Shown here in pieces: positions 1 through 64,000 of a stretch of DNA of 64,000 bases; positions within the stretch are counted from its first letter, which is position 1, and every line of letters starts with the position of its first letter. The position numbers and the translations under genes are program-made. Source of the stretch: Reyranella sp. (lineage in GTDB: Bacteria; Pseudomonadota; Alphaproteobacteria; Reyranellales; Reyranellaceae); the NCBI RefSeq assembly GCF_004297405.1, contig NZ_SCVC01000012.1, forward strand, positions 186,001-250,000, in the 5' to 3' direction. The notes under the pieces were generated by a model that ran no database searches, was not told the DNA's origin, and saw only the letters and a list, made by a program, of their open reading frames with translations.

Positions 1-39
1 TTCCTCGTCGATCGACACTCGCTTGGGCAGGTCGGACAT
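1..39 (-). CDS. 5' end of an unidentified gene, cut by the window edge
   Basis: An ATG at 39-37 on the minus strand opens a frame beginning MSDLPKRVSIDEE that runs out of the window. A purine-rich GGGAG lies about 8 bases upstream of the ATG. It sits 27 bases downstream of the stop of the TctA gene in the same orientation, so it is probably cotranscribed with the Tct transporter. Thirteen residues are too few to assign a function. Confidence 0.55.
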   Translation of the reverse strand, partial: MSDLPKRVSIDEE

Positions 40-66
40 CTACTACTCCCGTTAGGGGAAGAGGGA

Positions 67-1572
67 TCAACCCTCTTCCTGGAAGGCCTCCTCGCGCGCT
101 TTCTTGAAGCTGGGCAAGGCCATCAGGATCAGCAGCAGGGCCGTGGTGATGAGCAGGCCGAGGCTGATCGGACGTTCGAGGAAGACCATCGGATCACCAC
201 GCGACAGCAGCATGGCACGCCGGAAGTATTCCTCCATCTGCGGTCCCAGCACCAGTCCCAGCAGGAACGGCGCGCCCTCGCAGCCCAAGCGCACGAAGAT
301 GTAGCCCAGCACGCCGAAGACGGCGACCTGCATCACGTGGAAGGTACTGTTCTGCAGGCTGTAGGCGCCGATGCAGCAGAAGAGCAGGATCGCCGGCGCC
401 AGGAAGCGGTACGGCACCGTCAGCAGCTTCACCCAAATGCCGATCATCGGCAGGTTGATAACGACCAGCATGGCGTTGCCGATCCACATCGAGGCGATCA
501 TGCCCCAGAAGAGGTCCGGCTTCTTGGTCATGACCTCGGGGCCCGGCTGGATGCCCTGGATGATCATGGCGCCGACCATCAAGGCCATCACCGCATTGGA
601 CGGGATGCCGAGGGTCAGCATGGGGATGAACGACGTTTGCGCCGCGGCATTGTTGGCCGCTTCGGGCGCCGCCACGCCTTCGACTGCACCCTTGCCGAAC
701 TTGCTAGGGTTCTTCGAGATCTTCTTCTCCAGGGTATACGAGGAGAAGGCGCCGAGCGTCGGGCCACCACCGGGCAGTACGCCGAGCGCCGCGCCGAGGA
801 AGGTACCACGCAGCGCCGCCGGGATGGCACGCCGGATTTCCTCTGCCGTCGGCCACAGCGAGTTCACCTTGATGGCACCGCCGGTGCGCGTCAGATGTCG
901 TTCGAGGTTTACTACGATCTCGGCGATGCCGAAGATTCCCATGGCGATCGGTGCGAAGTCGATGCCGTCGCTGAGCTCAGGCATGTCGAGGGTGAAGCGC
1001 TGAGCACCGGTGTTGACGTCGGTACCGACCAGGCCGAACAGCAGGCCGAGGAAGATCATGGCGATGGCCTTGATCACCGAGCCGCTGGCCAGGATGACGG
1101 CGGCGACAAGACCCAGTGCCATCAGCGAACAGTAATCGGCCGGACCGAACTTCTGCGCCATCCGGGTGAGTGGTTCGGCGAACATCACGATGATGGCCGT
1201 GCCGACGGTGCCGGCAAAGAAGGAACCGACTGCCGAGATCGACAAGGCTGCACCGGCACGACCGTTGCGCGCCATCTGATAGCCGTCGAGACAGGTTACC
1301 ACCGAGGCCGATTCACCGGGCAGGTTGACCAGGATCGACGTCGTCGAGCCGCCGTATGAAGCACCGTAGTAGATGCCAGCCAGCATAATCAGCGAGGCTG
1401 TCGGCGGCAGGTGGAAGGTGATCGGCAGCAGCATGGCGATGGTCGCCACGGGACCGATACCCGGCAGCACGCCGATCAGCGTGCCGAGGAGGCAGCCTAG
1501 CAGTGCATAAGCCAGATTCTGAAAGGAGAAAGCGACGCTAAAACCCAGCGCGAGGTTGTCGAACAGTTCCAT
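67..1572 (-). CDS. tctA: Tripartite tricarboxylate transporter large permease, TctA family
   Basis: 501-residue integral membrane protein, the usual TctA length. It is the large, many-helix subunit of a sodium- or proton-coupled carboxylate importer that works with a small TctB subunit and a periplasmic Bug-family binding protein. Family landmarks are the early glycine/proline motif GVLPGIGPVAT (about residues 34-44) and its second copy GVLPGGGPTLGAFSSY in the middle, plus GNAMLV further on. I chose the ATG at 1572 (MELFDNLALGF) over an in-frame upstream codon because it follows the TctB stop directly. No binding-protein gene is adjacent here; one lies at 7656. The substrate cannot be told from sequence. 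Confidence 0.93.
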   Translation of the reverse strand: MELFDNLALGFSVAFSFQNLAYALLGCLLGTLIGVLPGIGPVATIAMLLPITFHLPPTASLIMLAGIYYGASYGGSTTSILVNLPGESASVVTCLDGYQMARNGRAGAALSISAVGSFFAGTVGTAIIVMFAEPLTRMAQKFGPADYCSLMALGLVAAVILASGSVIKAIAMIFLGLLFGLVGTDVNTGAQRFTLDMPELSDGIDFAPIAMGIFGIAEIVVNLERHLTRTGGAIKVNSLWPTAEEIRRAIPAALRGTFLGAALGVLPGGGPTLGAFSSYTLEKKISKNPSKFGKGAVEGVAAPEAANNAAAQTSFIPMLTLGIPSNAVMALMVGAMIIQGIQPGPEVMTKKPDLFWGMIASMWIGNAMLVVINLPMIGIWVKLLTVPYRFLAPAILLFCCIGAYSLQNSTFHVMQVAVFGVLGYIFVRLGCEGAPFLLGLVLGPQMEEYFRRAMLLSRGDPMVFLERPISLGLLITTALLLILMALPSFKKAREEAFQEEG

Positions 1573-1573
1573 G

Positions 1574-2053
1574 TCACCACACCCCACGCAGGATGGAGAT
1601 ATTCATCCCGAGTCCCACTTTGAAGACGAGAGTGCACAACACGGAGAGGGCCACCATATTGCCGATCACCTCGACGAGCTTGAATTCCTCATTGGCCAGC
1701 GAGGCGATCAGGATCAGCACGATCAGCGCCGGGATCAGGCCGGCCCGCTCGAAAAGGAGCGCGAAGCAGACGATGCCAATGGTCACCAGAGTGATAGGCT
1801 TCCACTTCGGCTTCTCGACAGGGTCGCTGCCTGAGACCATGGCAACGATGCAGATCAGAACACCCAGCCCGACAAGGACGAGTGAGAGCATGCGCGGGAC
1901 ATAGCCCGGGCCCATGCGGACAGGCGTGCCCAAGGCGAGCTTCTGGCCGAAATACAAAGCCAGCAAGCCGAAGCCAATGAACATCAGCCCGGACAAAAAG
2001 TCCTTGCTTAGGAATCGATTCAACGACGCCTCCCAGAAACGCGTAGTCTTCAT
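1574..2053 (-). CDS. tctB: Tripartite tricarboxylate transporter small permease, TctB family
   Basis: 159 residues with four hydrophobic stretches (about residues 20-36, 50-75, 85-115 and 125-155), the expected size and topology of TctB, the small membrane subunit paired with TctA. Its stop codon lies one base from the TctA start, so the two are translationally coupled. The ATG at 2053 is not preceded by a clear Shine-Dalgarno sequence. About 70 bases further upstream is a cluster of CAAGTG repeats that may be a regulator site. Confidence 0.88.
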   Translation of the reverse strand: MKTTRFWEASLNRFLSKDFLSGLMFIGFGLLALYFGQKLALGTPVRMGPGYVPRMLSLVLVGLGVLICIVAMVSGSDPVEKPKWKPITLVTIGIVCFALLFERAGLIPALIVLILIASLANEEFKLVEVIGNMVALSVLCTLVFKVGLGMNISILRGVW

Positions 2054-2120
2054 TGTGATGTTGGGCCCGAACCCACAGGGCCGTTACGCCAACAGATAAA
2101 CACAATTCGGCCGCTTTGCC

Positions 2121-2151
2121 CAAGTGCCAAGTGCAGATCAAGTGGCAAGTT
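2121..2151. repeat. Cluster of CAAGTG direct repeats upstream of tctB
   Basis: CAAGTG occurs at 2121, 2128 and 2139 and CAAGTT at 2146. This makes two 13-base units, each with two hexamers 7 bases apart, repeated with an 18-base period. The cluster lies between the decayed TauE gene and tctB, where a regulator of the tct genes could bind. No repeat-binding protein is identifiable. Confidence 0.45.
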
Positions 2152-2153
2152 GG

Positions 2154-2810
2154 TTATCGAAACATCACTCGAGCTGCGATGACGGCCAGACAAAGTGCAA
2201 ACAAGCACCGCAGAAGCGCGACCGGCGCGCGTGTCGACCAGCTCGCCACTGCAGGCGCGACAAAGAGCGCAGGGATCGACAAGGCCGCAACGCAAAACAA
2301 TGCCACATCGCCCAGCGCGTCGACCGGACGATCCTCAGCCGGACGGTCGATGGTTAGAAAGACGATCGTGTCCGGCAAGGAAATCACGAGATTGAAGAGC
2401 GCTCCCGCGCCGATGGCGCGTTTGAGGGGAACGGAGAAAAGAGCAAGCACTGGCGTGCTTAAAGTTCCACCACCCACGCCTACGGCAGCCGCGAGTCCGC
2501 CGACCACGGTCGGTGCAGCTTGAGAAAGAACTCCTCTCGGCAGGCTTCGCGCGATGACGAACCTGTCACCGATTGCCATTTTTGAGCGCAAGCCTTGCTG
2601 ACACGACGGCGAACAACATCGTGACCACTCTGGCCGCCGCGAAGGGAACTAGAATCAGGCCGACTGCAATTCCAGCGAGCAGCGCCGGTAGCCAAGCGCG
2701 AAAGAGAACCCAGTCGATGGTGCCTGCGCGCCAGTGGCGGCGGCTGTGGTAGGCGATGTGACGAGGATCGTGGCCTGAGCGGTACCGACGGCCAGTGAAA
2801 TCGATCAGGT
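2154..2810 (-). pseudogene. Decayed TauE/SafE-family membrane transporter gene
   Basis: Pieces of a TauE/SafE (sulfite or organosulfonate exporter-like) protein lie in three frames. The first has AVGTAQATILVTS just after an in-frame TGA. The second continues as HIAYHSRRHWRAGTIDW and ends in LKNGNR. The third begins MAIGDRFVIARSLPRG and ends in ARVMFR, and carries the second-half motif GGLAAAVGVGGGTLSTPVL. The junction between the second and third lies at a run of five T at 2579-2583, so one inserted base explains it. The other shift is near 2750-2765. The N-terminal glycine-rich first motif is missing. From 2811 to 2966 I see no further transporter sequence and no other gene. Confidence 0.8.
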
Positions 2811-2966
2811 TTCTGCCACGCCGGTGGCCAGCGGTGCCAGCCAAATGCCTGGTGGATAAGCCGAAATCAGCTCGGGCGCACCCTGTCCCCGTTGGTCGAT
2901 ATTGCATGCACCTCGCCAGACGAGCAAACTCCTGGCCAATATGAATGACTGTTCAGGGGCATCAGG

Positions 2967-4046
2967 GTGGCAAGAAAAGGCGCGGAATACATCGGCACGA
3001 TGGAAGTGCAGGAGAAGCATCGCTTCGACGAACAGTCGCTTGGCCGCTTCATGTCCGCCAACGTCGAAGGCTTCGTGGCGCCGGTCCGTGTCGAACAGTT
3101 CAAGGGCGGCCAGTCCAATCCGACTTACCGGCTGACAGACGGCGGCGGCCGCCGTTATGTCCTGCGCCGCAAGCCGCCGGGCAAGCTCCTGCCGTCGGCC
3201 CATGCCGTCGACCGTGAATTCCGCGTCATCTCGGCCCTGAACCGGACCAATGTGCCGACGCCACGGGCCTATGCGCTCTGCGAGGACGAGAGCGTCGTCG
3301 GAACGGCCTTCTACATCATGGAGTATTGCGACGGCCGCGTGCTGTGGGATCCACTGCTGCCGGATGTTCCCAAGGAGGGGCGGCTGGCGATCTATCGCGC
3401 CAAGTTCGAGACCCTGGCCCGCCTGCACGCTGTCGATCATGTGGCGCTGGGCCTTGGCGATTTCGGCCGGCCGGGCAGCTACGTCGCCCGCCAGATTTCA
3501 CGCTGGGGCAAGCAGTACAAAGCCTCCGAAACCGAGCAGATCGAAGCGATGGACCGATTGCTTGACTGGCTACCGGCGAACCTGCCGCCGAACGACGAGA
3601 CAGTGCTGGTCCATGGCGACTACCGGCTCGACAACATGATCTTCCATGCCAGCGAGCCGCGGGTGCTGGGCATCATCGACTGGGAGATCTCGACCCTCGG
3701 TGATCCGCTGGCCGAGCTGTCCTATCTCTGCATGCTCTGGCGCACGCCCAAGGATTGGGGGGGCCTGTTGGGGCACGATCTCGCTGACCTTGGCCTGCCG
3801 ACCGAGGCCGAGATGGTGGCCTACTACTGCAGCCTCTCGAAACGGCCGGTGCCGGCGACCGCGCTCTGGGATTTCTACATGGCCTACAATCTTTTCCGCG
3901 TCTCCTGTATCCGCCAGGGAGTCTACGCTCGCTCACTCGACGGCACGGCCTCCAATGTTCGGGCCGCCGAATCGGGCAAGATGGTGCGTCCTCCCGCCGA
4001 GCTGGCATGGCGCATCGTCGAACAAATGGCCGGAGGTGCCCGATGA
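2967..4046 (+). CDS. Aminoglycoside phosphotransferase-fold (APH) family kinase
   Basis: APH/choline-kinase-fold protein of the type related to the N-terminal kinase of ACAD10/11. The catalytic loop is VHGDYRLDNMIF and the metal-binding aspartate is in GIIDWEISTLGDPLAEL. The nucleotide-binding N lobe has YVLRRKPPG. Relatives with this exact motif style act with acyl-CoA dehydrogenases on hydroxy-acyl substrates; the substrate here is unknown. A GTG at 2967 gives 359 residues; an ATG at 3000 (MEVQEKHRF) gives 348 and is equally possible. The stop overlaps the start of the TetR gene by 4 bases (ATGA), so the pair form one unit. Confidence 0.85.
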   Translation: MARKGAEYIGTMEVQEKHRFDEQSLGRFMSANVEGFVAPVRVEQFKGGQSNPTYRLTDGGGRRYVLRRKPPGKLLPSAHAVDREFRVISALNRTNVPTPRAYALCEDESVVGTAFYIMEYCDGRVLWDPLLPDVPKEGRLAIYRAKFETLARLHAVDHVALGLGDFGRPGSYVARQISRWGKQYKASETEQIEAMDRLLDWLPANLPPNDETVLVHGDYRLDNMIFHASEPRVLGIIDWEISTLGDPLAELSYLCMLWRTPKDWGGLLGHDLADLGLPTEAEMVAYYCSLSKRPVPATALWDFYMAYNLFRVSCIRQGVYARSLDGTASNVRAAESGKMVRPPAELAWRIVEQMAGGAR

Positions 4047-4708
4047 CCAAGCGCAAGCCGGTGCGGGAGGAGGCCGAGGCGCCTGCCGTTGCCGAGCGCG
4101 AGTCACGAGCACCGGTCGAGGCGATCCGTGCCGCGGCCTTTGCCCAGTTCGCCGAGCGCGGTTACCCGGTGGTGACGGTTCGCGACATCATGAAGGCCTG
4201 CGGCCTGACCCAGGGGGCGCTCTACAACCACTTCAAGTCGAAAGACGAGCTGCTGCACGACATCATCACCTCGACACAGGGGGAGCTGGAGCGTCAGTGC
4301 AAGCAGGCCGTGGCAGGGGCCGGCGACGACCCGCGTGCCCAGCTCGCGGCCTTCGTGCGCGTCTATGTTGTGCGGCACTGCCGCCTCAGGATCGAAGCGC
4401 TGGTCGCCAATCGCGAGATCGGCTGGTTGGACGCTGAGCGTGTCGCCGATATTCGCCGCAGCCGTCGAGCCATACGCGACATTGTCGTCGCGATTTTTGT
4501 CGAAGGCGTGAAGCGCGGCGTCTTCGATCCTCCCCAGGTCGATGGCCGCAACGATTTCAAGGCGATCGCCATGGCACTCCTCGACCAGTGCACTCACGTT
4601 TCCAAATGGTACGGTCCTGGCGGCGATCTGACCGAGGAGCAGATGGCCAATCTCTACGCCGACATGGCCTTGCGCATGGTGGGCGCGCAACCAACCCGGC
4701 CGGCGTGA
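4043..4708 (+). CDS. TetR/AcrR family transcriptional regulator
   Basis: 221 residues. The N-terminal helix-turn-helix is clear: AIRAAAFAQFAERGYPVVTVRDIM followed by GLTQGALYNHFKSKDELL, as in TetR proteins. The C-terminal ligand domain is not diagnostic. The ATG at 4043 overlaps the preceding kinase stop and has CGGAGG 7 bases upstream. Coupling to the APH-fold kinase suggests that it controls that gene, possibly in response to an acyl-CoA or related ligand; this is inferred from context only. Confidence 0.9.
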   Translation: MTKRKPVREEAEAPAVAERESRAPVEAIRAAAFAQFAERGYPVVTVRDIMKACGLTQGALYNHFKSKDELLHDIITSTQGELERQCKQAVAGAGDDPRAQLAAFVRVYVVRHCRLRIEALVANREIGWLDAERVADIRRSRRAIRDIVVAIFVEGVKRGVFDPPQVDGRNDFKAIAMALLDQCTHVSKWYGPGGDLTEEQMANLYADMALRMVGAQPTRPA

Positions 4709-4739
4709 GTTCGATAAGTCTGATCAGGGAGTCCCGGGC

Positions 4740-5513
4740 ATGACGCTGCGCATTGCGGCTTTGATCGCCATTGTCGGAACGATCGCTGCCTGCACGCCGG
4801 AGGCGAGCGGCGGGCCGCCACCGTCGACCCGAGGCACTGCGATCGCCGCCGCGCCAGAGACCAGCTCCGTGCCTGCGTCGCGCTGGCGTGCCGTCCTGAT
4901 CGCCGGGGACAACAACAGCCCGGCCTTCGACAACGGCATCGATGCACTGCGCGATAAGTTGACGGCACGAGGCGTACGCGACATCCGCGTGCTCACCTCC
5001 GACCCCCGGCGCAATCCATCGGCGCAGGTGGCGAGTGCGGCCAATATATCTTCAGCGCTGCGGAGCGGGGGCGGCGAGGCCTGCCTGGTGTTCATCACCA
5101 GTCATGGTGACGAGCGCGGCGTCGTGCTCAAGGCGGCCAATGGCATGCTGGGCGCCGGCACCTTGGACAATGCACTCGATGCCGGCTGCGGCACGCGGCC
5201 GACGGTCGTCGTCGTCTCAGCCTGCCACAGCGGCGTCTTCCTGACGCCAGCGATGCGCCAACCCAATCGCGTCGTGCTGACCGCAGCAGCAGCCGATCGC
5301 GTGAGCTTCGGCTGCGGCGCGGGCGATCGTTTCACCTATTATGATCAGTGCCTGTTGCAGCAGTTCGACGGTGCGTCGACCTGGGGCCAGCTTGCCCAGG
5401 CAACGCGCGCCTGTGTGACGGGGCTGGAGCAACGCATGGGCGTTCGCCAGCCGTCGCAGCCGCAGACCTTCGTCGGCTCATCTGTTGCCGACCTGCGGAT
5501 CCCCGGCCGGTAG
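4740..5513 (+). CDS. Caspase-fold (peptidase C13-like) lipoprotein
   Basis: 257 residues. The start has a lipoprotein signal with IAAC ending at Cys18, so the protein is probably anchored to a membrane facing the periplasm. After a Pro/Ser/Ala-rich linker come strands typical of clan CD peptidases: WRAVLIAGD, then FITSHGDERG with a candidate catalytic His122, and VVVVSACHSGVF with candidate catalytic Cys162. This His...Cys order and spacing match legumain-like C13 and caspase-like enzymes. No substrate or partner is evident. It follows the TetR gene by 31 bases and faces the RidA gene tail to tail, 8 bases away. Confidence 0.82.
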   Translation: MTLRIAALIAIVGTIAACTPEASGGPPPSTRGTAIAAAPETSSVPASRWRAVLIAGDNNSPAFDNGIDALRDKLTARGVRDIRVLTSDPRRNPSAQVASAANISSALRSGGGEACLVFITSHGDERGVVLKAANGMLGAGTLDNALDAGCGTRPTVVVVSACHSGVFLTPAMRQPNRVVLTAAAADRVSFGCGAGDRFTYYDQCLLQQFDGASTWGQLAQATRACVTGLEQRMGVRQPSQPQTFVGSSVADLRIPGR

Positions 5514-5521
5514 GCCTGGGA

Positions 5522-5911
5522 CTAACCGCCGATCACAGCGGTGAAGTCGCAGGTCACCTGATGCGGGCTGTCACCAGAGAGTTGCAGGGTGTGACGCGCC
5601 GGCCGCGACGCCTCGTCGGGGAACATCTTTACCCATTCGTCGTTCAGCGCGCCGCGTCCGGTCGAAGGCTGCTTCATCCAGAAGTTGATCTTGATGATGT
5701 CGTCGGGCGTGCCGCCAGCGGCTTCGACGCAGAGCTTGATGTGCTTGAAGATGTTGACGACCTGGCTCGCGAGATCCGGCGGCACGTTGCGCGTTCCGGG
5801 CTCGGTGCCGTTCATGATGCTCGACATCAAGATGTTGCCGATCCGGCTGGCATTGGGGATCGGGTTCTGGTGGGTATAGCCCGGGTAGTTGACGCTCTTG
5901 CGCTTGGCCAT
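5522..5911 (-). CDS. RidA family (YjgF/YER057c/UK114) protein
   Basis: 129 residues, a typical RidA length. RidA proteins hydrolyse reactive enamines or imines, or have drifted to related small-molecule functions. Visible features are YPGYTHQNPIPNASRIG near the start, DIIKINFWM in the core and the conserved arginine region SRPARHTLQ. It lies 40 bases after the stop of the acyl-CoA ligase gene in the same direction and is probably cotranscribed. The pairing hints at removal of a reactive intermediate in the same pathway. Confidence 0.88.
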   Translation of the reverse strand: MAKRKSVNYPGYTHQNPIPNASRIGNILMSSIMNGTEPGTRNVPPDLASQVVNIFKHIKLCVEAAGGTPDDIIKINFWMKQPSTGRGALNDEWVKMFPDEASRPARHTLQLSGDSPHQVTCDFTAVIGG

Positions 5912-5951
5912 CGTTCTCTCCCTCGAATTGTCGTTCTGAACGAGTGTCGCT

Positions 5952-7553
5952 TCAGCTCTTCAGCCGTTCCAGCGCCATGTCGCGCAGCCGGTTGCGCTGG
6001 ATCTTGAAGCCGTTGGGCGATGGCGTCTTGGGGAAATCGTCGATCGCGAAGATGCGCAGCGGCACTTTGTAGTTGGCGAGCCCGCGCTTGCAGTGTGCGA
6101 TCGCGGCGGCTTCGTCGAGGCTCGTGCCGGGCGCCAGGATCACGAAGGAGACGGCGCGCACGCCATCGGGACGGGCGACGGCGATGGTTTGGCATCCCGT
6201 GATGCCCGGCAACTTCTGCAGATGGGTCTCGATCTCGAGCGGGTTCACCAGGAAGCCCGAGAGCCGTAGCACGTCGCCCATACGACTGAGGAACGTGAAG
6301 CCACCGTGGCCGTCGAGCTCGGCAAGATCGCCGGTCCTGACATAGCCGTCGGCCGTGACGGTTTCGGCGGTGGCTTTATCGTTGCCATAGTAACCGGCCA
6401 TCAACGATGGCCCCGCACATTCCAGCGCGCCAGGTTGGCCGACACCCAACAGCTCGCCATTGTCGGGATCGCGCACCCGTATGTGCGCCAACGGCGAGGT
6501 CGGCACGCCGCCACCTTTCTTGCGCCGGGCCACGGTGGCGTCTACCGGCTGCACGGAATAGAGCGCCTGTACCTCGCTCATTCCATAGAGGCCGCAGAGC
6601 ACGAGGCCGCGTTGTTCGGCTTTTTCCGGCAGATCGTCGAGCGCTGCATTGAAGGCGGCATAGCCGGCCCATTTGATCGACGGGAAAGGGCGATCGCCAG
6701 GCACGGCATCGAGCAGGCGAGCGTACATATCGTCGCTGCCAAACATGGTCGTCGGCCTGTGCCGCTCGACGAGGCGGGCGATCTCGGCGATTTCATAGGA
6801 CTCCACCAAAACACTGGGCCTGCCGGCGGCCAAAGTCGCCATTGTCTGATTGAAGCCGAAGACGCCGCACAGCGGCAGAACGGAAAGCGACACCGTTCCC
6901 GGTGCAGCGAAGCCGAAGCTCCGCGCGACCTGCTGGGCGTGACCGGCGATGGCACCCTGACGATGCAGCACGAACTTCGGCGCGCTCGTCGTGCCCGACG
7001 TGGTGAAGATGTTGCAGGGCGCGCTTGCTCGCGCATGGTTCACGCCAAGCCGGGGCCGCGACAACAACCGCTCGAAGGGCACGCGCCGCAGACGTTCGAT
7101 CGCCGGTGGTATCGATGTGGGCTCGTCGCCAACCGTCACGAGGGCAGAGAGCCTGTCGAGCGCATTGGGTTCGATGTCAGCCAGGATCGCGAGAAAGTCG
7201 ATGCTGCGGAAGCCCGGTGCGCAGGCCAGCACCTTGGCTCCTGAGCGGTCCACGATGTCCGCCACTTCGACCGCGCGATAACGTGTGTTCACGGCAACGG
7301 CGATGGCGCCCAACCGTGAGCAAGCGAACAAGAGAACAGGGTAGGCAGGCGTATTGGGTAGCCAAAGCGCCACCCGGTCGCCCGGGCCGACGCCCAGATC
7401 GGCCAGGCCCTGGGCGGCCCGCTTGGCGCAGTCGACCAGCTCCGCGAAGCTCAGCACGCGATCGCCATGAACAAAGGCCGGAGCCTGGGGCGTCTCGTCG
7501 GCGATGCCGGAGATCAGCGTCCACAAGTCGGCAGCGGGATGGGTAAGGGACAT
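5952..7553 (-). CDS. Class I adenylate-forming acyl-CoA synthetase
   Basis: 533 residues of the AMP-binding (ANL) superfamily. The P-loop is FTTSGTTSAPKFVLH, the aromatic region is GLYGMSEVQALY, the hinge region runs YVRTGDLAEL to LSRMGDVLRLSGF, and the likely catalytic lysine is in PSPNGFKIQRN near the C terminus. It activates a carboxylic acid with ATP and CoA; the acid is not identifiable. The divergent Bug binding-protein gene starts 103 bases away, with an 8-base inverted repeat between them. A RidA gene follows. Confidence 0.9.
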   Translation of the reverse strand: MSLTHPAADLWTLISGIADETPQAPAFVHGDRVLSFAELVDCAKRAAQGLADLGVGPGDRVALWLPNTPAYPVLLFACSRLGAIAVAVNTRYRAVEVADIVDRSGAKVLACAPGFRSIDFLAILADIEPNALDRLSALVTVGDEPTSIPPAIERLRRVPFERLLSRPRLGVNHARASAPCNIFTTSGTTSAPKFVLHRQGAIAGHAQQVARSFGFAAPGTVSLSVLPLCGVFGFNQTMATLAAGRPSVLVESYEIAEIARLVERHRPTTMFGSDDMYARLLDAVPGDRPFPSIKWAGYAAFNAALDDLPEKAEQRGLVLCGLYGMSEVQALYSVQPVDATVARRKKGGGVPTSPLAHIRVRDPDNGELLGVGQPGALECAGPSLMAGYYGNDKATAETVTADGYVRTGDLAELDGHGGFTFLSRMGDVLRLSGFLVNPLEIETHLQKLPGITGCQTIAVARPDGVRAVSFVILAPGTSLDEAAAIAHCKRGLANYKVPLRIFAIDDFPKTPSPNGFKIQRNRLRDMALERLKS

Positions 7554-7587
7554 GCGGCGCGGAGACTAGCGGAAGAGCGTTTCATCT

Positions 7588-7621
7588 CAAGCCTCATAAA
7601 CTTGACCCGGCACGAGGCTTG
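7588..7621. promoter_or_regulatory. Inverted repeat in a divergent promoter region
   Basis: CAAGCCTC at 7588-7595 is repeated in inverted form as GAGGCTTG at 7614-7621, with an 18-base spacer. It lies in the 102-base gap between the divergent acyl-CoA ligase and Bug binding-protein genes. This is a plausible operator controlling both. No dedicated regulator gene is adjacent. Confidence 0.4.
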
Positions 7622-7655
7622 CTCGACGCTCAGCTCGGAGATTTGGGGGATCGCG

Positions 7656-8624
7656 ATGTACCGCCGAAGTCTGCTGGCCGCTCCGCTCGTTCTTGCTGCC
7701 GCTTCTGCCCATGCGCAGCAATGGGTGCCCAAGCACCCGATCAAAATCCTGGTGGGCTACGCACCCGGCGGTACCGCCGACATTGCTGCACGGCTGGCGG
7801 CCGATGCGATCCAGCGGCTGCATGGCTATACGGTCGTCGTCGACAACAAGACAGGCGCCGGTGGATTCATTGCCCTGAAAGCCGTCGCCCAGTCGCCGCC
7901 CGATGGCTATACGGTCGGTATCGGGATCATGGGGCAGCTCGCCGTCGGGCCGGTCGTGCCGGGCTCGCAGATCCCGCTCGATCTGGACAAGGAGCTGGTT
8001 CCCATCTGCAATCTGGTCGGCGTGCCGATGGCGCTGATCGTGCGCGTCGATGCGCCCTTCAAGACCGTTCCCGAGCTGGTTGCCTATGCCAAGGCTAGTC
8101 CGGGCAAGGTTACGTACGCGTCGACAGGACTCGGCTCTACCAACCAGCTCGGCGCGGAATTCCTGGCCGCCGAAGCGGGTGGCCTGAAGCTCAATCACAT
8201 TCCCTATCGCGGCGGTGCGCCGGCAATCGCCGATGTCGCCGCCGGGCAGGTCGACCTTTTCTTCGGCAACATATCGGAGCTGATTGGTCAGGCGCGTGGC
8301 GGCAAGGTCCGCGTGCTGGCACTGGCTTCGACCAAGCCCTCTGCGCTGGCGCCCGAACTGCCGCTGCTGACGAAGGACATTCCTGCGCTCGACATCAACA
8401 ACTGGTTCGGCCTGATGGGCCCTGCTGGATTGCCGGCCGATATCAAGAATGCGCTTGCCAAGCTCTTCCTCGAGGCGATGTCGGACCCGAAGAATGCCGA
8501 AGCTTTGGCCAAGCAAGGGCTCGAGCCGATAGGGCAGGGCCCGGAAGCTTTCGCCGCTTATATCCTGAAGGACCGTGAGCGCTGGGGTAAGGTCGCCAAG
8601 GAAGGCAATGTCAGAGCCCAGTAG
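7656..8624 (+). CDS. Bug-family (TctC-like) tripartite tricarboxylate transporter binding protein
   Basis: 322 residues. A signal peptide (MYRRSLLAAPLVLAAASAHA) precedes the mature start at QQWVPKHP. Bug hallmarks are ILVGYAPGGTADIAARLAAD and the second-domain segment NHIPYRGGAPAIADVAAGQV. These periplasmic proteins capture small carboxylates or related compounds, usually for a TctAB permease. The nearest TctAB genes are about 5.6 kb away and point the other way. The ATG at 7656 follows GGGGGA by 5 bases. It lies 13 bases before hyuA, which suggests a role in delivering the hydantoinase/oxoprolinase substrate. Confidence 0.93.
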   Translation: MYRRSLLAAPLVLAAASAHAQQWVPKHPIKILVGYAPGGTADIAARLAADAIQRLHGYTVVVDNKTGAGGFIALKAVAQSPPDGYTVGIGIMGQLAVGPVVPGSQIPLDLDKELVPICNLVGVPMALIVRVDAPFKTVPELVAYAKASPGKVTYASTGLGSTNQLGAEFLAAEAGGLKLNHIPYRGGAPAIADVAAGQVDLFFGNISELIGQARGGKVRVLALASTKPSALAPELPLLTKDIPALDINNWFGLMGPAGLPADIKNALAKLFLEAMSDPKNAEALAKQGLEPIGQGPEAFAAYILKDRERWGKVAKEGNVRAQ

Positions 8625-8637
8625 TAAAGGACGAGTA

Positions 8638-10707
8638 ATGAGTGCGCCGCTGTCCCTCGGGATCGACATTGGGGGAACCTTCACCGATCTCGTCATTCAC
8701 GATCCGCGGAATGGCCGCGCCATCATCTGGAAGGAGAGCACGACGCCCGACGATCCGGCGCGTGGAGCGCTCGAAGGGACGCGGCGCGTGCTCGAGAAAG
8801 CGGGAGCGAGGCCAGATCAGATCGGGCGCGTCGTACACGCCACGACGCTCTTCACCAATGCACTGATCGAGCGCAAGGGGGCGAAGACCGCGTTGCTCAC
8901 AACGGCAGGCTTCGCCGACGTTCTGGAGATCGCGCGCGAGCGAAAGTACGAGCTCTACGATCTCTTCATCGAGATGCCCAAGCCGATCGTGCCCCGACCG
9001 TGGCGGCGCGAGGCGATGGAGCGACTGGCGCCGGATGGCAGTGTCGAGAAAGCGCTCGATGTCGAGGCAGCGCTCGGCGAGGTGGCGGCACTGGTTGAGC
9101 AGGGCATCGAGAGCCTGGCGATCTGCTTCCTGCATTCCTATGCCAATCCGGCACACGAACGGGCGATTGCGGCGGCGGTCGCCGAGCGGTTCCAGCACCT
9201 GTCGATCTCACTGTCGTCCGATATCGCGCCCGAGATCCGCGAGTATTCGCGGGCCAGCACCACGGTGGCCAACGCCTATGTTCGGCCGCTGGCAGAAATC
9301 TACCTCGATCGGCTGGAGCAGGCGCTGCGCGGCGAGGGCATTCCGGGTGGCCTGTTCCTCATGTTGTCCAATGGCGGGCTTACTCACGTGGCCGAAGCGC
9401 GGCGGGCGCCGGTGCAGCTTCTGGAGAGCGGCCCCGCTGCCGGCGCGTTGGCGGGCGCCTGGTTTGGTCGAAATGCCGGCCTCGACCGCGTGCTGGCCTT
9501 CGACATGGGCGGCACGACCGCCAAGCTTGCTCTGGTCGATGACGGCGAACCGCTGGTCGCCTACGGCTTCGAAGCGGCCCGCGAGAAGCGCTTCTTGCGC
9601 GGCTCAGGTCTGCCGATTCAGATCGCGACCGTCGAGCTGATCGAGATCGGCGCCGGTGGCGGCTCGATCGCGCACAAGAGTGATCTCGGAACTTTGAACG
9701 TGGGGCCGGAGAGCAGTGGCGCCCAGCCGGGCCCCGCTTGCTACGGACGTGGCGGCACGGAGGCGACAGTCACCGACGCGGACTTGAGCCTTGGCTATCT
9801 CAATGCTGGCTTCTTCCTGGGCGGCGCCATGGAGATCGACAATGCAGCCACCACGGCTGCATTCGGCAGGCTCGCCGCCGCACTTGGCGTCGAAGAGAGC
9901 CGCGCGGCGTTCGGTGTGCACGACGTCGTGAACGAGAACATGGCCGGCGCCGCGCGCGTTGCCATTGCCGAACGCGGTCGAGTGCCGGCCGAATACGCTT
10001 TGCTGGCCACTGGTGGTGCCGGGCCGGTCCACGCCTGGCATGTTGCGCGCAAGCTTGGTGTGACCCGCGTGGTCTGTCCGCCCGGAGCCGGGGCCGGCAG
10101 CACGATCGGCATGCTCATGGCGCCGGCACGCGTCGATCGCGTGACGAGCTTCAACGTTGCTCTTGCCGGTGCAGACCTCTCGACTGCCGACCACACCTTT
10201 GCGGCTCTGGAAAAGGAAGCGCTCGACGTGTTGCGCCTAACAGGTGCGGATGTCGACAGCCGCAACAGTCGACGTCTGGCCGACATGCGCTACATCGGCC
10301 AAGGCAGCGAGATCACCGTTGTGCTGCCCGACAGGCTGGATGCGTCCAGCGTAAAGACGGCCTTTGAAGCGGCCTACAAGGCGTTGTTCGCTCGAACGCC
10401 TCCGGGCGCCGCCATTCAGTTCGTCGCTCTGCGCCTTTCCGTCAGTGCGCTGATGCCGGGCAGCGGCGGCGCACTCGAACTGCCGCGGCATCCCTCCGCG
10501 TCGGCGCGCAAGGGCATGCGACCGGTCTTCTTCCCCGATGTCGGAAAGTCTCTCTCGACGCAGGTCTGGGATCGCTACGCCCTGGAGCCCGGGGTACGCA
10601 TCGATGGGCCGGCCGTCTTCGAGGAAAATGAGAGCACTTTCATCGTCGGACCGGGCGCCACGGCGCGCCTGCTGCCTGATGGGTCGATCCTGGCGGAGGT
10701 CGTGTGA
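8638..10707 (+). CDS. hyuA: Hydantoinase/oxoprolinase family protein, HyuA-type subunit
   Basis: 689 residues. The N-terminal actin-like ATPase motif is GIDIGGTFTDLVIHDPRNG, and the second phosphate motif is FDMGGTTAKLALVDDGEP. The domain order is that of HyuA (N-methylhydantoinase A / 5-oxoprolinase N-terminal half). HyuA and HyuB together perform ATP-dependent opening of cyclic amides such as hydantoins or 5-oxoproline; some members are acetone- or acetophenone-carboxylase subunits. The ATG at 8638 has AAAGGA upstream. The gene overlaps hyuB by one base. Confidence 0.92.
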   Translation: MSAPLSLGIDIGGTFTDLVIHDPRNGRAIIWKESTTPDDPARGALEGTRRVLEKAGARPDQIGRVVHATTLFTNALIERKGAKTALLTTAGFADVLEIARERKYELYDLFIEMPKPIVPRPWRREAMERLAPDGSVEKALDVEAALGEVAALVEQGIESLAICFLHSYANPAHERAIAAAVAERFQHLSISLSSDIAPEIREYSRASTTVANAYVRPLAEIYLDRLEQALRGEGIPGGLFLMLSNGGLTHVAEARRAPVQLLESGPAAGALAGAWFGRNAGLDRVLAFDMGGTTAKLALVDDGEPLVAYGFEAAREKRFLRGSGLPIQIATVELIEIGAGGGSIAHKSDLGTLNVGPESSGAQPGPACYGRGGTEATVTDADLSLGYLNAGFFLGGAMEIDNAATTAAFGRLAAALGVEESRAAFGVHDVVNENMAGAARVAIAERGRVPAEYALLATGGAGPVHAWHVARKLGVTRVVCPPGAGAGSTIGMLMAPARVDRVTSFNVALAGADLSTADHTFAALEKEALDVLRLTGADVDSRNSRRLADMRYIGQGSEITVVLPDRLDASSVKTAFEAAYKALFARTPPGAAIQFVALRLSVSALMPGSGGALELPRHPSASARKGMRPVFFPDVGKSLSTQVWDRYALEPGVRIDGPAVFEENESTFIVGPGATARLLPDGSILAEVV

Positions 10708-12353
10708 TGGCGCGCACGTTTGATCCGATCGAACTCGAACTCTTGTGGCGGCGTCTGATCTCCATGGTCGACGAGGCGGCCGCCGCGATGGTGCGCACCA
10801 GCTTCTCGACCCTGGTGCGGGAGAGCTACGACTTTTCCTGCGTCATCACCGATGCTGCGGGCCAGTCGCTCGTGCAGGCAAGCGAGAGCATTCCGAGCTT
10901 CATCGGCACTCTGCCGGAAACGGTGAAACACTTCCTGAGGTTCTTTCCGCCCGACAAGCTTGAACCGGGCGATGTGCTGATCACCAATGACATCTGGCTG
11001 GGCACCGGACATCTGCCCGACATCACCTTGGCCAAGCCGATCTTCCGCGACGGCAGGTTGGTGGCCTTCAGTGCCACCACCGCGCATGCGCCGGACATCG
11101 GTGGCAAGATCAGAAGTCCGGAGCCGCGTGAGGTCTTCGAGGAGGGGTTGCAGATTCCCCCCATGAAGATGATTGCGGCCGGTAAGACCGACGAGACCCT
11201 GGTCACCATCATCCGCAAGAACGTGCGAACCCCCGATCAGACGATGGGCGACCTCTGGGCGCAGGTCGTGGCGCTCGACCTGATGGAAGACCGGCTGCAC
11301 GTGCTGATGGAGAGCTATGGCCTGCCTGATCTCACGGATCTCGCGCGGGAGATTCAGGGCCGCTGCGAGACGGCGATGCGGGCGGCGATCCGCGAGCTGC
11401 CGGACGGCACCTACCACAGCGAACTCAAGACGGACGGCGTGCACGACAAGCCCATCACGATGAAACTCGCCCTGACGATCACGGGCGACGAGATCGAGAT
11501 GGATTTCGCCGGCACCGACGCGCAGGTCGATCGGGCGATCAACTGTGCGCTCTGCTACACGAATGCGATGGCGATGTATGGGGTGAAGGTCTGCACCAGT
11601 CCCAACTTGCCCAACAACGAAGGCGCGTGGCGACCGATCACGCTCAAGGCGCCACCGGGCTGTATCGTCAATCCGCAGTTTCCAGCTCCCGGCGGCTCGC
11701 GCATGCTGATCGGCCACTATGTGCCAATGCTGGTGTTTGGTTGCCTGGGCCAGATCGTGCCGGAGCGCGTGATGGCGGCCTGCGGTTCGCCGATGTGGGG
11801 TATGAACCAGTCCGGCGTGCGGGATGCAAACGGGCAGGGCGGCGGCAAGCCTTACGCCAACATGTTCTTCTACAATGGCGGCATGGGGGGCAACACGCGC
11901 GGCGACGGCGTGACCTGTCTCAGTTGGCCATCGAACGTATCGTCCACGTCGATCGAGATCAGCGAACACATCGCGCCCTTGCGCTTTCATCACAAGAAAC
12001 TGCGCACCGATTCAGGAGGTGCGGGACGTCATCGCGGCGGGCTGGGGCAGGAAATCCTGATCGAGAGCCGCAGCGAGACGCCGATTGCAGTGTCCTTTCT
12101 CGCGGAGCGGACAGTCTTTCCGGCCTTTGGCATCGAAGGCGGCAAGGACGGTGCGCCGGGCGAACTGCGGATCAATGATGTGCGGACCGATCCCAAGAAA
12201 CAGTATGTGTTGAACAAAGGCGATACTGTTTCGCTAGGCACGCCGGGCGGTGGTGGCCACGGCGATCCAGGGAAGCGTGATCGTAAAGCGCTCGCTGCTG
12301 ATATCGCTGCAGGTTACGTGACGGACACGTCAGCCTATGCAAGCGATGACTGA
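10707..12353 (+). CDS. hyuB: Hydantoinase B/oxoprolinase family protein, HyuB-type subunit
   Basis: 548 residues of the hydantoinase B family. Typical segments are DPIELELLWRRLISMVDEA at the start, ANDIWLGTGHLPDI-like sequence at 98-110, the RADG-type region replaced here by GGNTRGDGVT, and the family ending GTPGGGGHGDP. The ATG at 10707 overlaps the hyuA stop (TGATG) with GGAGG 8 bases upstream. A GTG one codon earlier is a weaker alternative. It forms the other half of the ATP-dependent cyclic amidase or carboxylase with HyuA. Confidence 0.92.
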   Translation: MARTFDPIELELLWRRLISMVDEAAAAMVRTSFSTLVRESYDFSCVITDAAGQSLVQASESIPSFIGTLPETVKHFLRFFPPDKLEPGDVLITNDIWLGTGHLPDITLAKPIFRDGRLVAFSATTAHAPDIGGKIRSPEPREVFEEGLQIPPMKMIAAGKTDETLVTIIRKNVRTPDQTMGDLWAQVVALDLMEDRLHVLMESYGLPDLTDLAREIQGRCETAMRAAIRELPDGTYHSELKTDGVHDKPITMKLALTITGDEIEMDFAGTDAQVDRAINCALCYTNAMAMYGVKVCTSPNLPNNEGAWRPITLKAPPGCIVNPQFPAPGGSRMLIGHYVPMLVFGCLGQIVPERVMAACGSPMWGMNQSGVRDANGQGGGKPYANMFFYNGGMGGNTRGDGVTCLSWPSNVSSTSIEISEHIAPLRFHHKKLRTDSGGAGRHRGGLGQEILIESRSETPIAVSFLAERTVFPAFGIEGGKDGAPGELRINDVRTDPKKQYVLNKGDTVSLGTPGGGGHGDPGKRDRKALAADIAAGYVTDTSAYASDD

Positions 12354-12422
12354 ATCGAACGATTGAACCTCCAGACAGCCACCGTTACGCTCCAAGTAAC
12401 AAGAGTGCATCGGGAGGATATT

Positions 12423-13517
12423 ATGAAGACGCTTGCTGCCATGGCTGCGGTGCTTTGTGCCGTCGCCTGGGCCGGATGGTCGCCCGCCAATGCTCAAGCC
12501 CAGGCCAAGCCCAAAGTTTGCGAGAAGCCGCAACAGATGGAAGGCTTCAAGACCTGCGCCGACATCGGCAAGGCGGAAGCCGAAGGCGCCTTCACCCTTT
12601 ACTCGACCGATCCGGAGCAGGGCCAGGTCAAGCTGCTCGCCGCCTTCAACAAGATGTTTCCCAAGATCAAGACGAGCTACGTCCGACTGCAGGCGGGCGC
12701 GCTCTATGCCAAGGTGCTGTCTGAGCGTCAGGCCAAGTCGTATCTCGTCGACGTCATCCAGATCTCCGACATGGGCATGATCCTGGACTTCCAGCGCAAG
12801 GGCGGCTTCCGCCAGTACGTCTCGCCCGAGATGCAGTTCTTCCCGAAGGAGGCGAAGAGCCAGCCCGAGGGGTTCTGGACCTGGGGCTCGGTCATCATGG
12901 CCGGCATCGCCTACAACCCCAACCAGGTGTCGGCGGCAGACGCGCCGAAGAAGTGGGAAGACCTGCTCGATCCGAAGTGGAAGGACTCGATCAACGTCAA
13001 GGTGTCGAACTCCGGCCTGCAGCATGGCGTGTGGTACATGCTGCTGCCGATCCTCGGCATGGACTACTTCAAGAAGTTCGGTGACCAGAAGCCGCGCGCC
13101 TTCGACTCCTACGTCCAGCAGTACGGCCGCCTGGTCGACGGCCAGGACAAGATCATCATGGGCGCGCAGTATTCGGGTTACATCGAGTTCAAGGCCAAGG
13201 GGGCGCCACTCGCCTTCGTGTTCCCGGATACCGGCGTGCCGGCCGTGCCCGAGACCTACGGCATCGTCGATCAGGCGCCGCATCCCAACGCTGCCGAACT
13301 GTTCATGGACTGGTTCCTCTCGCCGATCGGCCAGAAGGCGCTGGCCGAAGCCCTGCTGCTCCACTCGCCACGGGCCGACGTGCCGCCGCCGGGTGGCAGC
13401 GATACCGTGCCGCTGAGCAAGATGAAACTGCTCTCACCGGCCGACTGGAACGCCTTCGAGAAGGACCGTCCGTCCTTCGCCAAGGAGTGGAACCGCATCG
13501 TCGGTACCGGGCGCTAG
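12423..13517 (+). CDS. ABC transporter periplasmic binding protein (iron/thiamine/putrescine-type, SBP family 1-like)
   Basis: 364 residues with a signal peptide that ends near ANAQA. Downstream, GAFTLYSTDPEQGQVKLLAAFNK and the later KWEDLLDPKWKDSINV and YSGYIEFKAKGAPLAFVFPD are typical of the Fbp/AfuA type binding proteins, which bind ferric iron, polyamines or organic anions. The ATG at 12423 follows GGGAGGA. It heads a three-gene importer (binding protein, permease, ATPase) 70 bases after hyuB, so it may import another compound of the same pathway. Confidence 0.9.
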   Translation: MKTLAAMAAVLCAVAWAGWSPANAQAQAKPKVCEKPQQMEGFKTCADIGKAEAEGAFTLYSTDPEQGQVKLLAAFNKMFPKIKTSYVRLQAGALYAKVLSERQAKSYLVDVIQISDMGMILDFQRKGGFRQYVSPEMQFFPKEAKSQPEGFWTWGSVIMAGIAYNPNQVSAADAPKKWEDLLDPKWKDSINVKVSNSGLQHGVWYMLLPILGMDYFKKFGDQKPRAFDSYVQQYGRLVDGQDKIIMGAQYSGYIEFKAKGAPLAFVFPDTGVPAVPETYGIVDQAPHPNAAELFMDWFLSPIGQKALAEALLLHSPRADVPPPGGSDTVPLSKMKLLSPADWNAFEKDRPSFAKEWNRIVGTGR

Positions 13518-13520
13518 GCA

Positions 13521-15227
13521 TTGGCTGACGGATTGAGGGGCGTTCTGCGCCCGCGCATCAACGGGCAGGCCCTGACGACGCTCGCGGTTCTTGGGATCGT
13601 GGGCTTCCTGGTCCTGCTGCCGATGGTCTTCCTGGTCGAGGAGTCGCTGAACGTCGGCGACCCCATGGCATTTCCGCCGGTCGAATTCGGCTTCGCCAAC
13701 TACGTCTCGATCTTCAAGGAGGACTTCAAGACCGTGTGGAACACGGTCGTCATCGCCGTGATGGCCACGGTGATGGCCATCCTGATCGGCTTCACGCTCG
13801 CCTGGATCCTGACCCGCACCAACGTGCCGGGACGCGAGAAGCTCGAACGGCTGATGGAGTTGCCCTATTACATGACGCCGCTCGTGGGTGCGCTCGCCTG
13901 GGCGGTGATCGCTGGACCCAAGAGCGGCTTCATCAACCAGTTGTGGAAGGCAGTTGGCGGCACCGGCGACATCGCCGACATCTACACCCACTTCGGTATC
14001 GCCTGGGTCATGGCGCTGTTCGAGGGCACCGTGGCCTTCGTCATGATCTCGGCCTCGATGAAGTCGATGGATCCGGCGCTCGAGGAGTCGGCGCGCGTCA
14101 TGGGCGCTTCCAAGCTTCGCACCACGCTGACCGTGACCTTGCCGCTGGTCATGCCGGGCGTACTGGGCGCCATGCTGTTCGTCTTCGCCGAGATGCTGGG
14201 CTCGTTCGCCGCAGCCCTGGTGCTCGGCATTCCCGGCCGCATCTACGTCATCACCACGGCGATCTGGGATTCGACGCTCGCCTATCCGCCGGACTACGGC
14301 CGCGCCTCGGCCATGGGGCTCTCGCTGTTCGTCGTCATGTTCGGCATGCTGACCTTCTATCGCCGTGTGATCGCCCGCGGCAGCTTTGCCACCATCACCG
14401 GCAAGGCGTTCCGGCCCCGGCCGATGGACATGGGGCGGCTCGCCTGGGTGCTGTTCAGCGTTTGCGCGCTCTACGTGGCGCTGGCAGTGGTGTTCCCGAT
14501 CGCAGCCCTCCTCATGACCTCGCTGCAGCGCTTCGCCACCGTGCTCCTGCACCAGGCGCAGTGGACCCTCGCCAACTACGAGATCGCGCTGTCACTGGGT
14601 CCAGTGCGTACGGCGCTGTTCAACAGCATCATGCTGGGCTTGGGCGTCGCCACGGTGGGGGTGGCGATCATGTCGGTGCTGGTATGGATCATCTATCGCT
14701 CCAACCTGCGCGGCCGCGGGGCGATCGAGTATCTCGTCATGTTCCCGCAGGCCGTGCCGCGCCTCGTGTTCGGCCTAGCGCTGCTATGGGCATGGCTCAA
14801 CATCCCGGTCGGCCTCTACGGCACCCTGTGGCTTCTGGCGCTGGCCTACTTCACGGTCATGCTGCCGCTCGGCGTGCGTACGCTGGCCGGCGTGGTGCTG
14901 CAGATCGACAAGAGTCTGGAGGAATGCGCACGTGTCTGCGGCGCCTCATGGGGCTATCAGATGCGCACCGTCACCTTGCCGCTGCTCAAGCCCGGCATCC
15001 TGGCGGCATGGCTGCTGATCTTCATGGCCTGCGTGCGTGAACTCGGCGCCTCGGCCTTCCTGATGGGACCCAACGCCAAGGTGATCGCGCCGTCGATCGT
15101 CAACGCCTTTGCCACCAGCGGTACGGAACTCACGGCAGCGATGGCGTTGATCCAGACCTTCACCGTGATCGTGGCGTTGATCATCCTGTTCCGCGTGGCG
15201 CGCGGCATGACCAAGGAGCTGCAGTGA
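13521..15227 (+). CDS. ABC transporter permease with two fused membrane domains
   Basis: 568 residues carrying two copies of the binding-protein-dependent permease domain. Each has the EAA-type loop: EESARVMGASKLRTTLTVTL in the first half and EECARVCGASWGYQMRTVTL in the second. About twelve hydrophobic segments are present. This fused layout is the rule for iron(III)/FbpB-type importers. No ATG fits: the likely start is TTG at 13521, 4 bases after the binding-protein stop, without a strong ribosome site, so coupling is likely. Confidence 0.9.
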   Translation: MADGLRGVLRPRINGQALTTLAVLGIVGFLVLLPMVFLVEESLNVGDPMAFPPVEFGFANYVSIFKEDFKTVWNTVVIAVMATVMAILIGFTLAWILTRTNVPGREKLERLMELPYYMTPLVGALAWAVIAGPKSGFINQLWKAVGGTGDIADIYTHFGIAWVMALFEGTVAFVMISASMKSMDPALEESARVMGASKLRTTLTVTLPLVMPGVLGAMLFVFAEMLGSFAAALVLGIPGRIYVITTAIWDSTLAYPPDYGRASAMGLSLFVVMFGMLTFYRRVIARGSFATITGKAFRPRPMDMGRLAWVLFSVCALYVALAVVFPIAALLMTSLQRFATVLLHQAQWTLANYEIALSLGPVRTALFNSIMLGLGVATVGVAIMSVLVWIIYRSNLRGRGAIEYLVMFPQAVPRLVFGLALLWAWLNIPVGLYGTLWLLALAYFTVMLPLGVRTLAGVVLQIDKSLEECARVCGASWGYQMRTVTLPLLKPGILAAWLLIFMACVRELGASAFLMGPNAKVIAPSIVNAFATSGTELTAAMALIQTFTVIVALIILFRVARGMTKELQ

Positions 15228-16288
15228 GCGTGACGCGTATCGAAGTGAAGGACCTGGTCGTGCGCTACGGCGACCAGGTGGCAGTGAATGGCGTGAGCTT
15301 CACGGTCGGCCGCGGTGAGCATCTGACGCTCCTCGGTCCGTCGGGCTGCGGCAAGACCACGACCTTGCGCGCTGTCGCAGGCCTCGAGCAGCCGTCGGGT
15401 GGCCGCATCAGCATCGACGGCCAGACGATGTACGACTCCTCGCAGCGCAAGAACGTCCAGACCGAGCAGCGCGGCGTCTCCATGGTGTTCCAGTCCTACG
15501 CCGTGTGGCCGCACATGAGCGTGTTCGACAACGTCGCCTACGGCCTGCGCGTGCGAAAACTCGGCGCCGACGAGATCAAGGCCAACGTCGAGCGCGCCCT
15601 CGACCTGGTGCAGATGCGCCATCTTGCCGACCGCGGTGCCTCAAAACTGTCGGGCGGCCAGCAGCAGAGGGTGGCGCTGGCCCGCGCCATTGCCTTCTCG
15701 CCGACGGTCGTGCTGTTCGACGAGCCGCTCTCCAATCTCGACGCCAAGTTGCGTGCCGAGATGCGGGTCGAGCTGCGTGAACTGCAGCGGCGGCTCGGCA
15801 TCACGTCTGTTTATGTCACCCACGACCAGGAGGAAGCGCTCGCCATTTCCGACCGCGTCATCGTGATGAACGTGGGCGTGATCGAGCAGATCGGCACGCC
15901 GGAGGAGATCTACAACAAGCCGCGCAGCCGCTTCGTCGCCGATTTCGTAGGCTCGGCGAACTTGATCAAAGGCAAACCGGTAGGCGAGGGGCTGTTTGCC
16001 GTCGAGGGTGGTCCGACGCTGAAGGTCATGGCGCCACACAAGCCGCATGGCAACGAAAGTGAAGTCGCGGTGCGCACCGCCTACATCGATCTCGAACCGC
16101 GGTCCGGCGACAACCATGTGCCCGGCAAGGTGCGCCAGCGTCTGTTTCACGGCGATTTCGTGCAGTATGTCATCGACAGCGCCGTGGGCGCTTTGATCGT
16201 GCGCCGTCCGCCGGTGAATCTTTTGGCCGAGGGCGCCCCCGTAACGCTCTCCTTTTCACCGGAGCACTGCGTCCTGCTGGAGGCCTAG
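15224..16288 (+). CDS. ABC transporter ATP-binding protein
   Basis: 354 residues. Walker A is GPSGCGKTTTLR, the signature is LSGGQQQRVALARA, Walker B is VVLFDEPLSNLDAKLR and the H-loop is YVTHDQEEAL. A C-terminal extension of about 110 residues is a TOBE-like regulatory domain, as in MalK/PotA/FbpC. It starts with GTG overlapping the permease stop by 4 bases. Its own stop forms a CTAG shared with the stop of the convergent dioxygenase gene. Confidence 0.93.
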   Translation: MSVTRIEVKDLVVRYGDQVAVNGVSFTVGRGEHLTLLGPSGCGKTTTLRAVAGLEQPSGGRISIDGQTMYDSSQRKNVQTEQRGVSMVFQSYAVWPHMSVFDNVAYGLRVRKLGADEIKANVERALDLVQMRHLADRGASKLSGGQQQRVALARAIAFSPTVVLFDEPLSNLDAKLRAEMRVELRELQRRLGITSVYVTHDQEEALAISDRVIVMNVGVIEQIGTPEEIYNKPRSRFVADFVGSANLIKGKPVGEGLFAVEGGPTLKVMAPHKPHGNESEVAVRTAYIDLEPRSGDNHVPGKVRQRLFHGDFVQYVIDSAVGALIVRRPPVNLLAEGAPVTLSFSPEHCVLLEA

Positions 16289-17124
16289 AACGGCTCCGTA
16301 CCGGCGACGATGACCCGATGCATCAAACGCCGCTCACCTTCGGGATAGTCGGCGTTGGCCTTGTGCATCGTGCAGCGATTGTCCCAGATCACAATGTCGC
16401 CCTGACGCCAGACATGGCGGTACTGGTATTTCGGCTGCGTGGCATGGGCGATCAGCTCGTCGAGCAGCTGGTCGCTTTCGGCGCGATCGAGCCCCACGAT
16501 CTGTTCCATGCGGTTGGGATTGAGATAGAGCGACTTGCGCCTCGTCTCGGGGTGCGTTCGCACCAGGGGATGCGTCGCCTCCGGCATGGCGGCCATCTCC
16601 TCGGCCGGCCGCGTCGAAATACGGCTGAGCTTACGGCTCGAACTGTATTTGTGGATCACCTTCAGCGGATCAATGCGTGCTCGGGTTTCGGCCGGAAGGT
16701 CGCTATAGGCGGCGTACATGTTGGTGAACTGCGTGTCGCCGCCGCGGGACGGTACCTCTACGCCGTAGAGCATGGTGAGCGAGCAGGGCTCCCGCATGAA
16801 GCTGTCGTCGGTATGCCAGTTGGCGCCGTTCACGATCTTCTTGCCGTCACCCAGCACGTCGCGATCTTCACTCGAGATGATGTTGACCTCGGCGCATTCG
16901 GGCGTCCTGGCGAGCTGCTTTCGCAGCATCGGCGTTCCGAACCGCGACATGGCGTCGAGGAAGGCGGGTGGCTTGAGATTCTGGTCGCGAATGCAGAGCA
17001 CGAGATTGTCGTGCAGCACATCGATCAGCGCTTGCTGCGTCGCGACATCCGGCAGGCGATTGAGATCGACGCCGCTCACCGCTGCCGCCATATGGCCGCC
17101 GAGCTTCTCGGTCTGAAAATTCAT
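16285..17124 (-). CDS. TauD/TfdA family Fe(II)/2-oxoglutarate dioxygenase
   Basis: 279 residues. The iron-binding triad is visible as NWHTDDSF (His104, Asp106) and the distal histidine in RLMHRVIV near the end. Other family segments are VSRGGDTQFTNMYAAY and IVIWDNRCTMHKANADY. Members oxidise taurine, 2,4-D and similar small acids with 2-oxoglutarate and oxygen. The ATG at 17124 has GGGAGC upstream. It is divergent from the GST gene, 63 bases apart, and convergent with the ABC ATPase gene. Confidence 0.92.
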   Translation of the reverse strand: MNFQTEKLGGHMAAAVSGVDLNRLPDVATQQALIDVLHDNLVLCIRDQNLKPPAFLDAMSRFGTPMLRKQLARTPECAEVNIISSEDRDVLGDGKKIVNGANWHTDDSFMREPCSLTMLYGVEVPSRGGDTQFTNMYAAYSDLPAETRARIDPLKVIHKYSSSRKLSRISTRPAEEMAAMPEATHPLVRTHPETRRKSLYLNPNRMEQIVGLDRAESDQLLDELIAHATQPKYQYRHVWRQGDIVIWDNRCTMHKANADYPEGERRLMHRVIVAGTEPF

Positions 17125-17187
17125 GGCGTTGCTCCCATGCGCCGGGTAGCGTGCGCGCCGATCCCAGCAAGGACAAGAGGGAACCCC

Positions 17188-17784
17188 ATGAAGATCGCCT
17201 ACTCTGCTGCAAGTCCGTATGTCCGCAAGGTCATGGCTTGCGCAATTGCGCGCGGCCTCAACGACAAGATCGAGCGCTGGACCGTTGGCACGACCGATCC
17301 GGCTCTGCTGCCGTTCAATCCGCTGTCCAAGGTGCCGAGCTTCGTGACCGACGATGGCCTGATGCTCTACGACAGCCCGGTGATCTGCGAGTATCTCGAC
17401 AGTGTCGGCAGCGCGGCCAAGCTCTTTCCGGCTGCAGGGGCGGCGCGCTGGAATGCGTTGCGTCAGCAGGCGCTGGGCGATGGCATCATGGATGCGAGCC
17501 AGCCACGTCGCCGCGAGATCGCACTGCCGCAGGATGACGGCCGTAAAGCGTACATCGAACTGCAGCGTGGCAAGGTGAGCCGTGCCATCGACACATTGGA
17601 GAAGGAAGCGGCGTCGTTCGGTGAGCTGAAGACGATCGGCGAGATCACCGTCGGCTGCGCGCTGGGCTATCTCGACTTCCGCTTCGCTAACGAGCCGTGG
17701 CGGCCCGGCCATCCCCAACTCGAAGCCTGGTACGCCAAGGTCGTGAAGCTGCCTCCACTGGCCGAGACGATGCCCAAAGGGTAG
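17188..17784 (+). CDS. Glutathione S-transferase family protein
   Basis: 198 residues. The N-terminal thioredoxin-like domain begins MKIAYSAASPYVRKVMA, where Ser8/Ser6 replace the usual catalytic serine or tyrosine. NPLSKVPSFVTDDG and LYDSPVICEYLD form the glutathione site (cis-Pro and the DSxxI motif). The helical C-terminal domain ends at LAETMPKG. AAGAGGG precedes the ATG at 17188. Its substrate is unknown; it stands alone between the dioxygenase and the HpaB-like gene. Confidence 0.88.
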   Translation: MKIAYSAASPYVRKVMACAIARGLNDKIERWTVGTTDPALLPFNPLSKVPSFVTDDGLMLYDSPVICEYLDSVGSAAKLFPAAGAARWNALRQQALGDGIMDASQPRRREIALPQDDGRKAYIELQRGKVSRAIDTLEKEAASFGELKTIGEITVGCALGYLDFRFANEPWRPGHPQLEAWYAKVVKLPPLAETMPKG

Positions 17785-17900
17785 TTGGCGACGGACCGAC
17801 TGCCTGCAGCAGCAGCTCCGACCTCGTCTCAACCCGCTTGATATCTGCGAAAATTCTGACGCAAGGTAGGGACGGCATTGGGTGAGGTCGGGGGACGGGC

Positions 17901-19340
17901 ATGCCGGCACGGACGGGCGAGCAATTCCTGAAGGGGCTTCGCGGCCATCGTGAAGTCTGGGTCGATGGTGAGCGGATCGCCGATGTCGTCGACCATCCCA
18001 AGCTGCGGGGCGCCGCCCATGCCTTGGCCGACGTCTACGATCTCCATCACGAGCACTCCGACATCTGTCTCGCCTCCGACCCCGAGACAGGCGAGGCGAT
18101 TCCTGTAAGCCACGTGATTCCCCAATCGCGCGATGATCTGGCGCGGCGGCACCAGGCGCTGCGGCAGGTGGCCGAATATTCGGTCGGTCTGATGGGCCGG
18201 ACGCCCGACTATATGAACGTCACCTATGCTGGCTTCGCCGGCCGGTCGGACGAATGGAGTACCAACGGCAACGAAGCGGGCGCGGAGCGGCTGGTCGCCT
18301 ATCAGAAGGTCCTGCGCCGCGGCGACATCGCGCTGACACACACAATCGTCCAGCCCACTGTCGACAAGGCGACCGGCGATGCGCCCTCGGCCGGCAACGC
18401 ACACGCGTTGCGCAAGGTCGGCGAGACGGAGCACGGCATCGTCGTCCGCGGTGCGCGGGTGCTGGCCACGCTGGCACCGTTCGCGGACGAGATTGCGGTC
18501 TATCCCGCAGCACCACTGCCGCAGGGCGCCGACGACTATGCGCTTTCGTTCTGCGTGCCGATGGGCACGCCAGGACTTAAGTTCCTCTGCCGCGATTCAA
18601 TGTCGGCGCCCGGCAATCGCTTCGACCATCCGCTCTCGGGCCGCTTCGACGAGCAGGATGCCTTCGTGATCTTCGATGACGTGGAGGTGCCGCGCGACCG
18701 GCTGTTCATCGATTGCAACCTCACCACCTACAACACGGTGATGACCTCGAGCTGGCAGCCCAACATCATGCAGCAGACCATGATCCGGGCTTGGACCAAG
18801 CTCGACTTCGCCTGGGGGCTAGCGCTGCGCATGGCGGCGTCGATCAATGCGGTCGATCCCGAGACGCAACGTCTGATCGGTGAGATCTGGACCTATGCCG
18901 AGTTCACGCGCTCGGCGATCGTGGCGGCGGAGGCCGAGGCGAAGGAATGGCCGACCGGCCTCTGGACCTGCGGCATCCGCCCGCTTCATGCCCTGCGGGC
19001 CGCCTTGCCGCTCTGGTTCCCCCGAGTGAACGAGATCCTGCGCCTGATCGGCTCCCACAATTTGCTGGCGGCGCCGACGGCCGCCCAACTCGCCGATCCC
19101 GGCCTGCGGCCGCTGATCGACCGCTACCTGCCGGGTGCCAAGGGCATGGCGGCGGAGGAGCGTATCCGCATCTTCCGGCTGGCCTGGGATTTTGCCGGCA
19201 GTGCGTTGGCCAGCCGCAATGAGCAGTACGAGCGCTTCTACCTCGCCTCGTCGACACGCAACCTGGCACGGCACCTGCAGTTCACCGACCGCAGCCGTGC
19301 CGACCGGCTGGTGCAACGCTTTCTCGACGAGGAGTATTAA
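17901..19340 (+). CDS. 4-hydroxyphenylacetate 3-hydroxylase family (HpaB-like) flavin monooxygenase
   Basis: 479 residues, aligned in length and motifs with HpaB/PvcC. Visible landmarks are RIADVVDHPKLRGAAHALAD at the start, GRTPDYMNVTYAGFAG, LTHTIVQPTVDKA and FDDVEVPRDRLFID. HpaB proteins use reduced flavin from a partner reductase to hydroxylate phenols or related rings. No HpaC-type reductase gene is next to it, so one must be elsewhere. The ATG at 17901 is preceded by GGGGGACGGG. The 116-base gap before it shows no clear signal. Confidence 0.9.
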   Translation: MPARTGEQFLKGLRGHREVWVDGERIADVVDHPKLRGAAHALADVYDLHHEHSDICLASDPETGEAIPVSHVIPQSRDDLARRHQALRQVAEYSVGLMGRTPDYMNVTYAGFAGRSDEWSTNGNEAGAERLVAYQKVLRRGDIALTHTIVQPTVDKATGDAPSAGNAHALRKVGETEHGIVVRGARVLATLAPFADEIAVYPAAPLPQGADDYALSFCVPMGTPGLKFLCRDSMSAPGNRFDHPLSGRFDEQDAFVIFDDVEVPRDRLFIDCNLTTYNTVMTSSWQPNIMQQTMIRAWTKLDFAWGLALRMAASINAVDPETQRLIGEIWTYAEFTRSAIVAAEAEAKEWPTGLWTCGIRPLHALRAALPLWFPRVNEILRLIGSHNLLAAPTAAQLADPGLRPLIDRYLPGAKGMAAEERIRIFRLAWDFAGSALASRNEQYERFYLASSTRNLARHLQFTDRSRADRLVQRFLDEEY

Positions 19341-19363
19341 TAGACAAGGCGGAGGAGGGGCCG

Positions 19364-19669
19364 ATGAGCGATATCGACACCAAGCCGCAGGCCGTGGAGC
19401 GGACCAAGACCAAGCAGCCGCCGCTCTACAAGGTGATCCTTCTCAACGACGACTACACGCCGCGCGAGTTCGTCGTTGTGGTGCTGAAGGCCGTGTTCCG
19501 CATGACCGAGGAGCAGTCCTATCGCGTCATGATGACGGCGCATCAACTTGGCGTCTGCGTGGTCGCGACTTATACGCGCGACATCGCCGAGTCGAAGACA
19601 ACCGAAGCCAATGACATGGGCCGCAGCGCCGGCCATCCCCTCGAGTTCAGCACCGAGCCGGAGGAGTAG
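19364..19669 (+). CDS. clpS: ATP-dependent Clp protease adaptor ClpS
   Basis: 101 residues. The ClpS core is plain: LYKVILLNDDYTPREFVVVVL, then FRMTEEQSYRVMMTAHQLG and a final EFSTEPEE. ClpS binds ClpA and hands it N-degron substrates. The NDD motif that contacts the N-terminal residue is present. clpA does not follow, although the two are often paired; the next gene is a hydrolase. A GGCGGAGGAGGG stretch precedes the ATG. Confidence 0.95.
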   Translation: MSDIDTKPQAVERTKTKQPPLYKVILLNDDYTPREFVVVVLKAVFRMTEEQSYRVMMTAHQLGVCVVATYTRDIAESKTTEANDMGRSAGHPLEFSTEPEE

Positions 19670-19730
19670 GCTTGATTCGGACCGCGGATCTCCAGGCCTG
19701 CGATCGGGTGAAAGGCAAGAGAGCAAGCCC

Positions 19731-20495
19731 ATGAAATCGCTTGTGCTGCAAAGCGTCGGGAGCTGCCTTCGCTACCATGACATTCCCGGCGATGGTCGCC
19801 CGTTGATCATGCTCCATGGCCTGGGCTGTGCCTCGTCCAGCGACTATCCGCGCATCGCGTCCGACCCCGCCCTGGCCGGTCGGCGCATGGTGCTTCTCGA
19901 CTTTTTGGGATCAGGCTTCAGCGATCGCCCCGACGGCTTCGGCTATACGGTCGAGGACCATGCGCGCACGGTAGCGGAACTTGTAACCAATCTCGCGCCG
20001 GACTCGCTGGATCTATACGGCCACAGCATGGGCGGCGCCGTCGCGATCGTCGCCGCTGCGCTGCTGGGTGATTGCGTCCGGCATCTCGTGATGGGCGAAC
20101 CGAACCTCGATCCAGGTGGAGGCACGTTCAGCCGCAAGGTGGCGGCCATGCCAGAAGCCGACTACGTAGCGTATGGGCATCGAGATCTGGTGAAAGCCGC
20201 GCGGACGGAGGGAAATGGAATCTGGGCCGCTTCGATGTCCATTAGTGCGCCATATGCCGTGCATCGCAGTGCGACGTCGCTCGTCGCCGGTGGCACGCCG
20301 ACATGGCGCGAACTGCTCTATGCGATGAAGATGCCGAGAACGATCATTTTCGGCGAAGCCTCCCTGCCGGATCCCGACACCGAACGTCTGCCGCAGCAGG
20401 GTGTGGGTATCGGTGTCGTGCCGCAGGCCGGACATGGAATGATCGTCGAGAATCCTGGAGGAGTCGCGTCGGCATTGCGTGCCGCACTGCGCTAA
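19731..20495 (+). CDS. Alpha/beta hydrolase
   Basis: 254 residues. The oxyanion segment is LIMLHGLGCASSS, the nucleophile elbow is LYGHSMGGAV (Ser near 101), and PQAGHGMIVENP near the end holds the catalytic histidine. The acid residue lies in the later third (a loop with LPDPDTERL). Substrate unknown. The ATG at 19731 follows AAAGGCAAGAGAG. It is a single gene after clpS with a 61-base gap. Confidence 0.85.
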   Translation: MKSLVLQSVGSCLRYHDIPGDGRPLIMLHGLGCASSSDYPRIASDPALAGRRMVLLDFLGSGFSDRPDGFGYTVEDHARTVAELVTNLAPDSLDLYGHSMGGAVAIVAAALLGDCVRHLVMGEPNLDPGGGTFSRKVAAMPEADYVAYGHRDLVKAARTEGNGIWAASMSISAPYAVHRSATSLVAGGTPTWRELLYAMKMPRTIIFGEASLPDPDTERLPQQGVGIGVVPQAGHGMIVENPGGVASALRAALR

Positions 20496-20595
20496 CTCGG
20501 CAGCCTGGGATTACCTGCAAGGTTATTGTCTTCGCAAGCCGTGCGATGAACGATGGGGACTATCGACCGGCAGCTCACAGAAGAGAAAAGAAGCA

Positions 20596-21039
20596 ATGCT
20601 GTACGCAGAAGACCTCACCGAAGGTCAGCAATTCCAGCTCGGCGAGTACACCATAAGCGAAGCGGAGATCCTGCAGTTCGCGCGGCAGTACGATCCTGTG
20701 CCGATCCATACCGATTCCGAAGCTGCGGCGGCCGGACCTTTCGGCGGGCTCATCGCCAGCGGCTTCAATACGATTGCGATCTACCAACGGCTCATCGTGG
20801 AAGCGGTCTGGTCCAAGGTTGCGGCAATCGTGGGGCGTAGCATCGAGGTCCGATTGCCCGCGCCGGTTCGTCCCGGCACCAAGCTCACCGGCCGGTCGGA
20901 GATCCAAAAGATCACGCTCAGGCCAGAACGACGCGATGCCGTCGCAATCTTCAGGACGGAGCTGACCGATACCGAAGGCAAGGTCGTGCTCATCCTGGTG
21001 CTGGACGTGCTGATCCGCCTGCGTCCTGGAAAAGCCTAG
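20596..21039 (+). CDS. MaoC-like (hotdog fold) dehydratase family protein
   Basis: 147 residues. The R-hydratase signature is FARQYDPVPIHTDSEAA, which includes the catalytic Asp/His pair, followed by FGGLIASGFNTIAIYQRL. Such proteins hydrate enoyl-CoA or act on related thioesters. The ATG at 20596 is favoured because the fold begins directly after it. The 100 bases upstream hold no recognisable gene. Confidence 0.88.
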   Translation: MLYAEDLTEGQQFQLGEYTISEAEILQFARQYDPVPIHTDSEAAAAGPFGGLIASGFNTIAIYQRLIVEAVWSKVAAIVGRSIEVRLPAPVRPGTKLTGRSEIQKITLRPERRDAVAIFRTELTDTEGKVVLILVLDVLIRLRPGKA

Positions 21040-21158
21040 TCGTCTGTTGACGCTGGAGATCGCCTCCCGTTAGCATCTTCGTGTTGCTGTAGGGCGCATC
21101 GGCCACGGGCCGGAGGGGCATTGCCCGCCTACGATAAGACCAACCGTAGTGCGCGCCT

Positions 21159-21800
21159 ATGCCGAACATCGAGAATCTGAGGAAGCAGGCGAAGCGATAC
21201 CTGAAGTGGCACCGCGAAGGGTACTATCCCGTCGCGGCGCAGATCAGGTCGATGTTGCCCCACTTTCGAGATCTGACCGACAGCGAGATCCTGCGGGCCG
21301 GCTTCAAGCTGAACGATGCTCAGGAACTCGTTGCCAGAAAACACGGGTTCGAGACCTGGTCTGCGCTGATCAAAGAGATCGAAATCATGACAGCTTCAGC
21401 AGAATCGTCGCTCCGCACGTCCGTCATCCTCGCCGCCGAGCCGCAGCTTTTCGTGACCGACATGGAAACGTCGTGCCGCTTCTATGTCGAAAAGCTCGGC
21501 TTCCGGCTTGCTTTCTCCTACGGGCAGCCGCTTTTCTACGCTCAGGTCTGTCGCGACGGCGGCCGCCTCAATCTCCGCAAGGTCGCTGGCGCGGTGTTCG
21601 ACAAGGACTTTCGCGCCGGCGAACCCGAGGCATTGTCGGCGACGCTGACGGTCGACGATGCCAAGCTGTTGTTTCTTGAGTTCGAAAGAACGGAAACGCC
21701 CTTCCATCAGCGTCTGCGGACAGAGCCCTGGGGAGCGCGCGTCTTCATCGTGAAGGATCCTGATGAGAACCTCATCGCCTTTGCCGATGGCGCGGGCTGA
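21159..21800 (+). CDS. VOC (glyoxalase/bleomycin-resistance-like) protein with an N-terminal helical domain
   Basis: 213 residues in two parts. Residues 1-75 (LRKQAKRYLKWHREG ... ARKHGFETWSALIKEIE) resemble the short helical unit often found before ankyrin-like or glyoxalase domains. Residues about 85-213 form a VOC domain with QLFVTDMETSCRFYVEKLGF, RLNLRKV and FIVKDPDENLIAF. VOC proteins bind metals or drugs, but the function here is unknown. A weak promoter-like TTGACG-N18-TAGCAT lies at 21047-21076. Confidence 0.82.
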   Translation: MPNIENLRKQAKRYLKWHREGYYPVAAQIRSMLPHFRDLTDSEILRAGFKLNDAQELVARKHGFETWSALIKEIEIMTASAESSLRTSVILAAEPQLFVTDMETSCRFYVEKLGFRLAFSYGQPLFYAQVCRDGGRLNLRKVAGAVFDKDFRAGEPEALSATLTVDDAKLLFLEFERTETPFHQRLRTEPWGARVFIVKDPDENLIAFADGAG

Positions 21801-21803
21801 CTT

Positions 21804-22229
21804 TCAGCCTGCGACCAGTCCTGCAGCCTGGACGCCGGCAATGCAGGCCCCCTCGTCTTCGTCGCCCGTGCCGCCACTGGCGCCCGCGGCGCCCAGAATG
21901 TTGCCGGCTGCGTCCTTGATCAGAACGGCACCGGTCTGAGGCAGGAACTTGCCCTGCGCCGTCGCTGCCAGCGCGCCGTAGAATTGCGGGTTCTCCTTGG
22001 CGCGGCCCAGCAAGGTGCGGCTGGAGGCACCCATACCGACGGAGGCCCAGGCCTTGCCCATCGCGACATCGACCCGGAACATGCTGGCCTCGTCCTCGCG
22101 CTGCAGCGACTTCAGGTGGCCCGAGGAATCGAGCACCGCCACCGCCAGCGGCTTGATCTTCATCTCGCGCGCCTTGGCGAGGGCGGCTTCCACGATCTTG
22201 TTGGCCTGGGCGAGGGTGAGTGACGGCAT
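21804..22229 (-). CDS. GlcG/HbpS family (heme-binding-like) protein
   Basis: 141 residues of the GlcG/HbpS (DUF336) family. Features are LTLAQANKIVEAALAKAREM at the start, PLAVAVLDSSGHLKSLQRED, and the glycine-rich GNILGAAGASGGTGDEDEG near the end. Members occur in glycolate operons and in heme-linked sensors, but the biochemical role is poorly defined. glcDEF lies 1.5 kb away, so a link to glycolate use is possible. It points away from the MarR operon across an AT-rich spacer. Confidence 0.87.
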   Translation of the reverse strand: MPSLTLAQANKIVEAALAKAREMKIKPLAVAVLDSSGHLKSLQREDEASMFRVDVAMGKAWASVGMGASSRTLLGRAKENPQFYGALAATAQGKFLPQTGAVLIKDAAGNILGAAGASGGTGDEDEGACIAGVQAAGLVAG

Positions 22230-22307
22230 GATGGTCTCCTTGTCTGTGACCGCACTCTATCAGGAACCGTCGTCGATGAGGTCATTGCCGATGATTTGAT
22301 GATAAAG

Positions 22308-22326
22308 TATCTTTATAATTAAGATA
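22308..22326. promoter_or_regulatory. Inverted repeat, candidate MarR operator
   Basis: TATCTT at 22308-22313 and AAGATA at 22321-22326 form a perfect 6-7-6 inverted repeat in an AT-rich block that stands out from the GC-rich surroundings. The spacer includes TATAAT at 22314-22319, so a bound repressor would block a promoter. The block lies 30 bases before the gene at 22356 and between it and the divergent GlcG-like gene. The MarR gene is the second gene of that operon, which fits autoregulation. Confidence 0.5.
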
Positions 22327-22355
22327 ATTAATTAGCTCTCGAACCCGAGAGGATC

Positions 22356-22802
22356 ATGCTCATTGCCGTGGCACTGGCCGCTGCGTTCGCCTTGGCGAGC
22401 GTGGGTGGCGGCCTTTATGAATTCCTGGTGGTCGATCCGTTCTGGCCCAAGCGGCCGGACCTTATCCAACCGGCGCGCGGTGGTATCTCGCGCAAGCGCT
22501 TCTGGATTTCGATCCATGTCGCCTTCGAGGTCACGCTGATCGTCGCTCTCGTTTTCGCCTGGTCGCAGCCTGCTGTCCGCGACCCGCTGTTGGTCGCGCT
22601 CGCCAGCCATGCCATCATGCGCATCTGGTCAGGCTTCGACTTCATCCCCAAGGCGCTTGCCTTCGAGAAGGCTGATCCGGCCGCGGTTAGCGAATCGAAA
22701 GCGGTGGCCTGGACGCGGCGCAGCCGGCTGCGCCTGCCGCTCGACCTGATCACCTGTGGCGGCATGCTGACGGCCTTCGTTGCCGCGGCACGGTTGGGCT
22801 GA
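22356..22802 (+). CDS. Conserved small membrane protein upstream of a MarR regulator
   Basis: 148 residues with about four hydrophobic segments (2-22, 50-68, 84-96 and 128-146). The stretch VDPFWPKRPDLIQPARGGISRK forms a polar loop after the first helix. I do not recognise a characterised family. It ends 4 bases before the MarR gene, so the two form an operon and the membrane protein may be the gene that MarR controls. Confidence 0.75.
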   Translation: MLIAVALAAAFALASVGGGLYEFLVVDPFWPKRPDLIQPARGGISRKRFWISIHVAFEVTLIVALVFAWSQPAVRDPLLVALASHAIMRIWSGFDFIPKALAFEKADPAAVSESKAVAWTRRSRLRLPLDLITCGGMLTAFVAAARLG

Positions 22803-22806
22803 GGCG

Positions 22807-23304
22807 ATGGCCGCGAAGAAGAAAGGCGAGGCCCACGCCGAACTGGTGCGCCGGGTCGGAGACGTGGTCCGACGCATGGGCGCGCAGAGCGTCATCGTCA
22901 GCCAGACTGTGGCGGCGCGGTTTGGTCTCAACACGACAGACCTCGAATGCCTCGATCTGATCCAGCTCCAGGGTCGCGTCTCGGCGGGCGAACTTGCGGC
23001 CGCCACCGGCCTGACGTCGGGGGCGGTAACGGCGTTGATCGACCGGATGGAGCGGGCAGGCTATGTCGAGCGGGTCGACGATCCGGCCGACCGCCGCCGC
23101 GTCCTCGTCCGCATCCGGAAGGGCTCGATCGGCGATATCGAGAAGGTCTACGCACCCCTGCAGAAGCGCATGTTCGGGCTCTGGTCGCAGTACAGCGCGG
23201 CCGATCTCGAGGTCGTTGCCGACTTCCTGAGCCGAAGCCTTGAACTCAGCGTGGCCTGTGTCACGGAACTCCGGAACCAGAAGGCAAGTCGTAAGCCCCT
23301 CTAA
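22807..23304 (+). CDS. MarR family transcriptional regulator
   Basis: 165 residues. The winged helix is clear: LDLIQLQGRVSAGELAAATG, then TSGAVTALIDRMERAGYVERV and the wing DDPADRRRVLVRI. MarR proteins bind palindromes and release them on binding phenolic or oxidant signals. An ATG at 22807 follows GAGGCG. A likely operator lies at 22308-22326 ahead of the operon. Confidence 0.9.
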   Translation: MAAKKKGEAHAELVRRVGDVVRRMGAQSVIVSQTVAARFGLNTTDLECLDLIQLQGRVSAGELAAATGLTSGAVTALIDRMERAGYVERVDDPADRRRVLVRIRKGSIGDIEKVYAPLQKRMFGLWSQYSAADLEVVADFLSRSLELSVACVTELRNQKASRKPL

Positions 23305-23391
23305 ATATTGACGAATCTGTCCTTGAGCGAGTAGAAAGCCCGTCCCGGATGGCGGGCAAGTTGGGTGGAAAACCAATGTGAAAACAACGGG

Positions 23392-23420
23392 TTGACGGAT
23401 CGGGCGCCGGTCCGTATTTT
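23392..23420 (+). promoter_or_regulatory. Sigma-70-type promoter of rpmJ
   Basis: TTGACG at 23392-23397 and TATTTT at 23415-23420 are separated by 17 bases, a strong match to a housekeeping promoter. Transcription would begin near 23427, giving a leader of about 50 bases before rpmJ. The leader contains a terminator-like hairpin. Confidence 0.65.
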
Positions 23421-23439
23421 CCGCCCGCTTTCGGAATTC

Positions 23440-23461
23440 CCCCGGCTCGGCCGGGGCTTTT
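23440..23461 (+). terminator. Terminator-like hairpin in the rpmJ leader
   Basis: CCCCGGC at 23440-23446 pairs perfectly with GCCGGGG at 23450-23456 around a TCG loop, followed by CTTTTTG. This has the form of an intrinsic terminator but lies after the rpmJ promoter and 15 bases before its ATG. It could attenuate rpmJ, or it could end transcripts from the MarR operon with the promoter call being wrong. Confidence 0.6.
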
Positions 23462-23476
23462 TGTTGAGTTAGGACC

Positions 23477-23602
23477 ATGAAGATCCGTCATTCTCTCAAG
23501 TCGGTGAAGGCCCGTCACAAGGACTGCCGCATCGTGCGCCGCAAGGGCCGCGTTTACGTGATCAACAAGACCAACCCGCGCTTCAAGGCTCGCCAGGGCT
23601 AA
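23477..23602 (+). CDS. rpmJ: 50S ribosomal protein L36
   Basis: A 41-residue basic protein starting [18 protein letters not shown] and ending FKARQG. Length and sequence match the L36 type lacking the full zinc-binding cysteine set: only one of the usual cysteines (Cys17) remains, as in many alphaproteobacteria. It is a component of the large ribosomal subunit. AGGA lies just before the ATG. It is a single-gene unit with its own promoter and terminator. Confidence 0.96.
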
Positions 23603-23640
23603 CTGGCCGGCTGAACGCGGTTCGCGTCTTCATGAACAAA

Positions 23641-23672
23641 GCGGCGGAGGCCTTTGGCTTCCGCCGCTTTTT
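23641..23672 (+). terminator. Intrinsic terminator after rpmJ
   Basis: GCGGCGGAGGCC at 23641-23652 pairs over 12 positions (one G-U) with GGCTTCCGCCGC at 23656-23667 around a TTT loop, followed by TTTTTC. This is a textbook intrinsic terminator 39 bases after the rpmJ stop. It isolates rpmJ from the glcD gene, which begins 22 bases later. Confidence 0.9.
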
Positions 23673-23693
23673 CATTTGGCGTATGAGCGAAGC

Positions 23694-25181
23694 ATGCAGA
23701 TGCCGCCGCTCGATCCTGCCATTCTTTCCCGTCGTTCAGAGATCGTCTCGGCGTTGCAAGCCATCGTGCCCGGCGAGGGCGTGATCGACGATCTCGATGG
23801 CATGCGTCCCTACGAGTGCGACGCCCTGTCGGCCTATCGCCAGATGCCGCTGGTCGTCGTCCTGCCCGAGACGGTCGCGCAGGTCTCCGCCATCCTGCGT
23901 TATTGTCAGGACAACAAGGTCAAGGTCGTGCCGCGCGGCGCGGGGACGTCGCTGTCCGGCGGCTCGATGCCGGTGGGTGATGCGATCCTGCTGGGTCTCG
24001 GCAAGTTCAACCGCGTGCTCGAGATCGACTATGCTAACCGCTGCGCCCGCGTGCAGCCCGGCGTCACCAACCTCGGCATCACCAAGGCGGTCGAGCACGA
24101 GGGCTTCTACTACGCGCCCGATCCCAGCTCGCAGATCGCCTGCTCGATCGGCGGCAACGTCGCGGAGAATTCCGGCGGCGTGCACTGCCTGAAGTACGGC
24201 CTCACCACCAACAACCTGCTCGGCATCGAGATGGTGCTGATGACAGGCGAGGTCGTGCGGCTGGGCGGCAAGCATCTCGATGCCGGCGGCTATGACATGC
24301 TGGGCCTGATGACCGGGTCCGAAGGTCTGCTGGGCGTCGTTACCGAAGTGACGGTGCGCCTGCTGCGCAAGCCTGCGACGGCGCGCGCCGTGCTCCTGGG
24401 CTTTCCGACCGAGGCCGGTGCTGCCGATTGCGTCGCTGCCGTCATCGCATCCGGCATCATCCCCGGCGGCATGGAGATGATGGACAAGGATGCGGTGAAG
24501 TGCGCCGAGGCCTATGTCGGCGCCGGCTATCCGCTCGATGCCGAAGGGCTGCTGATCGTCGAACTCGATGGTCCGTCGGTCGAGGTCGACCATTTGGTCG
24601 ACCGCGTTGCCGAAATCGCCCGCGGCCGTGGCGCCACGACCGTGCGCGTCAGCAACGACGAGCAGGAGAGGGTGCTGTTCTGGGCGGGCCGCAAGGCGGC
24701 CTTCCCGGCTGTCGGCCAGATCTCGCCGGACTATATGTGTCTCGATGGCTCGGTGCCGCGCGGCAAGCTGGTCGAAGTGCTGGGCGAGATGCGCCGGATG
24801 TCGAAACAGCACGGCCTGCGCGTCGTCAACGTCTTCCATGCCGGCGACGGCAACCTCCATCCGCTCATCCTGTTCGACGCCAACAACCCCGACGAGCTGC
24901 GCCGCTGCGAAGAGTTCGGCGCGGACATCCTGCGCCTCTGCGTGCGGGTCGGCGGCGTCCTGACCGGCGAGCACGGAGTGGGCATCGAGAAGCGCGACCT
25001 GATGGGCGAGCAATTCACCGAGATCGATCTCGATCAGCAGATGCGCGTGAAATGCGCCTTCGATCCCGACCACCTGCTCAATCCCGGCAAGGTGTTCCCC
25101 AAGCTGCGGCGTTGCGCCGAGCTTGGTCGGCTGATCGTGACACAGAACAAGATACCGTTCCCCGACATTCCGCGGTTCTAA
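23694..25181 (+). CDS. glcD: Glycolate oxidase FAD-binding subunit GlcD
   Basis: 495 residues. The FAD-binding PCMH motif is KVVPRGAGTSLSGGSMP, and the flavin-proximal segments include PDPSSQIACSIGGNVAENSGG. The C-terminal cap has NVFHAGDGNLHPLILFD and GEHGVGIEKRDLM, typical of GlcD and D-lactate dehydrogenases. With GlcE and GlcF it oxidises glycolate to glyoxylate. I chose the ATG at 23694; a second ATG at 23700 is also possible. It lies 22 bases after a strong terminator. Confidence 0.93.
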   Translation: MQMPPLDPAILSRRSEIVSALQAIVPGEGVIDDLDGMRPYECDALSAYRQMPLVVVLPETVAQVSAILRYCQDNKVKVVPRGAGTSLSGGSMPVGDAILLGLGKFNRVLEIDYANRCARVQPGVTNLGITKAVEHEGFYYAPDPSSQIACSIGGNVAENSGGVHCLKYGLTTNNLLGIEMVLMTGEVVRLGGKHLDAGGYDMLGLMTGSEGLLGVVTEVTVRLLRKPATARAVLLGFPTEAGAADCVAAVIASGIIPGGMEMMDKDAVKCAEAYVGAGYPLDAEGLLIVELDGPSVEVDHLVDRVAEIARGRGATTVRVSNDEQERVLFWAGRKAAFPAVGQISPDYMCLDGSVPRGKLVEVLGEMRRMSKQHGLRVVNVFHAGDGNLHPLILFDANNPDELRRCEEFGADILRLCVRVGGVLTGEHGVGIEKRDLMGEQFTEIDLDQQMRVKCAFDPDHLLNPGKVFPKLRRCAELGRLIVTQNKIPFPDIPRF

Positions 25182-25184
25182 AAG

Positions 25185-26354
25185 ATGGCAAGTACGATCA
25201 AGCCGCGCGACGCGAAGGAGCTGCGGCAGGCGGTGGAATGGGCGCTGAACGAGGGGACGACGCTCGACGTTCGCGGGAGCGGCGCCAAGCTCGCGCTCGG
25301 CAAGCCGATGGTCTGCGATCAGGTGCTCGATCTGTCCGGCCTCTCCGGCGTGATCGACTATGCGCCGGAGGAGTTGGTCGTGACCTTGCGCGCCGGCACG
25401 CCCCTCAAGGACGTCGAGGCTCTGTTGGCGCAACGCAACCAGATGCTGGCCTTCGAGCCACCCGACCTCGGGCCACTGTTGGGCCGACCGGCCGGCGAGG
25501 GGACGCTCGTTGGTGCCGTGATGGGCAATCTTGCCGGTCCGCGCCGTCTTTCGGCCGGTGCGGCACGCGATCACCTCCTCGGGTTCAACGGCGTCAACGG
25601 CCGCGGCGAGAGCTTCAAGTCCGGCGGCAAGGTGATGAAGAACGTCACCGGCTACGACCTCTCCAAGATCATCGCCGGGTCCTGGGGCACTCTGGCCGTG
25701 CTCGACGAAGTGTCGGTGAAGGTGTTGCCCGCGCCCGACCAGACCCGCACGCTGCTTCTGCTGGGCCTCGCTGATGAGGCGGCCGTGAAGGCGATGTGTG
25801 TGGCCATGGGCAGCCCACACGAGGTTTCGGGCGCCGCACATCTGCCGGGCAAGACGGCCCTGCGCATCGAAGGAGTGGCACCCTCGGTCGAGGCGCGCCT
25901 CAGGGGCCTGCGCGAGCTGTTGGCTGATAGCGGCACGCGAATGGAGGAACTCGGCACGCTCGAAAGCCGCACCTTCTGGCGCGAGGTGCGCGATGTGGCG
26001 CCGCTCAAGGCCGCGGCAAACGACGTCGTCTGGAAAATCTCCTGCCCGCCGACCGAAGGACCGGCCATCGTGGCGAGAGTCCGCGTCGAATGCCGCGCAG
26101 CCGAAGCCTTCTATGATTGGTCCGGCGGCATGATCTGGTTAGCATTGCCGGCCAGTGCCGATGCCGATCATGTCCTTGTGCGCGGCGCCATTGGTGCATC
26201 CGGCGGTCATGCGACGCTTATTCGTGCTCCGGAAGCGGTGCGTGCGGCGGTTCCTGTCTTCCAGCCGCAATCGCCGGCGCTGGCGGCCCTGTCGGCGCGC
26301 GTGAAGGAGAGCTTCGATCCCAAGGCGCTCTTCAATCCAGGGCGGATGGGCTGA
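25185..26354 (+). CDS. glcE: Glycolate oxidase FAD-binding subunit GlcE
   Basis: 389 residues with a shorter PCMH-type FAD domain: TTLDVRGSGAKLALGKP, LSGVIDYAPEELVVTLRAGT, and FKSGGKVMKNVTGYDLSKI. This last is the GlcE hallmark. The C-terminal half is degenerate compared with GlcD, as usual, and ends SFDPKALFNPGRMG. It starts 3 bases after glcD and lies 2 bases before glcF. Confidence 0.92.
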   Translation: MASTIKPRDAKELRQAVEWALNEGTTLDVRGSGAKLALGKPMVCDQVLDLSGLSGVIDYAPEELVVTLRAGTPLKDVEALLAQRNQMLAFEPPDLGPLLGRPAGEGTLVGAVMGNLAGPRRLSAGAARDHLLGFNGVNGRGESFKSGGKVMKNVTGYDLSKIIAGSWGTLAVLDEVSVKVLPAPDQTRTLLLLGLADEAAVKAMCVAMGSPHEVSGAAHLPGKTALRIEGVAPSVEARLRGLRELLADSGTRMEELGTLESRTFWREVRDVAPLKAAANDVVWKISCPPTEGPAIVARVRVECRAAEAFYDWSGGMIWLALPASADADHVLVRGAIGASGGHATLIRAPEAVRAAVPVFQPQSPALAALSARVKESFDPKALFNPGRMG

Positions 26355-26356
26355 CC

Positions 26357-27676
26357 ATGCAGACCAACTTCACTCTGGCCCAACTTGCCGATCATGAGAC
26401 CGCCCGCAGCGAGCATATCCTGCGCAAGTGCGTCCACTGCGGCTTCTGCACGGCGACCTGTCCGACCTTCGTGTTGCTAGGCGACGAGCGCGACAGTCCG
26501 CGTGGCCGCATCTATCTCATCAAGGCGATGCTCGAAGGGAATCGTGCACCGACAGCACAGGAAGTGCGGCACGTCGATCGCTGCCTGTCGTGCCTGTCGT
26601 GCATGACGACCTGTCCCTCGGGTGTGAACTACATGCACCTGGTCGACCATGGCCGGCATCGCATCGAGGAAAGCTACAAGCGGTCATTACCCGACCGACT
26701 GATGCGCAATGTGCTGGCGTGGTTGATGCCGCGGCCCGGTCTTTTCCGCTGGGCCATGATTCTGGGACGGCTTGCCAAGCCACTGGCGCCAATCCTGCCG
26801 TCGACGAGCACTGATGCGGGGGGCGCCACCTTCCTGCGCCGCCTGCGCGCCATGCTGGAAGCCGTGCCGGACCGGCTGGCGCCGCCGTCGTCGGTAGATC
26901 GCCCGCAGACTTTTCCGGCCAAGGGGCTGCGCCGCAAGCGGGTGGCCTTGATGCCGGGATGCGGCCAGCAGGTGCTGGCGCCCGAGGTGAACGAGGCAAC
27001 GGTACGGCTGCTGACGCGCCACGACATCGAAGTGGTGAATGTCGCGGGTTCGGGCTGCTGTGGTTCCTCGGTACTGCATGTCGGCCGCAACGAAGAGGCG
27101 ATCGAGCTCGCCAAGCGCAACATCACGGCCTGGCTGCGTGAGATCGATGGCGCTGGCCTCGATGCCATTGTGATCAACGCCTCGGGCTGCGGCACGACGG
27201 TGAAGGACTATGGCAACATGCTGGCCGACGAGCCGGAGTGGCATGAGAAGGCGCTGCAAGTCGCCCGGCTTGCCAAGGATGTGAGCGAGGTCATGGCGGA
27301 GGTTGGTCTCGTAAACGTGACTCCGCAGAAACTCACCGTCGCCTATCATGCGGCCTGCTCGATGCAGCACGGGCAGAAGGTCATCGAACCACCCAAGAAG
27401 CTGCTGCGCGACGCGGGCTTCGTCGTGAAGGACGTACCCGAAGGCCATCTCTGCTGTGGCTGGGCCGGCACCTATCAAGTGCTGCAGCCCGAGTTGTCGC
27501 GTCGTTTGCGCGACCGCAAGGTGGCGAACATCGAGAGTATGAAGCCCGACGTGATCGCTGCCGGCAATTTCGGCTGTATCGGAAATATCGCGTCGGGTAC
27601 CGGGATTCCGATTGCCCACACGGTCGAGCTGCTCGACTGGGCGACCGGCGGACCGAGGCCGGCGGCCTTTCGCTAG
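26357..27676 (+). CDS. glcF: Glycolate oxidase iron-sulfur subunit GlcF
   Basis: 439 residues. Two 4Fe-4S motifs are complete: CVHCGFCTATCP (Cys25, 28, 31, 35) and CLSCLSCMTTCP (Cys77, 80, 83, 87). Two later CCG-type domains contain VAGSGCCGSS and GHLCCGWAGTY, expected for heterodisulfide-reductase-like electron transfer proteins. It passes electrons from the GlcD/GlcE flavins to the quinone pool. The ATG at 26357 is 2 bases after the glcE stop. Confidence 0.95.
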   Translation: MQTNFTLAQLADHETARSEHILRKCVHCGFCTATCPTFVLLGDERDSPRGRIYLIKAMLEGNRAPTAQEVRHVDRCLSCLSCMTTCPSGVNYMHLVDHGRHRIEESYKRSLPDRLMRNVLAWLMPRPGLFRWAMILGRLAKPLAPILPSTSTDAGGATFLRRLRAMLEAVPDRLAPPSSVDRPQTFPAKGLRRKRVALMPGCGQQVLAPEVNEATVRLLTRHDIEVVNVAGSGCCGSSVLHVGRNEEAIELAKRNITAWLREIDGAGLDAIVINASGCGTTVKDYGNMLADEPEWHEKALQVARLAKDVSEVMAEVGLVNVTPQKLTVAYHAACSMQHGQKVIEPPKKLLRDAGFVVKDVPEGHLCCGWAGTYQVLQPELSRRLRDRKVANIESMKPDVIAAGNFGCIGNIASGTGIPIAHTVELLDWATGGPRPAAFR

Positions 27677-27697
27677 AAACCAACAGCCAGAGCCGCC

Positions 27698-28294
27698 GTG
27701 ACGCTCCTTCGCCCTTGCCTCGCCGCCCTGATCGGCCTGATGCTGGGGGTGAACGCGCTGGCACAGAACCCTGGGAGCAACACCATGCTCGACACACTGT
27801 TCGCCAAGCTGCAAACCGCTACAGATCCGTCGGCGGTCCAGGCGCTGGAAGCGGCGATCTGGGAGCAGTGGACCATGGTTCCGGATATGAGTCAGCGCGA
27901 GCTGATGCTGCGTGGCGTGGCCGAGATGCAACAGCGCGAATACCAGACCGCCGTTGACGCATTCACGCGGCTGATCGCGGTGGCTCCTGATTTGCCGGAA
28001 GCCTGGAACAAGCGGGCCACCGTGCATTGGTTGATGGGTAACTTTCCGGCATCGCTGGCCGACATCTGCGAGACGGTGAAGCGCGAGCCGCGTCACTTCG
28101 GTGCCTACTCGGGCCTTGGCATGATCCGCGCGGAGATGGGCGAGAACGGTCGCGCGATTGCGGCCTTCGAACTGGCGCGCAAGTACAATCCGCATATCCA
28201 GGGCATAGACAGTGAAATCGCGCGCCTCAGGGCGTTGGGTGGCGACGCGCCGTCAGATCCGCTGGACTGCGGACAACGCACGGCCGGCCATTAG
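27698..28294 (+). CDS. Tetratricopeptide-repeat periplasmic protein
   Basis: 198 residues. A signal peptide (ALIGLMLGVNALAQ) is followed by about three TPR-like units: AVDAFTRLIAVAPDLPEAWNKR, the central ADICETVKREPRHFGAYSGLG, and the last IAAFELARKYNPHI. TPR proteins of this size with an acidic start act as scaffold or assembly factors. It begins with GTG 21 bases after glcF and is probably in the same transcript, but a role in glycolate oxidation is not known. Confidence 0.8.
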   Translation: MTLLRPCLAALIGLMLGVNALAQNPGSNTMLDTLFAKLQTATDPSAVQALEAAIWEQWTMVPDMSQRELMLRGVAEMQQREYQTAVDAFTRLIAVAPDLPEAWNKRATVHWLMGNFPASLADICETVKREPRHFGAYSGLGMIRAEMGENGRAIAAFELARKYNPHIQGIDSEIARLRALGGDAPSDPLDCGQRTAGH

Positions 28295-28361
28295 CGTCGC
28301 GCTTGCCGCGTCATCGGCCCGGATGCACATTGCCGGATCATAATCTCCGAAGGAGTAGGAA

Positions 28362-29597
28362 ATGGCCACGTTGTATGTCGGCGGACGCCTGTTCGACGGC
28401 GAGAAGGTGCAAGACGGGCAGGCGGTGCTGGAAGAGGGTGGCCGCATCAAGCGCGTTGCAGCTGCAGGCGAGTTCAAGGGCTTTGCGGGCGAACGGGTCG
28501 ATACGTCGGGCGGTACGCTCATTCCCGGCATGATCGACTGCCACGTCCACTCGCTGTCCGGCGCCGAGGGCAATCCCGGCGCCGTGCAGGACCGGCTGAG
28601 CGCTGCGCAGATCGCGGTGCGCGGCATGGAATTCATGCAGCGCACGCTCGAAGGCGGCATCACCGCGGTACGTGATTGCGGCGGCAAGGACTACATCGAG
28701 TTCGCGATTCGCGACGCCATGAATGCCGGCCGCTTCCTGGGGCCGACCATGCGCTGCGCCGGCCGCATGATCTGCATGACCGGTGGTCACGGCAATCGCA
28801 CTGGCCGCGTCGCCGATGGTGTCGACGAGGTCGTGAAGGCGGTGCGCGAGCAGGTCCACGCCGGCTCCGACCTGGTGAAGATCATGGCGACCGGCGGCGT
28901 GATGACGCCAGGCGTCAATCCGGAAGACGCACACTACAGCCCCGAAGAGATGAAGGCCGGCATCAGCGAGGCACATCGCTTCCATAAATGCTGCGCCAGC
29001 CACGCCCAGGGCGCGCTCGGCATCCTGAATGCCGTGCGGGGCGGCATCGATTCCATTGAGCACGGCATCTTCATGGACGAAGAATGCTGTCGCGAAATGA
29101 AGGAGCGCGGCGTGTGGCTGGTGCCGACGCTCGCCGCAGTGAAGAACATCCTCAAGGGCTACGACGAGGGCGACCGCTCGATTCCCGACTATGTGATCGA
29201 GAAGAGCCGGCGCGTCTATGATCGTCACATCGAGGCGACCAAGATGTACTATTCGGCCGGCGGCCGTATCGCGATGGGCACCGATGCGGGCACGCCGCAC
29301 AATCGCCACGGCGAGAATGCACGCGAGCTCGAGTTCATGTGCGACATCGGCATTTCGGCGCGCGATTCGTTGTTCTTTGCGACCGCCAGCGCTGCCGACC
29401 TGATGCGGCTCGGCGACCATGGCCGCATCAAGGAAGGCAACATTGCCGACTTCGTGGTGTGCGATGGCGATGTCTTGGCCGACATCAAGCGGGCGGCCCG
29501 CAAGGAGAACCACCGGATGGTGGTGAAGCGCGGCATTGTCGCGAAGGACAGTCGCGCGGCCTTTGCCGCCCAGGCCACTCGCGTCGCGGCCGAGTAG
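28362..29597 (+). CDS. Amidohydrolase family metal-dependent hydrolase
   Basis: 411 residues of the imidazolonepropionase-like/Xaa-Pro dipeptidase amidohydrolase group. Metal ligands are visible: GMIDCHVHSLSG (His61, His63), KIMATGGVMTPG with a bridging lysine, ASHAQGALG (His), and AMGTDAGTPHN (Asp). The mononuclear or dinuclear metal centre hydrolyses amide or ester bonds; the substrate is not known. The ATG at 28362 follows GGAGTAGGA. It heads a run with the DUF2339 and PaaK-like genes. Confidence 0.9.
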   Translation: MATLYVGGRLFDGEKVQDGQAVLEEGGRIKRVAAAGEFKGFAGERVDTSGGTLIPGMIDCHVHSLSGAEGNPGAVQDRLSAAQIAVRGMEFMQRTLEGGITAVRDCGGKDYIEFAIRDAMNAGRFLGPTMRCAGRMICMTGGHGNRTGRVADGVDEVVKAVREQVHAGSDLVKIMATGGVMTPGVNPEDAHYSPEEMKAGISEAHRFHKCCASHAQGALGILNAVRGGIDSIEHGIFMDEECCREMKERGVWLVPTLAAVKNILKGYDEGDRSIPDYVIEKSRRVYDRHIEATKMYYSAGGRIAMGTDAGTPHNRHGENARELEFMCDIGISARDSLFFATASAADLMRLGDHGRIKEGNIADFVVCDGDVLADIKRAARKENHRMVVKRGIVAKDSRAAFAAQATRVAAE

Positions 29598-29627
29598 GAT
29601 CCAGGCAACGGCGATCCCGAGGTTTTT

Positions 29628-32222
29628 GTGGAAGAGATATTTCTCGTCCTGATCGGGATCGCCTGGGCGCTTGGCACGCCACTGATCGCCATCATCGCGC
29701 TGGTTCGTACCTCGGGCCTGCGCGCGCAGAACGAACGGCTGGCCTCTGAGCTGGCGACGATCAGGCGCCAGTTGGCCGCCGGCGAAGCTCTGCCGCCACC
29801 CTTCGCCGCGCCGGCGATTGAACCTCCGACAGTCCCCATCGAAGCGGTACCGCCGCCTGGTGCACCATTCGAGCCGGAGACGCCACCGGAGCCCGCAACC
29901 GTCACCATCGAAAGCACTCCGTCACCCCCCGTGCCGGCTGTCGCGCCTGTTTCGGCGGGGTGGGAACAGCGTCTGGGCGCGCGGGCCTTCCTGTGGATCG
30001 GCGCGATCACATTGGCGCTCGCGGCGATCTTCCTCGTTCGCTACTCGATCGAGGAGGGCTATCTCTCGCCCGAGGTGCGGGTAATCCTGGCCGCGCTCTT
30101 TGGCTTCGCGCTGATCGGCGGTGCCGAAAAGCTGCGGAGCAAGGACGATCGCGTGGCGCAGGCACTGGCGGCGGCCGGTGTGGCAGCCCTCTATGGCTCC
30201 CTGTTCGCAGCCGTTGCCCTCTACGGCATGGTTTCCAAGTTTGCTGCAGGCGGTGCGGCGGCGGCGCTCACGGCCTTCGGCATGGGGCTCTCGTTGCGTC
30301 ACGGCATTCTGGTCGCGGCGCTTGCCTTCGTCGGCGGTTTTGCGAGCCCCGCCGTCATCGGCAGCCAGGAACCCAATACGCCGGTGTTGTTTGGTTACCT
30401 GTTTGCCATCGCAGCGGGCACGCTGGGCGTCATCCGCGTGCGCGGCTGGTGGCTCCTGGGCTGGGGTGTGCTGGCTGGCGCCGTGTTGTGGACGTTCGCC
30501 TGGATGCTGATGGGGACCGACATGTCGGAACTCCATTGGGTCGGCCTGTTCCTGGTGGGCGTGTCGGGACTGTTCGTCTGGGCCACCTGGCGGCGGATGG
30601 GCGAGGACGAGAATTCTCCTCGAGATATTGCAGCACTCGTCTGGTCGGCGATCGGCATCACCGGTGCGCTGCTCGTCGCCCTGATCGTGCAGGATGGCGG
30701 CCGGCAGACGACCGGCTGGGCAGCCCTTGCGCTGCACGGTGTCGGCGCGTTCGCCTTGGGCCGTTGGACGCCGCGCTTCCAGTATGCAGCCGTTTTGGCG
30801 CCGGTCCTGTCGCTGGCGGCGTTGGCCCTGTGGTGGCTGTCCTCGCACGATGTGCCGGCCGAATGGAGCGATGCACGCTTTGGCTGGCTCGCGGTCGGGT
30901 TCGGCGGCCTCTATGCGGCCGGCGCCTTTGCTCTCTTGTGGAACGCGGCGCGGCCCGGATTCTGGGCTGCTCTTTCGGTGGCCGCGGCGCTCTCGCACTT
31001 CCTGTTGAGCTGGTACGTGCTGCGCGGGACGAGTGGCTCCTGGGGCTTGATCAGCATTGGGCTTGCTGCACCGTTCCTGGTGGGGGCCGAGCGGCTGGTG
31101 CGGTGGCGCGAGACCATGCCCGGTGCAACCGAGGCCTTGGGTTTTCTCGCCGCCGGCGTCGCCTTCTTCATCGGTGCAGCGATCCCGCTCGAACTCAATC
31201 GCGAGTGGATCACGGTGGCCTATGCCATCGAACTGGCAGCGGTCGCCGCTATTGCGGCCCATCTCGGTCTGGTGTCGTTGCGCCAGCTTTGCTGGCCGCT
31301 GCTGGCGGTCGTGGTCGTACGCTTCGTGCTGAACCCCGAGATCCTGAAGTATCCGCTGGGACTCACGCCAATCCTCAACTGGATCCTCTGGGGATACGGC
31401 ATCTCGATCGCCGCCCTGATGGTTGCGCTGCGCTTCCTGCGCCCGACGGGCGACGTTCGCCTCGTGCGCGCCGTCGAGGCCGCCACGGCGCTCCTCGTCT
31501 TCGTCCTTCTGACTTTGGAAGTGAGGAGCATCTTCCAGCCCACGGCGATGGACATGCTCGGCTCCAGCTTCATGGAGCGGGCATTCTACGTGCTGGTCTG
31601 GGGCGGCTTCGCGCTGGCGGCGCTATGGTGGGCGCGCCGTGGCCACGACCCGGTGGCGCTATGGGCCTGGCGCCTGAGTGGGGTAGCGGCAGCGCTTCTC
31701 GTGCTGGTCGTGCAGGTCGTGATCGCCAATCCCGTGTTCGAGCCTGCCGGTGTCGGCCATCTGCCCATCGCCAACGGTCTGCTGCTCGCCTATGCGGTGC
31801 CTGCCGTGATGGCAGGGCTGGCGCGACAGTGGATCGATGTCGAGCCGGACCGCCGGGCAGACATCCTGACCGAGGTGACGGCCTCGATCCTGGCCTTCGT
31901 CTATGTCTCGTTCGAGGTGCGTCACTTCTTCGACCCCTCGTTCGAGCGACCTGGCTTCGACGCAGATGGGCTGGAGCTCTACACCTATTCGATCGTCTGG
32001 CTGCTGTTCGGCGTCGCCCTGCTGGCCTTGGGTTTCGTGCGCAAGGCCGCAGCGTTCCGGCATGCTGGCATGGTGCTGGTCTGCATCGTGGTCGCCAAGG
32101 TGTTCCTGATCGACATGGCGGGCCTGCAGGGTCTCTTGCGCGTCTTCTCCTTCCTGGGCCTCGGCGCGGCGCTGATCGGTCTGGGCTACGCCTATCGCCG
32201 CTTCGGCTTTGATAGCAAATGA
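29628..32222 (+). CDS. DUF2339 family large polytopic membrane protein
   Basis: 864 residues with over twenty hydrophobic segments. The start has one membrane helix and a short coiled segment (RTSGLRAQNERLASELATI), then a Pro/Glu-rich linker of about 70 residues, and the family marker WEQRLGARAFLWIGAITLALAAIF. A recurring block ends in YAYRRF at the C terminus. The function of DUF2339 proteins is unknown. It starts with GTG and overlaps the next gene by 4 bases. Confidence 0.87.
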   Translation: MEEIFLVLIGIAWALGTPLIAIIALVRTSGLRAQNERLASELATIRRQLAAGEALPPPFAAPAIEPPTVPIEAVPPPGAPFEPETPPEPATVTIESTPSPPVPAVAPVSAGWEQRLGARAFLWIGAITLALAAIFLVRYSIEEGYLSPEVRVILAALFGFALIGGAEKLRSKDDRVAQALAAAGVAALYGSLFAAVALYGMVSKFAAGGAAAALTAFGMGLSLRHGILVAALAFVGGFASPAVIGSQEPNTPVLFGYLFAIAAGTLGVIRVRGWWLLGWGVLAGAVLWTFAWMLMGTDMSELHWVGLFLVGVSGLFVWATWRRMGEDENSPRDIAALVWSAIGITGALLVALIVQDGGRQTTGWAALALHGVGAFALGRWTPRFQYAAVLAPVLSLAALALWWLSSHDVPAEWSDARFGWLAVGFGGLYAAGAFALLWNAARPGFWAALSVAAALSHFLLSWYVLRGTSGSWGLISIGLAAPFLVGAERLVRWRETMPGATEALGFLAAGVAFFIGAAIPLELNREWITVAYAIELAAVAAIAAHLGLVSLRQLCWPLLAVVVVRFVLNPEILKYPLGLTPILNWILWGYGISIAALMVALRFLRPTGDVRLVRAVEAATALLVFVLLTLEVRSIFQPTAMDMLGSSFMERAFYVLVWGGFALAALWWARRGHDPVALWAWRLSGVAAALLVLVVQVVIANPVFEPAGVGHLPIANGLLLAYAVPAVMAGLARQWIDVEPDRRADILTEVTASILAFVYVSFEVRHFFDPSFERPGFDADGLELYTYSIVWLLFGVALLALGFVRKAAAFRHAGMVLVCIVVAKVFLIDMAGLQGLLRVFSFLGLGAALIGLGYAYRRFGFDSK

Positions 32223-33508
32223 CGAGCGACCTCTTTCCCGAGACGAAGCTGTCGCTCGACGCCTTGCGGGCAACGCAGCTCGAGCGGCTGCGGACGGCGC
32301 TGCGGCATGCCTACGACAATCAGGCGCCGTACCGCGCGAAGTGCGAAGCCGTAGGCGTCCATCCCGATCACCTGCGCACGCTGGACGATCTGAAGCGCTT
32401 TCCCTTCACGGCCAAGAGCGACCTGCGCGACGCCTATCCCTACGGAATGCTGGCGATACCGCGCGAACGCTGCGTACGCGTGCATGCATCGAGTGGCACG
32501 ACAGGTCGGCCGACAGTGGTCGGTTATTCGGCCCATGACATCGCAACCTGGGGCGAGCTGATGGCGCGCTCGCTCCATGCCGGCGGCGCCCGGCCGGGCG
32601 ACATCATCCACAATGCCTATGGCTACGGTCTGTTCACCGGCGGCCTCGGCGCGCATTACGGCGCGGAGCGACTCGGCTGCACGGTCGTGCCGATGTCGGG
32701 CGGCTTCGGCGAGCGCCAGGTCCAGCTCATCCGCGAATTCGGTGCGCGGGTCGTGCTGATGACGCCATCCTACATGCTGGCGATCGCCGAGGAGTTCGAG
32801 CGGCAGGGGATCGACCCACGCGAGACGGCGATGCGCATCGGCATCTTTGGCGCCGAACCCTGGACCGAAGCCATGCGCGCCGAGATCGAGCGTCGCCTGG
32901 GCATCGATGCCGTCGACATCTACGGTCTCAGCGAAGTGATGGGGCCGGGTGTGGCCTGCGAGTTCGTCGAGACCAAGGACGGGCCGACGATCTGGGAGGA
33001 TCATTTCTATCCCGAGATCGTCGATCCCGAGACCGGCGCGCCGGTGGCCGATGGCGAGCCCGGCGAACTCGTCTTCACGACGTTGACCAAAGAGGCGATG
33101 CCGGTGATCCGCTATCGAACGCGCGATCTCACCCGGCTGCTTCCGGGCTCGGCGACGGCGATGCGGCGGATGGCCAAGATCACCGGACGCAGTGACGACA
33201 TGTTGATCGTGCGTGGTGTCAATCTCTTCCCGAGCCAAGTCGAGGAGCAGATCCTGCGCGACCCGGCGCTAAGCGGCCATTATCTCATCGAGCTTTCGCG
33301 AACCGGGGCGCTCGACGATCTTCTGGTCAGGGTCGAAGCGCGCTCGCCGCTCGGCGGTCAGGCAGAAGCACGGTCAGTTCGGGAGCTGATACAGCGTCTG
33401 AAGGGGATGTGTGGCCTCTCCGCCACCGTTGATGTCATGCCGCCCGGCTCAATTGAACGCTCGCTGGGCAAGGCGAGGCGCGTGATCGACAAGCGCCCGA
33501 AGGGCTGA
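32219..33508 (+). CDS. Phenylacetate-CoA ligase family (PaaK-like) adenylate-forming enzyme
   Basis: 429 residues. The P-loop is RVHASSGTTGRPTVVGY, YGYGLFTGG and IYGLSEVMGPG are typical of PaaK, and TKEAMPVIRYRTRDLTR with KITGRSDDMLIVRGVNLFP is the hinge motif. PaaK enzymes activate aryl-acetates to CoA esters. No other paa genes are adjacent, so the native substrate may be a related aryl acid. The ATG at 32219 overlaps the DUF2339 stop. Confidence 0.9.
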   Translation: MTSDLFPETKLSLDALRATQLERLRTALRHAYDNQAPYRAKCEAVGVHPDHLRTLDDLKRFPFTAKSDLRDAYPYGMLAIPRERCVRVHASSGTTGRPTVVGYSAHDIATWGELMARSLHAGGARPGDIIHNAYGYGLFTGGLGAHYGAERLGCTVVPMSGGFGERQVQLIREFGARVVLMTPSYMLAIAEEFERQGIDPRETAMRIGIFGAEPWTEAMRAEIERRLGIDAVDIYGLSEVMGPGVACEFVETKDGPTIWEDHFYPEIVDPETGAPVADGEPGELVFTTLTKEAMPVIRYRTRDLTRLLPGSATAMRRMAKITGRSDDMLIVRGVNLFPSQVEEQILRDPALSGHYLIELSRTGALDDLLVRVEARSPLGGQAEARSVRELIQRLKGMCGLSATVDVMPPGSIERSLGKARRVIDKRPKG

Positions 33509-33539
33509 GGCGGCGGTTAGAGACCGGCCGCCAGCCTCA
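33506..33539. terminator. Hairpin between convergent genes
   Basis: TGAGGCGGCGG at 33506-33516 pairs with CCGCCAGCCTCA at 33528-33539, with one bulged A. It includes the stop of the PaaK-like gene and the 3' end of the small convergent gene. No U tract follows on either strand, so it may act as a bidirectional, not fully intrinsic, terminator. Confidence 0.4.
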
Positions 33540-33777
33540 ATCTTGCCTTGATCAGGCCCGGATCGTCGGGGAGCTGGCTGACCATCGCCGTAACGGTGTT
33601 GGTGGGCTTCGGCGGCACGGATGCCTTGGCGCGTCCCAGCGCGGCATCGGCGACGACGGCGAAGGTCAGGACCGTCGCGGCGATGACGAGATAATCAATC
33701 CAGGTCAGCCGGTTACCACGGAATTTGCCTACGGCGGCTGCTGCCTTGCGCTGGGTGCTGTTCTGGCCGTTTTCCAC
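33517..33777 (-). CDS. Small single-pass membrane protein, unknown
   Basis: 86 residues. A basic N terminus (residues 10-20) leads to one hydrophobic helix WIDYLVIAATVLTFAVVADA (about 26-45), then a periplasmic or cytosolic tail with PPKPTNTVTAMVSQLP. No family is recognised. It lies 80 bases after the pyruvate kinase stop on the same strand and could be the end of that operon. It may be lineage-specific. Confidence 0.65.
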   Translation of the reverse strand: MENGQNSTQRKAAAAVGKFRGNRLTWIDYLVIAATVLTFAVVADAALGRAKASVPPKPTNTVTAMVSQLPDDPGLIKARLRLAAGL

Positions 33778-33857
33778 GATTGGCCTCTCGAATCTGGTCC
33801 GGAATATCTACGGAAAGGAATGATCCTTCTTCCCTCCGCATTCCGTCCCAGAAGAGG

Positions 33858-35270
33858 CTAGACATAGGCAATTCGAAGAATGTTTGTGGCACCCGGCGTA
33901 CCGAAGGGGACCCCTGCGGTGATGACCAGCCGCTCGCCTTCCTTGGCAATTTCCTCCTGGCGGGCGACGCGGACAGCGCGCTGCACCATATCGGCAAAAT
34001 TGTGGGCGTCCTCGGTTTGCACGGGGTGGACGCCCCAGGTGAGCGTCATGCGCCGCGCCGTGTCGAGATTGGGCGTCAGGCAGAGAATGCGCACGTCGGG
34101 CCGCTCGCGCGCGGCGCGCAGGGTGGTCGAACCGGTGTTGGTGTAGGTGACGATCGCTGCGGCGGAGAGCGTGTGGGCGCATTGCCGCGCGGCGGCGCTG
34201 ATCGCGTCGGCGGTGGTGGCCTCGGGTTCGCGCCGACTCGCATCCATCAGGCGGCGATAGAGCGGATCGGCTTCGACGCTCTTCAGGATGCGATCCATGA
34301 TCGTGACCGCCTCGACTGGGTAGTCGCCCGACGCCGACTCGGCAGAGAGCATCACCGCGTCCGCGCCGTCATAGACGGCCGTTGCCACGTCGGAGACTTC
34401 GGCGCGCGTCGGCGTCGGCGAATGAACCATCGAGTCGAGCATCTGCGTTGCCACGATCGCGGGGCGCCCCGCGACACGGCAGGCAGCGAGGATGCGCTTC
34501 TGTAGCGGCGGCACGGCCTCGGGCGGCATTTCCACGCCGAGATCGCCACGCGCCACCATGATGCCGTCGCTCTGCTCGATGATCTCGTCGAGATGCTCGA
34601 TCGCCTGCGGTTTCTCGAGCTTGGCCATGACGGCGGCACGGCCGGCTACGAGTTTCTTCAGTTCGGCGATATCGTGTGCGCGCTGCACGAAAGACAGTGC
34701 CACCCAATCCACGCCGAGCGACAGGCCGAAGGTCAGGTCCTTGTGATCCTTCGGCGTCATCGCCGAGACGGGCAGGATCAGGTTGGGCAGGTTGACGCCC
34801 TTGCGATCGCTGATCGGGCCCGCGACCTCGACCTCGGCATCAATGGTGTCGGCATCGTGCGCGACGATGCGCAGGCGAACCTTGCCGTCGTCGACCAGCA
34901 GTACGCCGCCGGGCTCGGCAGCCTTGAAGATCTCCGGATGCAGCAGCGGGATGCGCTTGGCCGTACCCGGAGCAGGATCCATGTCGAAGCGCAGCTTCTG
35001 GCCCTTCTTCAGGACCATCGGTCCCTTGGCAAAGGTACCGAGGCGGAGCTTGGGTCCCTGCAGATCCATCAGGATGGCGATCGGGTGCTTGAACTCTTTC
35101 TCCAGGGCACGCAGTTGATCGACCCGCTGCCGGTGATCCTCGGGCTGGCCGTGGCTGAAGTTCAGGCGAAAGACGTCGGCGCCGGCTTCGAACAGCGTAC
35201 GGAGGCGTTCGAGGCTCGATGTGGCGGGGCCGAGCGTGGCGACGATCTTGGTAAAGCGATCCCGATGCAT
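33858..35270 (-). CDS. pyk: Pyruvate kinase
   Basis: 470 residues, typical length. It starts DRFTKIVATLGPATSS and has the substrate/metal motif MDLQGPKLRLG, the active-site helix IMVARGDLGVEMP and the mononucleotide-like end GVPFGTPGATN. It converts phosphoenolpyruvate and ADP to pyruvate and ATP. The start at 35270 lies 9 bases after the ltnD stop, so it seems to be the last enzyme of the threonate/glycerate operon rather than a stand-alone glycolytic gene. Confidence 0.96.
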   Translation of the reverse strand: MHRDRFTKIVATLGPATSSLERLRTLFEAGADVFRLNFSHGQPEDHRQRVDQLRALEKEFKHPIAILMDLQGPKLRLGTFAKGPMVLKKGQKLRFDMDPAPGTAKRIPLLHPEIFKAAEPGGVLLVDDGKVRLRIVAHDADTIDAEVEVAGPISDRKGVNLPNLILPVSAMTPKDHKDLTFGLSLGVDWVALSFVQRAHDIAELKKLVAGRAAVMAKLEKPQAIEHLDEIIEQSDGIMVARGDLGVEMPPEAVPPLQKRILAACRVAGRPAIVATQMLDSMVHSPTPTRAEVSDVATAVYDGADAVMLSAESASGDYPVEAVTIMDRILKSVEADPLYRRLMDASRREPEATTADAISAAARQCAHTLSAAAIVTYTNTGSTTLRAARERPDVRILCLTPNLDTARRMTLTWGVHPVQTEDAHNFADMVQRAVRVARQEEIAKEGERLVITAGVPFGTPGATNILRIAYV

Positions 35271-35279
35271 GGTCCCAGT

Positions 35280-36194
35280 CTACTTCTTCGGCGACGACAC
35301 TTTGAAGTCGCCTGCTTGTTCGTAGACCTTGACGACGGCGGCGTCATCCAGCTTGCCCCAACCCGCGCCCGCAGCCGCGATAAAAAGCTGATGTGCCGCA
35401 GCTGCGAGCGGCAGTGGCAGGCGCAGCTCGTGGCCGGTGTCGAGGACGAGGCCGAGGTCCTTCACGAAAATCTCTACGGCTGAAAGCGGGGAGTAGTCGT
35501 CGTCCAGCATGTGCGGCACCCGATTGCCGAACATCCAGGAATTGCCGGCGCTGGCCGAAATCACCTCGTAGACGGCGCGCGTATCGGCACCGGCCTTGGC
35601 CGCGAGTGCCATCGCCTCTGCGGCTGTTGCGATGTGCACGCCCGCCAGGAGCTGGTTCACGGTCTTCACCAGCGAGCCGATGCCAGCCTTGTCGCCGAGG
35701 CGAAAGACCTTGGCGGAGGTTGCCGACAGGATCGATTCTGCCGTGGCAAAGGCCTTGGCATTGCCCGACGACATGAAGGTGAGTTCACCCGACTCCGCTC
35801 TCGCTCGGCCACCGGACATCGGGGCATCCAGCAGGTCGTGGCCACTCGCTGTGAGGCGTTCGTCGAGTTTGCGGATGAAGGCCGCGGGGCAGCTGGCGCA
35901 CTGCATGACAAGGCCACCCTTGCGCAGGGCCGTTACCGCACCGCTGTCGCCGTAGAGCACCGTCTCGACCTGCTGGGCGTTCACGACAGCGACGATGACG
36001 ACATCGGCCTGCTTCGCGGCTTCGGCGGGTGTGCTGGCAATGCTGCCGCCGGCAGCGGCGAAGGCCTCGCGTGCGGCGGCGCTGGGATCGACGCCGATCA
36101 CCTTGTGCCCATGCTTCAGCAGGTTCTTGGCCATGCCGAGGCCCATCGAGCCCAGGCCCACGAATGCAACGACGGGAGTGTTCTTGTCCGCCAT
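35280..36194 (-). CDS. ltnD: NAD-dependent L-threonate dehydrogenase-type protein (beta-hydroxyacid dehydrogenase family)
   Basis: 304 residues. The Rossmann motif is VAFVGLGSMGLGMAKNLLK and the substrate loop is DAPMSGGRARAESGEL. The catalytic lysine lies in VKTVNQLLAG. LtnD oxidises L-threonate to 2-oxo-tetronate; the same family includes tartronate-semialdehyde reductase and 3-hydroxyisobutyrate dehydrogenase. Its place next to otnI, otnC and otnK supports the threonate reading. The next gene upstream is 3 bases away. Confidence 0.87.
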   Translation of the reverse strand: MADKNTPVVAFVGLGSMGLGMAKNLLKHGHKVIGVDPSAAAREAFAAAGGSIASTPAEAAKQADVVIVAVVNAQQVETVLYGDSGAVTALRKGGLVMQCASCPAAFIRKLDERLTASGHDLLDAPMSGGRARAESGELTFMSSGNAKAFATAESILSATSAKVFRLGDKAGIGSLVKTVNQLLAGVHIATAAEAMALAAKAGADTRAVYEVISASAGNSWMFGNRVPHMLDDDYSPLSAVEIFVKDLGLVLDTGHELRLPLPLAAAAHQLFIAAAGAGWGKLDDAAVVKVYEQAGDFKVSSPKK

Positions 36195-36197
36195 GAT

Positions 36198-36983
36198 TCA
36201 GGCCTTGATGCCGTATTTGGCAGCCCAGCCGAGACCAGCCCCTGTAGTCGTCTTGGGCTTGTATTCCAGGCCGACATAGCCGTCGTAACCCAGCCGATCG
36301 AGCACATCGAGCAGGTAGAGGTGGTTCACTTCGCCGATATCGGGTTCGTTGCGGTCGGGGTTGCCGGCGATCTGCACGTGGGAGGTGATAGGGAACAGCC
36401 GTTCCGTCCGCTTCTGCAGATCGCCTTCCGTCACCTGCAGGTGATAGAGATCGAGTTGCAGGCGAAGGTGCGGTGCACCGACCTCGTCAATGATCGCTTT
36501 CACCTGGTCTGTGGTGTTGGTGAAGTAGCCTGGAATATCGCGATGGTTGATCGGCTCCAGAACGATCGTGATGTCGCTCTTGGCCGTGCGGTCGCAGACC
36601 TTTTTGAGGTTCGACACGAAGGTGCGGTGCATCGCCTTGGTATCCGCACCCGGAGCAATCATGCCTGACATGACGTGCAGGGTCCGGCATTCCAGCACCT
36701 GGGCGTAGTCGAGCGCCTTCTCGAGTGCAGCTGCGAATTCGGCTTCGCGGCCGGGCAAGGCAGCCAGGCCGCGCTCGCCCTTGCTGGCATCGCCCGGCGG
36801 CAGGTTGAACAATGCCTGTGTCAGCTTGTGCTTCTTGAGCTCGGCCGCGATATCGGCAGCCGGCGCTTCATAGGGAAACAGGATCTCGACGGCCTTGAAG
36901 CCATGCGCCGCGGCGGCGCCGAAGCGCTGCAGGAACGGGACCTCCTGGTAGATCCACGAAAGATTGGCGGCGAGCTTGGGCAT
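36198..36983 (-). CDS. otnI: 2-oxo-tetronate isomerase (hydroxypyruvate isomerase family)
   Basis: 261 residues of the sugar-phosphate isomerase TIM-barrel family. It starts MPKLAANLSWIYQEVPFLQRF and has IVLEPINHRDIPGYF and LQLDLYHLQVTEGDL, which hold the metal and general-base residues, and SHVQIAGNPDRNEPD. OtnI converts 2-oxo- to 3-oxo-tetronate; close relatives act on hydroxypyruvate. The position between ltnD and otnC fits OtnI. The ATG at 36983 is 13 bases after the otnC stop. Confidence 0.87.
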   Translation of the reverse strand: MPKLAANLSWIYQEVPFLQRFGAAAAHGFKAVEILFPYEAPAADIAAELKKHKLTQALFNLPPGDASKGERGLAALPGREAEFAAALEKALDYAQVLECRTLHVMSGMIAPGADTKAMHRTFVSNLKKVCDRTAKSDITIVLEPINHRDIPGYFTNTTDQVKAIIDEVGAPHLRLQLDLYHLQVTEGDLQKRTERLFPITSHVQIAGNPDRNEPDIGEVNHLYLLDVLDRLGYDGYVGLEYKPKTTTGAGLGWAAKYGIKA

Positions 36984-36996
36984 TCTGTTGATCCAG

Positions 36997-37644
36997 TCAG
37001 GAGGGGAAGGCTTCTTCGACGTCGCGCACCTGGCCGTCCGAGAGGGTGCGCACTTTGAAGCCCTGCAGGAGCAAGTGAAGTTTTGCCGTCTCCTCCAGCT
37101 CCTCGATTGAGGCGGAGGCTGCCGACAGCGAGGTCCCGGCGACAACCGGCCCGTGATTGGCCAGCAGAACGGCGCGATGGCCCTTGGCGTAGTCGCGGAT
37201 GGCATCGGCGAGCTTGGGATCGCCCGGCTTGTAGTAGGGCACGAGCGGCAACTTGCCGACCCGCATCACGAAGTAGGGGGTGATGGGCGGCAGTGTGCTT
37301 TCCTGATTGTGGTGGCACGACGGATCGAGGCAGGAGATCGCCACCGCGTGCGTGCAATGAAGGTGCACGATGGCCCCGTCCTTGGGGCGCACGTCGTAAA
37401 CCGAACGATGGAGCAAGGCTTCCTTGGTCGGCGGATCGCCAGCGACATGCTTGCCCGAGAGGTCGAGCTTGGAGAGTTGGCCGGGTTCGAGCTCGCCGAG
37501 CGAGGAGTTGGTCGGCGTCATCAGCCAGCCGTCTGCGACACGGGCGCTGATATTGCCCGACGTGCCGGGGCAGAGGCCGCGGGCGGCGAGCTTGGCGCCC
37601 AACGCACAAATGGCGTCGCGCATCTTGCTTTCGGCAGTGCTCAT
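36997..37644 (-). CDS. otnC: 3-oxo-tetronate 4-phosphate decarboxylase (class II aldolase family)
   Basis: 215 residues. Metal ligands are seen in AIVHLHCTHAVAIS (His-x-His) and NHGPVVAGTSL; ARGLCPGTSGNISARVADGW is the phosphate-binding region. OtnC decarboxylates 3-oxo-tetronate 4-phosphate to dihydroxyacetone phosphate. The 3' end of otnK overlaps this gene's start by 4 bases, so translation is coupled. Confidence 0.87.
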   Translation of the reverse strand: MSTAESKMRDAICALGAKLAARGLCPGTSGNISARVADGWLMTPTNSSLGELEPGQLSKLDLSGKHVAGDPPTKEALLHRSVYDVRPKDGAIVHLHCTHAVAISCLDPSCHHNQESTLPPITPYFVMRVGKLPLVPYYKPGDPKLADAIRDYAKGHRAVLLANHGPVVAGTSLSAASASIEELEETAKLHLLLQGFKVRTLSDGQVRDVEEAFPS

Positions 37645-38897
37645 AGGCGCTCGAAGGCTTTGGTGAAGAAATCGGGGGCGCCGAAATTGCCGGACTTCAA
37701 GGCCAGCAGCATCGGCTTCTTGGCGACCGAGGCGGTCCAGGGTACGCCGGGATCGATCTCGGGGCCGATCCGCAGCGCGGTGACGTCGAGAGCGCCGACC
37801 ACCGCGCCCGAGGTCTCGCCGCCCGCGACGACCATTCGACCAACTCCGGCCTCGACCAGACCACGCGCCAGCGCCGCCATGGTCTTCTCGATTGCGTGGC
37901 TCGATTTCTCGATGCCGTACTTGGCTTGCAGTGCCTTCACGGCTTCGGGCTTGTCACTGGCCGAGAGCAGGATCGGCCCGTTGCCGAGCTTGCCCTTGGC
38001 CCAGGCCAGCGCCGCGGCGGCGACATCCTCGCCGCGGCAGATCGCGTCGGTGTCGAGTGCCAGATGCGCTCCCTTGAAGGCGGCGATCTGGCCCAGCGTC
38101 GCGGCGGAGCAGGAGCCCGCAAGGACCGCAGCGGCACCCGCGACCTTTGGCAGGGCATCGGCGCCGGCCTTGTGGGTTAGCAGGCCGCGGCGGCGATAGG
38201 CGGCAGGCAGGCCGAGTGCTACGCCCGAGCCGCCTGTCACCAGCACATCGTCGCCGATGGCCTCGCCGATGATGCCGAGGTCCGTGTCAGCCACGGCATC
38301 GACAACGACGTGGCGCACGCCGTCGGAGGCGAGCTTGTCGAGCGCGGCGCGCAGACTTGCGGAACCTGCCTGCACTTGCTTCAGCGGAGTCAGTCCAACC
38401 TTGTGTTTGGTCTGGCGCGCCAGCACGCGGACCAGGCTGGCGTCCGTCATCGGCGTCAGCGGATGGTGGCGCATGTGCGAGTCCGACAGCAGCACGTCGC
38501 CGACGAAGAGGTGGCCGAAGAAAATGGTTCGGTTGTTCTCGGGGAAGGCGGGACAGTAGATCGCCCGCTTGGCCTTCAGCGCATCGAGCAGCGCATCTCC
38601 CACTGGGCCGATATTGCCGGCATCGGTCGAGTCGAAGGTCGAGCAGTATTTGAAGAAGAAGCGGACACAGCCCGCTGCCTGCAATGCCTTCAGCGCATCG
38701 AGCGATTGGGAAACCGCTTCCTTCGCCGGGATGGAGCGCGTTTTGAGCGCGACGACCACGGCATCGACATCGTCGGGAATCGTGCCCTTGGCAGGAACGC
38801 CGATGGTCTGGATGGTGCGCATGCCGTTCTTGACCAGCATGCCCGCGATATCGGTCGCGCCGGTGAAATCGTCGGCGATCACTCCGAGAATAGCCAT
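37641..38897 (-). CDS. otnK: 3-oxo-tetronate kinase (four-carbon acid sugar kinase, DUF1537)
   Basis: 418 residues. The N-terminal domain opens with GVIADDFTGATDIAGMLVKNG, and the nucleotide-binding domain carries VVAGGETSGAVVGAL near residue 360. Both are hallmark motifs of the DUF1537 kinases. OtnK uses ATP to phosphorylate 3-oxo-tetronate at O4. It is the first of the four tetronate genes and lies 9 bases after the GFA gene. Confidence 0.93.
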   Translation of the reverse strand: MAILGVIADDFTGATDIAGMLVKNGMRTIQTIGVPAKGTIPDDVDAVVVALKTRSIPAKEAVSQSLDALKALQAAGCVRFFFKYCSTFDSTDAGNIGPVGDALLDALKAKRAIYCPAFPENNRTIFFGHLFVGDVLLSDSHMRHHPLTPMTDASLVRVLARQTKHKVGLTPLKQVQAGSASLRAALDKLASDGVRHVVVDAVADTDLGIIGEAIGDDVLVTGGSGVALGLPAAYRRRGLLTHKAGADALPKVAGAAAVLAGSCSAATLGQIAAFKGAHLALDTDAICRGEDVAAAALAWAKGKLGNGPILLSASDKPEAVKALQAKYGIEKSSHAIEKTMAALARGLVEAGVGRMVVAGGETSGAVVGALDVTALRIGPEIDPGVPWTASVAKKPMLLALKSGNFGAPDFFTKAFERL

Positions 38898-38906
38898 GGC
38901 CCGACG

Positions 38907-39326
38907 TTAGGCGATGATCGTTACTGGCATCCAGAACTTTCGACGCCGTGCACGGCGCCGCTCTTCGTCCTCGCCATCATAGTGGTGCAATGGCGGGGCG
39001 GGATCGAACGTATCGCGAATATCGAGGGAATTGACGTTGACGATGCCGATGGCCTTGCCGTCGTCGGGCATGACGGCGCCGACATAAGCACCGCATTTCG
39101 CGCACAGCAGATAGTCCGTGATGCCGAGGCCGAAGCGATAGCGCGACAGGGTATCGGGAGCCGCGCGGAATTCCACCGATCCAGCGGGGTCACCCATCGT
39201 GCGCGCACCGTGGCGACGGCAGAAGCTGCAGGCGCAGCGACCAACCCGCATCTCCTCGGGCTTTTTGGCCGACGTGAAAGTGATCTTCACCGCGCCGCAA
39301 TGGCAGGATCCGGGATAGGTCGTCAT
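38907..39326 (-). CDS. GFA (CENP-V/glutathione-dependent formaldehyde-activating) family zinc protein
   Basis: 139 residues. Zinc ligands are SCHCGAV, CACSFCRRHG and LCAKCGAYVG, the complete GFA pattern. The molecular function of most members is unproven; the original one speeds the formaldehyde-glutathione reaction. It is wedged into the operon: 4 bases overlap glycerate kinase and 9 bases precede otnK. This suggests linkage to the pathway, perhaps detoxification. Confidence 0.87.
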   Translation of the reverse strand: MTTYPGSCHCGAVKITFTSAKKPEEMRVGRCACSFCRRHGARTMGDPAGSVEFRAAPDTLSRYRFGLGITDYLLCAKCGAYVGAVMPDDGKAIGIVNVNSLDIRDTFDPAPPLHHYDGEDEERRRARRRKFWMPVTIIA

Positions 39327-40600
39327 GGGGCGATCAAGGTGACTCTGAAGTCATTGACGTTGGTGCGGGTGGGGCCGGTGACGAGACTGTCACCTAACAG
39401 GCCGAAGAAGCCGTGGCCGTCATTGTCGTCGAGCATCGCCTGTGGATCATGGCCCTTGGCGCGCGCGCGGGCCAGCGTGTCGGGGGCGAAGATCGCACCG
39501 GCAATATCTTCCGCACCGTCGACGCCGTCAGTGTCCGCGGCCAGGCCCCAGATACCGGGCGTGCCGCTCACGGCGATGGCCTCGGCCATCAGATACTCGA
39601 CATTGCGTCCGCCGCGACCCTTGCCACGCACCGTCACGGTGGTCTCGCCGCCGGACAGGATCACGACCGGCTTGCCCCCGCGCTTCAAAAGGTCGACCGC
39701 CTGTTTGGCGTGAGCAGCCCCAAGCTCGCGCGCCTCGCCTTCGAGATTGTCGCCCAGCATGATCACTTCGCAGCCGTGCTGACGGGCGACGGTCGCGGCG
39801 GCTTCGAGCGAGCGCTTCGGCGTGGCAACCATGATGGTCTCGACGTTGGTCAGCCGAGGATCGCCGGGCTTGGGCGTTTCATCGACCTTGCCGGCTGCAC
39901 CCGCCTTCAGGTGGGCGAGGACCGAGGCTGGCGGATCGAGGCGGTATTTGGCGAGGACCGCGAGCGCATCTGCGAAGCTCGTCTTGTCGGCAACAGTCGG
40001 GCCGGAGCCGATCACGCCGGGGTCGTCGTTGGGTACGTCGGAGATCAGCCATGACAGCACCTGCGCGGGTTGCGCAGCGATGGCGAGCCGTCCGCCCTTG
40101 ATCATGGAGAGATGCTTTCGCACCGTGTTCATCTCGACGATGTTGGCGCCCGACTTCAGGAGCGCGCGATTGACCTCCTGCTTGTCTTCCAGGGTGAGGC
40201 CGGGGCTGGGCAGGGACAGCAACGCCGAGGCCCCGCCGGAGATGAGGCAGAGCACGCGATCGTCGGCGCCGAGCCCCTGCACGCGCTCGAGGATGCGACG
40301 GGCCGCCTCGCGTCCCTTCGCATCCGGCACCGGATGCGAGGCTTCGACGATCTCGATGCGCTTGCAGGATTCGCCATAGCCGTAGCGCGTCACGACGAGG
40401 CCCTCGAGCGGATGCGGCCATTGATCCTCGACTGCCTTGGCCATGGCAGCGCTCGCCTTGCCGGCGCCAATGACGATCGTCCTGCCTTTCGGCGGCTGCA
40501 GCTTGGCGATGAAGGGGGCGAGACAGGTTTCGGGGCGGGCGACGTCCAGGGCGGCGTCGAACATGGCGCGCAGCAGGGCGCGGGCGTCAGCATCTTTCAT
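39323..40600 (-). CDS. Glycerate 2-kinase (GckA/MOFRL family)
   Basis: 425 residues. N-terminal DUF4147 domain has GRTIVIGAGKASAAMAKAVE and CLISGGASALLSLPSPG; the MOFRL domain near the end has ILSGGETTVTVRGKGRGGRN and AADTDGVDGAEDIAGA. Such enzymes phosphorylate glycerate to 2-phosphoglycerate. The start at ATG 40600 is the first gene of the seven-gene minus operon, divergent from the N-formylglutamate amidohydrolase gene with 29 bases between. Confidence 0.93.
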   Translation of the reverse strand: MKDADARALLRAMFDAALDVARPETCLAPFIAKLQPPKGRTIVIGAGKASAAMAKAVEDQWPHPLEGLVVTRYGYGESCKRIEIVEASHPVPDAKGREAARRILERVQGLGADDRVLCLISGGASALLSLPSPGLTLEDKQEVNRALLKSGANIVEMNTVRKHLSMIKGGRLAIAAQPAQVLSWLISDVPNDDPGVIGSGPTVADKTSFADALAVLAKYRLDPPASVLAHLKAGAAGKVDETPKPGDPRLTNVETIMVATPKRSLEAAATVARQHGCEVIMLGDNLEGEARELGAAHAKQAVDLLKRGGKPVVILSGGETTVTVRGKGRGGRNVEYLMAEAIAVSGTPGIWGLAADTDGVDGAEDIAGAIFAPDTLARARAKGHDPQAMLDDNDGHGFFGLLGDSLVTGPTRTNVNDFRVTLIAP

Positions 40601-40629
40601 TTGTGCGATCTTCGCACTATAGGGGCTCG

Positions 40630-41397
40630 ATGCAACAACTGCTGGGGCCCGGCGATCCGCCGCCCTTTTCCGTCGTGAATGAGAAGGGCAAGGCACCGCT
40701 GCTGTTGCTCTGTGACCATGCCAGCAAGGCAGTTCCGAAAGCGCTGGGCTCGCTCGGCATTTCGGAGACCGAGCTGTCGCGCCACATCGGCTGGGATATC
40801 GGCGGTCTCGACTCGGCGATTGCCTTGTCCAAGGCTCTCGATGCGCCACTGGTGGCGTCGGGCTATTCGCGGCTGGTGATCGACTGCAACCGCTGGCCGG
40901 GTGGCGAGGGCTCGACGCCCGAGGTCAGCGACGGCACCGTGGTGCCGGCGAACCAGGGACTCACCCAGGAACAGATCGATGCCCGCGCTGCTGCCTGCTT
41001 CTGGCCTTATCATCACGAGGTCGACCGTTTACTCGACATGATGACCGCCGGTGATCGCAAGGTCTGCCTGCTGGTCATGCATTCCTTCACGCCGGTGATG
41101 AAGGGTTTCGTGCGCCCCTGGCATGTCGGCGTCCTGTGGAACGACGATCCGCGCCTGCCGGAACCGCTGCTGACCGAACTGCGGCGAGACCCCAAGCTGG
41201 TCGTCGGCGACAACGAGCCTTACTCGGCGCGTGCTTCCTACGAATACACGCTGACGGCGCATGCACGTTCCCGCGCAATTCCGCACTGTTCGCTGGAAGT
41301 ACGCCAGGACCTCGTGGAGACGCCGGACAATGCGCGTGCCTGGGGTCAGCGATTGGCGCCGGCGATCCATTCAGCAGTTACGGTGGCCCTGTCATGA
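40630..41397 (+). CDS. N-formylglutamate amidohydrolase (FGase) family protein
   Basis: 255 residues. The metal site is seen as LLLLCDHASKAVPKALG, with the family segment HIGWDIGGLDSAIALSKAL and YSRLVIDCNR. The segment VLVMHSFTP-like VMHSFTPVM follows. Members hydrolyse N-formylglutamate in histidine breakdown, but a solo copy without hut genes may act on other N-formyl or N-carbamoyl compounds. ATG at 40630 with AGGGG upstream. Confidence 0.88.
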   Translation: MQQLLGPGDPPPFSVVNEKGKAPLLLLCDHASKAVPKALGSLGISETELSRHIGWDIGGLDSAIALSKALDAPLVASGYSRLVIDCNRWPGGEGSTPEVSDGTVVPANQGLTQEQIDARAAACFWPYHHEVDRLLDMMTAGDRKVCLLVMHSFTPVMKGFVRPWHVGVLWNDDPRLPEPLLTELRRDPKLVVGDNEPYSARASYEYTLTAHARSRAIPHCSLEVRQDLVETPDNARAWGQRLAPAIHSAVTVALS

Positions 41398-42059
41398 AGT
41401 GCGAAGCGTTGCCCGACGCGCCGGTTGATCTCATCCGGCAGCATCTCGCGGAAGCGGCGAACGGTTGGAGCGTTGGGACCTGGGGCGCTATCGGCGAGTT
41501 CCAGTACGATGCCGACGAACCGGGCCTCGCGGTCGATCTTGCGGCACTGTCGGTCACGACACCGCGTGGTGCGCTCTATATCGGCGATCTGAGCGGCACT
41601 ACGCCCTTCGCTCTGGTCGACGACAACGATCGCTTACGCGAAATCGCCTTTTGCTCGGCGGCGTCGGCCGGGGGCCACGAGACGATTACCCGGCTCGACG
41701 ATCGAACCTTCGATCTCGGTATCGGCGCACCCCATATCGACATGCAGGTGCGGTTGAGAGAAGGGGACGAAGAAACCCTGGCCGCACTGCGCGCAGGAGT
41801 GGGCAAGCCCATCCTCGCGCCGGGCAATCCCGCCGGACTGGCGATCGCCCGCAGCAGCCCGACGCGGATCTTCGTCTCCGCCCTGGCGCGACTGGAAGTT
41901 CACCAGCCGATTCCGCCGCCGGGCGGCAAATCGCCGGAAGGGCCGCACAGCCACCTACTGCCGCATCATCTGAAGGAAGGCCGGGCGCATGCGCCGGGGT
42001 CGCCCTTACCGGCTGGTTTATACTGTGGGCTGAGCCTATATCCCCGGACGAAGCTCTGA
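41394..42059 (+). CDS. Conserved hypothetical protein
   Basis: 221 residues, not recognised. It is soluble, acidic and proline-rich towards the end (PIPPPGGKSPEGPHSHLLPH, a His-rich tail). It overlaps the FGase stop by 4 bases (ATGA), so they are cotranslated. A function linked to the FGase gene is possible but not shown. Confidence 0.75.
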   Translation: MKCEALPDAPVDLIRQHLAEAANGWSVGTWGAIGEFQYDADEPGLAVDLAALSVTTPRGALYIGDLSGTTPFALVDDNDRLREIAFCSAASAGGHETITRLDDRTFDLGIGAPHIDMQVRLREGDEETLAALRAGVGKPILAPGNPAGLAIARSSPTRIFVSALARLEVHQPIPPPGGKSPEGPHSHLLPHHLKEGRAHAPGSPLPAGLYCGLSLYPRTKL

Positions 42060-42083
42060 TCTTTGCGGTTCCAGGAGACCATC

Positions 42084-42383
<300 letters not shown>

Positions 42384-42494
42384 CTCTTTCGTGGCCAAGT
42401 TCACGTTATCCCCATCATTCATCGCCCGAGAGTCGTTGAGTCGACATAGTCGCCGCTCCTATGGTCCGGCCATCGGGATCAAGGAGTAGCGGAT

Positions 42495-42767
42495 ATGCCG
42501 GATGGAAGCGCCGTTTCCAAGAAGACCAAGGCCGGGCCGGTTTCGGCAGACCGCCTGAAGAGCTTCGTCGAGCGTATCGAGAAGCTCGAAGAAGAGCGTC
42601 GCGCCATCGGCGGTGACGTCAAGGACGTCTATAGCGAGGCCAAGGGCGTAGGCTACGACGTGAAGACGATTCGCAAGATCGTGTCGATGCGCCGTATGGA
42701 TGCCGCCGACCGCGCCGAGGAGGAGACCTTGCTCGACGTCTACAAGCACGCTCTGGGTATGGTCTAA
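42495..42767 (+). CDS. gapR: GapR family nucleoid-associated protein (DUF2312)
   Basis: 90 residues, coiled-coil rich. The core runs RLKSFVERIEKLEEERRAI, then DVKDVYSEAKGVGYDVKTIR, and the C terminus EEETLLDVYKHALGMV matches GapR. In Caulobacter GapR binds overtwisted AT-rich DNA ahead of polymerases and stimulates topoisomerases. An AAGGAG lies before the ATG. The 111-base gap upstream holds no other gene. Confidence 0.93.
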   Translation: MPDGSAVSKKTKAGPVSADRLKSFVERIEKLEEERRAIGGDVKDVYSEAKGVGYDVKTIRKIVSMRRMDAADRAEEETLLDVYKHALGMV

Positions 42768-42896
42768 GGCCTCTGCTGCACTGCAGGTGAGATCGCCTCG
42801 AACCAACGGGAACGTGATTTTGCACGGTCCGCGCAGACGCTAGGGTCCTCTCCGGCTCGATCGCTCCAATCAATGGAGCCAGCCGAGGAGGAAACC

Positions 42897-44042
42897 ATGC
42901 GCAAGACTGTCATTGTCGGCATTTGCGTTACTCTTGGCTTCGCGTCCGCACAGACTAATGCTCAGCTCGCTGTCTCGTCGAACGATCACAAGATCAAACA
43001 GGAAAACGGCGTCAACAAGAACGTCGCCAATCCGCCGCCCGACAGCATCACCATCGTCGATCTCGGTGTGCTGCCGGTGAAAGTGGTGGGCACGGTCGAG
43101 AACGTGCCCGGCAGCGTCGTCGGTCCACCGCTTTCCGTCGCGATCACGCCCGACGAGTCGATTGCTCTCATTGCCTCGTCCTCCAAGCTCGATCCGGCCG
43201 ATCCCAACAAGCTGACGCCCGACGATCGCGTCACCGTGGTCGATCTCAAGGATCGCAAGATCCTCGACACGCTGACGACCGGGCCGGGTGCTGCCGGCAT
43301 CTCCATCACCAAGGACGGAAAGCGCGCCTATGTCGCCAATCGCATGGCCGGCTCGATCTCGATCCTGTCGATCGACGGTAAGCAGGTGAAACTGGTCAAG
43401 ACCGTCCCGTTGATGAAGGCCGACACGCTGCTGAGTCATGTGGCGCTCGCGCCCGATGGCGGCACCGGCGTGGTGACACGAAACGGTGATGCCAAGGTGG
43501 AGTTGATGAAGCTTGGCGATGACAACATTACCTCTTCGGCGGTTCTCGATGTCGCGCCGAGGCCCTACGCGGCGTCCGTGACGCCGGACGGCAAGACGGC
43601 CGTCGTCGCGAGCCTCGGTGACCCCAAGGCCAACGGCGTCCTCACCGTCATCGATCTTGCCGGCGGCAAGGTCGCTGGCACGTCCGACATTGGGCACGAG
43701 AATCTCGAGGGCATGATGATGTCGCAGGACGGCCGCTGGATTGCCGGCGTGGCGCACGCGGGCTCCACGCGCCCGAAGGACGCACCGCAGTTCAAGCCCA
43801 ACGGCATGCTGGTGCTGTACCGCCTCGATGGAGACAAGCTCACCAAGGTCAGCGAAGCCCCGATCGGCGGCTGGTCGCAGGGCGCCTCGTTCTCGCGTGA
43901 TGGCAGCGTCGTCATCGTGCAGAACATGCATCAGGCGAACATGCAGGTGTTCAAGAACGACAACGGCAAACTCACGGATACCGGCCAGACGATTCCCACC
44001 GTTGGAGGTGCGGCTGCCGTCCGCTCCTCCACTGATCGGTGA
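42897..44042 (+). CDS. Exported beta-propeller (YVTN/lactonase-like) protein
   Basis: 381 residues. A signal peptide (VIVGICVTLGFASAQTNA) leads to repeated strands such as TIVDLGVLPVKVVGTVE, RVTVVDLKDRKILDTL and ISITKDGKRAYVANRMA. These are the YVTN-type repeats of a seven-bladed propeller. Such proteins bind or cleave unknown ligands in the periplasm. I chose ATG 42897 over an ATG 8 codons earlier, as AGGAGGAAACC lies just before it. Confidence 0.82.
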   Translation: MRKTVIVGICVTLGFASAQTNAQLAVSSNDHKIKQENGVNKNVANPPPDSITIVDLGVLPVKVVGTVENVPGSVVGPPLSVAITPDESIALIASSSKLDPADPNKLTPDDRVTVVDLKDRKILDTLTTGPGAAGISITKDGKRAYVANRMAGSISILSIDGKQVKLVKTVPLMKADTLLSHVALAPDGGTGVVTRNGDAKVELMKLGDDNITSSAVLDVAPRPYAASVTPDGKTAVVASLGDPKANGVLTVIDLAGGKVAGTSDIGHENLEGMMMSQDGRWIAGVAHAGSTRPKDAPQFKPNGMLVLYRLDGDKLTKVSEAPIGGWSQGASFSRDGSVVIVQNMHQANMQVFKNDNGKLTDTGQTIPTVGGAAAVRSSTDR

Positions 44043-44050
44043 GCCGGGGG

Positions 44051-44725
44051 TTAGTACCAGATGTTCATTGGCAGGCCGTAGCGGTCGCGTAGCCGCTCCG
44101 GGCCGAGGCGTGTGGCGGTCCCCGCGGCAATCAGGGTCGCCGTCCGGCAGACCGCCATGGCATCCAGCACATCGTCGCGTGCGGCGCCTGAGAGCGTCTG
44201 TGGCTTCCATTTGAAGCCATGCTTCGCGAGGAGCTTGAGCCGCTCGGCAAAGCCGTCCAACTGCCGCTTCTTGCTGAGCACGGGCTTGCCGCCGTTCATC
44301 CGCGTGAAGGCGAGTTCGGGGTGTGCCTCATAGACGACGCGCCGAAGCCTTGCGCTGCCGCGCAGCAGTTCGTCGACCTCGCGCAGCTTGGGGAAGAGAT
44401 GAAACGTCTGTTGATTGAGGCCCAGGCCCAGCCTGCGGCTGGTGGCATTGGCATCGGCGTGAGTCGTGCAGGCGAGTGCCGGCCGGCAGGGAGTAGGGAA
44501 CACCGAGCTGGCCTTGCCCGGCATCAGGGCCCGCGCCTCGGCTTCGCAGGCCCGGCCGGAGCGGGGCGTGTCGGTGAGGCCGATCGGCATGTCGACCGCC
44601 AAAATGGAAAGGCCCTCGCAAGCGTCTGCGAGGGCCTTCACAACTCTTATGTCCAGGATGCCATCGACGTCACGCCGGCAGACGACCCAGCCGGCGCGGC
44701 AGCCATCGGCACCCCCGACGATCAA
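44051..44725 (-). CDS. DUF429 family protein
   Basis: 224 residues. DUF429 markers are GADGCRAGWVVCRRD, LAVDMPIGLTDTPRSGRACEAEAR and VYEAHPELAFTRMNGG. The acidic residues in these blocks suggest an RNase H-like metal-binding fold, but function is unknown. It starts 7 bases downstream of the isocitrate dehydrogenase stop on the same strand and is probably cotranscribed with it. Confidence 0.87.
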   Translation of the reverse strand: MIVGGADGCRAGWVVCRRDVDGILDIRVVKALADACEGLSILAVDMPIGLTDTPRSGRACEAEARALMPGKASSVFPTPCRPALACTTHADANATSRRLGLGLNQQTFHLFPKLREVDELLRGSARLRRVVYEAHPELAFTRMNGGKPVLSKKRQLDGFAERLKLLAKHGFKWKPQTLSGAARDDVLDAMAVCRTATLIAAGTATRLGPERLRDRYGLPMNIWY

Positions 44726-44732
44726 AGGACCA

Positions 44733-45950
44733 TTACCACTTGGCCATCTTGGCCTTGAGGTTGCCGTCGAGCGTCGCGAGGAAGTCCTCGGTGGTCAGGT
44801 AGTCCTGGCTCTTGTCGATGAGGATCGCGAGATCCTTGGTCATCTTGCCGCTCTCGACGGTCTCGACGCAGACCTTCTCGAGCGCCTCGGCGAACTTCAC
44901 CACGTCGGGCGTGCCGTCGAAGGTGCCGCGATACTTCAGGCCCTGCGTCCAGGCGAAAATCGAGGCGATCGGATTGGTCGAGGTCGGCTTGCCCTTCTGG
45001 TGCTCGCGATAGTGGCGGGTCACCGTGCCGTGCGCGGCCTCGGCCTCGACGGTTTTGCCGTCCGGCGTCATCAGCACCGAGGTCATGAGGCCGAGCGAGC
45101 CGAAGCCCTGGGCCACCGTGTCGGACTGCACGTCGCCGTCGTAGTTCTTGCAGGCCCAGACGAATTCACCGTGCCACTTCAGGGCCGAGGCAACCATGTC
45201 GTCGATCAGGCGGTGCTGGTAGACGATCTTCTTCGCCTTGAACTTGTCGGCGAACTCCTTGTCGAAGATCTCTTGGAACAGGTCCTTGAAGCGACCGTCA
45301 TAGCGCTTGAGGATGGTGTTCTTGGTCGACAGGTAGACGGGCCAGCCGCGCATCAGGCCGTAGTTGAACGAGCTGCGCGCGAAACCGATGATCGACTCAT
45401 CAAGATTGTACATCGTCATCGCGACGCCGCCGGCCGGGAAGTCGAACACGTTGTGCTCGATCACCTTGCCGTCCTCGCCCTCGAAGCGGACGGTGAGCTT
45501 GCCCTTGCCCGGCACCACGAAGTCGGTAGCACGATACTGGTCGCCGAAGGCGTGGCGGCCGATGACGATCGGATGCGTCCAGCCCGGCACGAGGCGGGGG
45601 ACATTCTTGCAGACGATTGGCTCGCGGAAGATCGTGCCGCCGATGATGTTACGGATCGTGCCGTTGGGCGACCGCCACATCTCCTTGAGCTTGAATTCCT
45701 CGACGCGCGCCTCGTCCGGTGTGATGGTCGCGCACTTCACCGCGACGCCGTACTGCTGCGTGGCCTTGGCCGAGTCGACCGTCACCTGGTCGTTGGTCTT
45801 GTCGCGATTCTCGATGCCAAGGTCGTAGTACTTCAGGTCGATGTCGAGATACGGAAGGATCAGCTTGTCCTTGATGAACGCCCAGATGATGCGGGTCATC
45901 TCGTCGCCGTCCATCTCGACGACCGGGTTCTTCACCTTGATCTTCGCCAT
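44733..45950 (-). CDS. icd: NADP-dependent isocitrate dehydrogenase, homodimeric type
   Basis: 405 residues of the eukaryotic-like (type II) NADP-IDH. It starts [20 protein letters not shown], and has [40 protein letters not shown] and [14 protein letters not shown]. It oxidises isocitrate to 2-oxoglutarate with NADP. A second, unrelated monomeric enzyme lies 88 bases upstream on the same strand. A perfect GC hairpin separates them. Confidence 0.96.
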
Positions 45951-45998
45951 CGTGCTTCCTTTCGCGCCTCACAACTCTTAATGCGCAGGCGTTAGCGA

Positions 45999-46022
45999 GC
46001 CGCCCCGGCTGCCCGGGGCGGC
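45999..46022. terminator. GC-rich hairpin between the two isocitrate dehydrogenase genes
   Basis: GCCGCCCCGG at 45999-46008 pairs perfectly with CCGGGGCGGC at 46013-46022 around a 4-base loop. No U tract follows on the minus strand, so it may be a Rho-type or weak terminator of the monomeric gene, or a processing site. Confidence 0.5.
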
Positions 46023-46038
46023 TTCACCTGACGCCGCG

Positions 46039-48312
<2,274 letters not shown>

Positions 48313-48427
48313 TTATAGCGTGTCTTTGTTGCACCGCCGTGAGGCAAAGGCAATCACCGGCAAGGCCGCATCGCCAAGCCTCTTGAGGACCGACATGGCG
48401 CCGTCGCGGCATGAGTAGACTTCGCGT

Positions 48428-48697
48428 ATGCCGGTACGTTGCAGTGAGTGCAACCGAGCCCGAGAAGAGCGGAAGACGATCTACGACGACGCGATCGAGT
48501 CGATCTTCCTCACCGGCGGCACGCCAGCACAGAGCAGGGGATTAGACCCGGTCCAGGCGCTTTGCCAAGCCGACGGAGCGCGGCATGGCTGCAATCGCTG
48601 GCAGCACTTCGTCGATGCTGTTCACGAAGGCGACATGGTCGAGGTGGGTCCGTTCGGCGAAACCGCCTTCCACGACGTTCTGCAGCAGGGCTGCTAG
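48428..48697 (+). CDS. Possible remnant or small gene with a coding-like start (antisense to the LOG gene 3' end)
   Basis: An ATG at 48428 opens MPVRCSECNRAREERKTIYD and continues DDAIESIFLTGGTPAQ with a CxxC pair. Codons 18-34 have almost only G or C in the third position, as in real genes here. After about 48541 the frame runs antisense, codon-aligned, through the LOG gene end and looks like a shadow. So the first 35-40 codons may be a truncated gene whose tail was lost. Confidence 0.35.
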   Translation: MPVRCSECNRAREERKTIYDDAIESIFLTGGTPAQSRGLDPVQALCQADGARHGCNRWQHFVDAVHEGDMVEVGPFGETAFHDVLQQGC

Positions 48698-49144
48698 CGG
48701 CTTCCAGTAGCCGCCCTGATCGATGATCACGATCGGCTTGCTGTGCAGGCCGAGGGTGCGCCAGGACAGGACCTCGAACAGCTCCTCGAGGGTGCCGAGC
48801 CCGCCGGGCAGCACCACGAAACCGTCAGACCGCTCGAACATCTGGAGCTTGCGTTCGTGCATGGTCTCGACTACCGCCGTCTCGGTCAGGGCCGGGTGGC
48901 CGGCTTCGCGCTCCAACAGGAAACGCGGGATAATGCCGATGACCTTGCCGCCGCTATCGAGAGCGGCATTGGCGACCAGGCCCATCAGGCCGACACCACC
49001 ACCGCCGTAAACCAGCGTTATGCCCTGGTCGGCCAGCATCCGGCCCAGCGCCATAGCCGTATCGCGGCTTGCCGGATCGGTGCCGAATCGGGCTCCACAG
49101 AAGACGCACAGGGAGGTAGGACGGGAGGGGGAGGGACTGGACAC
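48542..49144 (-). CDS. LOG family protein (cytokinin riboside 5'-monophosphate phosphoribohydrolase-like)
   Basis: 200 residues from the GTG at 49144. Signatures are SLCVFCGARFGTDP at the start, VYGGGGVGLMGLVANAALD in the middle, and the nucleotide site FVVLPGGLGTLEELFEVL with the catalytic PGGxGTxxE motif. LOG enzymes release bases from nucleotide 5'-monophosphates; many bacterial copies are of unknown substrate. An ATG at 49210 could add 22 residues, but their codons are atypical and they include a run of seven A. Divergent from the LysM gene. Confidence 0.85.
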   Translation of the reverse strand: MSSPSPSRPTSLCVFCGARFGTDPASRDTAMALGRMLADQGITLVYGGGGVGLMGLVANAALDSGGKVIGIIPRFLLEREAGHPALTETAVVETMHERKLQMFERSDGFVVLPGGLGTLEELFEVLSWRTLGLHSKPIVIIDQGGYWKPLAALLQNVVEGGFAERTHLDHVAFVNSIDEVLPAIAAMPRSVGLAKRLDRV

Positions 49145-49267
49145 GGGCACGGAAACTGCTTTTTTTGAGACGAACCGGTGCCTGTCAGGCCCCGAATGAC
49201 ATGGTATCATTTCGCGAAGGATGGTCGCGACGCCAATGGGAACGGTCGTCGCACCGTTGGGAGGGCG

Positions 49268-50278
49268 ATGTCACGCACTGTTTTCGGGCTGGTTGCGATC
49301 GGCGTGATCGTCATTGCGATTGCGTTGGGTGTTGCATGGCGCGGCGGGCTCCTGGAGCAGGCCGCGATAGACCAGCCGGCCAAAGCCGCATCGGCGCCGG
49401 AAGCGGTCGCACCGCCGGCGCCGTCTTCCAGCGCGCCGCCCGCGAATACCGCCGCGGCGACGCCGAGCTTCGACGTCGCCCGCATCGGGCCGGACGGACG
49501 CGCGGTCGTGGCCGGGCGCGCCGCGCCGGGCGCCAAGATCGTGCTGCTGGATGGCGGCAAGGAGATCGCCAAGGCGGAAGCCGATTCACGCGGGGAATGG
49601 GTCGTCATCCTGCAGGATCCGCCGCTGGCCGTCGGGCAGCATGAGTTACGCGTCGTGCAGCATATCGAAGGGCGCGCGCCGCTCACCTCGGAGCAGGCCG
49701 TGGTTGCCGTCGTGCCGGAGCGGCCGGGCGGCGATAAGCCGCGCGAGGATACGCTGGTGGTGATCACGCCTCCTTCGGGGGCTTCGACCCTGGTCCAGCC
49801 GCCGTCGCCGGCGGGCGTACCGAGGTCGGCGGATCTCGTGCTCTCCACGCTCGACTACGACGATCGAGGTCATGTCACCATCACGGGCCAGGCAACGCCG
49901 GGCACGGTCGTGCGTGCCTACATCAATGACCGGATGGTGGCGGAGGCAACGACGGCCGCTGACGGCCGCTGGCGCCTGAAGCCGGTCGATCCTCTCGAAC
50001 AGGGCAAATACAAGCTGCGCCTCGATCGCATCGCCAAGGACGGCAGGCCAGTGGCGCGTCTGGAACTGCCTTTCGACAAACTCACGATAACGCCGGCGTC
50101 CGACACCGATTCGCGACGCCTGCATGTCGTGCGGGGCGACAATCTCTGGAACATTGCGCGGGCGCACTATGGCGTCGGCTGGCATCACACGGTCATCTTC
50201 GGAGCGAACAAGGAGCAGATTCGCGATCCTGATCTGATATATCCGGGACAGGTCCTCACCCTGCCCAAGGTCAACTGA
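49268..50278 (+). CDS. LysM-domain envelope protein with Ig-like repeats
   Basis: 336 residues. An N-terminal membrane anchor or signal (residues 5-25) is followed by a Pro/Ala-rich linker and two Ig-like beta modules: RIGPDGRAVVAGRAAPGAK and DYDDRGHVTITGQATPGT. The C-terminal LysM domain has RLHVVRGDNLWNIARAHYGVG and IYPGQVLTLPKVN. It would hold peptidoglycan in the periplasm. The ATG at 49268 follows GGGAGGGCG. It precedes psd by 31 bases. Confidence 0.87.
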   Translation: MSRTVFGLVAIGVIVIAIALGVAWRGGLLEQAAIDQPAKAASAPEAVAPPAPSSSAPPANTAAATPSFDVARIGPDGRAVVAGRAAPGAKIVLLDGGKEIAKAEADSRGEWVVILQDPPLAVGQHELRVVQHIEGRAPLTSEQAVVAVVPERPGGDKPREDTLVVITPPSGASTLVQPPSPAGVPRSADLVLSTLDYDDRGHVTITGQATPGTVVRAYINDRMVAEATTAADGRWRLKPVDPLEQGKYKLRLDRIAKDGRPVARLELPFDKLTITPASDTDSRRLHVVRGDNLWNIARAHYGVGWHHTVIFGANKEQIRDPDLIYPGQVLTLPKVN

Positions 50279-50309
50279 CGGCCCTGGGGCCATAGAGAGC
50301 TCTTTCATC

Positions 50310-51002
50310 ATGCTGGCCAATTTCCTGGTGCCGATCCTCGACGACGGTTGGCGCTTCATCGCGCTCTTCGCGGGTGCGACTTTCCTTGCGGCATTGACCG
50401 GTGCGGCGTGGCTCTTCTGGCCGTTGTTCGTGCTGACCTTGTGGTCGATCTATTTCTTCCGCGATCCGCCGCGTGGTGTACCGCAGGAAGACGGGCTGCT
50501 GATCGCGCCGGCCGATGGGCTGGTGCAGATGGTGGTGCAAGCCGTGCCGCCGGCGGAGCTGGGCCTTGGCGATCAGCCGCTTACGCGCGTCTCGATCTTC
50601 CTGTCTGTCTTCGACGTGCATATCAATCGAGCGCCCTGTGCGGCCACGATCGACGTCGTCGCCTATCGGCCGGGCAAGTTCCTGAACGCCAACGCCGACA
50701 AGGCGAGCGAGGAGAACGAGCGCATGGCGCTGGCGTTGCGCCGTGCCGACGGCCGCGTGATCGGCTGCGTGCAGATCGCGGGTTGGGTCGCCCGCCGCAT
50801 CGTCTGCTACGTCAAGCCGGGACAGGGGGTCGCAGCCGGGGAACGTTTTGGCCATATTCGCTTTGGAAGCCGTACCGACCTCTATCTGCCTGTGGGCGCG
50901 CGTTTGCTGGTGGCTCCGGGTCAGCGCATGATCGGCGGTGAGACCGTCATGGCTGAGCTCGATCCTGCCGGGACAGAACCGCGTACCGCTGTCGAGTTCT
51001 AG
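50310..51002 (+). CDS. psd: Phosphatidylserine decarboxylase
   Basis: 230 residues, the short (type A) form. It has two N-terminal hydrophobic stretches, then FFRDPPRGVPQEDGLLIAPADG and RVSIFLSVFDVHINRAP. The self-cleavage site is FGSRTDLYLP, where the Ser becomes the pyruvoyl group. It makes phosphatidylethanolamine. pssA follows 10 bases later. Confidence 0.95.
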   Translation: MLANFLVPILDDGWRFIALFAGATFLAALTGAAWLFWPLFVLTLWSIYFFRDPPRGVPQEDGLLIAPADGLVQMVVQAVPPAELGLGDQPLTRVSIFLSVFDVHINRAPCAATIDVVAYRPGKFLNANADKASEENERMALALRRADGRVIGCVQIAGWVARRIVCYVKPGQGVAAGERFGHIRFGSRTDLYLPVGARLLVAPGQRMIGGETVMAELDPAGTEPRTAVEF

Positions 51003-51012
51003 GGAGTCCGAC

Positions 51013-51840
51013 ATGGACGACGATCTGCGCGCGAGTCGCGGCCGATTACGCGGCTTCTCGATCAATCGCCTGATCCCGAACGTGCTGACCCTGGCGGCAC
51101 TATGCTCGGGCCTGACTGCCATTCGCTTCGGTCTGCAGGGGCAGATGCGGCTCGCCGTCATCGCGATCATCGTCGCGGCGATCTTCGATGCGCTGGACGG
51201 GCGGGTGGCGCGCCGGTTGGGCGTGACCAGCCGCTTCGGCGCCGAGCTCGATTCGCTGTCCGACTTCCTGTGCTTCGGCGTGGCACCGGCACTCGTGCTC
51301 TATCTCGCCTCGTTGCGAGATGTGGGATCTCTGGGCTGGATCGTGGTCCTGATGTTCCCGATCTGCTCGGCGCTGCGTCTGGCACGGTTCAACACGGCTC
51401 TCGTTTCCGACACGCCGCCACCGGCCTGGACGGGATCGTTCTTCACCGGCGTGCCGGCACCGGCCGGGGCGCTGCTGGCGCTGATGCCGTTGATGGTGAG
51501 CTTCGAGATCGAGGCCGCCTGGCCGCGCCACGCGCTGGTCGTCGGCATTGTCCTCGTGGTGGTCGGCGGCCTGATGGTGAGCCGCGTGCCGACCTTCTCG
51601 TTCAAGAAGGGCCGGGTGCCGCGCCATCTCGTGCTGCCGGCCCTGCTGGGCGCTGCGCTGGTCATGACGGTGATTGCCAGCTCCCCCTGGATCGGCCTGT
51701 CGCTGCTGGGGCTGGGCTACACCGCCTTGATCCCGTTCAGCTGGATGGCCTACCGCCGGCAGGCAACAGCGGATCGTCAGGCGGCCACCGCGGCAGCCGG
51801 CGAGGTGGTCCCCTTGCGGGCGGTCGATTCTCACGACTGA
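51013..51840 (+). CDS. pssA: CDP-diacylglycerol-serine O-phosphatidyltransferase
   Basis: 275 residues. The CDP-alcohol phosphotransferase motif is DALDGRVARRLGVTSRFGAE then LDSLSDFLCFG, with the catalytic acidic residues at the last pair. Several membrane helices follow. It makes phosphatidylserine for psd. The start ATG 51013 follows AGGGAG. Confidence 0.95.
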   Translation: MDDDLRASRGRLRGFSINRLIPNVLTLAALCSGLTAIRFGLQGQMRLAVIAIIVAAIFDALDGRVARRLGVTSRFGAELDSLSDFLCFGVAPALVLYLASLRDVGSLGWIVVLMFPICSALRLARFNTALVSDTPPPAWTGSFFTGVPAPAGALLALMPLMVSFEIEAAWPRHALVVGIVLVVVGGLMVSRVPTFSFKKGRVPRHLVLPALLGAALVMTVIASSPWIGLSLLGLGYTALIPFSWMAYRRQATADRQAATAAAGEVVPLRAVDSHD

Positions 51841-51855
51841 CGCCACTGCGCCGGG

Positions 51856-52473
51856 ATGCTCGACCCCGTTCTGCGGCGCTGGATCGACCGGCCGCTCGAT
51901 CATGCGGGCGGGTGGCTGGCACAGCGCGGCGTCTCGGCGAACGGTCTGACCTTCGCCGGTCTCGCGGTCGGGCTGCTTTCCGTTCCCCTGCTGGCCTACG
52001 GGCACTACGGTGCGGCTCTGGCGGCTATTCTCGTCAATCGGCTGTTTGACGGGCTCGATGGCGCGGTGGCCCGGCACCGTATGCCGACGGCCTTCGGCGG
52101 TTATCTCGATATTGTCTGCGACATGGCCTTCTATGCGGCCGTACCGCTGGGATTTGCCCTGGCAGAGCCCGGCAATGCGATCTGGGCGGCGCTGCTCCTG
52201 GCTTCCTTCGTCTGCACCTGCGCGTCCTTCCTGGGGCGGGCGGTGATGGCCGCGAATCGCGGCGAGCCCGATGGCGGGGAGCGGGGGACCAAGTCGTTTT
52301 TCTATGCGGCGGGGCTGATCGAAGGGACGGAAACCATCCTCGCCTTCGTCCTGTTCTGCCTCTTTCCCAGCCTGTTCCCCTGGCTGGCCGGCGCCTTTGC
52401 GATCCTCTGCCTCTGGACAGCAGCCGGCCGGCTGGCGGCAAGCTGGAAGTCGGAATCAGAATCCAGCTTTTGA
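51856..52473 (+). CDS. CDP-alcohol phosphatidyltransferase family protein
   Basis: 205 residues. The motif is DGLDGAVARHRMPTAFGGYL then DIVCD, the full CDP-alcohol transferase pattern with both late aspartates. It has about five membrane helices. The alcohol is unknown (glycerol phosphate or inositol phosphate are options). It follows pssA by 15 bases. After its stop comes a 210-base AT-rich gap before the pilin gene. Confidence 0.87.
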   Translation: MLDPVLRRWIDRPLDHAGGWLAQRGVSANGLTFAGLAVGLLSVPLLAYGHYGAALAAILVNRLFDGLDGAVARHRMPTAFGGYLDIVCDMAFYAAVPLGFALAEPGNAIWAALLLASFVCTCASFLGRAVMAANRGEPDGGERGTKSFFYAAGLIEGTETILAFVLFCLFPSLFPWLAGAFAILCLWTAAGRLAASWKSESESSF

Positions 52474-52583
52474 CCTTTTGTGTTGGCGAAGGTCAGTATC
52501 ATCAATCCTTAGAGAGAGATTTGAAATATCTCCTTTGAATTCAGCAGGTTAGAAATATCATTACATTTGCAGTTTGTTTCGTT

Positions 52584-52598
52584 TGATCTGATAGATCA
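52584..52598. promoter_or_regulatory. Inverted repeat upstream of the Flp pilin gene
   Basis: TGATCT at 52584-52589 and AGATCA at 52593-52598 form a perfect inverted repeat around GAT. It lies in a 210-base AT-rich stretch 86 bases before the pilin start. It could be an operator. No nearby regulator gene suggests a binding protein. Confidence 0.4.
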
Positions 52599-52640
52599 CT
52601 TTAAGTATGCTGCCTAAGTTGAGTCACAATTCATATTATG

Positions 52641-52664
52641 AGGCGAGGCCGATCCGCCTCGCTT
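52641..52664 (+). promoter_or_regulatory. 5' untranslated hairpin of the Flp pilin gene
   Basis: AGGCGAGGC at 52641-52649 pairs with GCCTCGCTT at 52656-52664 (9 positions, one G-U, 6-base loop). It ends 19 bases before the pilin ATG. It could stabilise the pilin message or control ribosome access. Confidence 0.4.
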
Positions 52665-52683
52665 GAATTGCGTGGGGGCAGAG

Positions 52684-52845
52684 ATGCTGTCGATTTTCCG
52701 TCGCTTGATGAAGAACACCCAGGGCGCCACGGCAGTCGAACTCACGCTAATCACGTCGATCATTGCCGTCGCAGCCATCGCTTCGATGCGATCGGTCACC
52801 GGTAAAGTGACCAACGTGCTCAACGCGATGGGCCCGCTGAACTGA
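52684..52845 (+). CDS. Flp/Fap-type pilin
   Basis: 53 residues. The Flp hallmark is a short basic leader (FRRLMKNTQG) with the cleavage G and then ATAVELTLITSIIAVAAIAS, in which Glu lies at +5 of the mature protein. Such pilins are processed by a prepilin peptidase and assembled by a Tad system. Only a peptidase gene (32 bases downstream) accompanies it here. The ATG at 52684 follows GGGGGCAGAG. Confidence 0.92.
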   Translation: MLSIFRRLMKNTQGATAVELTLITSIIAVAAIASMRSVTGKVTNVLNAMGPLN

Positions 52846-52877
52846 CTCGGTTCCTCGCCAGCGCTGGCTGGTGACGG

Positions 52878-53384
52878 ATGCCGTTCCTCGCACTTCTCCA
52901 GACCGGATGTCTGATAGTCCTCGCAGGCCTGCTCGTCGCGGCGGCCTGGCAGGATCTGCGCACCCTGCACATCGGCAATAGCCTGCCACTGGCTATTGCC
53001 GCCCTCTTCGTGATCTCGTCGATCCTGGGCTTGGTTGCCAGGACGTCGACCCCGGAAGCGATCGCCCTATCCGTTGGATGTGCCGTTGTGCTCTTCCTGG
53101 TTGCCGCTGCCGCATTTGCTGCCGGAATGCTGGGCGGTGGTGACGTAAAATTGGCTGCGGCTGTAGTCCTATTCGCTGGCCCGTCCTTGATCGTGGATTT
53201 CCTGCTCATCGTGGGCGTCGTCGGCGGAGTGCTGGGCGTTATCGTGCTCGCCGGCGTACCGATCGGTCCGGTTGCGGGGGCCAGCGGAGCGACGATGCGC
53301 GGTCGCCTTCACAGCAGACTACCCTATGGTCCGGCCATTGCAGCCGGTGGCCTATGGGTCGCTGCCGCTCTGGCATTGCGCTGA
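52878..53384 (+). CDS. Prepilin peptidase, A24 family (CpaA/TadV-like)
   Basis: 168 residues with about five hydrophobic segments. The two catalytic aspartates are in AAWQDLRTLHIGN and the GxGD-type MLGGGDVKLAAAVV. No N-terminal methylation domain is present, as usual for CpaA. It should process the adjacent Flp pilin. The rest of the tad cluster is absent from this window. Confidence 0.92.
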   Translation: MPFLALLQTGCLIVLAGLLVAAAWQDLRTLHIGNSLPLAIAALFVISSILGLVARTSTPEAIALSVGCAVVLFLVAAAAFAAGMLGGGDVKLAAAVVLFAGPSLIVDFLLIVGVVGGVLGVIVLAGVPIGPVAGASGATMRGRLHSRLPYGPAIAAGGLWVAAALALR

Positions 53385-53454
53385 AGTAGCCCAAACTTCT
53401 TTCCTCGATCGGGGGGAGGCGTCTAGGCTAGGGCAACGAGGGGAGAGATTGATC

Positions 53455-54057
53455 ATGCCTATGGCCCTGATTGCAGCGAAGCGCGTTCTGTTTGGTTTGC
53501 TTGGCGCGATGACGGCGACAACAGCGATGGCCCAGACGGCCGCTCAGACACCGACCAAGGTGCCGCGTAGTGTCGTTGAAACGTCGGCGACGCAGCCTGT
53601 TCCGGAATTCCGCGATCCCAAGACCGGCCAAGTCTGGACCCAGAACAACGTCGGCACGAGCCCGATTGGCAAGCCGACGCCGGCCGATCTTGCCTTCGAT
53701 CCCCTCGGCCAGGCGACACGCATCGACGGCGTCGTAATCCAGCGGCCGGCGGTTGCGCTGCTCGGCTGGTCGCCGCCCTCCGCTGGACCCAACGTACCGC
53801 TGGTCTCGCTCGACAATGCGAGCCTGAGCGCCATTGCGGGCAAGCGCTGGCAGGTCGCGCTCTACGTGAACAACAACGCCAACGGCATCATGCTCCCGAT
53901 GATCGACTGCCGGTTCACCAATGCGGGCAAGACCGTCCAAGAAACCCGCGTGCTCGTTCCTGCACTCGGAGCCGGCATCCGTGCAGGTGTCTTGATTTAC
54001 GGGCCCAAGACCGACCTGTTCGTCGATCGTGCCCACTGTCGGATCGTCTCGCCCTGA
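53455..54057 (+). CDS. Secreted protein of unknown function, paralogue A
   Basis: 200 residues. A signal peptide (LFGLLGAMTATTAMAQ) is followed by a mature chain with PEFRDPKTGQVWTQNNVG, DLAFDPLGQ, VIQRPAV, DCRFTNAGKTVQETRV and IYGPKTDLFVDRAHCRIVSP. The last blocks match the protein at 63187 closely, including two cysteines that could form a disulfide. No known family is recognised. It is upstream of the stress-response cluster, and GGGGAGAG precedes the ATG. Confidence 0.82.
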   Translation: MPMALIAAKRVLFGLLGAMTATTAMAQTAAQTPTKVPRSVVETSATQPVPEFRDPKTGQVWTQNNVGTSPIGKPTPADLAFDPLGQATRIDGVVIQRPAVALLGWSPPSAGPNVPLVSLDNASLSAIAGKRWQVALYVNNNANGIMLPMIDCRFTNAGKTVQETRVLVPALGAGIRAGVLIYGPKTDLFVDRAHCRIVSP

Positions 54058-54063
54058 CGACGG

Positions 54064-54828
54064 TTACCCTTGCACCGAGTACCCACCATCGACGGTGATG
54101 GCGGCGCCGGTGACATAGTCTGACGCTGCAGCCGCTAGGAAGACGGCGATGCCGGCAAAGTCGTCCGGCGTGCCCCAGCGTCCGGCCGGCGTCCGCTGCA
54201 ACACCGAGTCGTGCAGAGCCGGTACGTCTCGACGTGCGCGCTGCGTCAGGGCCGTATCGATCCAGCCGGGCAGGATGGCGTTGACCTGGACATTGTCCTT
54301 GGCCCACGCCGTCGCCATCGCCTTGGTCATCTGAACGATGCCGCCCTTGCTCGCAGCATAGGCGGTCGTGAAGGAAGCGCCGAAGATCGACATCATCGAG
54401 CCGATGTTGATCATCTTGCCAGCGCCGGCCTTCTTCATCTCAGGGTAGGCCGCGTGACTGCATAGGAAGGCGCTGGTCAGATTGCTGTCCATCACCTGAT
54501 GCCATTCCGCCAGCGTGTATTCCTGCGGCTGCTTGCGGATGTTGATGCCGGCGTTGTTGATCAGGATATCGAGCCGCCCGTGCTGCTTGACGGCGCCTGC
54601 GATCAAAGCGCGGCACGAGTCTTCCTTCAACACGTCGACGGCAATGGCACTGGCCTTGGCGCCGAGATCGTGGATCTCCTTCACCGCGGCTTCGTTCTTC
54701 GCTGCGTCGCGTCCTGCCACGACAACCGTCGCACCGGCTGCGGCCATGCCCTTCGCCATGCCGAGGCCAATGCCACCATTGCCACCCGTAACGACGGCCA
54801 CGCGGCCGGAAAGATCGAACAGTTTCAT
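54064..54828 (-). CDS. Short-chain dehydrogenase/reductase (SDR) family oxidoreductase
   Basis: 254 residues. The cofactor motif is VVTGGNGGIGLGMAKGMAAA, the NNAG motif is ILINNAGINI, and the catalytic residues are in NIGSMMSIFG (Ser) and TTAYAASKGG (Tyr, Lys). It is a classical SDR, likely acting on a sugar or hydroxy acid. The ATG at 54828 follows GGGAGGGGCG. It is convergent with the paralogue A gene, 6 bases apart. Confidence 0.92.
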   Translation of the reverse strand: MKLFDLSGRVAVVTGGNGGIGLGMAKGMAAAGATVVVAGRDAAKNEAAVKEIHDLGAKASAIAVDVLKEDSCRALIAGAVKQHGRLDILINNAGINIRKQPQEYTLAEWHQVMDSNLTSAFLCSHAAYPEMKKAGAGKMINIGSMMSIFGASFTTAYAASKGGIVQMTKAMATAWAKDNVQVNAILPGWIDTALTQRARRDVPALHDSVLQRTPAGRWGTPDDFAGIAVFLAAAASDYVTGAAITVDGGYSVQG

Positions 54829-54976
54829 TGCGCCCCTCCCGCTTCGGAGCGGTCTGTATAGCGAACCTCCACAACCGGAGACAGCGCAACCGGAAACAGC
54901 CCAAGCCGTTGACGTCGGACAACGCAACGAGTTCGCGGCTCGGCGGCCGGGCTGACCGGCGGGCAGCGGACAAGGG

Positions 54977-55006
54977 TGGCGGCGGTCGAAAGACCGCCGC
55001 CATTTT
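54977..55006 (+). terminator. Strong plus-strand intrinsic terminator without an obvious gene
   Basis: TGGCGGCGGTC at 54977-54987 pairs perfectly over 11 bases with GACCGCCGCCA at 54992-55002 around a GAAA loop, followed by TTTT. On the plus strand it has the form of an intrinsic terminator, yet the genes on both sides point the other way. It may end a small RNA from the 54829-54976 gap. On the minus strand no U tract follows. Confidence 0.7.
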
Positions 55007-55018
55007 CCATGTGATTGA

Positions 55019-55294
55019 TCAGGGGCCTGCTTTGGTGGGCGCGCCGTCTTCCTTGAGGGAAGGGGCATCGAGGCGTTGCTGCGCCTTCTTCACGTCGGCG
55101 AACAGGCTTGGCTCGCCTTTGTCCATGCCTTCCTCACTCGCCACCTGAAGGAGGCGGGCGTCGACCTCCCATTGCTTGAGGATGGCTGCCTTCTCGGTCG
55201 TGTCGAGATCACGATTATCAACGACGTCGGCGGGATGCCGAAATACGCTGCTGGGATTCGACAGCGCCTTCTTCTTGTCTTCGGCGGTGATCAT
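55019..55294 (-). CDS. Small acidic/charged protein, likely general stress response gene
   Basis: 91 residues, starting MITAEDKKKALSNPSSVFRH and including DVVDNRDLDTTEKAAILKQW and a region of mixed charge. It resembles the short soluble proteins often found in alphaproteobacterial stress regulons; no confident family. A perfect EcfG promoter site lies at 55322-55347 and GGAGGCAGC precedes the ATG at 55294. It follows nepR in direction but has its own promoter. Confidence 0.75.
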   Translation of the reverse strand: MITAEDKKKALSNPSSVFRHPADVVDNRDLDTTEKAAILKQWEVDARLLQVASEEGMDKGEPSLFADVKKAQQRLDAPSLKEDGAPTKAGP

Positions 55295-55321
55295 GGCTGC
55301 CTCCGTTTGCTGATGTGATGC

Positions 55322-55347
55322 AACGGAGTGGTTGGAAGCGAAGTTCC
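55322..55347 (-). promoter_or_regulatory. EcfG-type promoter upstream of the 91-residue gene
   Basis: Read on the minus strand, GGAAC (55347-55343) is followed by 17 bases and CGTT (55325-55322). This is the exact alphaproteobacterial general stress sigma factor pattern GGAAC-N16/17-CGTT. The -10 end lies 27 bases before the ATG at 55294. Confidence 0.75.
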
Positions 55348-55352
55348 CGTAA

Positions 55353-55589
55353 CTACTTCTTCTCGCGTGATGCGTCGGAAGAATCCTTCGGCTTCCCGTT
55401 CTGCTTGCCCTGGGCAGCATCGCTGTCGATCAGGTGGAGTAGATCGTCGGGCAGCGGCTCGCTGGCGATTTCATCGTACATCGCGTGAAGCTGTTTCTGC
55501 AGCCACATGTCGAAGGGGCGCTCACTGCCCCTGGGCGCAGGGCGGCCCGGAGGAGAACGCCCCCCGGCCGCTTTACTGTCATCGGCCAT
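55353..55589 (-). CDS. nepR: NepR anti-sigma factor
   Basis: 78 residues. The NepR core is RPFDMWLQKQLHAMYDEIAS followed by EPLPDDLLHLID, the two-helix region that binds EcfG and, when stress is sensed, the sigma-like domain of PhyR. The N- and C-terminal tails are polar, as expected for a disordered anti-sigma factor. The ATG at 55589 has GGGGAG upstream. It lies 117 bases after ecfG in the same direction, the reverse of the common nepR-ecfG order. Confidence 0.9.
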   Translation of the reverse strand: MADDSKAAGGRSPPGRPAPRGSERPFDMWLQKQLHAMYDEIASEPLPDDLLHLIDSDAAQGKQNGKPKDSSDASREKK

Positions 55590-55706
55590 CACATGCTCCC
55601 CGGAGGTGGACGACTCCGTGGGATCCTGCCTGACCCATGCCACTCTCCCCCTATAATCACCCATCGCTATTTCACACTAACCGATGTGTTTGGAAAAGGG
55701 AGATCG

Positions 55707-56291
55707 CTAGCGCGTCGTCATCCGGGGCTCTTCCTCCCCGGATTGCGCGATGCCATCGCGGCCTTCAGTGGCCGGCTGGCGGGTCTCACCCTCGAGCAGC
55801 AGCCGCTCGAGTGTGTCGCGCGCGCGCGAGATACGACTCTTGACCGTACCGACCGAAACGCCCGTGTGATCGGCGATCGTTTCATAGGGAAGGCCTTCAA
55901 GTACGGCCAGCAACAGAGCTTCGCGCTGCGCTGCGGCGAGCTTGCCGAACGCGCTCATGAATTCGCGCATGATCAGACCACTGTCCTGATGTGGCGGATG
56001 AGAAAGCGACTCGGCAATCGCCGTGTCGACCGGCACCGTCGGCCGGCGCCGACGCAAACCGGAAATGAATTCGTTGCGTTGGATACGGAACAACCAGGCA
56101 GCGAGGTTGGTACCGGGCTGGAAGCTGTGACGGCCGGTCAGCGCCTTGACCACCGTATCGTGGACGAGGTCTTCGGCTGCATCGCGGTCTCGTGTCAGCG
56201 ACAAAGCATAGATCCGCAGGCGTGGCAGGATAGTTTTGAGTTGCTCGTGAAAGTCGAGAGCGTTCTGGTCCTGCTGGGTCTGCGCGGTCAT
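55707..56291 (-). CDS. ecfG: EcfG-type general stress response sigma factor
   Basis: 194 residues. Sigma region 2 is RIYALSLTRDRDAAEDLVHD and LAAWLFRIQRNEFISGLRRR; region 4 is ALLLAVLEGLPYETIADHTG then SVGTVKSRISRARDTLERLL. This is the ECF15 (EcfG) layout. It directs polymerase to GGAAC/CGTT promoters and is held by NepR. An AT-rich spacer of 115 bases lies upstream. A second, smaller sigma factor gene is next to it. Confidence 0.92.
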   Translation of the reverse strand: MTAQTQQDQNALDFHEQLKTILPRLRIYALSLTRDRDAAEDLVHDTVVKALTGRHSFQPGTNLAAWLFRIQRNEFISGLRRRRPTVPVDTAIAESLSHPPHQDSGLIMREFMSAFGKLAAAQREALLLAVLEGLPYETIADHTGVSVGTVKSRISRARDTLERLLLEGETRQPATEGRDGIAQSGEEEPRMTTR

Positions 56292-56406
56292 TATTCTCTC
56301 CTGACTATTGCGTCCTACTGAAATAAATGACCGAAGTCGTATTTGGTTACATTGTTACCGTGTCTGTCTTGTAAGTATTTGATAATAAAAGATAAATTTC
56401 CCCAAA

Positions 56407-56871
56407 CTATTGAAGCTTTTCTGACAGATGCTTCCGGGCGCGCGATACTCGCGCCTTGAGGGTGCCGACTGAACACCCGCAGAGACTCGCTGCTTCTTCA
56501 TAGGAGAAACCACCGGCCCCCACGAGCACAAGTGCTTCGCGGGCTTGCGGGCTGAGCTTCCACAATTCGACTGAAAGCTCCTTCAGGGCGAGTGTCGCTT
56601 CCGGATTGTCGACGGCCAGAATCTGCGGCGTCGCCTCGTCGTCAATCGTCTGTGGCCGCCGGCGTTGCGTGCGCAGATCGGAGTAAAAGCGGTTGCGCAT
56701 GATGGTGAACAGCCAGCCTTTGAGATTAGTGCCAGGAGTGAACTGCTCATGCTTGTCGAGTGCAGCGAGGATGGTGTTCTGCACGAGGTCGTCGGCCGCT
56801 TCCCGGTCGCGGCACATGAACCGTGCGAAAGCGCGAAGGTCGGGCAGAAGGGCGACGATGTCGTCTTTCAT
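56407..56871 (-). CDS. Second EcfG-like ECF sigma factor
   Basis: 154 residues from the ATG at 56871. Region 2 has FARFMCRDREAADDLVQNTI and LKGWLFTIMRNRFYSDLRTQ, region 4 FSYEEAASLCGCSVGTLKAR then VSRARKHLSEKLQ. It resembles the EcfG family but lacks the N-terminal 20 residues and the C-terminal tail of the larger one. It may compete for NepR or act on a subset of promoters. It is divergent from the CsbD gene. Confidence 0.88.
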   Translation of the reverse strand: MKDDIVALLPDLRAFARFMCRDREAADDLVQNTILAALDKHEQFTPGTNLKGWLFTIMRNRFYSDLRTQRRRPQTIDDEATPQILAVDNPEATLALKELSVELWKLSPQAREALVLVGAGGFSYEEAASLCGCSVGTLKARVSRARKHLSEKLQ

Positions 56872-56922
56872 CACTGTGAATGTGGGGCGCTCAACGCCGA
56901 ACGGAAGAGAAAAACGAAGACG

Positions 56923-56948
56923 GCAACCGCATCCCGATACCGCACGTT
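56923..56948 (+). promoter_or_regulatory. Near-match EcfG-type promoter upstream of csbD
   Basis: GCAAC at 56923-56927 is followed by 17 bases and CGTT at 56945-56948. It differs from GGAAC by one base. The -10 element lies 44 bases before the csbD ATG. Two further sites at 62554 and 62780 share this GCAAC variant. Confidence 0.55.
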
Positions 56949-56992
56949 ATTTGGCCGAGCAGCTAACTATCCAACCGCTGAAGGAGTCTGTC

Positions 56993-57190
56993 ATGAACTG
57001 GGACCGTATCGAAGGCAATTGGAAGCAGGTCACCGGCAAGGTCAAGGAACAGTGGGGCAAACTCACCGATGACGACATCACGGTGATTGACGGCAAGCAG
57101 GAGCAGCTTGTCGGTCGCATCCAGGAACGCTACGGCGTAGCCAAGGACGAGGCCGAAAAGCAGGTCAATAACTGGATCGGTCGCATGTGA
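56993..57190 (+). CDS. CsbD family stress protein (cytoplasmic)
   Basis: 65 residues: MNWDRIEGNWKQVTGKVKEQ then WGKLTDDDITVIDGKQEQLV and QERYGVAKDEAEKQVNNWIG. CsbD-like proteins are strongly induced by general stress in many bacteria; their molecular function is unknown. AAGGAG precedes the ATG at 56993. A second CsbD gene with a signal peptide lies at 62835. Confidence 0.93.
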   Translation: MNWDRIEGNWKQVTGKVKEQWGKLTDDDITVIDGKQEQLVGRIQERYGVAKDEAEKQVNNWIGRM

Positions 57191-57205
57191 TGCAGCGACG
57201 GCGAG

Positions 57206-57231
57206 GGAACCACTGTGTGACCTTTCGCGTT
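57206..57231 (+). promoter_or_regulatory. EcfG-type promoter upstream of phyR
   Basis: GGAAC at 57206-57210, 17 bases, and CGTT at 57228-57231 match the general stress sigma pattern exactly. Transcription would start near 57238, giving a leader of about 175 bases before phyR that includes a long hairpin. This fits positive feedback on phyR. Confidence 0.7.
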
Positions 57232-57254
57232 ATTGCGGCCAAGTAGAGGATTTT

Positions 57255-57292
57255 GACGCCTCCCATGGAGACTGAGAGCCTTGGGAGGCGTC
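57255..57292 (+). promoter_or_regulatory. Long hairpin in the phyR leader
   Basis: GACGCCTCCC at 57255-57264 pairs perfectly with GGGAGGCGTC at 57283-57292 around an 18-base loop. It lies between the EcfG-type promoter and phyR. No U tract follows, so it is not a clear terminator. It could end the csbD message, be part of a small RNA, or shape the phyR leader. Confidence 0.5.
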
Positions 57293-57412
57293 GTCATGTC
57301 CGCTTTCGCAACTTGTCATTAGCGGGTTGTCTGCGAGCGGTGAGGGCGTAGTGTAGGCTTCCGATTCCGGGTGCTTCTCAGGATTGGACTATCGAGCGAG
57401 AGGGAGAGCGCT

Positions 57413-58216
57413 GTGGCGGAAGGGCAGGTAGCGACCAAGAAGATGTCCGAGGCGATCACGAGGACATTGCCATTCCTGCGCCGCTATGCGCGCGCAGTCA
57501 CCGGCTCCCAACAGCAGGGCGATGAATGGGTTCGCCTGTGCGCGGAAGTGGCGGTGCAACAGCCAGATCTCATTGCCGAGGCTGAGGACACGAAAGTGGG
57601 CGTATTCGCCCTGTTCCACCGGCTGCGCCAGCCATTCGGCGATATCGAGGAGGCGGCCAGCGGCGGTGAAAGCGTCAGCGGCCGACTGAAGGAATCGCTG
57701 ACCGACATGGCGCCGTTGCAGCGCCAAGTCCTGCTGCTCACCGTCCTTGAAGGATTCACTGTGGGCGATGCCGCGCACATCTTGGGCGTCGACATCGACA
57801 CCGCCGAGCGCAGCCTCGAGGAGGCGCGTCGCGAATTGCAGCGGGTCGCCTCGGTACGCGTGCTGGTGATCGAGGATGAGGCTGTGATCGCGCTCGATGT
57901 TGCGGACATCGTGCGCAACGCCGGCCATGAGGTGGTCGGTATTGCAGCGACCGAGAAGGCGGCGATCGACCTTGCCACGAAGCATTCGCCGCATCTCGTG
58001 CTGGCCGACATTCAGCTTCGCGGCGCCGACAGCGGCATTTCCGCTGTCAATCAGATCATGAAGTCAATGTCGGTGCCGGTGATCTTCGTCACCGGGTTCC
58101 CCGAACGCCTGCTGACCGGCAAACAGGTCGAGCCGGCATTCGTCATCTCCAAGCCTTTCGATCCCGATCTTCTTCGTGCGGCTATCGCGCAGGCGCTCGA
58201 TACCGTATCGATCTGA
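57413..58216 (+). CDS. phyR: Response regulator PhyR, general stress anti-anti-sigma factor
   Basis: 267 residues. The N-terminal half is a sigma-factor-like domain (ITRTLPFLRRYARAVTGSQQ; LLTVLEGFTVGDAAHILGVD) and the C-terminal half a receiver (VRVLVIEDEAVIALDVADIV, phosphoacceptor Asp in LVLADIQLRG, FVTGFPERLL, ISKPFDPD). When phosphorylated, PhyR binds NepR and frees EcfG. The GTG at 57413 is favoured because AGGGAGAG lies 6 bases upstream; an ATG 10 codons later is possible. The kinase follows 15 bases later. Confidence 0.93.
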   Translation: MAEGQVATKKMSEAITRTLPFLRRYARAVTGSQQQGDEWVRLCAEVAVQQPDLIAEAEDTKVGVFALFHRLRQPFGDIEEAASGGESVSGRLKESLTDMAPLQRQVLLLTVLEGFTVGDAAHILGVDIDTAERSLEEARRELQRVASVRVLVIEDEAVIALDVADIVRNAGHEVVGIAATEKAAIDLATKHSPHLVLADIQLRGADSGISAVNQIMKSMSVPVIFVTGFPERLLTGKQVEPAFVISKPFDPDLLRAAIAQALDTVSI

Positions 58217-58231
58217 TTGCGAGGCCGGACA

Positions 58232-59962
58232 ATGCCAGCGCGGTGGTCGCTTCGATCCACGCTGGTGGCGCTTGCGGCGCTGACTCTCCTGCCGATCCTC
58301 GGGCTTGCCGCCTGGCAAGCCAACAAGGCGCAAACGGACAGGGCGGCGCTGCAGGATGCCGGGCTGGTCGCCGCTGGCGATCTTGTCGTTGCTCGCTACG
58401 GCGAGCTCATTGAAGCATCGCGCCGCATGCTCTCGGCAGCATGCACGGCCGATCCGGTGCGGCAGAGCGCAAGTACCCAGCCGGAACCGGCCGATGTCAG
58501 CCGCTGCGAAGCCTACTTCGTGCGGGTACTCGGAGCGGCGCCTGCGCAATACTCCGTCATTCTGGTGACGGACGATCAGGGAGTGGCGCGTTGCGCCAGC
58601 CAACCAACTGCGGTGGGCATTAGTCTCGCCGATCGTGATGTCTTCCAGAAGGTCCGTTCCGCCGGAGGATTCTCCATCGGCGAACAGATCGCCAGCCGCA
58701 TCGGGCCGCACACCGTCATTCCCGTAGCTCTTCCGATCACGAGTGATGGGGCCTTTCGTGGCATGTGTGCTGTCGGGATCACCCTCAAAGCGCTCGCCGA
58801 CGTGGCAGCGATCGCACCGCCAATGGGGTCGATTGGTACGGCCATGATTGCCCGTGACGGGGCGACGATCGGCGGTGATCCGGCGGCGATGCGCCGGCTG
58901 CCGATGCCGTCACGCTTGGCGGCCTCGATCACCGGCGATCAGTCGAGTTTTTCAGACTATGGGCGAGATGGCTTGCTCTATGAGTTTCGTCTCCGACCGA
59001 TCACAGGCAGCGCGCTCTATGCGGTGACGTCTGCGCCGATTGCTGAAGGTATCGCTGCTTTCGCCGGTAGCTGGGCGGTGCTCGCGTTGACGGCCCTGGC
59101 GCTCGCTTTGGTGTTGCTGACCGTCTGGCTGGGAGCCGATCGCTGGTGCGTGCAGCCGTTACGCTACATCCAGACCTATGCCGAAAGAGTGGCGCGCGGC
59201 GAAGAGATCAAGTTCGCACCACCCCATTCCTGGTCGCCGGAAATGGCCTCGATCGGGGCCGGCGTCTCGGCCATGGCAGAAGCGATCGCCAGCCGCGAAG
59301 CCGAACTGCGGGCGGGCCTCGAACAGCGCGACCACATGTTGCGCGAGATCCATCATCGCGTGAAGAACAACCTTCAGATGATTTCGAGCCTGCTGAATCT
59401 CCAGGCAGGCGAAATCAGATCGCCGCGCATACGGCGTTTCTTTGGCGATGCACAAAACCGTGTGCTGACGCTCTCGATCCTGCACCGGCATCTCTACGAG
59501 CGTTCGAGCTGGTCGCTGGTCGATTTCCAGCAGTTCATCAGCGACCTCGTGAGGCAGCTTTCCGTGGGCCGCCGGAGTGCCGAACGACAGGCGCCGCGCT
59601 ACCATATCCGCGCGCCGATCATGGCGGTGGGGCCCGACACGGCAATTCCGGTCGGCCTGATCGTCACTGAGGCTGTGAGCATCGCCCTCAACCATGACTT
59701 CGCAGGTGTTGCGTCACCGGAAGTGCGGATCGAGGCGATCGAAAGCGACGGACAGGTGGAACTGGTGATCGAGGACAACGGCACAGGACAAGACACCGGC
59801 ACTCTGGGACCTGATGGTCGCGGTGGCTTCGGTCTCTCCCTGATCCGCGGTCTGGCCATGCAGCTCGGCGGTGAAGCTGTGATCTCCACCAAGGAGGGAG
59901 GAGGCAGCCGCATAGCCGTTACCTTCCCGGCGCCCGGCGCCGACGAGGCGGAGGATGCCTAG
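58232..59962 (+). CDS. Membrane sensor histidine kinase (HisKA_2 type) with an atypical N box
   Basis: 576 residues. Two membrane helices (about 10-28 and 275-300) flank a double-Cache-like sensor domain with a conserved disulfide-type cysteine pair. A HAMP-like segment is followed by the phosphoacceptor box LREIHHRVKNNLQMISSLLN. The ATP-binding domain has a good G1 box (IEDNGTGQD) and G2 (GFGLSLI), but the N box reads GLIVTEAVSIALNHDF where relatives have GLIVNELVTNALKHAF. The asparagine that holds magnesium is Ile near residue 484. This class phosphorylates PhyR. Confidence 0.88.
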   Translation: MPARWSLRSTLVALAALTLLPILGLAAWQANKAQTDRAALQDAGLVAAGDLVVARYGELIEASRRMLSAACTADPVRQSASTQPEPADVSRCEAYFVRVLGAAPAQYSVILVTDDQGVARCASQPTAVGISLADRDVFQKVRSAGGFSIGEQIASRIGPHTVIPVALPITSDGAFRGMCAVGITLKALADVAAIAPPMGSIGTAMIARDGATIGGDPAAMRRLPMPSRLAASITGDQSSFSDYGRDGLLYEFRLRPITGSALYAVTSAPIAEGIAAFAGSWAVLALTALALALVLLTVWLGADRWCVQPLRYIQTYAERVARGEEIKFAPPHSWSPEMASIGAGVSAMAEAIASREAELRAGLEQRDHMLREIHHRVKNNLQMISSLLNLQAGEIRSPRIRRFFGDAQNRVLTLSILHRHLYERSSWSLVDFQQFISDLVRQLSVGRRSAERQAPRYHIRAPIMAVGPDTAIPVGLIVTEAVSIALNHDFAGVASPEVRIEAIESDGQVELVIEDNGTGQDTGTLGPDGRGGFGLSLIRGLAMQLGGEAVISTKEGGGSRIAVTFPAPGADEAEDA

Positions 59963-62537
59963 CCTCCTCAAGTCCGCACGCTCGACCGGCATCATCGTCG
60001 GCCTGACGATCGCCGTGCTGATTGCGAGCGGCATTATGCTCGCCATCACTCATTCCAAGTCGGCGGCTCGGCAACAACGGCTTGTCGTCAGCAATTATGA
60101 GACCATGGCGCTGATGCGCGACATGGTGATCGCGCTGCAGGATGCCGAGATCGGCCAGCGCGGCTATCTGCTGTCCGGTGATGCGACCCGGCTGGAACCC
60201 TATGAGCGCGCGCGCGTACGGATCGAATCGGGATTGCGGCAGCTAGAGGCGTCGGTCGCCGGCAATCTCGACGCCACGCGACAGTATCGCGAGTTCGCCG
60301 CTCTCGCCGGCGACAAGCTCGAGCAGCTCAATGCCACGGTCGGCGCCTATCAGCTCTATGGTCGCGACGCCGCGCTGGCCCTCGACCGAACGGGCGCCGG
60401 ACGGGCAATGATGGGGCAGGTCCGCCTGCTGGGGGATTCCTTCGTCGAAGGACAGCGCCTTCTGCTGGCCAGTCAGCTCGCGGCGCTGCGCTCGGAACAG
60501 GAGCAGGCCGACATTGCCGGGCTCCTTGTCATGGCCGGCGCCTTCATGTGCCTGGTCGCCGGCATCTATATCGTTGTCAGCGGCGCTGGCCGGCTGGAGC
60601 GAACCCAGCAGGATCTGACGGCCAGATCACGACTGCTTCAGACGACGCTCGAGAGCCTTCAGGACCCGATCTTCGTGCTCGATGCCGCGGGGACGGTCGT
60701 CGCCTGGAATCGGGCGTTTACTCAACTTGCGCAGTGGGATCCGCTCAGGCAAGCCCCTCCGACGCGCGACCAGTTGCTGTCAGACCGCTCGCCCGCAACC
60801 CGCGCCCTGTTGCAGCCACTTGGTCTTGGGACGGCACCAGCCGATGCGGCCTCTGTCGATCGCTCGTCAGTCGTGCGGGTGTCGCACGACGGCCGGGACT
60901 TCGAAGTCTATCGCGGCGAGATGGAGGGCGGCGGCGACGTCATTCGCTGCGTTGACATCACGGAAAAGCTGCGCGACGAGACGGCGCTGCGCCAAGGTCA
61001 GAAAATGGAAGCGACGGGCCAACTCACGGGAGGCATGGCGCATGACTTCAACAACATCCTGCAGGTCATTAGAGCCAATCTCGATCTTCTGAGGGGCGAA
61101 CTCAGTGGTCACGAGGCGGCTTTGGCGCGCCTTCAGACCGCGACGGCGGCGGCTGAGCGCGGGGCGAGACTCACGTTGCAGCTGTTGGCGTTCGCCCGTC
61201 GCCAGCCACTGGCGCCGCAACCCACGAACGTGGCGCAGTTGATCGGTGACCTCGCCGATTTGTTGCGTCACTCCTTGGGCGAGCGCATCGCCATCGAATT
61301 CAAGGTTGCCGAAGATCCCTGGAACGCCAGGATCGATCCGAGCCAACTCGAGAACGCTATCCTGAACCTCGCCATCAATGCGCGCGATGCCATGCCGGAC
61401 GGCGGCACCGTGCGGGTCGAGGTCTCGAACGCCACTTTGGATCGTCGCTACGCCGCGCTGCATCCCGATGTGACGCCAGGTCCTTATGTGCTGATGGACG
61501 TTAGCGATACTGGCATCGGCATGCCGCCGGAGGTCGTGGCACAGGCGTTCGACCCCTTCTTCACGACCAAGCGCGATGGCAAGGGGACTGGGCTGGGACT
61601 CAGCATGGTCTACGGATTCGTGCGCCAGTCGAACGGCCACATCCGGATTGACAGCGCGATCGGGCAGGGCACCAGCGTGAAGCTCTATCTGCCGCGGACA
61701 CAGGATCCGGTCGTCGAGGAAGATCAAACTGTGGTTACTGTTCTGACGGGCAGCGAGCGCATCCTGGTTGTCGAGGACAGCGACGATGTTCGGCGCGCTG
61801 TCGTTGATATGCTCACCGGCTGGGGGTATCGCGTCGTGGCGGCGGAGAACCCCGATGTTGCGGTAGCACTGTTCGAGAAGGACCCGAACTTCGACCTGTT
61901 GTTCACCGACATTGTAATGCCCGGCACGATGACGGCGATCGAACTCGCCGAACTGGTTCAGAAAAAACGACCGGGAATTGCCGTTCTGTTGACCTCGGGT
62001 TTCGCGCGCGATCTCGTGCCGGACTTCAGCCGAACCGGCTATCCGCTGATTACCAAACCCTACAGTAGCGAAGCGCTCGCCACTCGGGTGCGTGCGGCTC
62101 TGGCGGCCCGCCGGCCACGCGTTGCACCCTTGCCAGAACCAACGCCAACGCCGGCTCCGGCATCGTCTCTTGCCGACCACCCCAGGCGAATACTCCTGGT
62201 GGAGGACGAGATCGTGCTGCGCATGTCGACGACCGATATGCTGGCGCAAATGGGCTGCGTCGTGTCGGGCGTCGGGACGGGCGAACAGGCGCTGGAAATG
62301 CTGGCAACAGATGGCAAGTTCGACCTTCTCCTGACCGACCTCGGACTGCCGGGCATGAGTGGCGAGGAACTGGCAAGCCAGGTGCGCCAGCAATTTCCGA
62401 TGCTGCCTGTGGTGATCGCCAGCGGCTACGGCCCCTCGGCGCCGCTGCTAGAAGGCACACAGTTCATTTCCAAACCCTATTCGGCCATCGACCTTCAGCA
62501 GGCTCTGGATCACGCGATTAGAAAGGCAGCAGCCTGA
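59955..62537 (+). CDS. Hybrid sensor histidine kinase with two receiver domains
   Basis: 860 residues. Order: membrane helix (15-33), CHASE3-like helical sensor (about 40-180) and second helix (190-212), PAS-like segment (220-330), HisKA with GGMAHDFNNILQVIRANLDL (about 358-380), HATPase with a normal N box (LNLAINARDAMPDG) and GTGLGLSMVYGF. Then receiver one (ILVVEDSDDVRRAVVDML, Asp in LLFTDIVMPG) and receiver two (ILLVEDEIVLRMSTTDML, Asp in LLLTDLGLPG). No Hpt domain. The start overlaps the preceding kinase by 8 bases. Confidence 0.9.
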   Translation: MPSLLKSARSTGIIVGLTIAVLIASGIMLAITHSKSAARQQRLVVSNYETMALMRDMVIALQDAEIGQRGYLLSGDATRLEPYERARVRIESGLRQLEASVAGNLDATRQYREFAALAGDKLEQLNATVGAYQLYGRDAALALDRTGAGRAMMGQVRLLGDSFVEGQRLLLASQLAALRSEQEQADIAGLLVMAGAFMCLVAGIYIVVSGAGRLERTQQDLTARSRLLQTTLESLQDPIFVLDAAGTVVAWNRAFTQLAQWDPLRQAPPTRDQLLSDRSPATRALLQPLGLGTAPADAASVDRSSVVRVSHDGRDFEVYRGEMEGGGDVIRCVDITEKLRDETALRQGQKMEATGQLTGGMAHDFNNILQVIRANLDLLRGELSGHEAALARLQTATAAAERGARLTLQLLAFARRQPLAPQPTNVAQLIGDLADLLRHSLGERIAIEFKVAEDPWNARIDPSQLENAILNLAINARDAMPDGGTVRVEVSNATLDRRYAALHPDVTPGPYVLMDVSDTGIGMPPEVVAQAFDPFFTTKRDGKGTGLGLSMVYGFVRQSNGHIRIDSAIGQGTSVKLYLPRTQDPVVEEDQTVVTVLTGSERILVVEDSDDVRRAVVDMLTGWGYRVVAAENPDVAVALFEKDPNFDLLFTDIVMPGTMTAIELAELVQKKRPGIAVLLTSGFARDLVPDFSRTGYPLITKPYSSEALATRVRAALAARRPRVAPLPEPTPTPAPASSLADHPRRILLVEDEIVLRMSTTDMLAQMGCVVSGVGTGEQALEMLATDGKFDLLLTDLGLPGMSGEELASQVRQQFPMLPVVIASGYGPSAPLLEGTQFISKPYSAIDLQQALDHAIRKAAA

Positions 62538-62553
62538 TTTCGCGTGGCGCGTG

Positions 62554-62578
62554 CAACCTGGGCCGTTATGTGGCGTTC
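62554..62578 (+). promoter_or_regulatory. Near-match EcfG-type promoter upstream of a 52-residue protein
   Basis: GCAAC at 62554-62558, 16 bases, and CGTT at 62575-62578. It is one base from the EcfG pattern and ends 38 bases before the ATG at 62617. It lies just after the hybrid kinase stop. Confidence 0.5.
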
Positions 62579-62616
62579 CTTCCATAGAGGGGACGTCAAC
62601 GGCTGGAGGGGCGATC

Positions 62617-62775
62617 ATGGAGTCCAGGCAAGTTCCTGACCTTACGCAGGCGTCGAACATGTCGTCCGACGAAGCATCCCGCAGTCCGCTGGCCGGTGAA
62701 CTGTTGGACCTCTATGTCGCGATGACCATCGTCATCCCGTTGGCCTTCCTCCTGAAATCGCTGTGGCCTTCCTGA
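62617..62775 (+). CDS. Small single-pass membrane protein in the stress cluster
   Basis: 52 residues. A polar N terminus (MESRQVPDLTQASNMSSDEA) leads to one helix LYVAMTIVIPLAFLLKSLW near the C terminus. No family is recognised. CTGGAGGGG precedes the ATG at 62617. A GCAAC-type stress promoter is upstream, which suggests that it belongs to the EcfG regulon. Confidence 0.7.
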   Translation: MESRQVPDLTQASNMSSDEASRSPLAGELLDLYVAMTIVIPLAFLLKSLWPS

Positions 62776-62779
62776 GGCG

Positions 62780-62804
62780 GCAACCTCGGCTGTTGCGCTT
62801 CGTT
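62780..62804 (+). promoter_or_regulatory. Near-match EcfG-type promoter upstream of exported CsbD
   Basis: GGCAAC at 62779-62784 (core GCAAC from 62780), 16 bases, and CGTT at 62801-62804. It lies 30 bases before the ATG at 62835, immediately after the preceding stop. The same GGCAAC variant occurs before the other csbD gene. Confidence 0.6.
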
Positions 62805-62834
62805 GTTGGCACGATGATTCACAAGGAGGTTTCG

Positions 62835-63155
62835 ATGCGGTCACTCGCTATTCTCGCCGCTTGCGCAGGCCTTGCCGTCGGCGCGCTCCCTGTCGCCGTG
62901 CATGCGCAGGCATCGGGGCAAACGACCACCCAGAACGACGCCAAGACAATCTGGGAGAAGTTCAAGGGCAGCTGGAGTCAGACCAAGGGCGCGGTGAAGG
63001 AGCAATGGGGCAAGCTCACCGACGATGATCTGCTTGCCATCGAGGGGCGCCGCGATCAGCTCGTCGGCAAAATCCAGACTCGCTACGGCATCACCAAGGA
63101 AGAGGCCGAAGCCCAGGTGAGCACGTGGGAGCAGCGTCGCTATCGCGACATGTAG
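62835..63155 (+). CDS. CsbD-like protein with signal peptide (exported)
   Basis: 106 residues. A clear signal peptide (RSLAILAACAGLAVGALPVA, cut near VHA-QA) precedes a CsbD domain: WEKFKGSWSQTKGAVKEQWG, then LTDDDLLAIEGRRDQLVGKI and YGITKEEAEAQVSTW. Twelve residues (VKEQWGKLTDDD) are identical to the cytoplasmic CsbD at 56993. This would place a CsbD protein in the periplasm. A perfect AAGGAGGT lies 6 bases before the ATG. Confidence 0.9.
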   Translation: MRSLAILAACAGLAVGALPVAVHAQASGQTTTQNDAKTIWEKFKGSWSQTKGAVKEQWGKLTDDDLLAIEGRRDQLVGKIQTRYGITKEEAEAQVSTWEQRRYRDM

Positions 63156-63186
63156 AGCGACGGCGAACGTGCTGAAGGAGAACAAC

Positions 63187-63738
63187 ATGAAGCGTCACAT
63201 CCATCTTGCGACGCTTACTGCGCTGGGAATGGTCATGGCAACGGCCGCGGCTGCCCAGGTCCCGCAGTTCCGTGATGAAAAGACAGGCAAGGTTTGGACG
63301 CCGGAAAACGTCAGCAAGGATAACCAGACCCTTCAGCAGCAGGCGGCCGTGCCCGCATCCCCCGCGGACAGGGCATTCGATCCCAACAGCCAGACCGTGA
63401 CAATGCCGCCCGTGATCCAACGGCCGCGTGGCAACTTGATGGGAACCGTTCCCATCACTGCCGGCCCGACGGTGCCGATCGCTACGCTTGACGGCGCGTG
63501 GCTGCAGGCGGTGCCCCAACAGAATTGGCTGTCGGTGATCTATGTCACGAACAACAGCGCCGGCGTCATCGATGCCGTCGTGAGTTGCATGTTCACCAAT
63601 GGCGATCGACCGGTGCAGGAAGTGCGCGTCGTGGCACAACCTGCGGGACCGGGCGAACGCTGGGGCATGCCGGTCTATGGTCCACGCGTCGAAATCTTCG
63701 TCGATCGTGTGACTTGTCGGTTGTTGTCGCCGCCGTAG
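63187..63738 (+). CDS. Secreted protein of unknown function, paralogue B
   Basis: 183 residues with a signal peptide (HLATLTALGMVMATAAAAQ). The mature chain has PQFRDEKTGKVWTPENVS, DRAFDPNSQ, VIQRPRG, SCMFTNGDRPVQEVRV and VYGPRVEIFVDRVTCRLLSP. These blocks match paralogue A at 53455, 10 kb upstream, including both cysteines. It lies 31 bases after the exported CsbD and is likely in the same transcript. Function unknown. Confidence 0.85.
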   Translation: MKRHIHLATLTALGMVMATAAAAQVPQFRDEKTGKVWTPENVSKDNQTLQQQAAVPASPADRAFDPNSQTVTMPPVIQRPRGNLMGTVPITAGPTVPIATLDGAWLQAVPQQNWLSVIYVTNNSAGVIDAVVSCMFTNGDRPVQEVRVVAQPAGPGERWGMPVYGPRVEIFVDRVTCRLLSPP

Positions 63739-63746
63739 AGCCATCT

Positions 63747-63782
63747 CCGGCCCTGTTTCGACCTGCGGTGAAACAGGGCCGG
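63747..63782. terminator. 13-base perfect hairpin after the secreted protein gene
   Basis: CCGGCCCTGTTTC at 63747-63759 pairs perfectly with GAAACAGGGCCGG at 63770-63782 around a 10-base loop. It lies 9 bases after the stop of paralogue B. No T run follows, so it may block exonucleases or work with Rho instead of being a simple terminator. Confidence 0.6.
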
Positions 63783-63840
63783 GTGTATCGCTTCCGTACA
63801 AAGCCCGCTACTTTCGCGCCTCGGGGAAGAGGAACAGCGA

Positions 63841-64000
63841 ATGCGTAGCATTGGAATAGGACGTCGGACGGCACTTGCAGGGAGTGCCGCATTGGCGGGA
63901 GCGTCGTTGATCAGGCCGCGGGAAGCGCGGGCCGCGAAGGCACTCACGGTGGTGCTCGAATCCGAGGTCACCATCCTCGATCCCCATGTCATCACGGCGA
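63841..64000 (+). CDS. 5' end of a peptide/opine-type ABC transporter binding protein (SBP family 5), cut by the window edge
   Basis: The frame begins MRSIGIGRRTALAGSAALAG, a twin-arginine type signal (GRRTA), and the mature start KALTVVLESEVTILDPHVIT is typical of family 5 solute-binding proteins (DppA/OppA/GsiB group). Only 53 codons are visible. GGGGAAGAGGAACAG lies before the ATG. Confidence 0.75.
   Translation, partial: MRSIGIGRRTALAGSAALAGASLIRPREARAAKALTVVLESEVTILDPHVITA

Follow-up and report, generated by a model that had tools for sequence, protein, structure and literature searches.

Proteins of the CsbD family are small bacterial stress proteins that are normally intracellular. 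In a 64,000-nucleotide stretch of Reyranella sp. DNA (hereafter the window; contig NZ_SCVC01000012.1, positions 186,001 to 250,000), one open reading frame (ORF) appears to place a CsbD domain behind a cleavable signal peptide, within an island that encodes regulators of the general stress response. The locus therefore raises the question of whether a CsbD protein is indeed exported and, if so, what it could do on the far side of the inner membrane. CsbD proteins are widespread and their biochemical role is not settled in the portion of the literature that was searched, so that an exported version beside the stress master switch would offer a handle on the function of this unexplained family.

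The ORF at 62835-63155 (+) encodes MRSLAILAACAGLAVGALPVAVHAQASGQTTTQNDAKTIWEKFKGSWSQTKGAVKEQWGKLTDDDLLAIEGRRDQLVGKIQTRYGITKEEAEAQVSTWEQRRYRDM. It matched the Pfam model PF05532 (CsbD) at residues 41-92 with 75.8 bits (E 2.4e-21), exceeding the curated cut-off of 40 bits. With NF007748 (PRK10428.1), the NCBIfam model fitting YjbJ, it scored 92.3 bits, below the cut-off of 113, and the cytoplasmic copy encoded in the same window was also under this cut-off, with 108. These are the only two CsbD matches in the source genome (6.46 Mb, 50 contigs), and both lie inside the window. The ATG at 62835 is directly preceded by the Shine-Dalgarno sequence AAGGAGGT (match 8/8), and the upstream in-frame alternative starts had Shine-Dalgarno scores of 0-4. 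The earlier note had described a CsbD ORF with a signal peptide at this position, and had named a start codon internal to the ORF, after the hydrophobic segment, as the observation that would speak against it. The coordinates, the domain and the ORF were all confirmed. An internal start is unsupported and was ruled out, because a GTG at V22 is the sole in-frame candidate after the hydrophobic run and ahead of the domain, and it lacks a Shine-Dalgarno sequence.

The N-terminus, MRSLAILAACAGLAVGALPVAVHA↓QA, displays the n-, h- and c-regions of a Sec-type signal peptide. Signal sequences were scored by a hydrophobicity rule of our own (a 12-residue mean Kyte-Doolittle value above about 1.9 near the start, accompanied by a ribosome site; for the surveys, no more than 70 residues could precede the CsbD domain). 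By this rule the protein, with a 12-residue maximum of 2.6, carries a signal sequence, and its predicted signal peptidase I site, VHA↓Q, has small residues at -3 and -1. In this it departs from the typical small, soluble, cytoplasmic member, cytoplasmic location being a customary trait of CsbD members that does not define the Pfam family. In an alignment of 32 exported copies from the genus, M1, R2, A24 and Q25 were invariant and the remainder of the N-terminus was variable; 28 more invariant columns follow from W40 onward. Both the hydrophobicity rule and the invariant A24-Q25 pair of this alignment support the cleavable signal peptide predicted in the earlier note.

The exported form was found in 31 of the 37 genus genomes searched (the source genome and 36 others), in 32 copies, with two in G002; at least one CsbD was present in 35/37. 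The genomes without the exported form were G006, G007, G009, G013, G018 and G023; G006, G007 and G013 are less than 90% complete, and in G013 the contig stops short of the expected place. G569, a genus genome sampled later, also has the exported form. The start of the copy in G026 (locus L068) was assigned by hand (MRKFAL). Among similar pairs, dN/dS was about 0.20 for the domain, 0.42 for the signal sequence and 0.52 for the linker, so exported csbD is under purifying selection, and the mature part is cysteine-free in all exported copies. Matches to the exported alignment included Reyranella massiliensis, R. soli, R. aquatilis, Enhydrobacter aerosaccus and many MAGs; R. massiliensis 521 was the nearest (93%) among the matches listed, from which records very near the source genome may be absent. 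The exported CsbD is a conserved feature of the genus and not a single-strain freak, and the observation is better founded than the earlier note had it.

Table 1. Features of the stress island (positions in the window)
Feature	Position	Strand	Description
Secreted-looking protein	53455-54057		Paralogue of the protein at 63187-63738
Small charged protein	55019-55294	-	91 aa; no Pfam match
NepR anti-sigma factor	55353-55589	-	PF18557, 27.6 bits vs cut-off 25.7; query one codon longer at start
EcfG-type sigma factor	55707-56291	-	ECF sigma-70 domains
Second ECF sigma factor (ecf2)	56407-56874	-	Pfam/NCBIfam domain matches
EcfG-type motif of cytoplasmic csbD	56923-56948	+	GCAAC-N17-CGTT
Cytoplasmic CsbD	56993-57190	+	65 aa; Pfam CsbD match
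EcfG-type motif	57206-57231	+	GGAAC-N17-CGTT; listed with PhyR ORF
PhyR anti-anti-sigma response regulator	57371-58216	+	NF006623, 297.8 vs cut-off 240
PhyK-like HisKA_2 histidine kinase	58217-59962	+	Top NCBIfam match HisKinPhyk, under its cut-off
860-aa ORF	59955-62537	+	Putative hybrid histidine kinase, receiver-like C-terminal part
Second EcfG-type motif	62553-62577	+	GCAAC-N16-CGTT; ahead of small membrane peptide gene
Small membrane peptide	62617-62775	+	52 aa; C-terminal segment GELLDLYVAMTIVIPLAFLLKSLW; no Pfam match
EcfG-type motif of exported csbD	62780-62804	+	GCAAC-N16-CGTT; 55 nt 5′ of start
Exported CsbD protein	62835-63155	+	106 aa; signal sequence 1-24, Thr/Gln-rich linker 25-39, CsbD domain 41-92
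Predicted signal peptide	62835-62906	+	Cleavage VHA↓Q after residue 24; hydrophobic run, A24/Q25 invariant
Secreted-looking protein	63187-63738	+	31 bases 3′ of exported csbD; family without Pfam match

The genes of the island are listed in Table 1. The first ECF sigma factor was named EcfG because its gene adjoins nepR, and the true start of PhyR probably lies inside its ORF. The 860-aa ORF is read as a hybrid histidine kinase from its translation, from the match of its end to PhyR (31.6% over 117 residues) and from synteny. The recurrent order in the genus is nepR-ecfG (-), ecf2 (-), [cytoplasmic csbD], phyR, phyK-like gene, 860-aa ORF, [membrane peptide], exported csbD, secreted-looking protein. 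Exported csbD lies near nepR/ecfG/phyR/phyK homologues in 31/32 genus loci, although short contigs remove the far part of the neighbourhood in several of them. In 30 of the 32, exported csbD is immediately preceded by the 860-aa ORF; at L068 the regulator set is nearby in a different order, and at L036 (the second G002 copy, near a contig end) the set was not seen. A peptide with a C-terminal segment similar to that of the small membrane peptide precedes exported csbD in 26/32 loci, and a homologue of the secreted-looking protein follows it in 29/32; in the window the gene of the latter is probably co-transcribed with exported csbD.

Other genes of the island also drew our attention. The small membrane peptide, with an EcfG-type motif ahead of its gene, looks like an undescribed stress peptide. 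The two secreted-looking proteins, which lie at both ends of the island, are paralogous (42.8% identical over 168 residues). The gene of the small charged protein has a GGAAC-N17-CGTT motif just 5′ (55347-55322) and is a candidate further EcfG target.

The promoter motifs were searched with the consensus of the Sphingopyxis EcfG regulon, which is described as GGAAC-N16-CGTT, with GGAAC and GCAAC as the two most frequent -35 boxes (PMC7083833). Such a motif lay within 100 nt of the start in 31/32 exported loci vs 15/349 control genes from the same loci, L068 being the sole exported locus without one; since the loci share descent, the 31 are not independent events. With spacers of 15-17, the window holds five matches of the GGAAC form and five of the GCAAC form, against shuffled-window averages of 1.2 and 1.45, and five matches were attained by 0/100 and 1/100 shuffles, respectively. 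A chance promoter match is ruled out by the conservation of the motif, non-independent loci notwithstanding, and by the 349 control genes. In Sphingopyxis, csbD is reported as a direct EcfG target, with a relative expression of 0.00 in the double sigma mutant (PMC7083833). Against a general link, a Sphingomonas melonis EcfG paper mentions neither CsbD nor YjbJ (PMC6599016). Exported csbD has the promoter motif expected of an EcfG regulon gene, and its regulation by EcfG is predicted.

The earlier note had called the exported and cytoplasmic domains of this genome nearly the same, which is too strong: they are 59% identical over 59 residues. The 12-mer VKEQWGKLTDDD is indeed identical in both copies, but it is uninformative on this pair, because it also occurs in E. 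coli YjbJ (PDB 1RYK). Among the 31 genomes with the exported form, a cytoplasmic copy of the type at 56993 was intact in 14 and was not detected in 15; in the other two it is broken, by a stop codon in G019 and by loss of the middle part in G032. These decayed genes were observed beside intact exported genes (L080 near 700-1008 in G032; L059 near 7.9-8.1 kb, minus strand, in G019). In 8 of the 15 genomes (G001, G008, G015, G025, G027, G029, G031 and G035) the contig covers the stretch between ecf2 and phyR, and no csbD lies in it. Eleven of the 15, as well as G019, encode elsewhere a shorter cytoplasmic CsbD beginning MSST; none of 20 MSST-type loci examined in the genus has a signal sequence, and an EcfG-type motif lies within 100 nt of the assigned start in 15/20. 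Some cytoplasmic CsbD is thus present in 26/31 exported-form genomes, and the exported protein stands alone in five (G010, G021, G026, G032 and G036). The pairing is frequent and recurrent, and it is not obligatory. It had been proposed that CsbD is needed on both sides of the inner membrane under stress. The EcfG-type motifs of both copies, the frequency of pairing and the adjacent pairs of other families (see below) are in keeping with this proposal; the limited number of intact neighbouring copies, the genomes with an exported CsbD only, the 12-mer shared with E. coli and the grouping of exported forms across families are not. The proposal is partly supported, and a need on both sides can only be inferred.

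Outside the genus, exported CsbDs were rarely met. An even phylum sample contained CsbD in 66/200 genomes, two of them from the source genus, and 107 of its loci, all from other genera (27 given and 80 fetched; weaker and unlisted matches excluded), yielded 133 CsbD ORFs. No signal sequence was identified in any of these: 131 lacked one outright, and in the 2 doubtful cases inspection favoured a start at the domain itself, where the ribosome site is better. In a class sample CsbD was present in 36/142 genomes, and no exported form was found in 27 further class-sample loci read by eye nor in ten more fetched stretches. A wider class search with the exported alignment matched 92/385 genomes; among the listed loci and 14 fetched stretches examined, which do not comprise every match, exported CsbDs outside the genus were encoded in G552, G422, G509 and G583, and a double-domain form in G468. 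Adjacent exported-cytoplasmic genes were present in 10/10 genomes of the G422 genus; in the same family, G605 has the order cytoplasmic-exported and G596 (L172) an exported double-domain protein. The order cytoplasmic-exported was also seen in G552, where GGAAC-N16-CGTT precedes the first gene; G617 (L170), of the G552 family, encodes an exported CsbD with a GGAAC-N16-CGTT of its own. Tandem two-CsbD-domain exported proteins are encoded at L172:2725-3276 and L346:4831-5385. Four genomes of one genus (G200, G310, G318 and G333) have 7 to 22 CsbD matches each, several of them clustered.

The exported CsbD of L165 lies near a nepR/ecfG/phyR/phyK set, that of L169 beside nepR and ecfG, and that of L164, on a short contig, adjoins a phyK homologue; an ECF sigma gene is 1.4 kb (L170) and 2.7 kb (L413) away. 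At L172 no regulator-set homologue was found within 11 kb, and GGAAC-N16-CGTT lies 96 nt 5′ of the start. In the 10 genomes of the G422 genus, no nepR/ecfG/phyR homologue was detected in the fetched flanks, which totalled 5.5 to 20 kb, nor was an EcfG-type motif present within 300 nt ahead of the gene pair, so stress control of exported CsbDs is not general.

A tree was built from 113 CsbD domains, with the signal sequences excluded (64 columns, many forks lacking resolution). Fourteen exported rows (the source genus, L169, L170, the two domains of L172, and L321) formed one group spanning three families (SH-aLRT 99). A second exported group (SH-aLRT 95) comprised three rows, from the G422 genus and from G605, and the two L346 domains stood apart. 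AU tests rejected none of three constrained trees. A single clade of all exported domains gave p 0.406. Joining the first two exported groups gave p 0.859 and a likelihood above that of the free tree, which means that the free search was incomplete. A clade of Reyranella exported and cytoplasmic copies gave p 0.274 and was 26.7 log units worse.

Were the exported gene a recent within-genus duplicate of the neighbouring cytoplasmic csbD, its product would be expected to have the same partners. The shared locus, the 59% identity and the AU test, by which the forced Reyranella clade is not rejected, are consistent with such an origin; yet the free tree places the exported copies with the exported CsbDs of other families, the forced tree is worse, and the shared 12-mer extends to E. 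coli. We regard a recent duplication as improbable, and the domain sequences fit an old exported subfamily better. The state of the N-terminus was weighed in the same way. An uncleaved anchor would leave a membrane-tethered CsbD with its domain facing the periplasm, the hydrophobic run is long enough for a membrane span, and the conserved small membrane peptide encoded just upstream makes a membrane complex thinkable. This arrangement is nevertheless unlikely, given an A24-Q25 pair that is invariant in 32 aligned copies among variable neighbours, and given that mature proteins starting with Q after such sites are described as common in the periplasm of an alphaproteobacterium, where nine carry pyroglutamate and cleavage after SHA and THA is documented (PMC3608174). 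Processing as a lipoprotein at C10, where LAAC resembles a lipobox, was dropped as scarcely credible: 18/32 copies have a lipobox-like match within the first 15 residues, but 14/32 have none, only 9 residues precede the cysteine, and the hydrophobic stretch comes after it.

A cleaved, periplasmic CsbD could also belong to the signalling circuit itself, for instance as a ligand or stress sensor for the PhyK-like kinase, and not be an effector. The position of the 860-aa ORF directly upstream in 30/32 loci, with a phyK-like gene before it where the contig suffices, would suit such a role. That exported csbD apparently has its own promoter for EcfG output, and that other families carry an exported CsbD without homologues of the regulator set in the fetched flanks, makes a signalling part quite unlikely.

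The conserved core of the domain bears on what an effector might do. Eleven positions that are near-constant in 94 cytoplasmic domains (G45, W47, G52, W58, L61, T62, G71, G78, Q81, Y84 and G85) are invariant in 14/14 exported rows, and D64, present in 90/94 cytoplasmic domains, is N in 2/14. The exported group differs by K42, a frequent E68 and S87, the source-genome copy having A68 and T87, and its mean net charge is 0.07 vs -1.47 for the cytoplasmic domains. A structure model was poor (pLDDT 56.6), and a fold search gave 1RYK as the sole match below E 0.001, adding nothing. Because the exported branch keeps the conserved residues, the CsbD activity would probably operate without any partner confined to the cytoplasm, such as the ribosome, RNA polymerase or DNA. 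To judge from these alignments, retention of the core in the exported protein favours a generic physical activity over an essential cytoplasmic partner. DNA, ribosomes, RNA polymerase and ATP pools are all missing from the periplasm, so conservation of these residues there would narrow their possible role.

The best explanation, to which we give about an even chance, is an exported CsbD branch that acts as an EcfG-controlled envelope protectant of the general stress response; the protectant role itself is a guess. Under general stress, by analogy with other alphaproteobacteria, phosphorylated PhyR would titrate NepR and thereby free the EcfG-type sigma factor. The latter would then transcribe exported csbD from the gene's own promoter, a step for which the motif is observed and the pathway presumed. 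The product would leave the cytoplasm by Sec, and cleavage behind A24 would release into the periplasm a presumably helical domain of 82 residues, free of cysteine and with nearly no net charge. During drying, starvation or osmotic stress this domain may shield periplasmic proteins or the surface of the membrane, with the cytoplasmic CsbDs presumably relying on the same physical activity inside the cell. More tentatively, and at rather less than even chance, the CsbD mechanism might be physical and compartment-independent, so that some Alphaproteobacteria would deploy a standing pair of cytoplasmic and exported forms, often adjacent or in one stress island, and the exported branch would be an old, separate, undescribed subfamily of envelope stress protectants. 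Such a branch would add an envelope output to the alphaproteobacterial general stress response, in the regulators' own island.

Published phenotypes can be set beside this reading. Loss of streptococcal csbD is reported to render cells sensitive to bile salts, with damage to the surface and a build-up of bile inside the cell (PMC10294668), and a fungal CsbD deletion is described as sensitive to heat and UV-B (PMC12733939); by analogy, both would fit a broad protective role. The streptococcal protein was, however, proposed to be a stress sensor or signal that raises transporter gene transcription, and this proposal misfits a compartment-independent protectant and speaks against it (PMC10294668).

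The CsbD family is already known, and what appears to be new is the exported, apparently stress-controlled branch. Among the matches listed from open-access titles and abstracts, none dealt with a CsbD whose signal peptide is cleaved, nor did the matches listed from the open-access literature describe an exported, stress-controlled branch. CsbD proteins have been reported outside the cytoplasm. MAV_4077 of M. avium is tabulated among secreted proteins (PMC5103417). Saro_1332 of Novosphingobium aromaticivorans resembles the exported CsbD in its presence in the periplasmic fraction, and differs in that only the methionine is reported as removed, with no signal peptide detected; hence a CsbD can reach envelope fractions without a signal peptide (PMC3608174). 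Asr1134 and Asr4653 of Anabaena are likewise CsbD proteins from a cell-surface extract, but have a mature length of 59 residues and a domain that begins at residue 4 or 5, with no signal sequence shown in the reported data (PMC4103569). As these published extracytoplasmic CsbDs show no signal peptide, envelope detection alone proves nothing, and it is the mature N-terminus that decides. The csbD gene of Sphingopyxis granuli (SGRAN_3063), compared by its description, is alike in belonging to an EcfG regulon and unlike in that the main text of the report makes no mention of a signal peptide (PMC7083833). Finally, with the CsbD/YjbJ family proper, represented by E. coli YjbJ (PDB 1RYK) and P. aeruginosa PA4738 (PDB 1YWW), the exported CsbD shares the domain of about 53 residues and nearly all conserved residues; most sampled family members begin at, or just ahead of, the domain, whereas in the exported CsbD a signal sequence and a Thr/Gln-rich linker come first.
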